In this document: positions 1-64,000 of the stretch, piece by piece
Layout: each line of letters starts with the position of its first letter
Numbering within the stretch: the stretch's first letter is position 1
DNA from: Xiphophorus maculatus
Lineage: Eukaryota > Chordata > Actinopteri > Cyprinodontiformes > Poeciliidae
Length of the DNA: 64,000 bases
NCBI RefSeq assembly: GCF_002775205.1
Contig: NC_036447.1
Coordinates: 22,798,501-22,862,500 of the forward strand
Direction: 5' to 3'
Made by a program: the position numbers and the translations under genes
Notes under the pieces: generated by a model
Seen by the model: the letters and a program-made list of their open reading frames with translations, nothing else
What the model was told of the DNA's origin: nothing
Database searches by the model: none

Positions 1-117
1 TAAAACATTGAAGTTATTACATTCATTCTCAATCCTTAAGGAAGGAATTTGACTTTATGACTGCAGATTCTCTTCATGAGGAACTGCGACTCTGTAGAGA
101 TGTCAGTAACACTTTAT

Positions 118-355
118 TTGACGGGGCGACGACATAAACGTGACATAACAGCTGTCATGAACATGACTGTTGTCATTAAGTGCCATTTGGTAAATAATGA
201 CACTTTTAATGCAAAACTGCATTACAATTTGTATTAAAAGTCCATTAAAAGTGCCAACTTTGCATTATTTGGTAAATAATGACACTTTTACTGCAAAGTT
301 GTATTAAAAAAAGTCCATTAAAATGGTCAACTTTGCATGTGTTTTAATGCATAAA
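118..355. repeat. partial copy of a foldback MITE family
   Basis: AT-rich block built from motifs such as TGACATAACAGCTGTCATGAA, GGTAAATAATGACACTTTTA (twice) and AAAAGTCCATTAAAA (twice). The same motifs in the same order form the arms of the long foldback element at about 10921-11280, so this is a second, truncated or rearranged copy. No coding capacity is visible. Bases 1-117 and 356-680 show nothing recognisable apart from a short inverted repeat around 391-422 (CACCATGAAT / ATTCATGGTG). Confidence 0.7.
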
Positions 356-690
356 AAACCCCTCTATTATCAAGTTGCTTATAGCAATTAGCACCATGAA
401 TATTAATAATTCATGGTGCTAATTACCATCAATGATTAATATTCAGAACTTTTTCCAACTCAGAACTAGGATCCTCCCAATTCCAGTGACGTTTGAGAAA
501 ACCTGAGACCCGATCCAGTTTCTGGTCCACAGTTTAAAGACTGAACAACTGATCAAATCAAGTAACAAACTTAAACCAAACTGGATAGTTTGTTAATATT
601 TTAACACTTTAAAGTCTTTCATACCAACTTTCATACGGCAAAAAGCAAAAACCTGCTCAGTTCTGCGTTCTTTCAGTGTAAAACAATGAT

Positions 691-1292
691 TTTATTGTCA
701 CAAACGTCTTTCACTAAAAGCTGATACATTACATCTTACAGAACATGTAGACATAAAATGTGTCTGCATGAACAAAAAGGACCCTTTTGTCATCTGAAAG
801 AAAAAACACATGATTGAAGTATGAAACACAAACACAGTCGGTGTGTTTACGTTGTTCAGACGTCTACGGCAGAGACCGGCAGTCAGTTTGTGAAAGTTTC
901 CCTCCTTCCCACGCGCGTCAAAAGACTTAAAAATGTGACTCTTTAAACAGGACCCTTAAAAGAAAAACACCAGCATCAACTAAAACAAACGCAACTGCAG
1001 AGTCAGCACTATTGCACGTTATTATCCTCTGAACCAGCAACGTGGCAGCTAGGCGAACCGTCTACCTTTACCGAAAAATCCCAACCCCTTCGCCCCGTTT
1101 CGGAGGCGTAGGACTGCACTGACGCACATTTCCTTATTGGTTTGTGGCCAGACGTGGCATTAAAGGCACTAAACAAAATGAATTTCAACTTCCCCATTGT
1201 CATACCTCTTCACCTTCTGGTTACACTTTGTGATTTAAAGAAATGTCATTATTGCTCACAGTCTGTTTACCCGTCTGTCTGGCATGCTTCCT
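691..1292 (-). promoter_or_regulatory. tmed1: tmed1 3' untranslated region with poly(A) signal
   Basis: Sequence downstream of the tmed1 stop codon on the minus strand. The first clear AATAAA on that strand is at 696-691, about 600 bases past the stop, and is the best candidate cleavage signal. The extent is inferred from the hexamer only; no transcript data are available. Confidence 0.45.
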
Positions 1293-2419
1293 CTATGTGC
1301 AGACTCTCCGCTTGTCGTCAAACAGTTTGCGAACGGTGTAGACCTGCGGAAAGGCAACAAGCACAGAAATCAGTGAAAACGCCAGTAAGACCGTCCCGGT
1401 ACTGGTTCGTAAATGCAGGAGATTCTTGGAGAAAAAGCCAAAAAAAAGATCCGTACAAAATGATGTCAGTAAATTAAAATAGAAATGTTTTAGTTAAATG
1501 CATATTTATTCAGGTCAGTACTGAATAGATGCACTACTGGCTGTAGTTACAAATAAATGATCCAATTTTTATATTATTCCTTCATTGATTACATATAAAT
1601 ACAGTACAGACCAAAAGTTTGGACACACTTTCTCATTGAATTCAATGAGAAAGTGTTATTAGGCCTCAAAAGCCCTAATAAAGTGGAATAAAATATGTAA
1701 ATGTCAAATCACACCGACCATTACTTAAATTGACAAAATCAGTGAAATCAAAAGAAAGACTGAAGGAGGATGGACGCGCGTCATACTTTGTAACGTTTGG
1801 TTAAAATGCAGTGAATTAGCGAGTCGTGTCGCGGTCACCTGGGTTACGGCCACACACAGCATCACCAGCACACTGGCACACGACCAGAACGAGACCCTCC
1901 ACAGGTTGTCCTCCAGGAGGTTTCGGTCCCGCGCCTCAAAAGCCCGTAAGACCGTCTGCATCTGCCGGCTACGCTCCAAGCGTTTGTGCAGAGAGTCCAT
2001 GGTCTCCTGAGGGGAAACCGAGCAGAGAGCGACGGTGTTCAAGTCACACAAGCTAATGCTAAACAAAAAAAGAAAAAAGGAATAACTACACCACGGACAA
2101 GTCTCGTCTCCGGGTTCTGAAGTTTCACCAACTCAAATTTAAGACTTTTTAAGACCACTATGAATGCAATTTAAGACCCATATCTTAACGGAAACTTTGG
2201 TCGACTCAAACACAACCTGACAGAAAGGAAACAAAACAAATAGAATATACAAGATTAAACAATCATGTTATGATAACATTTAAGACCTGTGATAAATATA
2301 TTAAAGGCCAAATCACTTTTTGAAACTAAAGCTTTTAAGGCCTTAATTTTAGATACACAAATTTAAGCCTTTTAAGGATGTGCAAACACCCTGAGTCTGC
2401 TTGTATAGCTGATGAAATT

Positions 2420-2457
<38 letters not shown>

Positions 2458-5400
2458 CAGTATATATATAAAATAGTTATTAATTTATATTTATATATAT
2501 AGACCTAAAACATGACCTTAAACAAGAGATGCCAAGTTACATCACTAACCTCTGGAGGGGCTTCCCCAAACAAATTACTCTCTTCACACATTTCTAAGTA
2601 CATAAAGTCAAAGTTCAAACATACGTCCTCTTTACAAATTACTAATATTAGTCATGTTTTTAGCAGGTTGAGCATCAATAACTTTTTATGGCATTCTAAG
2701 CATGCCTTTGAGATCAGGATTTATTTCCTACCTAAACTTGTCAGCCACTGAGGCGTGTTCCCATTAGCTAAAGATTACAAACAATAGTTCAGCATAAACT
2801 GGGAGCCATCTAACCACATCCAGCAGGCCGCAAAGGCACATTTTCCTAAATGTCAGCAGGTCTCACGTAAACACCAAAAACCAACTTTGCGTTAGTCCAT
2901 CTTTCTAAATTTCCCACTTCCTCAGACTTTCTGCGGCTCACGAGCCAAACATGTTCCATCTCCTGACAAAGGAACAATTCATCAGGCATGTATTATTAAT
3001 AACAAAAAAAACAACAACTGCCCTTTTCAGATGAGAACTACTACCAGTAAACGGTGCTGCTAACAAGAGGGCCACAATGTTTAAATTGATGCCTTTTCTA
3101 CACGTCGCTTCCACAAATCTATACTGAAAAAGGTCAAATAGAGCGAATCTGTGAAGAAATGAGAGCAAAAACCAATCATTTAATAACCTTTTCCACCTTT
3201 AGCAAGTTTGACCTACTGTTTATAACATTATCAAATAAGAGAGGAGGATATGACAAAACTGTAATTTTCCCTATCTAAAAGCATTGCGCTGAAAGACAAG
3301 AATACACTGTAACTAAAAATGTTATGCCTAATTCAAAACGATTCAAATGTCTAAACTAAAAAGAAAAAAACACTCAGATAAAGTTCACTCTTGCCACCTT
3401 CTACTGTACATAAATAACGGTGAAAATTTTGCATTTGTCATGTAAAATTCATCAGTTAACAGTTGAAGATCAGCATCAATGTTTGCGTTACTTTTGGTAG
3501 TGGAAGCAATTCAATTATTTTCAATTACAACAACAACAGAAGTGAGACAATGGCAAAGATGAACTGGAAATAAATCTGCACTTATACGTTATGGATGTAA
3601 AAAAAAAAAGAAAAGAAACTAACTAGCTAGCAAGCGCATATTAGCAGCTAGCTAACCGTAGGAGTCACACAATGCAGTGAAGGTATGTGTGCGTGACTCA
3701 AACTGTGATCTAACTGCGTGAAAACGGAAATCTGAGTAGGATCTCTACATAGCATTAACTAATCCTACCACAACAACATTTAACTTTTGTTTTTTTAATG
3801 AATTTAGGACATTCTGAGTCAGGATTACATGAATTAAGTGTTTTTAAGACTTTTTAAGGATATGCAGACACACTGCTTTGTATAAGGCTCTTAATGTCAA
3901 AGTTTGCAGCATTGACCCTATATAATAATTAATTACAAGTCTAAATAGATACCAGACCATTCTGAAGCCAGACCAGCTAAAGGTTTACTCACGTAGCATT
4001 AATCGCTAGCCTGCTAGCAGCTGCTGAAGGAGAGGCCTGCTTGAGGAGTTTCCCTCTGGCACAGTGAGGACATCATCTTTTCAAAAACCTTCCTTCTAGA
4101 GATGCAGTCCAAAGTTCAGCTGCGTGCCACACTCTGTGGTTTAATAACCCTGTTTTTCTTTCACCGCCTTCTGCAACGTGTCCAAGACTATAAATAGTTT
4201 TAATTATTATTTTATTTTCAACTAGCTATACAGTACAAATACTGTGGCAATATTGTGACAAAACAGAAATGATTTCATTCTACCTACATAAAAGATTTTT
4301 TTTAAGCAGAAAGTTCTGAGTCTGAGCTGTACTTGTGCCTCATTGACGACAGACAAGATATCTTCTTTGGCAGTGGGTCAATATTTTCTATCCCTTCACG
4401 ATCGTTTCGTAACAAATCATATGATTTTTAGTTCAATTTTACAGCATTGGCGTTATTACCGTCTTGTTTCTTGACATTACGAACACCTGGCATTCTATCA
4501 CGTCGCGTGCATCGCAATCTTAGACGCTAGACCTTCTTCTGCTGTTTCTCTCTCACCCTGATATCATCCAGCTTGTACTCCAGCAGGCTCCCGTCGGGCT
4601 CCTCTACACCCGGGAACTCGTCGTCTCCTCCCACATCCCCTCCTTGTCCCTCGATGATGATCTCAAAGAACACCATCTTCTCCGAGAAGCGGCTGAAGCC
4701 GTTGTCGAAACAGATCTCGTAGTCTCCCTCCTCCATGGGCTCCACCCTGCGGCAACAGAGACGCAGACAAACAGGTTTTAAAAACAACAACAACAACAAA
4801 AAAACAAAGAGAGAAAACAGACGGTGAAGCTGGCGAGGTGAAACTTGATCAAGGATTTAAAGCCTGCTTACACGTGGACTCCGTCAGAACGGCGATTCTC
4901 GATAATCAGGCGGGCTCCTTGAGGGGAGATGATGGTGAAGTCTACGTCCATGCCTGCTCCTGCTATCACCTGGGACCACAGGCGGATCGTACAGTCAAAA
5001 GAGGACAAATCTTTAGATTCGTTTCACAATCTGATTTAGAAATTACGCTTTCAACTGTGTCTATTAACCTTTTTCCTAAATGCCCAAACAGTGAAAGGCT
5101 CGGCCACACCCTCCTTGACTCTTGAATGTGCGCTCAACAAACCAGTAGGTGATCTACATACTGAGCAAACAGACAATGTCAACTACTGGCAGAAAGGTCG
5201 CTCTCCAAACATGGCGTTACGGACCAACCGTCTGTGGAGTAGGAAGACTCCACTGTTTTTTTGTTTTTTTTTTGCAGAACTGCTTTTATTCACACTAAAG
5301 CAACAGGAATGTGCTCTTAAAAATGTAGATTCACAAACACAGTGGCGATTTTAAACGATTCAAGGACGGTACACTGCAAAAAACACAAAATCTCACCGAG

Positions 5401-8400
5401 TATTCTGTTTCTTTTCTAGTGTAAATATCTTCGCACACTTGAAATAATTTACAAGTCACTTTTCAGCGAGATATATGAACTTGTTTTAAGTCAACAGTTT
5501 CTTAATCTTGATGAAAAAGTTTTAGTTCCACTGGCAGATAATTTCACTTAGAAGATGGGAAAAATGTCTTGTTATAAGTGAACAAATCTGCCAGTTGAAC
5601 CAGGGTTTTTTTAATCAATATTAAAAAATTATTTACTTACAAACAAGCTCAAATATCTTGCGGAAAGTTTAGTTGTTAGTTTGTTTGATCTTATCTCAAG
5701 TACACTAAGATGTTTTTTCAGTGTAGAACATGTAAAACTCAATAATATTATTATATCTTTTGCAGAAGATATAAGAATATTTTCAGCAAGGGTTTTACAT
5801 AAGTCTCTGTCCCTTTGCATTCAGTCTGCAATTTCAGCACATCTTCAAACTCCCACAATGAAACCAAAAAAATGTATTCTTTGGGTTTGGTTTCTCCCGG
5901 CTTCTGCTTCTTTCTGGCATCCATCTCTTAAATCCGTTGTTGCAAAAGTGAAGATTTACTGAACAAACGTCGGGGACACAAGGAAACGCAAAAATGGTAT
6001 TCTGTGGGTAAAATGGGCGGCAGATCTTTAGTTATCTGGAACCAGCTCCCAGTTTAAGTCCCTGAGGTAGACACTCTGTTTACTTACAGGATTATGCTTA
6101 AAACATACCTTTCTTTTACCAACCGGCAATAAATAATCAATTGAATTCGATTGTATTGCGTTATTATTTGGACTGTAACTGGCCTGACTGTATGGCTTGA
6201 CTGTAATATTGTACAGTGCTTTTGAGATGTCAGTTGTATTGAATTATATATATAGATATACACCAAAAGAAGGACTTGCACTGAAAAGCACTGGGATATA
6301 ATGACCACTACATAATAAAATGAGAAATAAATGCTTGAGTGAAATATTCTCAAGTTCCTCTTTCTATGGTGAGAACAATGACGTCACCGACACGAAGACC
6401 TCCAAGCTCAGCAAATACACGGTTTGAAGAGCAACTTCCTATTTATGTGGCGATGAGTTCACGAATGAGATGTGGTTGTAATTTTCGGCGCCCTCTCAGA
6501 TCTGACAGCAGTGGAGCTAAAACTGTTTCAACGTTGGACATATTTGTCACAGCAGGACAGCCTAAAATATTGAACGGTTGTGAATTTTCTACATATTTGG
6601 TAGTAAAAGTTTACAATTTCCTTTTGTGGACTGATTTTTGAAGCGAGACGTTTTGGATTATGCAAAACAGAAATGTGTGCTTTTTTACACAAACGAGTAA
6701 CTCTACATATATTGAATAGTTTAACAGATACTGATAGATTTGTTTAGAGTCCTGGATAATAGACATCATTTGGACTTTCACACAAATTAAAACTTTTTTT
6801 TATTAATGTACTAATGAATTTAACAATTTACCGCTGAGAGGTTCTGGTTTGTGCTTGGAAATTTACTCATTTATTTATTATCTATTCATTAAATGCATCC
6901 AAATATAACTTTGGACGCATTTATTAAATTTTGGGGCAACAACCACGGTAACGTGTACTTTTAGCTTAGCATGTTATAGAATACAGGTCCTTCTCAAAAT
7001 ATTAGCACATTGTGATAAAGTTCATTATTTTCCATAATGTAATGATAAAAATTGAACATTCATATATTTTAGATTCATTGCACACAAACTGAAATATTTC
7101 AGGTCTTTTATTGTCTTAATACGGATGATTTTGGCATACAGCTCATGAAAACCCAAAATCTCACAAAATTAGAATATCACGAAAAGGGTCTCTAAACGAG
7201 CTTGAACCTAATCATCTGAAGCAACGAATGAACTCTAAACACCTGCAAAAGATTCCTGAGGCCTTTAAAACTCCCAGCCTGGTTCATCACTCAAAACCCC
7301 AATCATGGGTAAGACTGCCGACCTGACTGCTGTCCAGAAGGCCATCATTGACACCCTCAAGCAAGAGGGTATGACACAGAAAGATATTTCTGAACGAATA
7401 GGCTGTTCCTAGAGTGCTGTATCAAGGCACCTTAGTGGGAAGTCTGTGGGAAGGAAAAAGTGTGGCAGAAAACTCTGCACAACGAGAAGAAGTGACCGGA
7501 CCCTAAGGAAGATTGTGGAGAAGGACCGATTCCAGAGCTTGGGGGACCTGCGGAAGCAGTGGACTGAGTCTGGAGTAGAAACATCCAGAGCCACCGTGCA
7601 CAGGCGTGTGCAGGAAATGGGCTACAGGTGCCGCATTCCCCAGGTCAAGCCACTTTTGAAACAGCGGCAGAGGCGCCTGACCTGGGCTACAGAGAAGCAG
7701 CACTGGACTGTTGCTAAGTGGTCCAAAGTACTTTTTTCAGATGAATGCAAATTTTGCATGTCATTCGGAAATCAAGGTGCCAGAGTCTGGAGGAAGACTG
7801 GGGAGAAGGAAATGCCAGAAGTCCAGTGTCAAGTACCCACAGTCAGTGATGGTCTGGGGTGCCATGTCAGCTGCTGGTGTTGGTCCACTGTGTTTTATCA
7901 AGGGCAGGGTCAGTGCAGCTAGCTATCAGGAGATTTTGGAGCACTTCATGCTTCCATCTGCTGAAAAGCTTTATGGAGATGAAGATTTCATTTTTCAGCA
8001 AGACCTGGCACCTGCTCACAGTGCTAAAACCACTGGCAAATGGTTTACTGACCATGGTATCACTGTGCTCAATTGGCCTGCCAACTCTCCTGACCTGAAC
8101 CCCATAGAGAATCTGTGGGATATTGTGAAGAGAAAGTTGAGAGACACAAGACCCAACACTCTGGATGAGCTAAAGGCCGCTATCGAAGCATCCTGGGCCT
8201 CCATAACACCTCAGCAGTGCCACAGGCTGATTGCCTCCATGCCACGCCGCACTGAAGCAGTCATTTCTGCAAAAGGATTCCCGACCAAGTATTGGGTGCA
8301 TAACTGTACATAATTACTTGAAGGTTGACTGTTTTTGTATTAAAAACACTTTTCTTTTATTGGTCGGATGAAATATGCTAATTTTGTGAGATAGGAATTT

Positions 8401-9085
8401 TGGGTTTTCATGAGCTGTATGTCAAAATCATCCGTATTAAGACAATAAAAGACCTGAAATATTTCAGGTAGTGTGCAATGAATCTAAAATATATGAATGT
8501 TCAATTTTTATCATTACGTTATGGAAAACAATGAACTTTATCACAATATGCTAATATTTTGAGAAGGACCTGTATAGGCTTGGATGCAATAATTATGCAA
8601 TTCCCTCGTCGTCTTGTGAATTTAAAACCATTACTTATATGAACGAACCTGCTATACACACTATACTATGTATACAATACACACTTTGTAAGTGGTGTAG
8701 TCCACATTGGAGCAAAAATTATACATTTTGTGTTTGATAAATAGAGATTTTAAATACTCTAATCACATTACAGCTTCTGAGAATTGACAAAGCTTTAATT
8801 CAACTAGTGGGCAATAACTTAAAGATGTGTATGTAGCTGTTTGTGAGGACAACGTGTGACTGTGTTCACTGACCACCGAGCATTTACCTGGTACTCGACC
8901 TCCATCGTGCCGTTCTTTATTGCCGTTTGATAGAAACACTCGGATCTTCCGGCTGGAAGTAGAAACGTGAACTCGCTGTCTTGGCTCTGCCCAAAACACT
9001 GCACGGAACCCACGCAGCACAGGAAGGCTACCGTCAGGCCGAGCAGTCCTCCCCTGCAGCTCATTCTGCCCCGGAAAGCCTCCAT
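1293..9085 (-). CDS. tmed1: TMED1-like p24 family cargo receptor (five exons)
   Basis: Exons (minus strand): 9085-8888, 4969-4872, 4746-4557, 2006-1839, 1343-1293. All junctions are GT-AG and in phase, giving 234 residues; human TMED1 has about 227. A signal peptide covers about residues 8-30, and an alternative in-frame start is Met8. A GOLD domain starts near EFTFLLPAG (39-47) and has the paired Cys50 and Cys111 (YEICFDN). A coiled-coil segment with [19 protein letters not shown] (173-191) follows, then a TM helix (about 200-220) and a short cytosolic tail ending DDKRRVCT. The tail has Leu-Phe where many p24 proteins have Phe-Phe. N58-G-T is a possible glycosylation site. Known family role: type I membrane receptor cycling between ER and Golgi in COPI/COPII vesicles. 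The last exon is only 51 bases and is easily missed. TMED5 is the nearest alternative, but the acidic linker and the ERS-QM segment favour TMED1. Confidence 0.9.
1601..1660. repeat. solo Tc1-type terminal repeat with 30-bp perfect palindrome
   Basis: In tmed1 intron 4. ACAGTACAGACCAAAAGTTT and the bases after it match the terminal-repeat start of a common fish Tc1-like element. It runs straight into a perfect 30-bp palindrome at 1626-1655, centre GAATTC between 1640 and 1641. This looks like a collapsed element in which the two inverted ends became joined. Confidence 0.65.
2115..2400. repeat. decayed interspersed repeat (TTTAAGACTTTTTAAGA family)
   Basis: In tmed1 intron 3 (2007-4556). Repeated motifs such as AATTTAAGAC, TTTTTAAGACC and TTTTAAGGATGTGCAAACACC recur. 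A second short remnant with TTTTTAAGACTTTTTAAGGA and TATGCAGACACA lies at about 3805-3890. The type is common in fish introns; class uncertain. The rest of this 2.5 kb intron shows no conserved feature. Confidence 0.5.
2421..2470. repeat. (CT)n(TA)n microsatellite
   Basis: About 21 bases of CT repeat followed by TA repeats, interrupted once by CAG, in tmed1 intron 3. Confidence 0.9.
5372..5723. mobile_element. 352-bp foldback MITE with CACTGCAAAAA termini
   Basis: In tmed1 intron 1. It begins CACTGCAAAAAACAC and ends TGTTTTTTCAGTG, flanked by TA. The two halves are long imperfect inverted copies: for example TTCCACTGGCAGATAATTTC on the left pairs with AAATCTGCCAGTTGAAC on the right, and AACTTGTTTTAAGT pairs with ACTTACAAACAAGCTC. 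It has no coding capacity. A half copy is present at 48079-48330. This is a typical non-autonomous DNA transposon; the autonomous partner is not in the window. Confidence 0.8.
6984..8572 (+). mobile_element. Tc1-like DD34E transposon, near full length, inside tmed1 intron 1
   Basis: 1589-bp element flanked by TA on both sides (6982-6983 and 8573-8574), the standard Tc1/mariner target duplication. Terminal inverted repeats are about 195-200 bp: left 6984-7178, right 8373-8572, starting CAGGTCCTTCTCAAAATATT. They are only slightly diverged, for example AATACGGATGATTTTGGCAT against its complement near 8420-8440. A broken transposase lies between them on the plus strand, opposite to the host gene. 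The good preservation suggests a fairly recent insertion. No product of the element can be active on its own. Confidence 0.92.
7305..8313 (+). pseudogene. Tc1-like transposase pseudogene (one stop, one frameshift)
   Basis: Starts at ATG 7305 ([12 protein letters not shown]), with an N-terminal helix-turn-helix DNA-binding region ([13 protein letters not shown]). The frame is broken by TAG at 7410-7412. It then stays open ([18 protein letters not shown]..., with a second HTH and [14 protein letters not shown]) to about 7800-7820. There a frameshift moves it to the next frame ([20 protein letters not shown]) until the stop at 8311-8313. The catalytic triad is visible: Asp in LFSDECKF, Asp in [12 protein letters not shown] and Glu in NPIENLW, with exactly 34 residues between the second Asp and the Glu (DD34E). 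The protein cannot be made intact. Confidence 0.92.
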
Positions 9086-9310
9086 GACGGTGAAAATTTG
9101 CTCAAACGCTCGGCTATCTGACTACAAACATCTTCCTCGCATCCGTCTTCCGCAGAACAACTTTGCGACGTTCTGATTGGACAGATGCCAGCTGACAAAG
9201 GCAGAGGTTGCGACCAATCACAAGAGGAAGAGTAGCAGCCCTTAACCAATCAGAACAACCCGACGTCTTTAAAAGGGAGAGTGAGGGGAATCGTGCGGAA
9301 GTGTAGAGCT
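9086..9310 (-). promoter_or_regulatory. tmed1: tmed1 promoter region
   Basis: Immediately upstream of the tmed1 ATG, richer in G+C than its surroundings. It contains three CCAAT-box cores (minus strand at 9180-9176; plus strand at 9214-9218 and 9246-9250). A TTTTAAAG / GACGTC segment lies near 9262-9275 and an ETS-type CGGAAGTG at 9296-9303. This set is typical of a housekeeping or secretory-pathway gene. I looked for a strict ER-stress element (CCAAT-N9-CCACG) and did not find one. Confidence 0.5.
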
Positions 9311-10333
9311 GGCGCCTCAGACAAACAAAAAATACTGTTATAAAACATATCACGCATTATTACTAAATATATTTTGTTATCACATAAGCAATTTTATATT
9401 TATATGGTATGAATGTAAGGACATATAATTATAATACATTGTACAAACGCAAAAATGTTGTTTTAACAGTAAAGTTTTCATATTATAACGTAATACTGTT
9501 TTTTTTTTTTTTTGCTAGTACATACAATGTGCTTACCCTGTAACATAATAAAGTCGATGACGGTAATAATACTGAGAAAACATCATCTATTGGAACGGAT
9601 TATGTTTTCATTGTGAGTCATGGTGAGATTTTGCTGCCATTTACGTGGACAGGAACTTAAAACGCAAGGTTCAGCAAATCAGGAAGAATAAGCCAGAAGT
9701 GATCAAGGAGACCTCATTTCAAATTACTCAATTAAAGGAGCACGGGAAGCTTCAGATTCAGATTAATGACCCAGACGGTATATCATACATACTGTGCTTT
9801 ATTTACACTGGAGGGGGACATTGACAGATATATCTGCCGCAGAGACAAAATTGTCCAAAAATGATTCCAAATTTATGCGTCATCCTGACTACAGCAAACT
9901 GAACTTTTCAACATACAAACGGAGCAATTGATGGCATTTCTGAATGTAAAATGTCTTTACTAGAAACATACTGTTCTGACAATATCTTTTAGAAGTTTGC
10001 ACAACAGATCACATTCATACAACATAAATAAGTATACTGTCATAACTTAACAATATACTTATTCATATTGTATGAACTATATGTCTACATGTCTGAAACT
10101 ATATGTTTTATTTAAAGTTTCAGACAAGAATCTTTTTCAACCTTCAACTATAAAATAGATGGATTTACATTGGAGACAAGCTGAAGAACAAGCTAAAGTG
10201 TTAACTGCTGTTATGATAATATTGAGAAATGCTAAGGGGTTAATGTGTGTGTTTTTTCTTACAAACATTACAAAAGCACAATGATGAAGGAAAAACATTG
10301 GTGGTAGTGAAGGTATTAATAAATAACTAAAAA

Positions 10334-10387
10334 AAAAAGAATATATGGGAGGTAAAAGTCAGTTTTTACCTCCCATATATTCTTTTT
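10334..10387. repeat. perfect 24-bp stem, 6-base loop hairpin
   Basis: Left arm 10334-10357 (core GAATATATGGGAGGTAAAA) and right arm 10364-10387 are exact reverse complements, separated by GTCAGT. No terminal repeats or duplicated target is obvious around it. Confidence 0.9.
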
Positions 10388-10920
10388 CACTCAGCTATTA
10401 ACCAGTTTTACTTAATACTAAACAAACAAAAATATCTAAACAGGAAAAGATAAAACAGGAAGGCTGATTTTAGTACTGCATCTGACATCAACGTTTCTCT
10501 ATTGAAAAATGTCAAGGCAGGTTTGTAGTAATTATTTGTTGCCATTGTGTGGTTCTTGAAATGCCAGCGATTCACCTCATAGTGATAATTAAACTGATAA
10601 AGAAATATAAGACAATAAGAACTTCTTCAAACCTTCAGGAACAGAGATTTTTTTTTTACACGCAACACTAACCACAACCCAAACAAATATGTATCTGACC
10701 GTAATGCAAACAACATAAATCATTGTCAGAGAGCAGCAATTAAAAAAGGGTAGAAATGTTGTCAAATGGGGAACTAAGGTAGATGAAATCACCTGGGGAA
10801 TTTGTCTTTTGGAAATGGGAAATGTTATTTAGCTGGATGTGAGAGGGTGGGGAAGAAACCACTGGGTTAAATGGTTTGAGACTCATACTTTTTTAACCGT
10901 TTGGTAAAACCTTTTTTTGA

Positions 10921-11280
10921 CCTGGTGTGCATAAACATGACATAATATCTGTCATGAAGATGAAGGAGTCTTTATGAACGGCTGTGACTGTTGTCACGAA
11001 GTGTCATTCGATAAATAATGACACTTTTAATGCAAAGTTGCTTTAAAAGTGGTATTAGAAGTCCATTAAAAGTGCCAGCTTTGCGTTATTTTGTAAATAT
11101 TGACACCTTAACGCAAAGTTGGCATTTTTTAATGGACATTCAATGCCACTTTTAAAGCAACTTTGCATTAAAGTGTCATTATTTACCGAATGACACTTCA
11201 ACGTCATAGACGTCCATAAAGACTCCTTCATGTTCGTGACAGGTGTTATGTCTTGTTTACGACAGCGTCATGTCAGTCTT
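10921..11280. mobile_element. about 350-bp foldback MITE
   Basis: Two long inverted arms: left about 10936-11090, right about 11100-11272. Matching segments include ATGAAGGAGTCTTTATG on the left and CATAAAGACTCCTTCAT on the right, GTGTCATTCG-TAAATAATGACACTTT with its complement, and TGCAAAGTTGCTTTAAAAGTG with its complement. Almost the whole element is palindromic. A related partial copy lies at 118-355. It is non-coding and non-autonomous; the transposon superfamily is not clear. Confidence 0.82.
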
Positions 11281-12929
11281 ACTCACACCCTGTCAAATAA
11301 AGTGTTTCCTACTTTGAATATAGTTTGTCAGTTTATGAAAGTATACATTGCTACTTTGATTTATTTTGCTGGGGGTGGGGAGGTTCTTGCGAATTGCTAT
11401 TTAATCAGTATAAATCATCCACTACCTTGCTTTCTACGCACTGTGTCCTGTTCAGGGTCACATCAGTTGTATAGAGGTGGGCACACATCCTGAACAAGTC
11501 GACACTCCACCGCTGGTCCAGGAAATCACCATATGTCACTAACCGTGAAAACAAGTGTCCGTTTTCGAACCAAGAGGAAGTAAGCAGGTTGTCACTTCTT
11601 CAAAGAGTCACCATGAAAAAGTAAGAACAAACCGTGTTGATGTTGACGGTGGGGAATTTGTTTTGGTGCGGTGGAAAATGTTATGCGGTAAAGTCGACAT
11701 TTGTAGACCTCAAAGTAAATGTCATTAATATGTGATACCATGGTGATACCTGTATGTCAGGATGAACTCGTTCCCCTACGACTACTTGATAAAGCACTAA
11801 CACTTACATTTCTTATAGTAAGTCTAATTTTAGTGTTCGTGTTAATGACAAAATGTATTTTTATGATTAAAGATATCATTGCTGAAACTGCATAGGTCAT
11901 GACATTCTAACAATAGTCTGAAAACTAGTAATTTAGATCAGAACACCTGGTGAAAATGTCCTGCCAATGGCATATTTAGAAATATGTTTAAAATGTAAAA
12001 TTGTGATGTGTCCAATACATATTTTACCCACTAATGGGCAAAATAACACGCTAATAGTTGTAGCTTGCAGGTATTACAGCGTGAATATGTGTGTGTGAAA
12101 TAGTGATTGACTGAATGTGGCGTAAAGAGCTTCGGAGTCCTCTGGACTTGATAAAGTTCTCTACAAATACAAGCAAATTTGAAGTTTATAACTTTAACCC
12201 TGTATTGATGAGTACAAAATCTACAACCAACCCAAGCTCGTGTGCCCAGTTGTCCTTTAGAAACATGATTGGACTTTGGATGTTATGTAACCGTAACACC
12301 TCGGCTCAAATAAAACATTCGAAACCCAAAACGAGGGAGCCATTTACGGCCATGATGAGTGGAAGGAAACTTCCAGCTCAACTTTATTTGAGTCTTAGCG
12401 AAGAGTGGTGTGAAACCACTATCCAAAACGAGTTCTTGTTTTGAGCCATCAGCCTTACAGTAAGGTTAACCCCATGGAGACCTAATATGTCTCAGGGCAT
12501 TTCTAGTTCTTACTGTCCCTCCACTCGACACGCAGAAGCCGCAGGCGCTGTAGGCAGGGCCCCTAATTTGGTCGGCATGCCGACTTCCGTCAGTCCTCTC
12601 TGCATCTTCATCTGCACCAGGCAGTCAGTGAACGCGTCTGGCTTGTGTGAGAGGTTACAGTGTGTGGGTAGAAAGTAAGCCAGAGTGAATTGTGAGGTTT
12701 CGCCGTATGGAGCTTGTCTTGTCAAACTGTTCCCTCCAATGACAGAGAGAGAGAAAAGGGAAACTTACAAGGTCTAGAGAAAAGGTTAGCTTAAATATAG
12801 GACATAGTTAACATAAAAAAATACCTTTTGCATCAACATTGTGAAAATGTTGATGTAAGAATCTTTTCAGTTCACACATGTTGAGAACGAGAAGAGGAAG
12901 TTAGCAGTGAGAGATTAAATCTCGTTGAA

Positions 12930-13185
12930 GTGAAGGCAGTGCCTAGAAAAAGTATTCGTACGCATGAATCACATGATAAACTTTACAGTAATTGTGCAGC
13001 TTAAATAATCCAAAACTAGCATACTAGCTAATAATAACAAGAATAATAGCAACATAAAATGTATATGTGAAAAGTCTGGTTTACATTTGTATATTTAAAA
13101 TCTGTGTCAAGTCGTGTCACAGATCTTCAGTTGGATTTAGTTCTGGACTTTGACTGGGCCATGCTGTAACATCAACATGAATCAC
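12930..13185. repeat. decayed Tc1-type repeat fragment (copy 1)
   Basis: Begins GGCAGTGCCTAGAAAAAGTA and later has CAGTTGGATTTAGTTCTGGA followed by CTTTGACTGGGCCATGCTG. These are recognisable pieces of a widespread fish repeat that encodes, on the opposite strand, a Tc1 transposase segment (EWPSQSPDLNP). The middle part is replaced or lost. Confidence 0.6.
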
Positions 13186-13780
13186 AAGTAAAACTGATAG
13201 GGAAAAAAAGGAAGAGAGCAGAAAAGTAAAATGAAGCAACTCCTCGACAAGACAATGACGGTAATTATATGTAGAAATCCAAAGACGGAGGACAAGTTGC
13301 ATCATTAATTTTGGTCTTTTGCAACACGTCTACATCCACTGCAGGCGGCTGCTGTCCAATTAGCAATGTCTCGCAACATGCAAGACAACTTGAGATGTTT
13401 TTGCAGATATATCAGCTCGGGCTGACTGAGGAGACAGAGATGAGCTGCACTGTGGGTCATAGTGCTAACCCGTGGTAGCAGAGATGTGTAGCGGTCAAAC
13501 AAAGGATGTGACTGCTTCAACCTCACGGCTACTGATAATGTGAAGCTTAAACACAACAACAAGCACGGCCCAACGCATCGGGAGATCACAGGCTCAAGAG
13601 AGACTTCACAAAATCGAGGCAGTTTCGAAGTCAGAAAAAAGAAACACAGAGAAACCGTGCACATGATCGGGAGGGAGAAGAAGGGAAAACACTGCAGAAA
13701 GCAAAAGGGAAGTGTCAGTTTTTAGTTGACAGCTATATACAGCAGGGAGTGTCCCTCACAGATGCAAACACACAGACGGA

Positions 13781-13818
13781 TCTCTCTCTCTCTCTCTCTC
13801 TTGCTCTCTCGCTCTCTA
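13781..13818. repeat. (CT)n microsatellite
   Basis: TC/CT dinucleotide run with one TTGC and one CG interruption, about 700 bases before the tnfsf14 start codon. Confidence 0.85.
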
Positions 13819-14472
13819 CATGTCTTTTCCCCATGTTATCTTCATTTCCTCCTTACAATAGCTTGCTTCAAAAGCAATATAAGTGACATTTGACAGCAGG
13901 CAAGCAAATACGACTACAGAGGAAGGATTTAAGTTTGAACACTGACAGGACCTTTCCCTTCAGAGATGGACAGATCTGGCAGAAACGTAAAATAGCTCTT
14001 GGTAGAACAGATTTATAGTATTATTTATTGGTTATTTTCGGGTTGTTTTTTGGGGGGGGTTTTTTTTGGTTCTGAATGCCTGTGCTGGTCGCCAACAATC
14101 GCCAACAATCTTCAGAGGTCTGAGTGAGAAGGAGCTGGATGGTTGACTAAGCTGTGGACGGACACTTACATCTGAGGTAATATTCATTTAAAGAACTTGG
14201 AGGACTGTGTACAATTATGTGTATGCCTTGTCTTTCTTTTGATTCATTAGACCAGTGATGACTGTCTTTGTCAAAGTAGTAGTGAGGATGTGAAGAAATC
14301 ACTTTGCTTCCAGGCTCTGGTTGCGCCACATGTGTCTGCTGTAAACTTAGACCCTTCTGACATTACTTAAGTAACTTTTATGCCTCTTTGCTGTCTTGTT
14401 TTTGGCGTTTATCGTTCACATTTTGTTTCTCCGGCTACCTGCTAAGCTAAGACCCATTTTTCTCCTTTTCAG

Positions 14473-14524
14473 TAACTCTTCTCCAAGCTACGCTAGAGCA
14501 CAGGCGGATTGTGATCCAGTTAGG
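14473..14524 (+). other. tnfsf14: probable 5' UTR part of tnfsf14 exon
   Basis: A good splice acceptor (CTCCTTTTCAG ending at 14472) precedes this stretch. An upstream non-coding exon is therefore likely to be spliced here, 52 bases before the ATG. The reading frame stays open back to 14396, but that extension runs through the acceptor tract and shows no TNF-ligand feature. Confidence 0.4.
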
Positions 14525-16723
<2,199 letters not shown>

Positions 16724-16930
16724 ACAAGAATGGAAATACCTCTGTGCTAGTTCTTCGACCAGTCTAATAATATGTACACCACAACTGATGGATGTAATTC
16801 TGAGAACAATGAAAAAACAAATAGTTTTGATATAAAAGTATCTGATATTCAGATTAAATATATATTTACATTGTAATTATTCTTCATATTTTGGTGTTTA
16901 AATAAAAAAAATGCTAAAAAAACAAATTAT
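16724..16930 (+). promoter_or_regulatory. tnfsf14: tnfsf14 3' UTR and poly(A) signal
   Basis: Short AT-rich 3' UTR. AATAAA lies at 16901-16906, about 180 bases after the stop, and is the natural poly(A) signal. No dense ATTTA element is seen. Confidence 0.65.
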
Positions 16931-18139
16931 AAGAGGCTCTCTTTCTTTGTAGCATAAACACAAGCCATAGATATATTGTTTATTTTTCTGTTTAGATGAT
17001 AACCTGAGAGAAAAATCAACTTGGACAACTTTAAACCGCAGTCAACCCACATTACAGGGCTGCAGGTGTACAAATGTGCAACCAGCTTAAGGGAGAGTTT
17101 GTGTATGTATGCATGACTGTATTTATGTGTGTGTGCGTGTGTGTGTGTGAGGAGCAGGATGTGGTTGAGTAAGGACGCAGAAAGGAGGAGGAGTGAAATA
17201 AAGTGCTACTTGTTGCTGACTCAGCTCTTCCCACAGTGAGTGAGTTTCAGAAACGCAGCAAAGTTTCAGATGGAAAAAAAAACAAAAAAAAATAGGCGCA
17301 GACAGCGCAGAAGTCTGGAAATGAAAGTTTGACAGTGATTAAGGTTCTCTGTCGAGAACTGCCAGAGCAAAAAGAAAGACAAACGCGACTCTGCACACTT
17401 GGAAACAAGTTGAACTGAGAGCACAGAAACGAAAAGAAAGAAAGAAAAAAAAAAGCCGCCAGGTGGAGGAGCAGGTCACCTCTGAGAGACACCGGTGAGA
17501 GGAACGAACATGTTTCTGCATTTGGCAGAAATTTGGGTCATTTCCTGCTGCGAGAGCTCGATAAACATCTACACATTTAGGTGCTCTGGTAAACAAACAT
17601 ATAAAAGCTTCTTGTGCAAGAAACTGTGCATGCTTGGCCCAAGAGCTTTGATTTGAAAACTGTTCTGGACTAAATGTGCTACACATATTTCTATTTTTTT
17701 TGTTGCATCATATTAATGTTCAGCTGCATGATAAAATGCTGGATTCTTTACACCTTTTATTTGAAGCCTGCGGCGCCGACCAGATTATATAGTCACAATC
17801 AAGACAAAAGAGGGTGTGTTCAAAAACACACAAACTATCCTTTAGATTATATGTGCACATTGTACATATGAAGTATGGTGTTACAACTGCGCAACCAACT
17901 GCAGGCAGAAATCAACTAATTATTAAATAGAGATCAGTAGTAAACGAACAGCATCTTGAAGAGCAAGGAGAAATCTGGCCTGTATGGAAAAGTCAACAGC
18001 AAAAAAACAACAACACATTTTTTAAAGGAACTCCTAAGAACTCTATACAGATTTCCACAAGACACAGCAAATATGTGGGAGAGGGTGCTCTGGCCCAACT
18101 TATCGCTTTGTGTGTTGAAGAAAACGCCGTCCCTCGGGT

Positions 18140-18580
18140 GAAACATGGCGCTGGCATCATCACGGGGTGAGGACACTTCTCTTCACCTTCCAGCAGGACG
18201 ACTCTAAACGTACAGCCAGAGCTCCGGCATTACTTAGATCAAAGCATATCCACCTGTTCGAATGGCCTAGTCAAAGTCCAGGTCAAATTTCAACTCTGAA
18301 TCTGTGGTGAAGTTTGACATTTATGTTCGTAGATTTCGATCTGACGGAGGTAGAGAGCTATTCTGCAAAAAAACCAAAAGGAATGGTTTCACATTTCAGT
18401 CCATAGATCCGGAAATCCGGTATAGGCTTGAATAAAAAGACTTGCGGCTGTGACTGCAGGTTGTTTCCGCAAAGTATTGATTATGCACTCATTTGTATGA
18501 TCTGTCATATAAAATCCCAGTAGATGGATGTCTGCTGTTGAAATGTGACAAAATGCTTAAAGGTTCTGTAAGAACGCTCA
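18140..18580 (+). repeat. decayed Tc1-type repeat (copy 2)
   Basis: Reads ACCTTCCAGCAGGACGACTC then GATCAAAGCATATCCACCTG and GAATGGCCTAGTCAAAGTCC. This is a degraded transposase segment (FQQDD..., RSKHIH, EWPSQSP). It goes on to AAAGACTTGCGGCTGTGACT, CAAAGTATTGATTATGCAC and CATATAAAATCCCAGTAGAT, the usual tail of this fish repeat. It has many stops and indels. Confidence 0.75.
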
Positions 18581-20004
18581 GAACAAAGCGTGCTTCAGGG
18601 AGCATTCACAGCATCCCTTTACAATCCACTATAACCCAACTGTAGTTTATCTGTCTGGCTCATTTGTGGAGGTCTGAATACGCAACTGGACTCTGATGCG
18701 GACAAAGACCAACAAACTCTGGTCTACCTAAAAACCTCAGTCTCAGTTCAGTTGAAGTGAACTCTTGTGTGCTTAAAATTCATATGTGAACACCAAGGGG
18801 ACTGGCGGACATCGCTCCAAAAGCAGGAGGTGGCCTGTAGCGCAGGGCATTCTGGGTAAGTACAACCAAAGCAAATGCGAGAGGAACAGCATTTTCAAAT
18901 GGCCTGGCGTGTTTGACGCAGGGCAGTGAGAAAGCAAACTGCACCAGCTGAAAATGTAAGAAATGCTGCAAAATTTGTTCCCTGATCCAGCCGAGTCCAC
19001 CTGACTATCAGGTGTGAGGACGCCCTTTGAGACAACAATGGTGGCTCTGAACAAAACCTGGGCAAAAACACGCGTTGCTACAACAAAAATAACCACACTG
19101 GAAAGAAAAGCGGTGCAGCTGTGCCATCGTCCTTAGAGCAACGTGCTCCAATGCTTTCACACTATCCCACAGAGCAGACTGCAGAAAGGCACAAAACCGC
19201 AGAAATGAGTCAGTAAACAAGCTGACAAATGCAAAAAATGCCTGCATGCAAAGGTAGCACTGTCACCACTCTGCACTGTGGGACTTGGCAAACATGAAAC
19301 AGGAGAGTTTCATACCCAAACCATAAAAGACTCTAGTCTTACCCCAGTCTGACTGTGAAAACAGCAGTGACACCCCTTAATTTAAACAAGAAACGTAAAC
19401 CACAACCGCCCCCGATCACCTGATGCAAAGGTGCTGCTAGTCGACTCAGCGTGCTCTTTCATAGTAAGTTTACTGATCCGGTGACAAGCGGTTTCTGCAA
19501 AATATTATCAAGGTTGACCTCAAAAATACTTTTGGAGCCCGCCCAGGAAATACAAAAATGCACCCAACTTTGGTAGATATCGAAGCAACATTGGTTGCAA
19601 AGACTGATTCCAAGCACCCTTTCTTATGATAATCAAGTTTTAAACCTCTGCTGTGAGGAATGATCAGGAGTCTTTGAGTTAAAACTACTTAGAGAGGCAA
19701 TTCTTTACAAACCAGATGTCACAGACCTGTGGTGTTAACTCACCACGTCAGAGCTGCAGGTCCTGGCATTTGCACATGTAAATAAACGGTCTCTTGCAGA
19801 GCAAACTTGGGTAAGATGCATGTAGGAACATCAGCCTTCACATCTCGATTGGGAAGAATCTTTGTTTTTTTAGTGCAAGCCAATCATCCTGAAGCTAAAG
19901 GTTAAACTAGAAACAAGTAGACATGCCCTTATTGCAATAGAGGTTTTGCAAAACTCCTAACCAACTATTGAAAAACTAAATCTCATGATAACTTCCCCTA
20001 AAAT

Positions 20005-20110
20005 CTCTTAACAGGTTTTCTTCTGGTATCACCTTGTATTTGCCTCCAATGCATCTTCCCATCAATCTACGAGACCGATGGGACTGAGTTTGTGTTGTAG
20101 TCTTCTCATT
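20005..20110. repeat. decayed Tc1-type repeat (copy 3)
   Basis: CTTAACAGGTTTTCTTCTGG, CACCTTGTATTTGCCTCCAA and CATCTTCCCATCAATCTACG match the central part of the same repeat family in the opposite orientation to the 18140-18580 copy. Confidence 0.6.
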
Positions 20111-20938
20111 GACCAGATCCTCTGTGCAAAAGCTCGGGATGCTGTTTCATAGCCTAAACCTGCTTTACACCTCAACCCAACCGATGATGACTTTCAACGG
20201 CACCAGACTAAAAGGGGCTAAATCTCACGCTTTTGGAGATTTTGCGTGCAAACCAGTTTGAAAAGAATGCAACCTTTTCCTCTTCTGTAGCATATCTAGA
20301 AACGCGGGGTTGTCGGGCAAGCAAAGGTCTTAAGGCTGTGAATTCTTTTGCAATGCACTGTCGTCCTTTTCCTTTCAAGAGAGGCGTGTTGGGGTTTATA
20401 TTAGGCAGACTGCAGTAGGCAGGATGCCATAGAGTGGGTGTTGCGCCATATGGAAGCGTTGCTGAAGTAACGGCAGGTGTTGTGGCGTCAAGGCAAAAGG
20501 TGTTACGGCTGCTTCTCAGCAGGCTTTTAAGGTAAGGTTGAGCTTTGTTGCGTTACACTGCAGGCGGATTTAACAGGGAGCATTCACATCACCACCTAAA
20601 GCGACTTTTTGATTTGCTGCACTAACGCCTCCGTCATGCTGGATGCAGGAATGTGGAAAGGAACTGGTGGATTTCTAATTTAAAGTGACCAATTTTAGAC
20701 CTAAAATTCCAAAAAGCAAAACAACAACAACAAAAACAAAACAAAAAAAAAACACGGAGAAGACAAAAGGAATGTAAATGTAAGTACATCAGCTTAATTC
20801 AGGCTGTAAATCGTGTGTGCTGTTTCTTCCTGACTTCTTTTGTTAGCTTCCACGCTGAACACTAAAATTTGCATGAGATATGGACACGCTGAAAATGCGC
20901 CCGTTCAAATTTCTCAGCGTGGGTTTTTGTCGCTCCAA

Positions 20939-20973
<35 letters not shown>

Positions 20974-23502
20974 ACAAAAGGGGACCACAACTTGGCGAGT
21001 CTGAGATTTGCAACCTGTCGTCTTGCGCCGTCGCTCTTCCTCTAAATGTTGCGTGCAGCGCTTACTGTCAGCCTCCCGCCGGGTTCACCGGGTTTCTGCC
21101 TTCAGCCTGTTTTCTGCACGGCTTTTGGTGTGAAAGCAGCTACCTGTAAAAACGATGCTCAGAGTGACTCAGAACTGCGTGGCTGTGGGTTACTGAGCCA
21201 AGCGCCGAGGGAGAAACTGAGGCAGCGTTCCTTTAAGCTCAGCACGCTAGTAATTTCAGATGCTGGAGTGTTTGATGTGCCTCTGATGTTCGACTCTTTG
21301 AAACTTTTTTTTTTTTTTTTTTTTTTTAATGTTTTTGCATAATCAGTTCAGAAAGTGAAAGAATAGCTTCCCACTGCTTTGCTGTTTCGCATCGGACACT
21401 TTTAGACAACGAGGAGTCAGTTTATTTAGCTGGTGAAATGATTTTTAAAAAATTGTATTTTCACGCATCAACTCAGTAAAAACGTGTTCGGCATTGTTTT
21501 CGCAAGGTGTGACGTGTCTTGTGGCATTTTGTTTAATTTCTGCTCTCGGGTTAAGGTTTTGATTCTGACCTTTCACTTACCAAAACTCTTCGCATTCATT
21601 CCCAGAGCTCAGTTTTAACACTTAGATTTTCTCAAAATGATGAATGTTTTTTTGACTTTCCAAGTCAAATGTTTAAAAATAGTAAAAAAAAAATATATAT
21701 ATATATACATATATTTATATGTATATATATATATATATATTTTAAGTAATGCATATTCAGTTTCTGCACATGGGCAAGCTCTGTTTAGCCCATGTCGTGA
21801 AGGAAGTCCAAATTTGGTAATGTGGCGTTTCCTGGGGTTGGTTTGATTTTTGACTGACAGTGAAATGCATTAAGCAGTTTTTGGCTCTATATGTGTAACA
21901 TGTCTTTGCAAATAGCTGATATCAACCACACACCTTCGGTGCATACAGTGACAATCTTTAGAATATAAGATAACCCTTGAATTTTACTATTTTCTGTGTG
22001 ATCAAATACAACATCTTTCTCAAGACATTACAAGCATTTTTTCCTCATTTTTCCAAATTGCTGTGTGTTTGTTCAAAAGTCTGTTTTTAATCGGTTGTTC
22101 TTGGTTTCGCCAAAACGGCCAGTCCGGCAGCCTGTGCGCTGTGGTTTGGATAATTATTTTCTTGTTCAGGTAAATCCCTGCGAGACACCAAGTTTGTGTT
22201 TTATCCTCGTCTCATTAGTGTCTTTAAGCCTTCAGAAAAGTTTCGCACTGACCTGCTCCGGAATCCAAAGCGAAGGAAATCACAACCTCCACCGCCGTCC
22301 AGTTCCAGGTGACCACCATGTGCCCACCACTGCTGTCCAACGCCATGAATCATTTGACAGCAGTCAGCATGTGAGTTGGACCAAGCTAGAACTTTTCCTT
22401 GTCCTTTGGGGGTTTTGGGCAGCAAACGTTTCCCGTTTCATCTCCTTATTCCAGTGGAGTCCAAAAGGTTGGAGTCCTGCAGATCTCAGTTGTCTCCCTG
22501 GTTCATCACACTTAAAATCAAATGATGGTTCGTTAACAGGCCTGTGCTGTTGATGAGTTCACTGGACCGTTTGAGACGCATCTAGAACTGATGCCGGTCT
22601 TTAAAATAACCATTAAGTCATGAAATCTCAAATTAGACTATTGGATATAATCCACTTCTTAAGATCAAAGATTAAAAACAAACACTTCAAAACTTTTAGG
22701 GTACCGATCGGCTTGTTTCAGAAAACAACAACTTCAGTTTCATTCTGTCAGATAGCAAGAAGTTTGTGGGTTTTGATGTTTTTTGTTAGTTTTTTTTTTT
22801 CTAAGCTTGCATTTCTGAGTTTTATTCTTCAGCAGGGATTCCTAAACTCTGAACTTTTTTAAAATGAGTTTATGAAGATGTAAAACTTGAAATTAAATAT
22901 TTTTAGGAATGCAATTCTTGAGAAACTCAGTGGGAAGGTGCTATTTGTGCTAAAACTAAGTTACTTAATAAGCCAATCAGAGTTTTGATATTTATGATGA
23001 CCTATGACCTTCGATGAATTGGGGCCATAAAGTGAAAGCATGTGGCAAAACGGAAGAGTTGCACATTCAGCGCCCTTTAAATGCAATAAATCCATCAGAC
23101 GTGTTAAACCAATCATTCCTTCAAGAGGCATTTTTGCATCTTCATAGGAAGCAACGCAGCAATCTGTGAACTTTTTTTTTTTTGATGTTGTTGTTGCCTG
23201 CGCTGGCTAAATTAAAAGCGGATTTCTCATATCTTGTGGCCGGAAATGTTTTGCTTGACATCAACACAGGAGGTGTAGAAGAAAAAAAAAAAAGTGTGTA
23301 TGTTTGCTGGCCCACAGGTTTTTTTCTTCTTCTTCTTCTTTTTTTTCTTTTTTCAAAACCACTCGCTGCAATCAACAAACAGGATGTGATGTGCGTCCAG
23401 TTCCCGTTACAGCCTCCGTGACACCGGGGAACTTTCCCTCACCTAAATAAAGCTTCACAAAATCCACTTGAAGAGTTGCAGATATGACTTTACGGTTTGA
23501 TT

Positions 23503-23525
23503 TTTATTTATTTATTTATTTATTC
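23503..23525 (-). promoter_or_regulatory. clustered poly(A) signals of the CD70-like gene
   Basis: On the minus strand this reads as overlapping AATAAATAAATAAATAAA, about 680 bases after the stop codon of the CD70-like gene, and is the probable 3' end. On the plus strand the same bases are an ATTTA array, but that is not the transcribed strand of a known gene here. Confidence 0.5.
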
Positions 23526-24203
23526 ATTATTGCAATAAAGTTAACAACATTATATCCATGTTTGACATGGATCACAACAACATACATTCACGTTTGAATA
23601 GTTTTGTCCACAGGACTTACATTTTTCTCACAGGCGGAACGTTTTCCCGGCTCGCGAGTTTCCACGTGGAATGCGTCTCGTCCGCAATCGCTGGTCGCGA
23701 TTGCAGAACTTTGTCTCCTTGACGACGTGTTGCCCTTTTTTATGAAACAACATCCAGCTCCCCGAGTTCAAAACTGAACCAAATCAGTGCGGTAACAATG
23801 CATTGCACATCAAGACAAATGTAGTGGCATCTACAGCAGAAATACATTCCCGCAGCGTTATAAATATAGATACATAAATAAAACTTAAAATAAATACACA
23901 GCAAGAAAACCGAGTTTTTTCTGGGAGGAGGGGGATTTTACAGGTGAGTGATGGTTCTCCTGAGATTTCTTTAAAGTCCTTGCAGAGACTCTTTGGTTTT
24001 AAATCTTCAGTGCAAAAAAAAAAGACAACAATACAAAAACAAAACATCCCACCTCAACTCTTGACTGGTACCGGCACCGGCACGTTTCCACCTTCCTGAG
24101 CTTAGACACAGAACTCACTGGTGTTCGCGTTTGTGTTACGACGCCCCCCCCACCCACAGGGTCAGGGTCCCGTTCTCTTCTGGACATCCGCGGCCGCAGA
24201 TCG

Positions 24204-26050
24204 TCACTCTACGAGGAACAACCCGAGGCCCGATCTGTTGTGGTCCAAGCTCCAGTTCTCCTGTGTCTCCTTCGGTACAGTCATCTGAGCGATCAGGTCT
24301 TGGTTCTCCAGCTGGGTCACCGTCCAGCACTTTTTACTCACGGGCATTTTCTCCACGTCGTCCGTAAGCTCCACATGGCAGGTTAGCTTGTCGGCCACCT
24401 CCAGCTTGAGGGTGCCTGCTTGGCATTTGTGGGTGCACTGGACAGTGACTTGGATGTACATGAAGTAGATCCCCGTCTTCGATGGCGTCAGGGATCGCTT
24501 CGATGGGTCGTACTGGAAGTTGCTCCCAACTGATGGCCCTAGAGTGGACTGGGCGACGTTCCAAGACATTGTAGTGTTGTCTAGTTTATCTAAGAGAAGA
24601 CAAACATATGGGGGGTTAGAAGGTGCTTACATGGGGTTTGTAAGCGCAGATAATATCCATTAAACCTACATTTTTTTTTACATTTCACATGCAGAAGAAA
24701 AACACCCTTTAGAGGGCTTTGAGAATGAGAAGGGAGAAAGGGACTGAGGGCCAAAAGTCCCGAAATATATTTATAAAATACATTTTTCTGCATGTGATAG
24801 CATGTAACATCAACAATTCAAAAAAAAAAGTGTAATCAATACATTAAATAAATGTTTTTTTTTTGTTTGTTTGTTAAAATCTGTAGTTAAACGAGTCAAT
24901 ACTTTCTTAAATACACAATCGGAAAAGTCAGAGTTTCCTTTTCATTCAGTTCATGCTGACATTATGCATAAACATTTTATTCTTAATGTTCTGCAGTTTA
25001 TTCACTGTCAATAGACCCGACATCTGATTGGCTGACCTGCACAGCAGTGCAGACTGATCGTGTGAATCCTGCCTACACAAACTGAGCTGCAGCTCCTACA
25101 AGACACGACTGAGTACATGCTGAAAACTAATATTTACACAAATAAACCTTTATTTATTATTATTATTGTCCCTTTTCGTGCTCCATATTTACCAAAAATC
25201 TGAATTTCAATCTAATTTCATTGCATGACGAACAGTAGACATTTCATTATTCTATTTTGCAATTAAACTGACATATTGACACATTTTTCTATTTTTTAAG
25301 GAATTGATCACAGGTTTATCACAGTTACATATATTTATTCAATTGCAGTGCTTTTGACCCTCTATATTTGGCAGAATGTCAAATAATTGTATCGAATTTT
25401 TCTACATAAAAACTATAATTATTTTTTATCATATTTTCACTCTATCATATTATTTATTTGTTTTATTCGACTGTGGCACTTTAACATAACACACAGTGAA
25501 TTCATGTTCTCGTTGCCAATTAACACTTGAAGTAGTTATTGTTGCTTTGTTGAATTAATTTTAGATGTGAGCTCATTTAAAAAAAATAAAAATAATAAAA
25601 AAGAAGCAACAGCTTTGTTGAAATTAGGGCAAATAAAAATAAAATACTCACTCTCTGCGGCTTTCAAGTACGCAAAATTGTGCCTCTGTTGAGGAAAAAA
25701 ACATTGAAAAGGACACGTGTCAGAAAACAATCAAAGATTAGGGAAAAAAAACCCAACTTATTATAAGCATTATAATAAGGCATTATAAGATTGTCATTAA
25801 CGAAAACGCGGTTTACCTTGTAACCTGGAGAGGCGGACCCACTGTCCACCAAGCGGGCGCTTCCAGATGCGGGGTCACGCAGCTCGGAGCGCAGCTCCTT
25901 CACCACCAGCAGCCCGCCGACAGCCAGAGCCGTCACCGCCACGAACAGAATCACGACGGACATGCCGAGGAAGAAATCCACGAAGCTCCGACGCCGTCCG
26001 ACGCTTTTCTGGAGCGACTCCACGTCCGCTTGGTTGCTGCTTTGCTCCAT
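24204..26050 (-). CDS. TNF superfamily ligand, CD70/TNFSF9-like (three exons)
   Basis: Exons (minus strand): 26050-25817, 25685-25652, 24589-24204, joined with correct GT-AG sites and phases to give 217 residues. It is a type II membrane protein: a cytosolic tail of about 25 residues, a TM helix (about 26-50) and a short stalk with N94-T-T. A compact TNF-homology domain follows, beginning MSWNVAQ, with a GIYFMYIQVTVQC strand and the end LGLFLVE. Possible N-glycosylation also at NWS and NRS. The WNVA plus GIY-xxx-IQVT pattern resembles CD70 (GWDVAEL, GIYMVHIQVT), while the LGLF end resembles TNFSF9. Both are human neighbours of TNFSF14, so linkage supports this class. The expected role is a co-stimulatory ligand for a TNF-receptor on lymphocytes. 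An in-frame Met at 26128 would add 26 residues; I chose 26050 because it gives a usual short tail. The exact orthologue is unsettled. Confidence 0.8.
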
Positions 26051-26285
26051 TGGTCTGTCTGTCTGTCTGCGGCTGTCGAGATTGTCTTGCGGCGCGAAAC
26101 GCTCAAAAGATGCGAATTGTAAAAACAAAAAAGAAGTAAAAAAAAAAAAAAAAAGAAGAAGTTAAAGACAGTCCTCCAGCTGATGGGTCAGTTGCCTCCT
26201 GGGAGTTTAGTCCGCTCTGTTTATCACCTCAGCTCAATCCTGCTGTTTGGGAGAGTGTGGCGGCTCCGAGCACCATGACAGGGTC

Positions 26286-26292
26286 ATTTATA
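26286..26292 (-). promoter_or_regulatory. TATA box of the CD70-like gene
   Basis: CCCTATAAATG on the minus strand about 236 bases upstream of the chosen ATG. If used, transcription would start near 26260 with a 5' UTR of about 210 bases. A focused TATA promoter fits an inducible immune gene. The start site is inferred. Confidence 0.5.
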
Positions 26293-26365
26293 GGGCCTCT
26301 CCAGAGCACGCTTTCAGATAGAGGAAAAAAATACGGAAGTCATGGGTTTCCCTCCCCGCCTCCAT

Positions 26366-26412
26366 ACACAGACACACACACGCACACACACACACACACA
26401 GACACACACACG
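26366..26412. repeat. (CA)n microsatellite
   Basis: ACACAC run with a few G interruptions just upstream of the CD70-like TATA box. Confidence 0.9.
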
Positions 26413-26486
26413 CCAACTGTCTCCCCTCCCCTCCCTGCTTTCGCTCAGCGGCTTTCACTGGAGGTGCGAAAACTAGACTTTCCGCG

Positions 26487-26526
26487 GCTCTCCTCTCTGT
26501 TGCGCAAGTGCAACAGAGAGGAGAGC
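26487..26526. repeat. perfect 17-bp GC-balanced hairpin upstream of the CD70-like promoter
   Basis: GCTCTCCTCTCTGTTGC (26487-26503) and GCAACAGAGAGGAGAGC (26510-26526) are exact reverse complements around a GCAAGT loop. It lies about 200 bases upstream of the TATA box. Confidence 0.92.
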
Positions 26527-27099
26527 GTGTGTCGTGGAAACCGAAAGGAAAAGAGAGAAAAAGTATCACCCCAGGGCTTTTTATTATCATTATTATTATG
26601 TATTTATTACCAGGTTACATTCCTATACAGTCACAAAAAAATATATATATACAAACTCTTACCAGAACACATGGACGGGGGCCCTCTCCATAGGGGCCCC
26701 AACACGACAGAGAGACGCTTCAAAGTATTTTCTATTAATGGGAAGGGTGGAGCGCACGTGGGTGGATGTTGAACATGATGAGAAAGAGCGGGATTTTTCT
26801 CTCTTTTTATTCCAACACGATAAAGTTTAACACGTGGGAGAAAGAGGCCAGGTCAGCAAAAGAGAGATAGAGTGATGGGTTTGAACACGCTGTGCAGGCG
26901 TATTTAAAGAGGCAGGTTATCAGATGGAGCTGGATGAAACTCCAAGGAAGGGAGAAGGATTTTCCCAAATTCAATAATAAAATGACATGTGTCCGGATGC
27001 GCAGTAATCAAGATCAACTAGAGATTTGACTTTATGGAACGATTTCGTGTTGATCCGAGACATTCGGTTTTATTGGACCAGTTGTCATGCAGTTATTGC

Positions 27100-27320
27100 A
27101 CATCCTCCATTCTCGGAAAGAGTTCAGCTTCCTTTCACCTTCTGTAAGAAAACGGACCCACAGCATCACAGATCCTCTGCCTTGCTTCAGCATGAACACA
27201 GAGAGCTTTTAGTGACGCTCTCTGTTTTGCGTCACTGAAAAGCTACATCTTGGCCTCGTCTGAGCAAAATGAATTTGAGATGTTTACATTTGTGATGGTA
27301 GGGCAGAAAAGGCCTTTTCT
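27100..27320. repeat. Tc1-type repeat fragment with interlocking inverted repeats
   Basis: CCCACAGCATCACAGATCCT followed by TCTGCCTTGCTTCAGCATG, and later CATCTTGGCCTCGTCTGAGC, resemble the antisense of a Tc1-like transposase region found in many fish repeats. Between them at 27198-27244 are two interleaved inverted repeats (see findings). Confidence 0.5.
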
Positions 27321-28499
27321 GTCCCAGTCGGGGGCGGGGGGGACGCTGGGTGAGTCCAAGACTCCACTCTTTGTCGTATGTCTCCAAACATTTGGGAGAT
27401 TTTTGTTTTTAAACATAAATGGCTCCATTAAAATTGTGGAGTTCTGGATTCTAAACGGAAAGCTCAGATCAAATCTACTTGGTTCAAAACGTGATGCAAT
27501 ATGAAAATATCACATTTATACTGAAGGCTTCGCAGTAACTGTGAAAACAATCGTGTCTTAACACGAGAAACCAACTCTTTGAGTAGTGCTCCTGAATTTC
27601 TCATCTGATTTCTCCATTGTTCCTGGGATTATGACACTCATGTGGAAGATGAATTTGTTTTAAGCCTTTTCATCCCTTGCCTGCTGCTGTGTAATAAATA
27701 TATTCACGGGAACATCGTTTCGGTTCCGCTTTGCACGTTATGCGACCAGGTTGACGTCAGCCACATGCAGTGGTTATAGCTAACTGCACTTTGTTGACAT
27801 TTTTCCTGCAAAAGGTATTTTATGAACTGGTTGCGTAAGCTTAAAGTTCCTCTAAACTCTGCCAACTTCATTAGGAAATAAAAAAGAAAAAGAACTTCTT
27901 TCTTTCCTGTTTCCATTTGGGAGTTTTCATGTTAGAAACAACCAAACTGACGTTTTCGCTAGAAGAAGAAGAAGAAAAGAAAAGAAAAACAATCACATTT
28001 CAAATGGTAATGTCCCATCAAACAGCCAAAACTCAAAAGGCCAAATTTAAATCCCGACTTTGATGTTTGCTGTGTGTCGTTTCCAAATCAGATTCTTATC
28101 TGGCGCTCAGCAGCGATTTACCAGACTACTTAGCGGAGCGAGACTCTGTGACGTAGGCCGCTGATCGACGGGACACAGGAATCCATTTCGACCAAAACAA
28201 AACAAACCTGAGGACGTGTGACCGAAAAATATCCTAAAATAAGATTCTCGGGTTACGTCAGAGGGAAAGTCTGTTGTGTGGACAGAAGTTTGGACTGTGC
28301 GGTGCATTGCAAAAGAAAACACAGTCCATGAACTTTCCACGTCTTGCTGCTCAATGGCTGCAAACTTCCTGGTGTGTTTTTGGGGATCATGTGATGAGCA
28401 ACCACAAACCATTCCATAACTGTGAAGCAGATGAAACGTTTCGTGTTTGTGTTTTACAAATCTTGTGTGTGTGGGTGTGTGTGTGTGTGTCATGCGTTA

Positions 28500-29170
28500 A
28501 TGTTGAGTCAATACTTTGTAGAAAGCATCAAATTGCAACTGTCAGCGTTTCGGGACTTAGATGTCTCCATATGAGAAGAGAAGTTATTTTTTGCCAAATA
28601 CATCAAGCTCACATCCATTCTCAGTTCTTTTCATACTTTCAATGAAATTTAGGTCTAAACTTTGACTGGGCCATTCTAGAACATGGATTTGCATTGACTG
28701 TAGCTCTGGCTGTACGCTTAGGATTGACCAGGAAGGCATCAACATGGATGTTTTTAGCACTAGCTTTCCCTAAACACCATGTCAGCACAGGGTTTTAACA
28801 TTTGTGAAACTAATGTTTGTGATTAGTTGCTTCAGGGTTGGCACAGCTAACTGTTTAGCTAGCCGTGCCCATCCCACATGCTGCTTGTTCAAAACCTCCT
28901 TCAGAGAACAGCTGGATTTGTAGTGAGATCAGATGGACTCTCTTTACTGTTGAGGCCACTTCTGAAGGCGGTTGGTTGCATTGGGATTTATTTACCAGAG
29001 TCAAAGTGAAAGGAGCTGAAAATGCAAGTGGATGTAGCACTCTTCAGGTTTGTAAAGGATATGAAAATCATGTCAGATTTTCCTTCAGTTTCACAGTTTT
29101 GCTCTACTTTGTGCTGGTCTGTCACGGAATATTCCCAGTAAAATACACTGAGGTTTGTGGTGAAGAAAAT
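28500..29170. repeat. decayed Tc1-type repeat (copy 4, interrupted)
   Basis: GTTGAGTCAATACTTTGTAG, AATTTAGGTCTAAACTTTGA followed by CTGGGCCATTCTAGAACATG, and GTAGCTCTGGCTGTACGCTT at 28500-28720. At 29110-29165, GTGCTGGTCTGTCACGGAAT and AAATACACTGAGGTTTGTGG are the end of the same family. The intervening 28800-29090 does not match. Confidence 0.6.
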
Positions 29171-31756
29171 GTGTGTGAAAGCTGAAAAAAAAAATCTCTC
29201 TCTCTATATATACAGTATATATATTTACAAAGAATAACATGTTCATGCTGCTGTTATTTTGTTTGCATTAAACAGAACAGGGCATCCGCTAACTGCAAGA
29301 AAAAGCTCTTACGTGTCACCTATGGGAAAGAAAAGTTCAAACATTCGCTTGTGTTAAAGTTTGCCGTGTTTCTCGTGTAGAACAGGGCAGGTCTAATCTT
29401 TTAGCGGTCAAGTCTTCTTTATGAAACAAGGTGTTTCATTGGTCAGGCGCCGCAGCTGCATCATGGAAAACATTTATGTTCTGAGGTTCTGGTTAAGAAA
29501 AAGTCTGGTGAGATGAGGTGGTGCAGGAAGAAAGAAAAAAAAAAAAAAACACAGACAGACCGCACATAAGTGAAAGCACACACACCTGCCCTCTGACACA
29601 CACGGACAAAAAAAATAGGTTTAGGTTTGTGGCGAGAGAATGTCACACTGCATCTCGCAAACCTTCTCCAGGTGAAGGTGCTGGCGCTGGGGCTGGTTCT
29701 GTTTCAGACTTATATTTAAATCAAAAGGAGGAGGAAATTTCACATCAGAACGTTTCCTAATGAGAGCTGTACCGGTTGTGCCTCTGCACATTCTGGCTCT
29801 AGTACAGAAGAGCAAACCTGTTTATAAATAAATTCCAGGTTCCAGGTCCCAGGAGTTCCACTGTTTCTGCGTCTAACGTCTACAAAAATGAATCCGTTAT
29901 CAGCTCTGTGTGTCTCAGTAGAATCCCCAGATTTATCTACTGTTTTAAAAAGAGGACATAAGATGTAGCTGGCTAAACTCCAACCTCTGGTTACTGAGTT
30001 GGTGACTTTGTGTTGGTCTACTTTTACATAAAAAAAATTGAGTATTTGGTGATTTGACTGCAAACGATGCTCATATTACATTTTGTAAACGAACCCCTTT
30101 AACATAAAATCTGTGTATTTCATTTTTGGAGCCTTGAGTTGGCCCTTTTAAAATGTGGAGTTTTAATGCTGCATTAAAACTCTCGGCAATGCTCAAATAT
30201 TGGAAAATTCTGAAGTTATACTGCGTCTTTCAGGGACCAGCATGGTGCCGGGTTACACAGGACATTTCAAACCACCTGCTGATGTAAAGGCCTACGTATG
30301 ACTTTACTAAAATTTGCAAACAGACACTTTCATACAGATGTGGCAACATGACCGGCTCTGACCTGGTGGCCCTTACTCTTCTAAATGCGGCCCTGTAAAA
30401 CATTAAGGAGCATCTCAGAGCTTTGCGTCTCATCACATGCTTTTGCTCAGATGTACATTGTCTGGGTCAGAATAACATTTTGTAATTCGATCCGATTAGA
30501 CGAAAGTAGGTGCTAGTCATTAATTGCATAGTGGCTGAACTGATTTGATCTGTTGGATTCCCGTCTGGACATTGGCGTTGTTACTGTGAGACAAGTCACG
30601 CACCGCTCACGGTTAATGTTGCACATGGTGAGGGCTTCCCACAGTAAATTAAGCACTAATTTTCCACAGCTTTACTCGTGGCATTTATGGTAATCATCTT
30701 CAGACTCTATTTTTAATCCGCTGATGTTGCAGCATGCTGGCTTTACAGGAATGTTTGTCAGCCGCAAAAACGGGAACTGAACTGTTGCATGAAGAAAAAC
30801 AAGAGTCAGAAGGTGCCTTGGGTTTAACTTTAATGAGTCACTCTAATGTAAATTTCAGCAACCTAACAAGTGCTGCGCTTCTGATGCCGTCACATTTTTA
30901 GCTCTCTCTCTCTCTCTTCTGATGTTTTTTTGTTTGTTTTGAAAGTTTGCAGATTACCAGTACCACATAGCCTGCATATTATAAATAAAAATACATCAGA
31001 GTGCTTCAAGAAAGCAACCTTCATCACAAGCTTCCTGGCCTCAGTTAGGCATCTCATATTTGACAAAACAAACTTCTGAGTTGGCAAAGCTGCACAGTCT
31101 GTTCATAATTTCTCCCAGAGGTTCTGTGAGCCTGGAATCTGTTGGAGCGACTGCAGTTACTGACGTTTTTGTGGACCATTCCACAAATTAAGGAATTTTC
31201 CAGACTCCCCTAATGCATTTTTTTTATTCTAATCTATAAAAAATATGCTTATCTAACAATTCAACATGTTATGCATGTTGTAGTTATTAGTATTCCAGCT
31301 TTTTCGTGCTTGAAAACTAACATTGAATCCCTTGTTTGTGCACACAGCCTTGCCCAATAATTCTGATTACCACTATATAATATTGTTATATATTAATATT
31401 GGAATTTTCAAAACTGATATCTGTGTAGAATGCATTTATTTATTTAACAAGTTCAATTATTGCCTGGTCTTCCTGAGAACATCTTGTTTAGCGGGGGTTC
31501 TGACTGTTCTGACTGTAACTCAAAGACAAACAGAAACTTCTCCAAAAGTCATTTTCTCAGTGTGGAGAAAGTATTTCAAGTGCAAACCAAAAGTAATTGA
31601 TGTTGATCCATGTCAGCTGATTCACCACCCAGGGCGTCATGTTTTCAGGGGGCGTCACAAACACTTGTAGAAGCGGGGTTCCTTTAATATAAAAATGTTT
31701 TAACTACTTTGGACAATAAACTGAATTTTTTTTTTTTGACATCTTGGATCAAATCG

Positions 31757-31935
31757 GAAACCAATTCAGTTGAGTTTATTTATACACTTTACAATTTACA
31801 ACAAGTCATCTCAATCCATTCATACAGACATTACAGTTGATGTATTTAATTTTGAGTCAATTGTGATTCAGCTGAAGTGGCTTTCTTTGTAAAGTGCCTT
31901 GAGAAAACATGGATTGTAAACTGGTGGTAAATAAA
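31757..31935. repeat. fragment of a common fish retroposon-like repeat
   Basis: AGTTGAGTTTATTTATACACTTTACAATTTACA near the start and TTTGTAAAGTGCCTTGAGAA with GTAAATAAACAGAA near the end resemble the ends of fish LINE/SINE-derived repeats of the (TTTATTTATA)-(AAAGTGC) type. The class is uncertain. Confidence 0.4.
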
Positions 31936-33084
31936 CAGAATGTCGTCTCATTAGGATCAATTTAGATAGATATATGAAATCTGCAGTTATTAATCTTTAG
32001 CACTTTACATAAATTATTGATCTTACTGAAGTTGTTCCTTGGCTAAAAGAGTCCACATAAACTCCAAAGCTGTCATTTTACAATAAGTTTCTTTACCAGA
32101 CTTTTACTTTGGAGAGAACGTGTCTTTGTAATGCGCTTTCTATTCCCTGAGGTTTCTCGGGAGTTTTTGTTTTTCATCTTTTTCGAAGATTCAAATCGGT
32201 TCAGGAACTTTCACTGTTGCAGCTCCGCAAAAGTCCACACATCACATGAAGAGACAGAGTGCTTTCTAAACAAACTGAACAAAAAGTGCCTAAGTAGTAA
32301 AAAAACATCACAAGGAATGAAAATTGAGAAATGCAGCAGTGTGATGGGAAAAGATGAAGGGACTCTTTTTGCGTAGGAGTGACAGATGAGGAAGTAGCTA
32401 CGAAACAGAGAAAATGAGAAAATTAACAATGGAAACAGGACAAACTCTTGTTAAATGTCATATAAGCATTTGTGGGGGCAAGAAACCCCCCCCACATAAC
32501 TCTGTTCCTTAAAGAACACAGAGATCTTCAAAAGTCCATGTTTATTTTTTAAAGCTTGGGATAAAACCCAGGATCACTTTCTGTTTTTCTAAAAATGTCT
32601 AAACTGCCTGAAGGTCTTTCAATGTGTTCAAACTTGACTGAAATGAATTACCTAAACAAGCATTCATTCCCTCGGATGTTTTTTCCTTTTATTGAGTTTA
32701 CAAATCAATCACAGACAAAAAGAAAATGGCTGTCTGATTAAAACAAACTCTTTAATCTCCAAAATACATAAATATTTGTAAGACGAAAAAAAGAAATGAT
32801 TGGATGAATATTTCTCTTCGGTAAAGTGACAGACTTAATTCAACAGAGGTCCAGCCAACTGGTGATTGTAGTCTGACGATGAGTGGGATGGAGATCACCG
32901 GAGTGCAGTGTGTCGCAGTATGAGGACACCTGCTGTGTCTGGGAGGTCCGTTCACTGGTTCATCAGTGTTCCTGGGTTCCACTAAGACAACAAAAACAAT
33001 ACAAGCGATCCAGGAGGAGTAATTGGTTTCCATCATTCACTTACAGCGAGACAAAGAAGACACACAGACATGCTCTGAAGACAA

Positions 33085-33205
33085 TCTAGGTGAATGTTCA
33101 GGAATGGCCCAGTCAAAGTCTCTGACAGAGTTTGAACAGCTTTGCAAGAATGGGGTGAAACTCCAGCATCCAGATGTGCAGCCTGGTGGAGACTTGAAGG
33201 GCGTG
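33085..33205 (+). repeat. decayed Tc1-type repeat (copy 5)
   Basis: GAATGGCCCAGTCAAAGTCT, then TTTGCAAGAATGGGGTGAAA, CCAGCATCCAGATGTGCAGC and CTGGTGGAGACTTGA. This is the conserved downstream half of the same family as the 18140-18580 copy. Confidence 0.7.
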
Positions 33206-34269
33206 AATATTAATGCAGTCTGTTATCTCATGTGACAAATTGTTCTTTAATTATCATTATTTTGTAGAATTTTTTAGCAAATAATTTTTTGATAAAACAA
33301 AAATGTTGATCATAATTAATTTATTATTATTAATAATAATACTAATTCATTTATTTATTTTAAAGAAGGTAAAACGTCCAAGGGAGTTATTACATTTTAT
33401 AGGTTGCAAATGTCCAGACATCTGTTATTGCGTCTTTCGTCGTCAGCCTTGAATGATGAAGTACTGACCGTGAGAAATAAGAATCAAACCTTTCACCGTT
33501 TAGACATGAAATCTTTTTTACAGTAAGTGTTGAAATACAGAAGGAAGGCGCACGTCATTTCCCTCAGGCGAGGGATGCGAGCGATTTGCCGCAACCGGAG
33601 CGTCATAAATCTGGACACATGGATCTTGTTTTGGATTTTCTGCGGTCAGGACTTTGTTCTGACACTTTTCAATCAAAACAAAAACAGCAAAGTGATGCGC
33701 TGGGCTTTCTCCCTGGGAAGTCACTGCCGTGGCTTTCACTTCATGTTCAGAAAGGTATTCGCTTTCTTTCTTCTTGTTTTTTTGTGATGTCACTCAGTGC
33801 TCCTCTACTGTATGTACAGAAACAGAAAAACCTCCAGTTCAAGAGCTTTTGCTGCCCCCTGGAGGAGTAAAGAAATATAACTTTTTCTTCCATTAAGTTA
33901 GCGCAGTGGTACCCAAAGTGGGGGGCGCAGTGCCATTGCAGGGGGGTACTTATTTCAGCAAGTCTCTCCAAGTGAAACACTTTATATGGATTAATGAAGC
34001 AGAGACTGATTTTTTAGTCATCTTAATTATGATGGTTTTCTAATAACAGGTAATGTAAACACAGCATTTCAGATTAGAAAATTACATCCGATCAATAAAA
34101 AAGTTACAAGTCCTGCGTGACAGGCGTAAAAATGTCAGTCAACTACTTCCTGTTGATTCATCCTTAATTAAACAAACTAAAACACATTCTTGTGTGTCAC
34201 CTAAACTGAACAGTTCAAATGAAACCAAATCAAAGTTAAATCAGACCGAACTTCTCTTGTTTTAGGTCA

Positions 34270-34660
34270 CTTAGAATGACTAAAATGATGTCTATTTGCC
34301 AAATGCAAGAAAACTTTCAAGGACAATTTTTGTTAAAAGTTATTTTTTTCCAACTTTTTTTGAATTCAGAAGTTAAATCAGAGTCAGGGGATAATTATCT
34401 TTTAAACTGTGTGACTTGGGTCAAAGGTTTTGGTTTTCCCACCTTGTCATATCTACCCACAACTTTTCCTCATGATTGAGATCATGACTATGTGACGGCC
34501 ACACCAAAACATTCACTTTGTTGACCTTTATAACCGCTGGATGTGCAGGGTTATTATTCATTTTATAGATCCATCTGTGACTAAGATTTAACGACCTGAT
34601 GTCTTCAGATGTTGTTGCAGGACACGTTTCACTTTGGATAATGACAGTAGGAAGGAAGAT
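34270..34660 (-). repeat. Sleeping-Beauty/salmonid-type Tc1 transposase remnant
   Basis: On the plus strand GGTCAAAGGTTTTGGTTTTC, then CATGATTGAGATCATGACTA, TGTGACGGCCACACCAAAAC and CACTTTGTTGACCTT. Next come TGACTAAGATTTAACGACCT and GATGTCTTCAGATGTTG. These match, with many changes, the antisense of the salmonid-type Tc1 transposase gene (around the [11 protein letters not shown] coding segment). No open frame survives. Confidence 0.6.
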
Positions 34661-36104
34661 GATATTTAGATCTGTTCGTACATTTAAGTTGAGTCAAGGG
34701 AGAAGTCTAGTGTTTGCCCATTAAAGCTCAGTTCCACTTTGATCAGGATGTTAAAAGGAACTGTTTTAGCATGAAGCAACAGGAGAAAACTGAGAAAACA
34801 AATAAGTGCAGAAGTATGGTTTCTACACCTAATCTTAAAGTCTGTGATAGTACGGAATAGGGGCGGGATTCAAATGTCCCAGAGGTCAAAGCATTGGGAA
34901 GTTTTTGTAAATTAAAAACCTGACAACTTTCTTCAAAATTTCTCGGTTTGCAGTACTTGGTTGCTACTGGACCAAACTTTCTCAATTTCTCAAAATACCA
35001 CCTTAGACGTGTTGCTCTCAGTAAACAGTTGTCATTCATATAGTCACTCATTTCAACATTTAAATGCACAACACTATCACAGTTGTAATGCAACATGTGC
35101 TCTAAAGGTGACCAGACACATTGGGTAGGTTGAAGATTTTATTTCACAGCCATATCCCAATTAACTTTAGGCCTACGTATATATTAATAGAGATAGGAGA
35201 CGCAGTGAAGTGGGTGAATACCAGACCACAGGCTCCACCTAGCGGAGGAAAACACAATTACAAGAAGGAAGAAACCCTCAAAATGAGGGTTTTGAGGGTT
35301 GGTAATATGTTAACTTAGGTTCTGGAGCAGGGCCACGGCCAAAACCACACCTCCAACTTCCCAAGCAGACTCCTTATGCTCTGCTCACCCGTTCTTCTCA
35401 CTCTGCTAATTTTCCTCAACCCTACCCCTCTTTACCTTTTACCTCTTTTACCCCATCCCTCTTCATCCCATCATCCTAATCCCCCTCTTCCTTCCCTCCA
35501 TCTCATAACCATGCTTTGCTCCTTTTTGCCCCAGGTTTCGTCTGCAGAGTCCCAAGAGCGCTCTGGAAAAAAAGTGGCACACATTTTCCTGAAGACCTCC
35601 ACGTTGGGTCTTCATCGCCCAAGCCCTCCAGCTTTCTCGCTCATTCGTCCCCTTCATCCAGTTCCTTCAATAAATCTTGTCAGGTTATACCTTTGCGGCC
35701 TGGTCCTTCTTCTGTGTCACTTCACTCAACTACATGGTTCAAACATTAAAAGCTTATGGTTGACTTTCTACCAATGTTTATAGAATATTTTTTAATAATG
35801 TGGTTAGAGTTAATCAGTTCCTACATGATATTATTTGATGGAGCAGTAGTTGTGGATTTTGGTCATGTAAAACGGTCGACATCTGTAGATACACAGTTCA
35901 GGAAAGTTTACTCTGAAACACAGGTGCTGAACACCCAGTTTGTGTTCAGCTGAAAAAAATGTTGTGACACCTCCACGACCCGATTGGTTCTGATCTTCTG
36001 TTCAGAGCTCGGATGGGTCCGGAGTGACATGGTGATGTTGAGATGTAGAGCTGCGTATCATCTCTTAGTATTTTCCTTTTTGCTAAGACAGGCTGGTTGT
36101 TGAA

Positions 36105-36690
36105 ATATCAATCAATCAAATCAATCAAATTTTATTTGTATAGCACATTTCAGCGACAAGGCATTTTAAAGTGCTTTACAACCTAACAAACACAAAGTCA
36201 TGCAACATGGACTCAACAATCACAACACGACATAGAGACAAGTGCCATCATTACATTCGTAATTGATTACGTTTCAAATACATCTCTTAACAGGTGGGTT
36301 TTAACGCTGATTTAAAGGAAGACAGTTTTTCAGCTGTTTTACAGTTTTCTGGAAGTTTGTTCCAGATTTGTGGTGCATAGAAGCTGAATGCTGCTTCTCC
36401 TTGTTTGGTTCTGGGGATGCAGAGCAGAACCAGAACCAGAAGACCTGAGGGGTCTAGAAGGTTGATACAACAACAGCAGACCTTGAATGTATTGTGGTGC
36501 TAAGCCGTTCAGTGATTTATAAACTAACAGTATCTTAAAGTTTATTCTTTGAGCTACAGGGAGCCAGTGGAGGGACTTTAAAACTGGTATTATGTGCTCT
36601 ATCTTCCTGGTTTTAGTGAGAACTGCAGTTGTTTGATTGATTTGTTGGACAGACCTGTGAAGACGCTGTTGCAGTAATCAATGTGACTAA
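36105..36690. repeat. fish LINE/SINE-like interspersed repeat (copy A)
   Basis: Starts with repeated ATCAATCAA units then TTTTATTTGTATAGCACATT, TCAGCGACAAGGCATTTTAA and AGTGCTTTACA. Farther on are TTTTCTGGAAGTTTGTTCCAG and CAGGGAGCCAGTGGAGGGAC. The simple-repeat end (TTGATTGAT on the minus strand) suggests a retroposon tail. A second, more diverged copy is at 46395-46700. Confidence 0.65.
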
Positions 36691-38184
36691 AGATAAATCT
36701 GAACTTATTACAGTAATAATAGTGATAAAAATACTTATAGTTAAAAGTGTATTTACAAGTGAAGCTCCCAGGTCTTTATTTAAAGAAAAATTTAAAAAAA
36801 TTAAACTGTAGAAAGTCACTTTTAGTTGTATTCTCCCATAATAATTAAAATAGTAAACACTTAAAATCATTCAGAAAGAGATATGAAAAGTTTTCTCACA
36901 TTTTCAGACAAGGACACAAGTCTGCAACTACTGAAGACTTTAATTGTAACTCTAGGTGGCGCTGTTGCTCCTAAGTTGAGAAACATATGCATATGAAAAT
37001 ACTTCAGAAGTCACGATATTTACCCTTGAAACCATCAGGTTAGTGAGGATCCTAGTTGTGTAGTGACTGCCTGCATTGCTCCATGGGATATCAGAGACAG
37101 CACTACTTAAACAAACCCAATATGATTTTGTAAAAGCCCCAACAATGGGTAAACCAGAATTGGTTAGTTTTTATGAGCCATCCATGACTTGCACTTGGCC
37201 ACACCTTTAAGAACCATCTGGAGGCACCTGCAGGCCATATGAATTAACTCGGGACTGGCTCATTTGTGATTCACTACGTCTTTCGTCATTTACTAAAATG
37301 TTTTGTTTTTTTAATCTTAATTTGTTTCCAATGAGGTTGAAAAAATGCAGATACATGATATGACACAGCTTCATTTCTGTTTCAAGAATTAAATAAATCT
37401 TGTGGTTAATTAAAAGCAAACTGAAATTTTCCAGAAATCACCTTTTTAGCCTTTTTACAGTTTAGTGAAAATGTCATCCTTACAGGTTTCTTTTCTTTCT
37501 TTTTGCTTGTTTGTGACGACCATAGTTGGAGCCTGTGTCCAGCAGCCACTGGGTGAGAGTCACAAACGTTTTGCATTCAGATCACTCAGACAAGCTACAT
37601 AGACACAAAAAAACTGCTTTCCAATGACAATTTTGATTATTCAAGTGAACACGTTGAGCTTTTACACGCTTCCTTTTCACATGTAAATCATTCTCTTATG
37701 GTCTATATACAGTAGAACTGCAATGCTTTGGTTTGAAGTTCTCGATATTGTAGCTCCACAGATCCATCGTTTACCCTTATTTAACGCACCACTTCACCCC
37801 TTTTGGCCATATTTGTAGTTTGATAGCAGCAATATGTTTTATCCACCGGCAGAGAACCTTTTTATTCCCAAGTTTAAGATGACTTGTCCTGTCTACAACA
37901 TGGAGTGTCGTTTAACTCTAGCGTCTATGCATGTCAGATACGTATTAAGATGTGCTAGCATCTTGTGCTAACGCTAGCGCAAGGTGAATGAAGTAAACAA
38001 AGCCTCGACATAATGAAGGAGTTAGCTAACAGGAGCATCACGAACGTCACTGAATGCATTTGAATTATGTGTAAAAAAAAAAAAAAAGCCAAATAATTAT
38101 ATCCAAAACATGCAGTACAGTTATGTCTTCAGAGGGTAACTACAAGCTAGCACACAGCACTAACAGAAGCGGACTTTCCCCACT

Positions 38185-38414
38185 CACGTGGGTAGAGCTG
38201 CTGAGAAAAATAACATTTAGCCAGGCACTGGGGTGATGTAAGGAATCCCAGAAGCAAAACTTTTTGACTTACCAACTAAGAGACTGCGGCAAAACTGAAC
38301 TTAGACTACAAAATCACTGCGAGGAGGGAAAAAAAATGGCGGATTGACGCGACTGATTAGCCGGAAGTCATGACCTTGTTTAGCAGTTCCACAGTAAACG
38401 TAGTGGTGACGTCA
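38185..38414 (+). promoter_or_regulatory. cluster of promoter-type motifs upstream of the phosphatase gene
   Basis: Within 230 bases: E-box CACGTG at 38185-38190, a YY1-type AAAATGGCGG at 38333-38342, an ETS-type CCGGAAGT at 38361-38368 and a perfect CRE TGACGTCA at 38407-38414. This combination is typical of CpG-poor housekeeping promoters. It lies about 0.8 kb before the phosphatase ATG, so it may be an alternative or true upstream promoter, or part of an old transposon carrying these sites. No gene starts immediately after it. Confidence 0.4.
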
Positions 38415-38899
38415 TAGACAAGCAAATGAGGAAAATGAACAGAGTGACAAATATAACGCAAAAAATATATATCCATCAATTGGGAGAGAATAAATTACAT
38501 TTAGTTGCACTCCCAGACAACGCACACAAATAAAATGTATTCAAGGGATTTTGCATGATATGTCCCCGTTAAGCGAAATACTTTTCACTTAATAAACGAA
38601 ATTTTAGACAACTGCCTTTTAATTTACTGGATTTTATTTTGTCTATAATTGCTTGGTGATTGGACAAAGAACCAAAAACGACGGATTTTTAAGTTTGCAA
38701 GCTATACTGTTTCATGGCACTGCTTATACTAAACGATCTACTGCATTTTGATGAAAGTTTGCATGTTGGCTTATGAAAACGAGCAGTGAACAGTGATGAA
38801 GAAAGCCATCTTTCCTCCAGACACTGACAAATCTCTGATGCATTTGTCTGCGAGCCTTCCGGGGAAGGTGAGGTGAAATTTCTCCGAATCTCGTAGCTT

Positions 38900-39221
38900 T
38901 CCTTAGGGGAAAGAAAAGGGAAAAGATCTTATCCCGGTTTGTTTCGCAAGCAACGCCATATCTTCCAGATGAATCAGCAGCAACAGGTCGGGGCAGGCCT
39001 GGCCAGACAGTGATGAATGAAAGTAAAAAAGTAAAAAAATAAAAAAAAAACACACACAAAACGGAAACACTGCGACGTGTGAGCAAGTGAATCTGCTGGG
39101 AGCGTTTAAATAACACGCAGCCACGGTCCGGGTTACGCACTCAAGAAGCTCCTGCCTTCAAGTTTGTTTTTGGTTTTTTTTTTTTCTACGCTGAGCTTCA
39201 ACCCGCAGCCAGGCAGACGTG
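38900..39221 (+). promoter_or_regulatory. proximal promoter and 5' UTR of the PLPP-like gene
   Basis: A TATA-like TTTAAATA near 39105-39112 lies about 110 bases before the ATG. It is followed by CACTCAAGAAGCTCCTGCC and a poly(T) tract within the probable 5' UTR. The start site is inferred from the TATA-like motif only. Confidence 0.4.
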
Positions 39222-42200
39222 ATGTTGGATACGTTCGGGACGCACAGCACCACGGTGGCCGTGCCGAGTGCGGAGCTCCAGCTCAAAGTGTCGGACAGGA
39301 AGGTCAGCCCGACGCCGGCGGTGATGGGGATGGACAGCGGGAAGAAACTCCTGGAGATAACGGGACCTGCTCTGTCCAAAAGGAGATTCCTGGTGGGATT
39401 AGACCTGCTCTGCCTCCTTCTCGGTAAATAAGCGATCACTCTAAACATGCATCCAGAAAGGCTCACACAGCTGAGTGCATTTTTAAGCAGCAGCAGCGCT
39501 TAAGATCATGGTTCAGAAAGTTTTTGGTACCTTTCTTTAGTGTGTCGTGTTATTTTACGGAAATACAGCGACATCATTTGAATCTCTTAGAAGTTATTTG
39601 GTTGTGTGTCATAATCATAATCAACTGTTTGTGTCGCTGTTTGTGACAAAAACAAACGTTTTTTTTTTATTAAAAAATGAATTCAAATTTAAAAAAATGT
39701 TTCAATACGTTGAAACATTTTCAAATGACTGAATCCCCTGTGACCTTGTGGTTTCTCTTTTCCAGTTTTAACAGTTGTAATATTCATTTACTATATTCGT
39801 TATTATATTATATTTTTTACATCACTTGGGCATAAAAATAAAACCTCACATGCTGCTTGGCTTTACCTGTTACTGTTAGTGTTGAAACGATTCTTTATAC
39901 TTCCCTCTTTTTTGTAACTTCACTCATGTTATCTTCTGCTCTGCTTAGTTTCTAAATCCTTCCTATTTTTTTTTTTTTTAGATAAGAGAAGACACCCAGC
40001 AGCTGAAACTGGGATAATCAGAATATTAGAACTAAAATGACTCCAGGTTTGGTTTGCAAGTTAGTTTAAAATATGTCCAAGTTTTAAAAAGTTCCGGTTT
40101 CAAAAACACAAAACAATATATTCCATCACACATAGTTCCTTTGCCCTCGGGGCGCTGTAATGAGAGGAGCAGAGTGTTTTGTTCGGCTGTGTGACGCACA
40201 GAGTAAAACAGGATTGTCTCTCCAACTCTTGTTGCTGAAAACTGCTAACTGAAGGAAGGCCAAGCAACACTTTTAGCTGACTGGAAATATTTCCAGTACT
40301 AAAAAACCTGGACAGAGCTGATATGGAAACTCTTAGGGCTATGGAGACGATATAACATTCAATATCGATTTAACAAAATAGGTCAGAAATACAAAACTTG
40401 TTCCTTTTGTCCTTCAAAATAAGTCTCAAGCAACATATCTCACACTTATTTCAACTGAAGGAGTCACATGCTAACACTAACTAAATATTGCTTTATGAGA
40501 GAGACTTTACTTTGACTAAACGGTGTCACAAGATCTTGTTACACACCCATTTATTGATCACTTTTATTAGGGTAACACTGTACAAGCGGAGTGTAAAGCA
40601 GCTGACTGATGGCTAGCTACCTGAGCAGCTAGCCTCACTAGTTACTAACCAAGTTCAAGATAACAAGCAGATATTAGCTGAACCAGGTAACATCAGCTTG
40701 CTAGACATATACTATTCTGTCACACAAAATGACAAAATGTATAGTAGGGTTGTCCCGATTTGTTATTGACATTGGAAAACGATCCGATATCGATATCAGA
40801 TTATATCGGCCTGCCTTTCCATTCAGCCGCTCTTTTAACCCTCACCCAGACCTTTGTGAGTCAGTCGGTCACATACCAGTTGTTGTTGACTGTTCACTGT
40901 TTGAGTAATATAACTTGATCAACAACATTCCACGCTACAAAATAAGTAAGAACATTTTGTATGATTTGTGCTGATATTGTATCGGATTAATACCAGTATC
41001 GGTCAAAGCTGTAATATCGGTATCATATTGGAAGTGAAAAAGTTGTATCGGGACACCCCCAATGCGTATTATTATGCCCAAAAGCATACAGTACATAAAA
41101 ACAAAAGCAGTCATGTTTTAAGTGAATATTATGATTCTTTGAGAATGTTATTCCAGCTGCAGTCTATTTAAAGGGCATTTAGTTTAAATTGATTGAGAGA
41201 ATGTCCTCCCTTCATCTACATGTGAACCCTTCCCTCTTCATGTGGCCTATTGAGCGCGCTGTACCAGCTGGTCTGTGCATTGCCTGGGGATTTCTGCTCT
41301 TTCCATGACAACATCCCAGTTCTCAGGGCTCGGGGAAAGTCTGGGGAGGATTTGGTTTAAAGAAATATGCTTACCATTCATGGGTACTGCATGTTTGTGT
41401 GCATCACCTATTGCTGACCGACAAGCTAGCAATAAACAAGGGCCGATTATTGGTCAAATGGAAAAGCTGTATGGAGAAGTGATTCATTTTAACAACAGTT
41501 TGGGTAAGTCGAGAAGAGAGGGAGCACCGTGAGAAGTCCCTGTATCTCTTCTAGCTCTCCACTCCCTGCTTTGTTCGGTGTGCGCAGGCATGCACAACAG
41601 ACAACGGAGGAAGAGGCAGAGAGGGGTCGGACGACCAGAGACAAGCAGAGACAGTGTGAAGCTGGCTCTGCTGCTCCATTTACTCTTTGTTTTGCTGGGC
41701 AGAGTTGAACTGGAGTCATAAACATCCCCTCCACCCCCCTCACCCTCCTCTTCCTCCTCAACAACAGAAACCTTCTCACACACATGCGCAGTGGGAGCTG
41801 GGTCTTTGTTGGGGCTCTGCCTTACTGTGCTGCTTTCTTTCCAGTCTCAGTGGATTCAGATTGTATTCATTCGGGGAACAGAAGATCTCTGCTGCTCTTC
41901 CTTAGAGTCTTTTACATCCCAGTGGAGCGGTTTGGTGACCTCCACATTCTTGATTGTTGTTTTCCTGTAAAAATAATCCACATTTGACTTTTTCTCCTCT
42001 CCCAAATCCCCTATACTACAGAGCATTCGCCATTGGCTTGGACCATATGCGTCAAACTCGAGGCCCGTGGGCCAAATCCGGCCCGCCATAGCTCTTTATG
42101 CGACCCTAGATTCTAGACTGAACACTAGGTGTGCTTAAATATTATGTAATCAATCAAATTAATGCAGTTTTTATCTGTTTACTGCCAAATTATATTAATC

Positions 42201-45200
42201 AGTCCCTCCATTTTCTTGAAAATTATTGTGGAAATTCACGCAAAATTAACAAAACCCCGCACTTTTCTTGCGCTAATAATTGCGAGTTTATTGCAGATTT
42301 TTCTTTAAAATTGTCCAAAACTTTCTCACTTGTACAAAACATCTGCCTCGGTCTTAATTGATGTCAGATTGTGTTACGTGAAGTTACATTTACCGTCATA
42401 AATAAGCGCAAATATTGCAAATGTTTCGAAATTAGAATCACAAAATACTGAAAACATGTTGAAAAATATAAATGTTATCCTTCCTTTTGACTCTGGACTG
42501 TACTGCTGAGCTTCTGTTCTGTGGTGTGTTGTTGTTGTTATTAAACAAAAAATTAATAAACATATCTACAAAAAAAAAGAAGAATTCGTTGATATTTTAA
42601 TAATTTGTGAACGGGTTTTATCAATACATTCTGTCACAACCGGCCGCTTATAAGAGACTTCGTGATTTTGATTTGGCCCAAAAGAAAACTCTGGCTTAAA
42701 CTTTTAACATGCTTAGCATTATTTTGTGTCAGGGCTACTCTGATTTATCGGCCAGCCATTGTATCACTCCACCAATGCTGACTCGGTTACTTTCTTACTA
42801 TATCGACATTTCAGACAAAAAAAAATTGTTATGGCCAAAATCAGAATCGGCAGGTCAAGGCATTTTAAAGATCGGCAATTGGCAATGGGCCAGAAAACTG
42901 CAATTGCTGCCTCCAATCCTACTCTGTATTAAAACATAATGAGAAATATCTACCAACAGATCAGTGTAGTATTTTTTTAAAATTGAAATTTTTAGCATAA
43001 GTTATCCCAGTCTACAGAAAATTGAATTAGTTAAGCTAACAGTGGTTTCAAGGTTTATCAAAACATTTGCACGAAACACTTTGGATTTTTGAATCTGAAG
43101 TGGCTTAAGGACACAGAAATGTCTTTTCAAAATAAGAGTGGCTGTCCAGTGGTTTACTGCAGGCGAGTCACAAACAAAGCCGTTCCTCCAAGACCTTTAA
43201 ACCGCGCTGGAAAAAAGTAATTGCAGAAGCTTGTCGAAGAGATTCAAAACCTTCGCAGTGTTTTATTTGTGAATTAGCGATTGAATTAGCGGGTACTTCA
43301 GCGCTACATTCAATGATGCACTCGGCATTAGCATTCCAGCATATTTATTGCAAGGTTTTGCACAAATGACCGTTGTTGTGAGTTTTCATTAAAAATGCCA
43401 GGTGTGGACATTTGATTGAGAATCAACGGGTGTTCCTTTTTGAGAGAGAAATAAACAACAACAAAAGTAATTCAATTAAAAACAGCAACAATGAGTGAAT
43501 GGAGTGAGAGCTAGGAATGTTTTTATTGGAAGCAGAGTAAAGCTGAAGTGTTCTTGCCTGAGGGTCAATTAAAATTCATGTCCGGTCGTAACACTTGCAG
43601 CTTTTCAGCATATCAGAGATGTTCGTCGCTGTGACACATGAACTGTGACATTTGTGTGTTTTTGTTTGTTGTTGTTTTTAAACCAGCAGAGTCTGTACGG
43701 TTATCTGTTGGGCTAACCCAGTGTCCGCCTCTTCTCTGTCCGCGCAGCATCGATTCCTTTCCTCGTATGCGAGCTGAAGGTAGTGAAACCCTTCAAGAGG
43801 GGCTTCACATGTGGAGACCCCAGCATCACCTACCCTTATCTGTCCAACGAAGTCATTTCAGATAAGCTTCTTATCGCAGGTGGAATCATCATCACAGGCT
43901 TTGCAGTGAGTTTTCAAGATTCCCCACACACCCACACACCCCCCACACCCACACACCTCCACCCCCCCACCCCCCCCACACACACACACCTCCCCCCCCA
44001 CACACACACCCCTCCTCCCATCACAGCAGCTCATTTTTCAAAATAAACCGTTTCTCTCTTCCTTTCTGAACTTTCTCCATCCTTCAGATTGCGCTCGGGG
44101 AGTGCCACCGGGCGCGCTTCCGCAGCGTCAGCTCCAAATCATTCGTGAGGAACCTGTACGTCTCCTGCCTGTACAAGGAGCTGGGCTCCTTCCTGTTCGG
44201 CTGCTGCGTCTGCCAGTCGCTCACCAACATGGCCAAGCTCAGCATCGGGCGGCTGCGGCCTCACTTCCTGCACGTGTGCGGCGTCACGTACGCGTCGCTC
44301 AACTGCACGCCGGGAACCTACGTGCCAAAAGTGAACTGTGCCAACCCTGACCACCGCTTAGTGGAAGAGGCCAGGTGAGGATCTGATTGATGGTGTGTGT
44401 GTCAGAAACTATACAGATATACAGGTGTGGGTTAATAAATTAAACTGTCATTAAAAAGTTAATTTATTTAATCAATTCATTAAGTACAGTCTGTAAATTT
44501 TTATTCTTTTCAGTAATTCGCCTCACTAAATAAAACAAATAGAGACAGACAGACAGACAGTTTATAAGTCAATTGTTTTTATGTTGGTTATGATGATTTT
44601 CACTTACCCAAAACTGAAAATACAACATTAAAGACAAGAATATTACATCAGACCAATAAAAAATGAATAAAGAAATGTGGGTTTTAATGTAAAGAGTGGT
44701 TAATGCCTGCTAATATGTTGTTATCTTCAAAATTTACTTTAAATCTGACTGGCGAGCCTCATTGGAACTCGTATTATAATTTACTGAATATGACTGTAGA
44801 TTCGTTCATCGAATGAAAGCCCAACATTTTAGTTTCACAAAAATGTGAAAATCTCACATAAAGACCAACGTTTGTTTTTTACAGCCTTCAGAGGGTGAAC
44901 CACAAATCAGTGGAAAGTTGAGTGGATGGAAAAACTGTGATCAAAAAAAAAAAAAAAAGATGTGCAAGTAAAAGGATGTTCATTAATGCAGTAATTCTTG
45001 CCCATGTATTTCTCTAGGCGACAATATATCTATATAACTGTCCATTCTTGTATTGAAATACTGAAACAAATTCCCTTTTGCATGATATTCTAATTTATTG
45101 AGGTTCACCTGTAAAAGCGGATGGCGTATTTATGAATTTTCTGTGTGATGCCCATCAGTTACCTATAAATCTAAATGCTTTTTTCTGTTTTTGTAGGAAG

Positions 45201-47407
45201 TCCTTCTTCTCTGGCCACGCTTCTTTTGCCTTGTACTCCATGCTGTATTTAGCGGTGAGTTTCTACGTTTTCTATGAATATCTTTTCTTTTTTTTTCATA
45301 AAAATGGAAATACGTCAGCTAAAGAAATGATCATTTAAAGTTTGTCTATGTCTTACTGAAAGTGTAACCTTGTAAACACACATAGAAACCATTTATCAAA
45401 ATGTACCACATTAGTTAGTGTGTGTTTAATTCTTTGATAGTCGAGCACCAATGAGTTCACAATGAACTTAAATGTTATGTTATTGTGCAGGTTCACCAAT
45501 CAGACATCAGGGTCTTTTTTTAAAGACGTTTTAAATAATTTTCTTCAGAAGTAAATATAGCCAAATGAATTGATCAGTAGAGATTTAAAACTATGATAAA
45601 TTCAAGTTTTATTTGACGATTTTCACATTAAATGAATTAGAAATACTGTTAATAAATAAATAATAACTACTGTTGTTAAATTACTTAACAGCCCCTTAAA
45701 CAATTTTAGATAGACTTCTGTATTTGCTTTGTATCAAATGTCGAATTTCACTTATATTATCAAGAATTTATTTCATGTTTTTTCTTTTTCTACTCCTCCG
45801 TTCTTTCGCACCACGAAGCACTCTCGTTGACTAGCCAAACTCGGAATATTTATATTTCTCCTGTTACAGTCGTCGTGTTCATATATTGGAAAAGAAAAGA
45901 AAACATTTCTGCGGCATTTATTTGTCGTCAGTGCAGTTAGCGACATAAAGTGAAATAATGAGCGAGGACGGAGAGCGAAGGATACGAGGCAGACAAAGGC
46001 CGCTTTGTTTCACTGTGGGAGGAGCGTCACTGTGGCCCCCACAGCTCTGCTGCATTGTGTGTGAAATGTGTGTGGATGTGGATGTGGGAGCTTGTGTGTG
46101 AACCCCGGTGCCCTCATCACAAGTTGGATTAGAACGAGTTCAATTCGCTGATTTTAATACTCCAAATCAAGCTTACAGTAATTATTTAAAAAAAAAAAAA
46201 AATCAATAAGACTAAACTAAACAACCCCCTCAAAACCTTAGACCTTGAACTCAGATTAAGGTTAAAACTTGTAGTTGTAATAATTAGTGAAGCAATCAGA
46301 CTCCGTTTGGAGAGTCGATACTGTCTCAAACATATTTAGACCAAAAATTTGAAACATCTTTACAAACTCACATAATAAGAGCAATTTTGTCATAATGTTA
46401 CAATAAAACACTTTAAGCGTTATTTATAGAGCACAATTCAGCAACAAGGTAGTTCAAAGTGCTTTACGTCATAAAAACATCATACGGTTAGCAGTTACGA
46501 AAGAAGCAACAAACATATCTTGTTAAATGCCATCATCAAAATCATCCAGGAAATACACATCAAATATATTGATCAATGTTCCAGTTATGAGTAAAGGCAG
46601 CTCTAAACAGGAGGGCTTTTAGCATTGATGAATTCAGTGTTTCGACATCTTTACGGTTTTCTGGAAGTTTGTTCTAAGATTTCTAATGCATATGACAAAA
46701 GAAACAACAACAAATTGTTCTCGAGCAGCTGAACGTTATGGGTTTGCAAATAAGTCTTACAAAAAGGAAGTGGGGGTTTCAATTAAAGGCCGACCTTTAA
46801 TATCAATGAAGAAGAAAGAAAGCTAACAGGTGTGAAAGTCCAAAACAAAAGATTTCCTGACTTTCATCCTGGGAAAAGAGCTCTGTCGATCTTTGGTGCT
46901 GTCCATTTTTATTACAGTCAGCTTTAAACCACTTTTTAGTTCTTTCCTGATTTACTCATGAATTGCTGAATGATCTCCAGAGCATTAAACATGTTGTTGT
47001 TGTTTGTAGTTCTACCTGCAGGCGAGGCTGACGTGGCGCGGCGCTCGGCTGCTGAGGCCGCTGCTGCAGTTCTTCCTGGTTCTCCTGGCTGTCTACACGG
47101 GTCTGACCCGCATCTCGGACTACAGGCACCACCCGTCGGACGTGCTGACAGGATACGTGCAGGGGGCTCTCACTGCGTACTGGGTGGTCAGTATTCCTCA
47201 CCGTCCCTGTTTGGTTCATCGGAGCGCGTCCACATGTCAGAGTCCGCTCGTGTCTCAAGTCGTGTTTGTGTTTGTCTGTTTCCCTTCCCCGCCTCCCCGC
47301 ACCGCCAGGCTTTCTACATCTCGCCGATGTTCAAAGGCTGTACGTCGGACCCGTCCTCGGCCGAGAAGCCGGACGGCCCCCCGTCTCCTCAGCAGACTGT
47401 CTGCTGA
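39222..47407 (+). CDS. phospholipid phosphatase of the LPP family (PLPP2/PLPP3-like), six exons
   Basis: Exons: 39222-39423, 43748-43905, 44088-44374, 45197-45254, 47010-47186, 47309-47407; GT-AG sites and phases agree, giving 326 residues. Six TM helices are expected. All three catalytic motifs are intact: C1 K170...R177-P178 ([10 protein letters not shown]), C2 S221-G-H223 ([10 protein letters not shown]) and C3 R269...H275...D279 ([12 protein letters not shown]). N192-C-T is the usual luminal glycosylation site. It is thus an active-type ecto- or luminal lipid phosphate phosphatase (phosphatidate, lysophosphatidate, sphingosine-1-phosphate), unlike inactive PLPPR proteins. The long N-terminal tail (about 54 residues before TM1), [10 protein letters not shown] and [15 protein letters not shown] look most like PLPP3. 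The 19p-like neighbourhood instead points to PLPP2 or to an ohnologue lost in mammals, so no symbol is given. The C-terminal tail is short and proline-rich, ending QQTVC. Confidence 0.88.
40745..41060. mobile_element. hAT-like MITE with GTTGTCCCGAT termini
   Basis: Left end TAGGGTTGTCCCGATT, right end TTGTATCGGGACACCCCC. The inside is rich in ATATCGAT/ATCGGTAT motifs. The inverted ends and the GATATCGATATC inner sequence are typical of a common fish non-autonomous hAT family. An exact 8-bp target duplication is not obvious. Confidence 0.65.
42045..42360. repeat. hAT/Charlie-like repeat fragment
   Basis: GCGTCAAACTCGAGGCCCGT followed by GGGCCAAATCCGGCCCGCCA is the recognisable end of a widespread vertebrate hAT-type repeat. 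The sequence that follows is AT-rich and consistent with its interior. Confidence 0.6.
43921..44020. repeat. (CCCACA)n low-complexity tract
   Basis: C/A-rich stretch in intron 2 of the PLPP-like gene, just after the exon 2 donor. Confidence 0.9.
44422..45111. mobile_element. 690-bp Tc1-like MITE in PLPP intron 3
   Basis: Flanked by TA on both sides (44420-44421 and 45112-45113). Left end CAGGTGTGGGTTAATAAATT and right end CTAATTTATTGAGGTTCACCTG form diverged terminal inverted repeats that extend inward (GTTAATTTATTTAATCAATT against CTGAAACAAATTCCCTTTTG). No transposase is seen. It lies 85 bases before the exon 4 acceptor. Confidence 0.72.
44535..44562. repeat. (GACA)n microsatellite
   Basis: Short AGACAGACAGACAG tract inside the 690-bp MITE. 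Confidence 0.8.
46395..46700. repeat. fish LINE/SINE-like interspersed repeat (copy B)
   Basis: GCGTTATTTATAGAGCACAA, TTCAGCAACAAGGTAGTTCA, AAGTGCTTTACG and TTTTCTGGAAGTTTGTTCTA parallel the 36105-36690 copy. Located in PLPP intron 4. Confidence 0.6.
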
Positions 47408-48481
47408 AAACCCCACAAGCCAGAGGAGCGCCTGGCAATTTCCTCTGAAATCAAAAGACATACCTCAGCGTTTTGACAGGGGGAGCAGACAAAGACTTTC
47501 GGAGACAATTTCTGCAGCTCATAAAAGAGAGAGAGAGAGAGAGAGAGAAAAGACATTGAAGTGATTGAGAGGAAGCAACAGAAGGAGACTGAAAACTGCA
47601 TCTGTTATGTAAACAGACTGAGCCCGCGACCTTTTGCCCTTGTGACTGGTAACCTGTGAGGTGAGACTGAAAACAGGAGCCACCATAACTACGCACCACT
47701 TGTACATGTATAAATATTTTTAAGGCACAAAGGATAACGTCAAGGCACATTTCATTTCAGTGTTAGTGTCATTACCACGTTGCAATGAATAGAACGTAAT
47801 ATATTTTTTTATAAACACAGATTGTATTATTTAACAGTTTTTACATAATTTCATACGCTGCTGAATGTAAGTACTCATTTTTTCTTCATGCGTTTGGCCA
47901 GATGTAGGATTTGTTGTGTCATAAGAAAACGACTAATAGACTTCCTAACAGAATATAACATACAGGAAAAATACTGAAATCATCAGCAGAGGTCATTTGT
48001 GATGTACACGTGTCAGTGTTGCTAGAAGTAAAATGTTTTATAAATATTTTGTGTTTTGATTGTGATTATTTTCCTCTTACTGCAAAAAAAAAGTATTTTT
48101 GGTCTATGTTTTAGTGTAAATATCTAAATAACCTTTAAATAGGACAAAACTAGCTTACAAGTAATTTTCTACAAGATATAGGAGCTTATTTTAAATAAAT
48201 AATTCCTCAATATTGATGAAAAGGTATTATTTCCACTGGCAGATAATGTCACTATTGTCATAGTAAAAATATTCTTGTTATAAGTGAAATAATATGCACT
48301 GGAAATAATGCTTCTTAGTGTGAAATTAAACTCTACCAAAACGTATTGTACTCCAAATATCTGAAGCTCATTCTACTAGAAAATTCACAAAAAAAGTGTT
48401 TGCATTTTTCAGTTTTAGAAAACGTGATAAGCAAGAATATGATTTTGTACAATGAATGCAAAATTACAGGCTGATAATAAA
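47408..48481 (+). promoter_or_regulatory. 3' UTR of the PLPP-like gene
   Basis: Contains a (GA)n run at 47526-47549. Candidate AATAAA signals are at 48194-48199 and 48476-48481. The first lies inside the MITE half copy at 48079-48330, so the transposon may supply or extend the transcript end. The real end is unknown. Confidence 0.45.
48079..48330. mobile_element. half copy of the CACTGCAAAAA foldback MITE
   Basis: ACTGCAAAAA, then CTTACAAGTAATTTTCTACA, AGATATAGGAGCTTATTTTA, CCTCAATATTGATGAAAAGG and TTTCCACTGGCAGATAATGT. These match the left half of the 5372-5723 element in the same order. Confidence 0.7.
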
Positions 48482-48989
48482 CATTAATGTTTATACTTAG
48501 GCCTGAATATTCACAGGAAGGTCTGCTTTGCTATCTAAACATTTAGAGTTTCTGATATGTTTTGTAAAAACATAAGGTTTGTAAGTTTTTACAAACCTTT
48601 TTTTTGTGTTTTTAAAATATAAAAAACATATGTACTTCATCAATTTATAAAAGTTTGATGAAGTATATTTATTTTTAGATCTAAAAATGTTTGCACTTGG
48701 TTGATTGTGTGTTATTCTATTGGTAATCGTTTCAGTGTTTGTTTGTTTTTTCTTTATTTTCATAATTTGTTTTCACCAAATTTTCATCTGCACCGGATCA
48801 TCTTTCTGTTTCCTCTTCATTCTTTTCTCTTTTAGTTTTACATTTTAATTGTTTTTTTTTTGGTTGTTTTTTTTTACATCTTTTCTTGTCTGATGATCTA
48901 CGTAAAAGTCAAAAATGAAAATACAATGAAACAATTTTTATTTATTTAGAAAACTGAAGACTTAAAAATGAAAATGGTTGGTAAAAGTT

Positions 48990-49020
48990 TATATATATAC
49001 AGTATATACTATACTGTATA

Positions 49021-49100
<80 letters not shown>
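48990..49100. repeat. (TA)n(GA)n microsatellite
   Basis: TATATACAGTATATAC-type palindromic start, then about 60 bases of TA and about 26 bases of GA. Confidence 0.95.
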
Positions 49101-49101
<1 letters not shown>

Positions 49102-51754
49102 TTACATTAAACTAAAAATGAGTCTATTAACCATACCCTCCTCAATAATACAACACTTTGCAAAAGATTAATGTGAAACCACACCATAGAAGTAAATTAA
49201 TAGTAAAAAAATCTTTATTTGATCAAGAGAAGTAATACAATCTTTATTCCTGTCATTAAAATCATACACAGTCATTTTTAAATTAAGTTTTGTAGTTAAT
49301 CTTTCTTCTCAGCAGAACTATCTGAACTCATCGTTTCATCAAGTTCTTCTCTGCTGCCTAAAATGAATCCCATCAACTCCATCACTGGAGTTTCAGGAAC
49401 AAGGTGTCTCTGATTTCATCGCCTCTTACTTCAGAATATGGCTACATTGTCACATGTACCAATTCGTTATACTTATATTGCCCGTGAAAATGTCATTTTT
49501 CCATATTTTCAAATTTTCTCAGAAATGTAATGATCATGTACAACGATCGAACTTGTAAAGTTATCCTTTTGATAAAAGTTCCAGTTAAAGTGATTTGTCA
49601 CTGAATGCGTTCTGCACTGCTGCTCTATAATCATTTCAAACTGATAATTTTATCTTCATTAAAAAGATCCACACCAGTCATTCGTTGGATGTTTTCAGCA
49701 ACAATTTTCTTTTTTTTTATCTCTTGGTTTCTGTACAGTTTGTTGCAAAAGTCATTAAGTTATCCCTCAGTTCTTAAGTAAAAAATGGCTTTAATCAATA
49801 TTTCTTTCTATTTCTTCAGGTCTTTTAAAGATTTTCTTTTTCACAGAGGAACAGCCCCAATATCTGCCAACATCTAAAAGGATATTTGTTTGACCTCTTT
49901 GCACCCAAAAAGCTTTCAAAATTCATGGGCGAAACTGGTTTTGTGTCTACTTCAGAAGTAGCAAAGAACCAGTGATGAAACGTTTTCACTTTGCTACCAG
50001 AGGGACAGGAACTCAGATGTTCCCATTCCTTTATTTTCTAAAAAAAAAAACAAAAAAAAAAACAGGTTAAACAGTTTAACACAAACAAAACTGAGATCTT
50101 GGCAACAAGTAATCAATCAACTAGAAGACAATGCATCTCCTTTTTTCTGAACATAGAAACTTTTTATCTGCATTTTCCTAATTTTTCAAAGAAAACATTT
50201 TATTACGTGCTGCTGTGGTCAGGTACTAGCACCGCACAGGAAATGAGTGGATTCCAAAGAAAATATTTAAAAGACTTGTAGAAAGCCTGAAGAAGTGACT
50301 TTTCTTTAGAGTCTTAGAGTGGAAATACAGGATGACCTAAGACTTTTGCACTGTTTTGCAGCCGTTTCATGTTTTGTACAGAGATGTTGCAATATGTCAG
50401 AGTCGTTGTCCTAAATGCCACACAGCAGAGACCGTCAGCCATGAGACCCCTTCACCATTTCATACTTTCCTGGTTTTATGTTTCGGTTGATCGGATATTT
50501 TGGGTCCGTAAAAGAGCAGTGTGCCATTGAACGCTTCGTACCGACCATCGGTTTGTATCTGCCTTGGTGACCTTTGCCCTCAGTTTGGTCATTAAGATCT
50601 TACAGTCATAATTATTTTTGATTTGATAAGGAGTCATAATGTCTTACTTCATGGGTCAACTGGTCCGAATGAGAACCAGACACACAATGAATGAAATTAG
50701 GGTATAATATAAAGAATTTAAAAAAAAATTATATACAATAAATTAAATAGGTAAGACTTGTCCAATTTAATCATTATTCATCTCTTATTGATCAAAAATA
50801 CTTATTCAAACTGAAATTTTAAATTGAGGTTTTGTTAAAAAATGCTCTAAAGGGTTAATGTCTTACCTGTGTCAGATTACAATCATTTAGTATAAATCCA
50901 GATTATCTGATCACAAAGATTAAGCTAACAGCTCGTCAGAGAAAGGCCAAGACCAAAGACGTCTGTCGTCTCAGAACACATTAAGAACATGAGAGAGATA
51001 CTGTATATGCAAACACCGCTTTATAATCATTTAGGCCATTTGCATTCAGTAGATATATTCAGAGAAATGGCTGATTGTTACACAGGAAACTGTGCAACAA
51101 TCAGCGTAGAAGAAGCAGCACACCACTGTGTGAAATATTTCTGAGTGAAATATCTCGTTTCTTGCCTGATAAAGAGGAGTGATAAGCAAAAATACAGTTT
51201 ATTCATCATTGCCATGTTGTTCTATCAGATAGTAACTCTGACCAGAAGTGCTTTCACATCTGATAACCTGGTAGACTGGGCTGGACTGGGGACTAAAATT
51301 GCAACATTTGTTACATTTTCAGCTTGTGCAGGTGGCTTTAACACTACAGCGTCTCAAACAAACCAAAAACTTTTGAAAATCTTGTTCACCTCCTCACCTG
51401 TGGTGGCGCTGCGCCAAGAACTACTGAAGGAAACGACACGAAAGTCTCTGAACAAGACGACAAGCACAGCTTCCTTTTTCTCAAAATGTACACAAAAGTG
51501 AAGTTTTAGTGAAGAGTATTTCTCTTTTGTCTTTGGTAGGAGACCACAAGCCTTTTCTTTCGCTAGCGCTAAACTAATGCATTTGTTTATGTTGTGTTTA
51601 CCCAGAATGCACAGTCCGCTTCCCGCCTTTGAAGCGGTCTCCGGTCCGTTTACGTCCACATGTGCATTCAAACTGCACCAGAGTTCACATTTATCAAAAC
51701 CTAAGTTGTAGGTGTATCAGAGTTCGATTCCACATTCACGCCTCTCCAAACAAA

Positions 51755-51840
51755 CCGGGCTTTCTAGGCAAACAAACTAGAGTTTGATGAAAACGGACTA
51801 AAAAGGACAGGTGTGAATGCACTCCTAAAATCTGCTTCAC
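51755..51840. repeat. end of a repeat with GTGCATTCACACC terminus
   Basis: AAAAAGGACAGGTGTGAATG then CACTCCT. Its complement (GTGCATTCACACCTGTCC) resembles the start of the sequence at 62800-62830 (GGGTGCGTTCACACCAGGAA), so both may be termini of one DNA-transposon family. Only the ends are recognisable. Confidence 0.4.
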
Positions 51841-52281
51841 ATAGAAATGCCAAATTGCCACCCCCTACCTCCATTTGCCAGGTCTATACTCTTTTAACTT
51901 CTTTGTAAATAAACTCTCAATGCAAACACAACAACAGTTTATACATAAACGTCTGTACCGTTTCTGAAACGGGCTGGAGTCCATTTTGGCCTTGGATCCT
52001 TTTGGACATGGTGGCGGCATTAGGCCCTGGGTCCAATTGGATTTAAGCTAAATTACTGACTGCAGGTAAGATATGAGCCTCATAACAGAACCCCACTCCA
52101 GTCATTATGAACTATCCCTTTAACTACCAAGAGACAAAGTGATATAAAACGGGTAAACAGATGGATAATACATGTTCGGTTTACAGGTAGAAACTGGCAA
52201 CATGCACAGATGAAATCAAGGCATGAATTGGCAAAAGGGGGCAAATCGACCCAGATTCCACAGTAGATGTATAAAGTAGCA

Positions 52282-53367
52282 TTTATTTATCCACTCTAAA
52301 ATGTACATAACTATATTTTCTAATTCGTCATGTGCTATCCAGGGTTTCTGAAAAGAACATCGGCATGATTTTTTAAAATTATCCTCCATTAATTATTAAC
52401 AAAAATTTCGATCATTTCTCTGAATGCCTCCATCTCTCTTTGTGCACACAAACAGAAAAACAGGAACATTTATTTCACATGTTTACTTGAACTTCAATAG
52501 CAATACAAGACAATCAGAACACTTGAGGTCGATATGTACAAGGATCTCAGGAGGGGTTTGCAGAAAATCTCTCAGGTTTTACACAATCTCCAGCTCTGCG
52601 GTCAGCGAGTTCCTCCACGGGGCAGTTCGCGGCAGCTCTGGGGGGAACAAAAGTTTTTTGGTCTTGATGTGAAATGGGTCGAGTCAAAATCAGGAGGAGG
52701 AGAGAGACGGACAGCTCCTCCAGTCGGTATTGATAAAATGCTTCAATGTGATACATTAAATATACAATAATGTATTATATACACATACTTTCTCTGTCAT
52801 ACGCACATATACCCATCCTTACAGACACACATGCTCATCAAGCTATGCACACTCACTCAGCGCGTCCTCCTACAGTATGTAGCCTTGCAAAGCCACTATA
52901 AAGTCATGCACGAGTTCTTTGAAAGGATTTCTTTTTTTGTTTTGTTTTGGCAACACACAAGTGCTTCTTTGACACACTGTTTGCTACAGGGAGGGGCGAC
53001 ACCCAGCCGATGAAGCAAAACCTAGGCGACGAGGACGGATTAAGGAAAGCACCAATGATATGGGAAGACACAAGGGCGTTTCGGGAAAGACAGAAGAGGG
53101 GAGCAGCAGGAGGAGAAGCAGCTATAAATGGATCACAGTCGTACAAAAGTAACAAAACACGGGGAAGGGGGAGAATCTCGTGGTGATTGGGGCGTAGAAG
53201 CAGGGAGGAGCCATCATGTAAAATGCCAGAATTGTTAAAGAAGTCCAACATTGTTATTTTTCTAAAGCATAATCTTAGATTCCATCTTTTTGGTCTTCAC
53301 TTTGTTGAAATTGTCAACATCCTCCTCCTCCTCCCTGGTATCTATACCCCAATCACCACCGCCCTAG
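52282..53367 (-). promoter_or_regulatory. adgrl1: adgrl1 3' UTR with poly(A) signal
   Basis: Minus-strand AATAAA at 52287-52282, about 1.1 kb beyond the stop codon. It is the best candidate end of the adgrl1 transcript; extent inferred. Confidence 0.45.
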
Positions 53368-55343
53368 TCACAGGCTCGTCACCCGCTGCATCTGTCCGTC
53401 GTCTCCCTCAGAAGTGGGCTCTGCCGCGTACCCTGTCTCTCCGTTTGAAGCCAGTGGCGGGGGCTGGTAGAAGGTCTGCAAGTGATTGGGCCGTGGGCCT
53501 AACGGCGGGCGCCCCAGGCTGTAGGGCAGCTCCAGAGTGGGCCGCTGGGGCTGATGCCCACTGGTAGGGCTGACTTCTTCTGGGCCTTCGGGGCTGCTGT
53601 CTGGGTACATGTGAGTCGGTGGAGAGGTGCGGGTGTAAAAGCGGGGAGGGGAGCCGCTGCGGCTGTACACCTGCGGAGAGTGGCGGGAGTAGAGTTTACC
53701 CGGCGGCGAGTTGTCTTCTCGTGGCACGAAGATGTTTGTCGGCGGAGAGTTTCGGGAGAAGATGTTCAGTGGCGGAGAGCGGCGGTCTCCAGGGTATAGA
53801 GGGGACGGGTTCGAATCCCGTGTGTAGATGGGCGAGGAGTCTGGGTCCAAGTCGAGATCGGGCGTTAAAGGTAGGGTGAAGCTGTCTGAATCCTGTCGCT
53901 CGCCATGATACCGCAGAGACCCTCTGTCTTTCCCTCTGATCCTCCCGTCTAGGCCTCCATCTTTGTTTTCGAATGAGAAAGACTCCTCCCTGTCCAAATC
54001 TATCCCGCCTCTCCAAACATCCAGAGCTCTGTCCTTCTGTTTCTCGCTCTCTCGTTCGATCCCTGCCCTCCACCCATCTCTGTCCTTCAGGAAAAAGGAT
54101 TCGTCCGACTCTCTTTCTACCTCACTTCTCCAACCATCCATACCAAAGTCTTTCTTCTGAGTGATAAAAGTCTCCCCCTGCTCTGTCTCCCCTGCTCGCC
54201 ACAGCTCGAGTCGTCCGTCTCTCTTCTCGAGGATTTTAGATTCCTCCCTGCCTCTCTCGATGCCAGCCCTCCACTCATCCATCGTGCCATCTCGCTTATG
54301 AGAGGTAAAAGACTCGTCTCTTCCCCTCTCGGTTCCTCCTCTCCAGTCGTCAGACATTCCGTCTCTGTTCAGCAGAAATGTCTCCTCCTTTTCCCTGTCC
54401 TGGCCACCTCTCCATGCCTCTACAACCGCTTCTCTCTGCTTCATAAGCAGTGGCTCTTCCAGAGCCTTGTACAGCGACTCTGACTCCTGTGGTGGTGGGG
54501 GAGGAGGTGGAGGGAGAGGTCTGTCTCGATAGCGATCCCTGTCTCGGTCTGCCCCTCCAGTAGACTCCGCCGTGCTGCGGTGGCGGGACAAGGTACCCGG
54601 GGTGCGGCTTAGGGTAGAATAAGGCCGAGCTTGGACATCTGGTGGTCGAGCCGGCTGCCTTTCCTGGTGTCCACGCCTGCCCAGAGTACCTTGCAGCTGT
54701 GAGCGGTCTCCGTCTTTGAGTAACTCCTGGGTGTCGGAATCTCCAGAAATGCGTCCGTGTGACCAGTCGTCTTGTAAGCGAGGCGTGGTGCCATGCTCTT
54801 GACCCCGTGTGGCGGCATTTGCCTCGGCGTCCTGTGTGGGCGGCCTTGCATGCGCCCAGCCCTCTTGCGCGTTCTGCCGAGAGCTCGGCTGCACCGTGGC
54901 AGACCAGCCCTCTTGCGAGGGCTGCGGGTGGCGGGTTAACGTAGCGGTGTGAGTAAGAGCTGGCCTCTCGTGGTGATGCGGCCTCGCCAGGCTCCCATAG
55001 CGCTCGGGCGGAACGGGCATGGGAACGGAGGGGCGCAGGTTGCTCTGCACCAGCTCCGAGATGATCATCTTCTCCAGAGCCACCGCGTCGGACAGATTAC
55101 GACGCATTCCGGCTCCGCTGTTGAGATCTGTCGAGCTGTGCGGCGTGAGGAGCCCCGGCGAGACGTCATCACCTCCAAGCCCAACACCCCCCTCCCTGAG
55201 GAGGTCGGCGCTGCCCACTACTCCCGCTCGGGACCCGGGCGTTGTACCCAGACCATGAAGGGTGAAGGTGTTTGGGGTGTAGCCTCCATTGAGACAAACA
55301 CTGTCCAAGGCGCAGGATTCCTGGCTCTGTGACACTCCGCCCT
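53368..55343 (-). CDS. adgrl1: adgrl1 last exon: expanded repetitive cytoplasmic tail
   Basis: A single exon of 1976 bases encodes about 657 residues, more than twice what I recall for the mammalian last exon. The acceptor CTCACAG lies just right of 55343. Conserved latrophilin landmarks at both ends confirm the frame: [25 protein letters not shown] and [12 protein letters not shown] early, YPDSSPEG and [10 protein letters not shown] late. Between [10 protein letters not shown] and YPDSSPEG are two arrays. One (about 54420-53926) has seven or eight units of roughly 20-24 residues, pattern xxWRxGxERxRxESFxxxxRDG, with Trp spacing 23, 24, 24, 23, 20 and 19. The other (about 53838-53590) has SPPxxFYSR-like units. 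A poly-Pro stretch precedes LYKALEEP. The tail is highly charged and likely disordered. It is a real part of this reading frame; expression is inferred. Confidence 0.88.
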
Positions 55344-58300
55344 CTGTGAGGAGAAATAAAGATATTAAAGTAAAAAAAAAAAAAAAAAAACAGAGAAGAC
55401 TGAAACAAAGACGGAAAGGCACATAATGAATGAACGAATGAATGAATGGATACAGATTGGCGTTCATATGTCGCTGAAGGTGGAGCGTTACTAGGAGGAC
55501 TTGGGAGATAAACAAGCTGTTCCTTAATGAAATGTCTGCTCATGTTGAAACATGGAGAGGTGTAAGTTATGCCTTTACAGCACCTTGCAAAAGTATTTCC
55601 ACCTCTTCAACATTATCCCACATTGTCACATTACAACCTTCAATGGATTTTGTTGGGATTCTAAATGAATAACCATCACAATTTTTTTAAATGTGTTTTC
55701 ATCTGTCCTGAATTAATACTTTGCGAAGGCCCATGTTGCTGCTTTTTGGGCTATGACTCTACCATCTACGCACGTGAGACTGTAATGTCTCCCTTTTCTT
55801 GCTAAGTAGCTCAAGCTGAGTTGGACTTTTAAATCTTGTCATAGATTTTCAGTCAGATTCAGGTCTGGACCTTGATTGGAACAATGATACACATCAATAT
55901 GTTTCGTTTTAAGCTATTCCATTGAAGACTATCGCTGTATGTTGAGCGTCTTTTTCAGCTTCCCAAAACTTTACTTCCAGTATTACCTTGTATTTCGCTC
56001 CAACTTCCTATCAACCCTGACCAGCTCTCCTGACCCATTGTTTCTTTTAAGGGCAAATAGGTCAATTTTGGACAAACTTCTTCTACATGTTTGCTGTTTA
56101 GTTGGGCGGCCATATCTTCCATTTTCGCAGGACAGACTGAGCGTGACAAAATGTTGAGACGAAAAAGAAGCACGAATAATTTTGCAAGAAGACTACATGG
56201 TTTGTGCAACTTTACTTTCTGCAGCTGTTGTGCTGAATGAATTGAAAAAAGACATGGTGCTCAATGACTTAAAGGAGCACAAAAGGAAAAGAGGTCATAC
56301 TCTGTTTGTTTCTGAAGGTTCCTACTGGTCCACGTAAAGACACACAGAGACAGAGAAGGAAAGCATGAAAAACATTTATAAACAACAAAAAACATTAAAA
56401 GAAAAAAAAAAGAAATTGGCAAAAAAAGAGTCATCTTTCTCAGACTGAAATAAACTAAAAGCTTTATAAGTTTCAGGGACAGAATAAGACAGTAAACATG
56501 ATGAACAAAAACAAGCACACAAATATTTATCAATGTACATTATTAAAAATTATGTTGCATTACACATAAAATGATCTATAGCCACTCTTTCAGGCTTACT
56601 TGGAGTTTATGAGCTTTTAACCTCTAACTTTCAATTGAATATTGTTGTCTAATCTTGGTATTTGTTGACGTAAAGTTATATTTTATATACTTTGATTACA
56701 GCTGCATTGGCTCAGCACAGGTGATAAACAGGTCTGTCTGTTGCCTTTTGTCCTCTTTTTCGGCCATTTTGTTGGGCGCGGTGGCCCGATGGGACCGGTA
56801 GTAGCGTGAACTCACCAATGAATGTCAACATTGGGGTTGTGGTTGACACACCAGTGCACCAGCTTTGCTTTTTAGGATTTGTAATATCAGCTGTGTGTCC
56901 AACATCCAGGCAGCTCTAATGGAAATTTGCAAGTATCTCCCAGGCCAATTATAATTACAGCCTGATTTTTACACATGCAATCTAAAACAATGTGACCAAA
57001 AAAAAGTGCAAATAGTTTTTCACAGCATTATTATTTAGATTTAGCAGCTGACGTATCCCTAATTTCACAAAATGATACTGAAACATGTTCTTTAAATTAC
57101 AATGTTGAATTTTTACACTCCTACATAATATCAGTTTATTTTAATATTTTGAAAATACTGAAAAGTGTCTTTTTTTCTGGAATCTTCCCCAATAGAGACA
57201 CAATTAACTTTTGTCCCATGAAATATTCACATCTGAAGTTGAGTAATAACTTAAAGTGACTCTGAACATACGCTCAACAATAAAAATATCCTCTAAAAAA
57301 CACTGAGATCCATAGCACCCACTTGTTTTCTTAGATATACCAGTAAAAATGGAAAGATCACATGTGATTTAATGGGACGTACCAGTGGAAGTGAAGGGCT
57401 GATTGTATCCCTGCGCCAGCATCGTGTCATAGGGAGAAGCTCCAGCATGAGTTTGCAGCATTTGGTTTGTCAGAAAATGGTTTCCCAAAGCAGCTGAAGG
57501 AGAGAGAGGAAAACACGTCAAAATGTTTCGCTTTTTTTTTATTTTCACAGCAGGCTGAAAGCAGAGCTAATTCCCCAAACCTCACCTCTGTTAAGAGTCG
57601 GAGTATTGTTAACATCTGCGGCGATGAAGGAGGACTCGGTCTGCCTGCGAACCGTGTCGTTCCACATCCTCCTGATGCGGCTCTGGAGTGGGAAATGAGC
57701 TCGCGGTTAAACAGTGGCTGGGGGTCAAACAGAGCCGCCGGCAGGTAAAACGCACCTGTCTGTTCGCCGTAGCTCTCCGGCTCTGGCTGCTGGTGTAGCG
57801 GCTGTTGGAGCGAAGCGCCGCGCCTTTCACCGAGTCCGGAGAGCTGGAGGAGGACGTGGCGCAGCACTGGGAGAGACGCAGGCATCGGCCGTAATCCTTC
57901 TGACCCTAAACCGCCGTTTACGCAAGACGGAGAGTTTAGTCGCAGAGAAACGGACGTGTGCCATTGCATAACGACTCCTGGATGCTGACCTTTCTGGCGA
58001 GCGTGCAGTGGAGGATGGTGATGAGGAGCGCCTGGGCTGTGTTGAGGGAGGTGAAGAGGTAAGCCAGCAGGAGAGACGGACCCGACAGGAACATCAAGCC
58101 CGAGGACCAGGTGACGCTCAGCAGGAATAGGAGAGTCAGGGAGCCCACGGCCCAGGCCCTGCAGGCCAAGCAGCCAGGTCACACAAGATACAGGGAGGTT
58201 ATTTTATTTCACTTTATTTATTATTTTTTACAAATTAAACACAGTGGTGATGGAGATAGAGAGAGCCTGCAAAAAACTTAAATGTGGAGCAGAACAACAA

Positions 58301-61300
58301 CAGGAGTAGATTATTATTCACGTCTAAATCTGAATATAATCTGTGGGCAGAATTGAAAATGTACACAGACCCCACCGATTGTATGCGGCTGAGTTTGAGC
58401 CAATTTTGCAAATATGAAATAGCAAAAACATCTCAAATCTGGCAAAGGCCTTTGCTTAAAGGCTTGCAGTGGTTCTAGAACGTGTTAATTCAGGGCGGGT
58501 GAAAGCAAATATATGACACTTTATGTGTGCAAAAACAAAATGCCGAAAACTATCTCATATTTTATACTTTATATCTGTGCACTGCTTTTGTTGGTCTGCC
58601 ACACAGAGGCTCCAGAAAATACGTTACGTTTTGTGGCTGTAAGGTGATAAAACAAAGAATGGATTTTGCAACTCCTAAAAAAAAGCTTCCATAAACTGCA
58701 GCATGCCGTTTTAAATTTATTTTTCATTTAGTCCTTTAAAGCAATCAATTTTTTAAAGATAATCCCTGAATTTCAGATCTGCTCTGCGTTTTGAACATCA
58801 TCAGTGGACGCCATCTTAGACACCCCACAGAAACGTTTCACCTTCCTGTTTTGTGTTATGACAAAACACACTGAGGAGGAGATGGCGACCTGATTACCTC
58901 TTGCTTGACATTCCCCAGCTGCGTTCCTGTCCACATTAACTGTTTGTTTTAGTTTTGTTTGTTCTTTTATTTTGTCACAGGGACAGAGATAAGTTTTTTT
59001 GTCTATCAGCACAAGTCGACATAAACCTCACACCGGGGTTTTGAAACATTTTAATGTCACTTGAATTCTGTTTTCCCGCAGAACCTGAACAAATACGTTA
59101 CAAACACTATCTTATGTATGACTCAATACCTTTTGGAATAAATCTACCTCTGAAATATTCACAGTAACAAGATTTCCTGTTGCTGTACCGAAAACTTTTC
59201 CACACTTTCTTTTTTTTATTTCCTCTGTGGATGTTCGGCTCTGCGTGTAACTCACAACGAATCTAAACCTTAAACAAAAATGTTCCTGAGTTTTTCTCCG
59301 AACAGTTGTATAAAAGCAAAGCGGGAACCCCACCGTGAGACACACGGCAAGCTCCAGCAAAGGTGACGGACAAAGCTCATACATATTCCCTGTTGCGTGC
59401 AGAAAGTTGATTCTTTCATATTTTGTCTCTATCCAACATCCAGGTGACGCTGATTTCAAAACCTCAGAGAGACTTTTTGTCAATGTTAACTCGAAAACCT
59501 TGAAATTTCCGACTTCACACATCAAAAAAAACGGAAAAAAAAAAAGGTGGCGCTGTAAAAGCTCGACACGCCACGAATTCTTCAAACATTGTACCGATTT
59601 AAACTCATTCAGACACCGTGACCTTTATTCAAACGGCACGAGGCAGTCTGACTGACCGGAGGTTGTCGTGGCGACTGGAGTCGGGCTTGAGTGCAGCAGT
59701 GCTGTGCATCTTGTGTAGGGTCATCACCAAGACAACCAGGTTCAACTGAGGCAAACGAGCAAAGACAGATATGTTATTTAATGACATTAGAGAGACACAA
59801 AACATTTTAACTTTTTTTTTTATCCCTCTACAACAGCAACATTTCATTGTAATATTTCAAAGTGCTGTTTATCCATTTTTCAGGTTTTCTGAAGGCTTTC
59901 GAAGTTTTCGTTTGGACTTTGGCTGCTCTGTCAATCGTTTTCAATCCAGTCGTTGTTCTTGACAGTGGCAGCGTATTGCACAGAACAATCTCAAAAAGTA
60001 AACTGGAGGACAGAACTGTCACACGTTAAAAAACTTTTTTTTTTAAAAAAAACATCTTCTTCTGACAGAGTGCATCCTGAGTTCCTGCTAACTGTCTGTT
60101 TTTAAACGTCCAAGCATGCCCTGACTCAGAAGTCAGCGTTTTTGCAACATGCATTTGACATTTGAGCAGCAAGACATTTATTATCTCATGATCTCATTAT
60201 TTCGTTATTTCGTTATCATGAGATATCATCCTGGAGTGCGACATACACACTCCAGGATGGGTACATTCCACAATTTGTACAAATTGTGGCACAAATTGAA
60301 ACAAATTGTTTCACGATTTGTACATTCCACAAATCGTGAAACAATGCAACGATCATTAGTTTCTCATTCTGAAGCCCCAATTGGCTATTTTATAAGTTAT
60401 TGGCATCTGGAACTGAGATCATCTGTTATCACAACGTCTGATTTAAGATACTTTCACTTTAGTTATAAGCTGAAAACAATTTGAGTATGAACATTTTGTT
60501 AAGTGCCACCAGTCCAGTTTAAAACAAAACCCTGATTGTAGGAATAATGTCTGACGCTTTGGAAACAAGAAATAAAGAAATGAGAGACAACTGAAAAATA
60601 TTTGCACGATACAATGCAGCAGTACCCACCGTAATGATGACAGCTACAGGTCCGAGGAAACTCCAGATGAAGTAGTTATCTGTGCGCAGCCAGCACCTGT
60701 AACAGGACCAACAGCCAGAGAAATAATAAAACTCCTCTTGGTGACGTTAGGCAGCAGGAAAAAGATCAGTACATCAAAATGGATAGATGTTCTCACACAA
60801 CAGCAATAGATAAAAAAAATCAATTTGACTATTTCAGTAAAATATTCTGAGGGGAGTAGATAGGAGTTGGGAGGAGCAACCAATAAGCTCACACAGCATG
60901 TTCTTTAGTTGTCCTTACTTATTTAGTCTTTTTTTTCTGGCTTGTTTTTTTTTTTTCTTTCCCACTTTTACCCAAAATACGTGTGTGTGTGTCACTAGAT
61001 TAGTTAAAGCAAGGAATATTAAAAAAAAAAAAAAAGCATATGGGGAGGAAACAATAATTGGAAAATAACTGCAAAGAAGAAAATAAAAAAGCATAACCCA
61101 CTTGCATTTTGTGTCGTGACACCACTTGGTTATGTTCTGTGTTTTGTCATGTCCAAAATGTGTGCATTTTAACTTGTTTTTTTTCCCTCTCACACTTTTC
61201 TTTGTTAATTTTTGTTGTTGCCTTTTCTCTCTGCTAATCTAATTGGTTATTTTGCAGATCAAAACGTCCGTCTGCCAGCCTGTAGTGGTTGTTTTGTGTG

Positions 61301-63540
61301 CACTAATTGGTGTCTTTAAAAAAAATAAAAAATAAAGACAGTAGGGAAAACAGAGCAATTCCCACACTCATCAACTTACGCCGTTTTTGAACCGTATCCT
61401 CTGAAGTCGATGGCTGCCGACACGGCCACCACCAGCCCGGGCACAGAGTAGCCGCAGAGGTAAAAATACTTCCTCCTGGAGTTGCGTCCCTCGAACACTT
61501 CCCTCTGCAGAAGGTACAGCTCCACTGCCTCCAGGCACAACCAGCAGAACACGGACAGCAGCGAAAAGTGCAGCAGCCCAGCGGTGATGGAGCAGAGGAC
61601 CTGGAAACGGGAGTGCAAAATGAGCAACCACAAAAAAAACTAAATTAACCAATTCATGCTGATTTGTCTGATATCAAAATACTGACCGTATACTTAGTCT
61701 TGTTGGCACCGATAAGGAAGATGAGTTCTGTGATGAGCAGGTTGGCCCACAGGTTGCAGTGAATGGTGCTGTGGTCAGTGTGCCACGGCGCCCCCTGGCA
61801 GCAGAGGGTGATAAGGCAGGTAGCCAAACACACAAGAGCAACGGCGATGCCGACCCAGGAAACCACGTAGACCAGAAGCTCCTCCACACCGGCGCCGAAC
61901 TGTGAAGCAAATGTCACAGCGGGGCGTCGATTGGCGTGTGGAAAAACAACAAGAACGAACGAATGCAGAGGCAGAACGTTGGTGCAGATCCTAGAGCACA
62001 TGTGGATGTATTGTATAGTGTTTTGAGCTGTGTATTTATGTGTGTGTGTTTGTTACATAACATCTATTTATGTGAATAAATCACAGCTAATGAAGAGAAC
62101 ATCTTGCAGGGAACACTTAATTTAATTTCATGGCAGGACAAAATATCCTGCTGCATGTCTGCAGCAGCAATCCAACGCCTACTCTGCGTCTGATTTCCTC
62201 CTTAATTTAGAAACCACAGTGTCAGTCTGAGCTCTCTGAGCAAGAGGAAGAAATAAGGCAAAATTTGGCACATTGCCATTTGACACAACAGCAGTGACAT
62301 GTCTTATAATCAACTATTCTAACACATGTAGAAAAGAACATGACATGCTTTATTAATATTGGCAAACAACAGTTTTTAAGCGTTGAGATCAAACCTAACT
62401 CAAATTTAGAGACAAAATTAATTGGCCACACTGGATTGTGTAAAAAAAACAAAAAAAACCCACTTTCAATCAGTTCCTCTCTTATTTCTAGAGCTCTAAC
62501 GACGCCTACAACAACTCTCCAGACCAGACCAGACACGATATCGAGTTCATAGGAACGAGACGCTACGCTTCAGGAACGTCTTTGTTCTGCTTTTTTTATT
62601 GATTTTTACTACAAACTCAACAACCTGATGTCTGATATTACTCTGCCGCCATTTATTGTTCCAGCTCGGAACTGAATGCAGGCAAATAAACGTTTTAGCC
62701 CTTTTATTACACCTGCCTCAGGAGGAGCCAAGCTGACGCTAACTGACTGGTGCTCATGAGGTAGCAGACACCTCGATGAGAAACGTTGTGATGTTTTAGG
62801 GTGCGTTCACACCAGGAAAGTCCTTGGTCCTCTTGGACTTTGTTTATTTTTTTCACCCGGTGCGGTTTGCATTCATTTTGTGCTTCTTTGCAGCAGTTAC
62901 ATTCAGTTACACGGCCCAAATCCTTGGTGTGCTTGCCGCTGATCTCTACCGGAGGCCCAACAAACTTTTCCGTGTCTAAAGCTGTATCCAATGCTGTCGT
63001 GTACAGATGTGCAACTTACAACTGGTTGCTGGTAAGTCATGAGGACGGCATAGCTGGACAGATGGTTGCACGCACAAGTCGTGTGCGTGTTGTTTGTGTG
63101 CAGCAGGCGGCAGCCCTGCGTGGACCACCTGCCGCTGCCAGAAACCCCCGAAGCGTTCCAGAAAGAACAGTTGGGACCAAAGTGATTTTCCAGCTGCGGA
63201 CGAAAATAAAAACACGGCCGAATATCCCGTGAGAGGCTGCGAAGGAAACTCAGGACCCAAACAGGAGGGATTTACTCTATCTAAATGTTAATCTGGACGT
63301 AATTGGATGCAAATACACATACCTGGAGATGTCTGAGAGTGAAGATCACCGGCGCAGTGAGGTACACCCGGTTGGTGCCTCTGTGCACAGAGGCAGAGAT
63401 GACATGGGAGTTGACCACCAGGCTCCTGCGCCGGGGCTCTTGGCCTTGGGCAAGTCCCAGTCCCAGACGCAAAGTTGAGTTCTGGGTGGTGAGGAAGGGG
63501 CCCAGGTTCTTAAAGAGGGAAAGGACCAACTTCACCTGAC
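53368..63540 (-). CDS. adgrl1: latrophilin-1 (adhesion GPCR L1), 3' part, eleven exons, 5' end outside window
   Basis: Exons (minus strand): 63540-63323, 63193-63020, 61899-61687, 61600-61380, 60696-60630, 59745-59657, 58158-57990, 57899-57756, 57682-57586, 57493-57383, 55343-53368. All GT-AG, phases agree, 1158 residues in the window. Order: the end of the GAIN domain ([20 protein letters not shown]), the GPS site ([15 protein letters not shown], cleavage expected between Leu and Ser), the 7TM core, then latrophilin tail motifs [51 protein letters not shown] and a terminal VTSL PDZ-binding end. Known role: synaptic adhesion receptor binding teneurins/FLRTs and coupling to G proteins. TM3-ECL2 cysteines (VLCS, ACWL) are kept. 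Several usually invariant stretches differ (TWSSGLMFL where latrophilins have TWAFGLLF), suggesting a fast-evolving fish duplicate. The lectin and olfactomedin exons must lie right of the window. Confidence 0.92.
55575..56190. repeat. decayed Tc1-type repeat (copy 6)
   Basis: CAGCACCTTGCAAAAGTATT, CACATTGTCACATTACAACC and ATTTTGTTGGGATTCTAAAT open the copy. Later parts include CAGTCAGATTCAGGTCTGGA, TTACCTTGTATTTCGCTCCA, ATCAACCCTGACCAGCTCTC and TTCTTCTACATGTTTGCTG. This is the longest and best-ordered copy of the family in the window, in an adgrl1 intron. Confidence 0.75.
58320..58700. repeat. decayed Tc1-type repeat (copy 7)
   Basis: GAGCCAATTTTGCAAATATG, AGGCTTGCAGTGGTTCTAGA and TTTTGTTGGTCTGCCACACA, with TGTGGCTGTAAGGTGATAAA, follow the order of the family tail. 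Located in an adgrl1 intron (58159-59656). Confidence 0.55.
60183..60345. repeat. tandem run of four inverted repeats
   Basis: In the adgrl1 intron 59746-60629. (1) ATCTCATGAT 60183-60192 pairs with ATCATGAGAT 60215-60224. (2) CATCCTGGAGTG 60227-60238 pairs with CACTCCAGGATG 60248-60259. (3) Perfect 22-bp palindrome 60268-60289, centre GTAC. (4) 17-bp perfect stem 60305-60321 with 60329-60345 and a 7-base loop. GTACATTCCACAA-type sequence occurs twice, at 60261 and 60320. No transposon ends were identified. Confidence 0.9.
62804..63000. repeat. probable DNA-transposon remnant in adgrl1 intron
   Basis: GGGTGCGTTCACACCAGGAA at the left, then GGTGCGGTTTGCATTCATTT. This type of start is common among fish repeats and resembles the complement of the 51755-51840 terminus. 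It abuts the exon that ends at 63020. The right boundary is not defined. Confidence 0.4.
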
Positions 63541-63594
63541 CTGCAAAAGCAAAAGCCCAGGCAGGAAATCACTTCGTGAAGTTTAAGAGAATTA

Positions 63595-63690
63595 GGACTG
63601 AAACGACTAATCAAATCAATCGTGGCTAATCGATTACTGAAACGATTGCCAACTAATTTGATAATCGATTAATCGTTAACTAGAGTATCC
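63595..63690. repeat. hAT-like repeat fragment (TAATCGATTA type)
   Basis: GACTGAAACGACTAATCAAA, TAATCGATTACTGAAACGAT and TTGATAATCGATTAATCGTT belong to a common fish hAT-like family. The rest, to the window end, is intron sequence without visible exons. Confidence 0.6.
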
Positions 63691-64000
63691 AGACTCAAAA
63701 AGAACAACACTCTCAGAGCAGTAACTAAACCAAAACTGTACAAAAAATATATACATTTTGCATCCAAGATGAAAACGAAAAATCTTTGTCTGTAAAGATG
63801 GTCTAACCAAAACTCTTACAAAGTGGCATTTTAGCTTCGCCTGGCTCAAAGTCTGTATCAAAAAATATATTTTTAAGCACCGTTTGCTGTCCTGTTTTTA
63901 ATCGGTTGCTTCCAAAACTAATCAACAAATCAGCTCAACACTGCAAGTCAAACAGAAAGGGCAAAACCTTTCGTCATGTTGATGTTAGGAGTATCAACAC

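Follow-up and report, generated by a model that had tools for sequence, protein, structure and literature searches.

Latrophilins act in synapse building, and in one of these receptors the tail provides the link to postsynaptic scaffold condensates: according to the accessible part of the report on mouse LPHN3, its tail joins condensates of SHANK, GKAP, HOMER and PSD95, the C-terminal PDZ motif being required, and it was this motif together with the splice variant that mattered, not a repeat (PMC10830413). Teneurin is described to act through latrophilin clustering (PMC11808628, available excerpt), and a further paper, by its title, locates latrophilin-1 nanoclusters at inhibitory synapses (PMC11154861). 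In mouse Lphn1, the C-terminal tail can be lengthened by 45 residues through an insert at splice site B (excerpt of PMC6629964), and the zebrafish possesses both adgrl1a and adgrl1b among six latrophilins in total (PMC4765045, accessible text).

A neuronal GPCR with cytoplasmic repeats is not without precedent, but, going by the excerpts at hand, the known repeats are DNA-level VNTRs. The exon-3 repeat of the dopamine D4 receptor consists of 16-residue proline-rich units in intracellular loop 3 and is a DNA-level length-polymorphic VNTR; the same excerpt describes binding of this receptor to PSD-95 by way of the SH3 domain of the latter (PMC10454781). Trp-centred short motifs are known from PYCO1, a linker protein of the diatom pyrenoid, whose KWSP motif is, in the part of the report available, the sticker for the partner Rubisco, with binding lost upon W-to-A exchange (PMC10288592).

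The window analyzed here is the whole stretch of 64,000 nucleotides (C5:22798501-22862500) of the 704-Mb, 101-contig assembly of Xiphophorus maculatus that was also used for the genome searches. As judged from its DNA, it holds an intact-looking, fast-evolving duplicate of latrophilin 1 with a Trp array inside a segment common to its paralog. Like the D4 receptor, the product of this gene is a neuronal GPCR with a tandem repeat on its cytoplasmic side; by contrast, the present array has no DNA-level memory at lag 24, consists of a Trp/charged motif and belongs to an adhesion GPCR, in whose C-terminal tail it resides. PYCO1, disordered according to the available text, resembles the array in repeating a short motif built around Trp, and the array may be disordered as well; PYCO1 differs in being a plastid protein with ~80-residue repeats, another motif and a tested partner, and no homology is claimed. 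The mouse Lphn1 insert is, by its partially available description, a splice insert and thereby set apart from an array in the terminal exon; an older insert at a similar place in the tail may nevertheless have existed. The LPHN3 tail with exon 31 has, like the window tail, a C-terminal PDZ motif, and LPHN3 joins postsynaptic scaffold condensates; the accessible text does not mention a Trp array (PMC10830413), and none of the five other fish tails inspected here contains Trp. The literature on adgrl1b and latrophilin tail repeats, subscription papers aside, yielded no mention of the array in its accessible portions.

Identity of the receptor gene

A genome search with the PF02354 (Latrophilin) profile revealed six latrophilin genes; 25 exons matched at E <= 1, of which 22 exceeded the cut-off, with the terminal exon of the window gene scoring lowest among the six. 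When the whole terminal exon served as query, the only matches in the genome at E <= 1 were the exon itself and the gene on C16, which we take to be the canonical latrophilin 1. Tail identity to this paralog amounts to 40.2 % over 291 aligned columns, as compared to 22.6-32.5 % for the other four paralogs (pairwise). Since the C16 gene is the nearest relative and two of the six zebrafish latrophilins are adgrl1a and adgrl1b, the window gene probably represents a diverged second latrophilin 1 (adgrl1b-like), and the six loci fit the zebrafish set. The original prediction had assigned the array to latrophilin-1; this stands with respect to the type, but the gene appears to be a diverged duplicate, and the canonical copy on C16 is devoid of the array.

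The stop-to-stop frames of the C16 gene were compared by tblastn to the window and 30 kb beyond, weak chance rows being passed over, and they match in order among the matches listed: (i) four exons past the window end (76040-76255, 74232-74366, 70358-70699 and 69973-70323 on the window scale), presumably lectin-like and olfactomedin-like, with 74-91 % identity, (ii) the parts assigned to GAIN, GPS and 7TM with 44-84 % identity (again among the matches listed), and (iii) the terminal exon in three pieces with 32-56 % identity. Divergence of the duplicate, from 57381-63550 in the window to the exons past its end, is therefore uneven, as if ligand binding had been held and signalling changed. Pfam profiles recognize the GAIN domain (32.4 bits, cut-off 26.5) and the GPS domain (64.5 bits, cut-off 22.5), the latter in an exon at 63026-63196 (minus strand) with HLS at the position of the cleavage site, which we read as cleavable. 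One exon exceeds the 7tm_2 cut-off of 20.6 bits (39.5 bits) and a second one falls just under it (18.7 bits); this second exon belongs to the last 7TM and proximal tail exons (57381-58160, minus strand), recognized by means of the C16 frames and PF02354. Additional exons of 7TM type could be aligned to the C16 gene.

Among the 25 PF02354 matches, four (L006, L011 (C9), L015 (C5) and L019 (C16)) carry one internal stop, which may only reflect match ends running into a stop or an intron; the open frame of L006 (288 aa) ends normally in VTSL.

Coding status of the terminal exon

The terminal coding exon spans 53368-55343 on the minus strand, stop included, and consists of a single open frame of 657 aa with the C-terminus MQRVTSL. 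Its first base (55343) is preceded by the acceptor ATCTTTATTTCTCCTCACAG (score 7.6), and PF02354 matches the exon in two stretches with 52.5 bits (cut-off 27). The original claim that the array segment is coding and not a retained intron is borne out by the asymmetry between codon positions (mismatch between units of 0.41, 0.34 and 0.63 at positions 1, 2 and 3, respectively), by the splice acceptor and by the absence of a good donor near the array start. None of 5000 base shuffles of the array retained a stop-free frame.

Intron retention or easy skipping was rejected, since splice-site scoring found no donor above -0.6 in 54300-54560, near the array start, as compared to scores of 2.9 to 6.5 for four donors fitting upstream exon ends. 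Donor-like sites elsewhere in the terminal exon are located at 54125, inside the array (3.1), and at 55172 (2.4); combined with the five in-exon acceptors scoring above 2, they form eight ordered pairs, none of which removes a multiple of three bases. Partial skipping within the exon may still occur, since in-frame donor/acceptor pairs do exist, albeit with poor acceptors (e.g., 53840, -0.8).

Layout of the Trp array

A periodic Trp array in the tail is confirmed. It covers 53920-54426 on the minus strand (exon residues 306-474) and comprises seven Trp-bearing units of ~24 residues with the consensus xxDxWRxGxERxRxESFxxxxRDG, followed by a degenerate half unit. According to the alignment of units, unit 1 (54358-54426) has 23 residues, units 2 (54286-54357) and 3 (54214-54285) have 24 each, unit 4 (54145-54213) has 23 and unit 5 (54073-54144) has 24, the latter being one residue shorter in another alignment. 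The shortened unit 6 (54028-54072) has 15 residues and unit 7 (53956-54027) again 24, while the half unit (53920-53955, 12 residues; from frame reading and its MAFFT row) is without Trp; all units lie on the minus strand. The predicted "seven to eight" units accordingly reduce to seven, the eighth being this half unit, and even this number is not tightly constrained, because decay has affected units 4 and 6 and Trp is gone from the eighth.

The Trp residues occupy exon positions 310, 333, 357, 381, 404, 424 and 443, and their spacings of 23, 24, 24, 23, 20 and 19 residues agree with the steps of 19-24 residues noted originally. Self-identity at lag 24 reaches 43 identities (z = 9.2 versus residue shuffles), and the best z was matched by none of 2000 residue shuffles. 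Trp-Arg is kept in all seven aligned units and an acidic residue two positions before Trp in 6/6; Glu (unit column 15) occurs in 6/7, Ser/Thr in 6/7 and Phe in 5/6 (half unit not counted). In five units, this Phe follows 11-12 residues after Trp.

In composition, the array is a strong polyampholyte (charged residues make up a fraction of 0.47, with a net charge of -0.08 per residue), and its hydropathy of 0.339 lies below the disorder boundary of 0.441 in the charge-hydropathy plot. A single-sequence AlphaFold model of 210 residues yielded a mean pLDDT of 46.6, with 144 residues below 50; it contains three low-confidence helices and, near the array end, a short strand region forming a block with pLDDT 72-78. 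To judge by composition and the poor single-sequence model, the array may be mostly disordered. Neither this array nor the second one described below matched a Pfam family at E <= 10, and the best PDB sequence match (E 1.4) was unrelated.

Insertion specific to one paralog

The array is absent from all five other latrophilin tails of the same genome (C16, C9, C6, C14 and C5:11.99M), and Trp occurs 10 times in the 657-residue window tail versus zero times in the 1508 residues of these five tails, which were trimmed by eye and one of which was joined from two exons. The C16 latrophilin-1 tail agrees with the window tail in exon position, shared motifs (33 residues) and the terminal VTSL, but differs from its 657 coding residues in having a stop-to-stop frame of 310 residues without Trp, WR array or SPP array.

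The 10-residue flank before the array (54445-54474, minus strand) is identical in the C16 paralog, and the residues following it also align to C16. Past the array, an apparently ancestral segment of 22 residues resumes (53854-53919, minus strand), aligning to SVLYQSDPEESESYTADLTESL of C16 with a score of 42, attained by none of 400 shuffles. This post-array stretch also aligns to C9 (score 34, P 0.0025), and the comparisons with C6, C14 and C5:11.99M were not significant (P 0.83, 0.08 and 0.55). Because paralog sequence aligns on both sides, the array represents an insertion inside a segment common to the C16 paralog. The insertion between this flank and YPDSSPEG had been predicted; the accompanying description of the tail as "otherwise conserved" proved too strong, since the whole tail is expanded and diverged (291 columns aligned with C16, its nearest paralog, show 40.2 % identity).

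Searches of the home assembly with the array protein (E <= 0.001) and with the DNA of 53600-54450 (E <= 0.01) gave, among the candidates scored, no match other than the query itself. A transposon or a recent DNA minisatellite was rejected, with no TRF row of the unit period and the array DNA being single in the genome at E <= 0.01. Likewise, a bacterial origin was discarded: the pattern occurred in 31 stretches of the genome contigs collection, none of which was confirmed.

When individual units were compared to paralog tails, none beat the shuffles for the C16 segment (P 0.15-0.78); unit 5 scored 34 against C14 (0/400 shuffles) and 28 against C5:11.99M (P 0.0025), and the joint score of the seven units gave P 0.015 for C14, 0.035 for C5:11.99M and 0.19-0.91 for the other three paralogs. 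This may hint (SESFF) that the unit arose when a stretch still present in paralogs was duplicated.

Age and selection

No DNA repeat of the unit period was detected in the array by TRF, the sole row inside it having period 14 and covering 28 bases (54170-54197). Compared to codon-order shuffles, matches at lag 24 are in clear surplus at the first (z 3.8) and second (z 6.2) codon positions, the third showing little of it (z 1.3). If the protein is retained and its synonymous codons are randomized, 42.2 third-position matches are expected, as against 42 seen. Some third-position excess exists at lag 47 (z 2.3, P 0.02). A coding minisatellite or VNTR, with units alike in DNA, is hence not what was found, given the missing TRF period row and the random third positions at lag 24.

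The original prediction had proposed dN/dS between units as a check. For the 21 unit pairs taken together, pS amounts to 0.768 (saturated) and exceeds pN, which is 0.382 and somewhat lowered by the alignment of units partly by eye on protein similarity. In codon models, lnL was -495.3 with omega free versus -513.7 with omega = 1 for GY (difference 18.4, one parameter), and -490.5 versus -505.4 for MG (difference 14.9, one parameter), both with saturated branches, one of them at ~10, apparently the program bound. Omega = 1 is rejected with 2 dlnL of 30-37, a value obtained from seven short units with 24 columns and many parameters.

Saturation of synonymous sites between units indicates that the array is old, its motif having, as a robust outcome, survived almost all synonymous memory. 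The WRxGx(D/E)xxxxE(S/T)F core is preserved despite this saturation and was therefore maintained at the protein level; selection seems to have kept the Trp motif. Since the array is old, it may stand unremarked in the databases of other fishes.

Second array and remaining tail

A second array of ~10-residue units of the type SPPxx-hydrophobic-(Y/F) is located right behind the Trp array, at ~53587-53778 (minus strand), as represented by six regular-expression hits starting at residues 522-573; the same pattern has a single match in the C16 tail (SPAHDSLY). The region 53587-53892 displays periodicity at lag 10 (z = 5.6, 0/3000 shuffles), and its third codon positions retain excess matches at lags 10 (P 0.013) and 23 (P 0.008), with none at lags 9 and 13. 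Because of this remaining excess, the SPP array looks younger or more recently homogenised.

Three further Trp residues outside the Trp array (QEGW, QEGW and QDDW; exon residues 146, 162 and 193; 54763-54906, minus strand, from frame reading) reside in the region before the conserved flank, where periodicity was not significant (P 0.79). The tail is expanded as a whole, including its proline tract, its SPP array and the part upstream of the flank. The C-terminal VTSL (53371-53382, minus strand) is of the PDZ-ligand type and common to four of the five paralogs, with C6 ending in ITSL.

Coding DNA beside the SPP array (53805-53821) forms a perfect T-arm-like hairpin, ACGGG TTCGAAT CCCGT (GGTTCGAATCC, ~53808). 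No tRNA was called within the 64-kb window, so the hairpin is probably due to chance.

Possible function of the array

The properties described above point to a putative multi-site docking or clustering function gained by this copy. It is tentatively proposed, at somewhat short of an even chance, that a multivalent, disordered Trp-motif tail clusters the receptor or recruits scaffolds as a gain of function in one duplicate. The array would then act as a charged, mostly disordered string of equivalent short linear motifs, with Trp, and in five units the Phe 11-12 residues further on, as contact residues. With seven low-affinity sites per tail, avidity could arise towards a Trp-pocket partner, or towards scaffold proteins or further tails; triggered by teneurin or FLRT binding outside, array and retained C-terminal PDZ ligand would help to cluster the receptor and to recruit submembrane scaffolds. 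A SHANK scaffold may be the wrong partner, since latrophilin-1 nanoclusters are, by the title of that paper, located at inhibitory synapses (PMC11154861). A broader version is rather doubtful: once latrophilin 1 had been duplicated in fishes, one of the two copies would have kept the extracellular adhesion domains and rebuilt its tail as two motif arrays (Trp-Arg/Phe and SPP-Tyr), yielding a multivalent clustering or scaffold module of its own instead of one PDZ contact.

The main rival, unlikely in itself, is that the units dock one specific partner with a Trp pocket (an endocytic adaptor, kinesin light chain or another trafficking protein) and set trafficking rather than condensation. Partners of this kind are commonly bound through low-affinity motifs in tandem, and a WR core in 7/7 units with an acidic residue two positions before Trp in 6/6 would suit them; yet kinesin W-acidic motifs require an acidic residue after Trp, where Arg follows here, we know of no Trp motif that fits the array exactly, and the PDB comparison gave nothing notable (best E 1.4, unrelated). 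A still smaller likelihood attaches to a charged, disordered spacer that extends the reach of the C-terminal PDZ ligand, with sequence detail being minor. High charge at near-neutral balance and expansion of the whole tail (proline tract, SPP array and region before the conserved flank) speak for it, but a spacer needs no Trp-Arg in every aligned unit after synonymous saturation and agrees poorly with the sign of selection on the units, i.e., the rejection of omega = 1.

The original prediction had named phosphorylation besides multivalent binding, and of these two ideas the phospho-array is the weaker, because basic-x-x-Ser/Thr-Phe occurs in just three units. The Ser/Thr of R-x-E-(S/T)-F would constitute basophilic kinase sites with Phe at +1, reading cAMP or calcium signalling; (K/R)xx(S/T)F at three places and REESK at one more agree with this. 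Units 4, 5 and 6 are, however, without the basic residue at -3 or without Ser/Thr, Trp-Arg and not Ser is the best-kept part, and Glu stands at -1, which is unusual for basophilic kinases, rendering such a platform improbable. Folding of the units as a small helical repeat in place of disordered motifs is very improbable: the regular steps of 23-24 residues in the first five units and the three low-confidence AlphaFold helices are opposed by pLDDT below 50 for 144/210 residues, Gly beside Trp and at unit ends, the absence of a Pfam repeat family match and the broken register of units 4 and 6. Hardly credible, finally, is a relic, i.e., a decaying duplicate with a neutral or unexpressed array; fast divergence of 7TM and tail would fit, but exons match in order and without stops from lectin-like part to tail (among the matches listed), the lectin-like/olfactomedin-like exons have remained 74-91 % identical to C16, and the array carries a selection signal.

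A natural duplicate that has retained the extracellular domains and carries an old, apparently selected Trp array amounts to an evolutionary experiment on the link between tail and scaffold, with the canonical copy in the same animal as built-in control. It also illustrates cleanly how a receptor can diverge after duplication via growth of a motif array and not by point changes alone.

Neighbouring features

An open frame of 210 aa on the plus strand (7681-8313) matches DDE_3 (PF13358, 60.6 bits) and is probably a piece of a Tc1/mariner-type transposase. At 47010-47564, likewise on the plus strand, an exon of the PAP2 family (PF01569, 42.3 bits) probably belongs to a gene for a phospholipid phosphatase that follows the latrophilin gene downstream.
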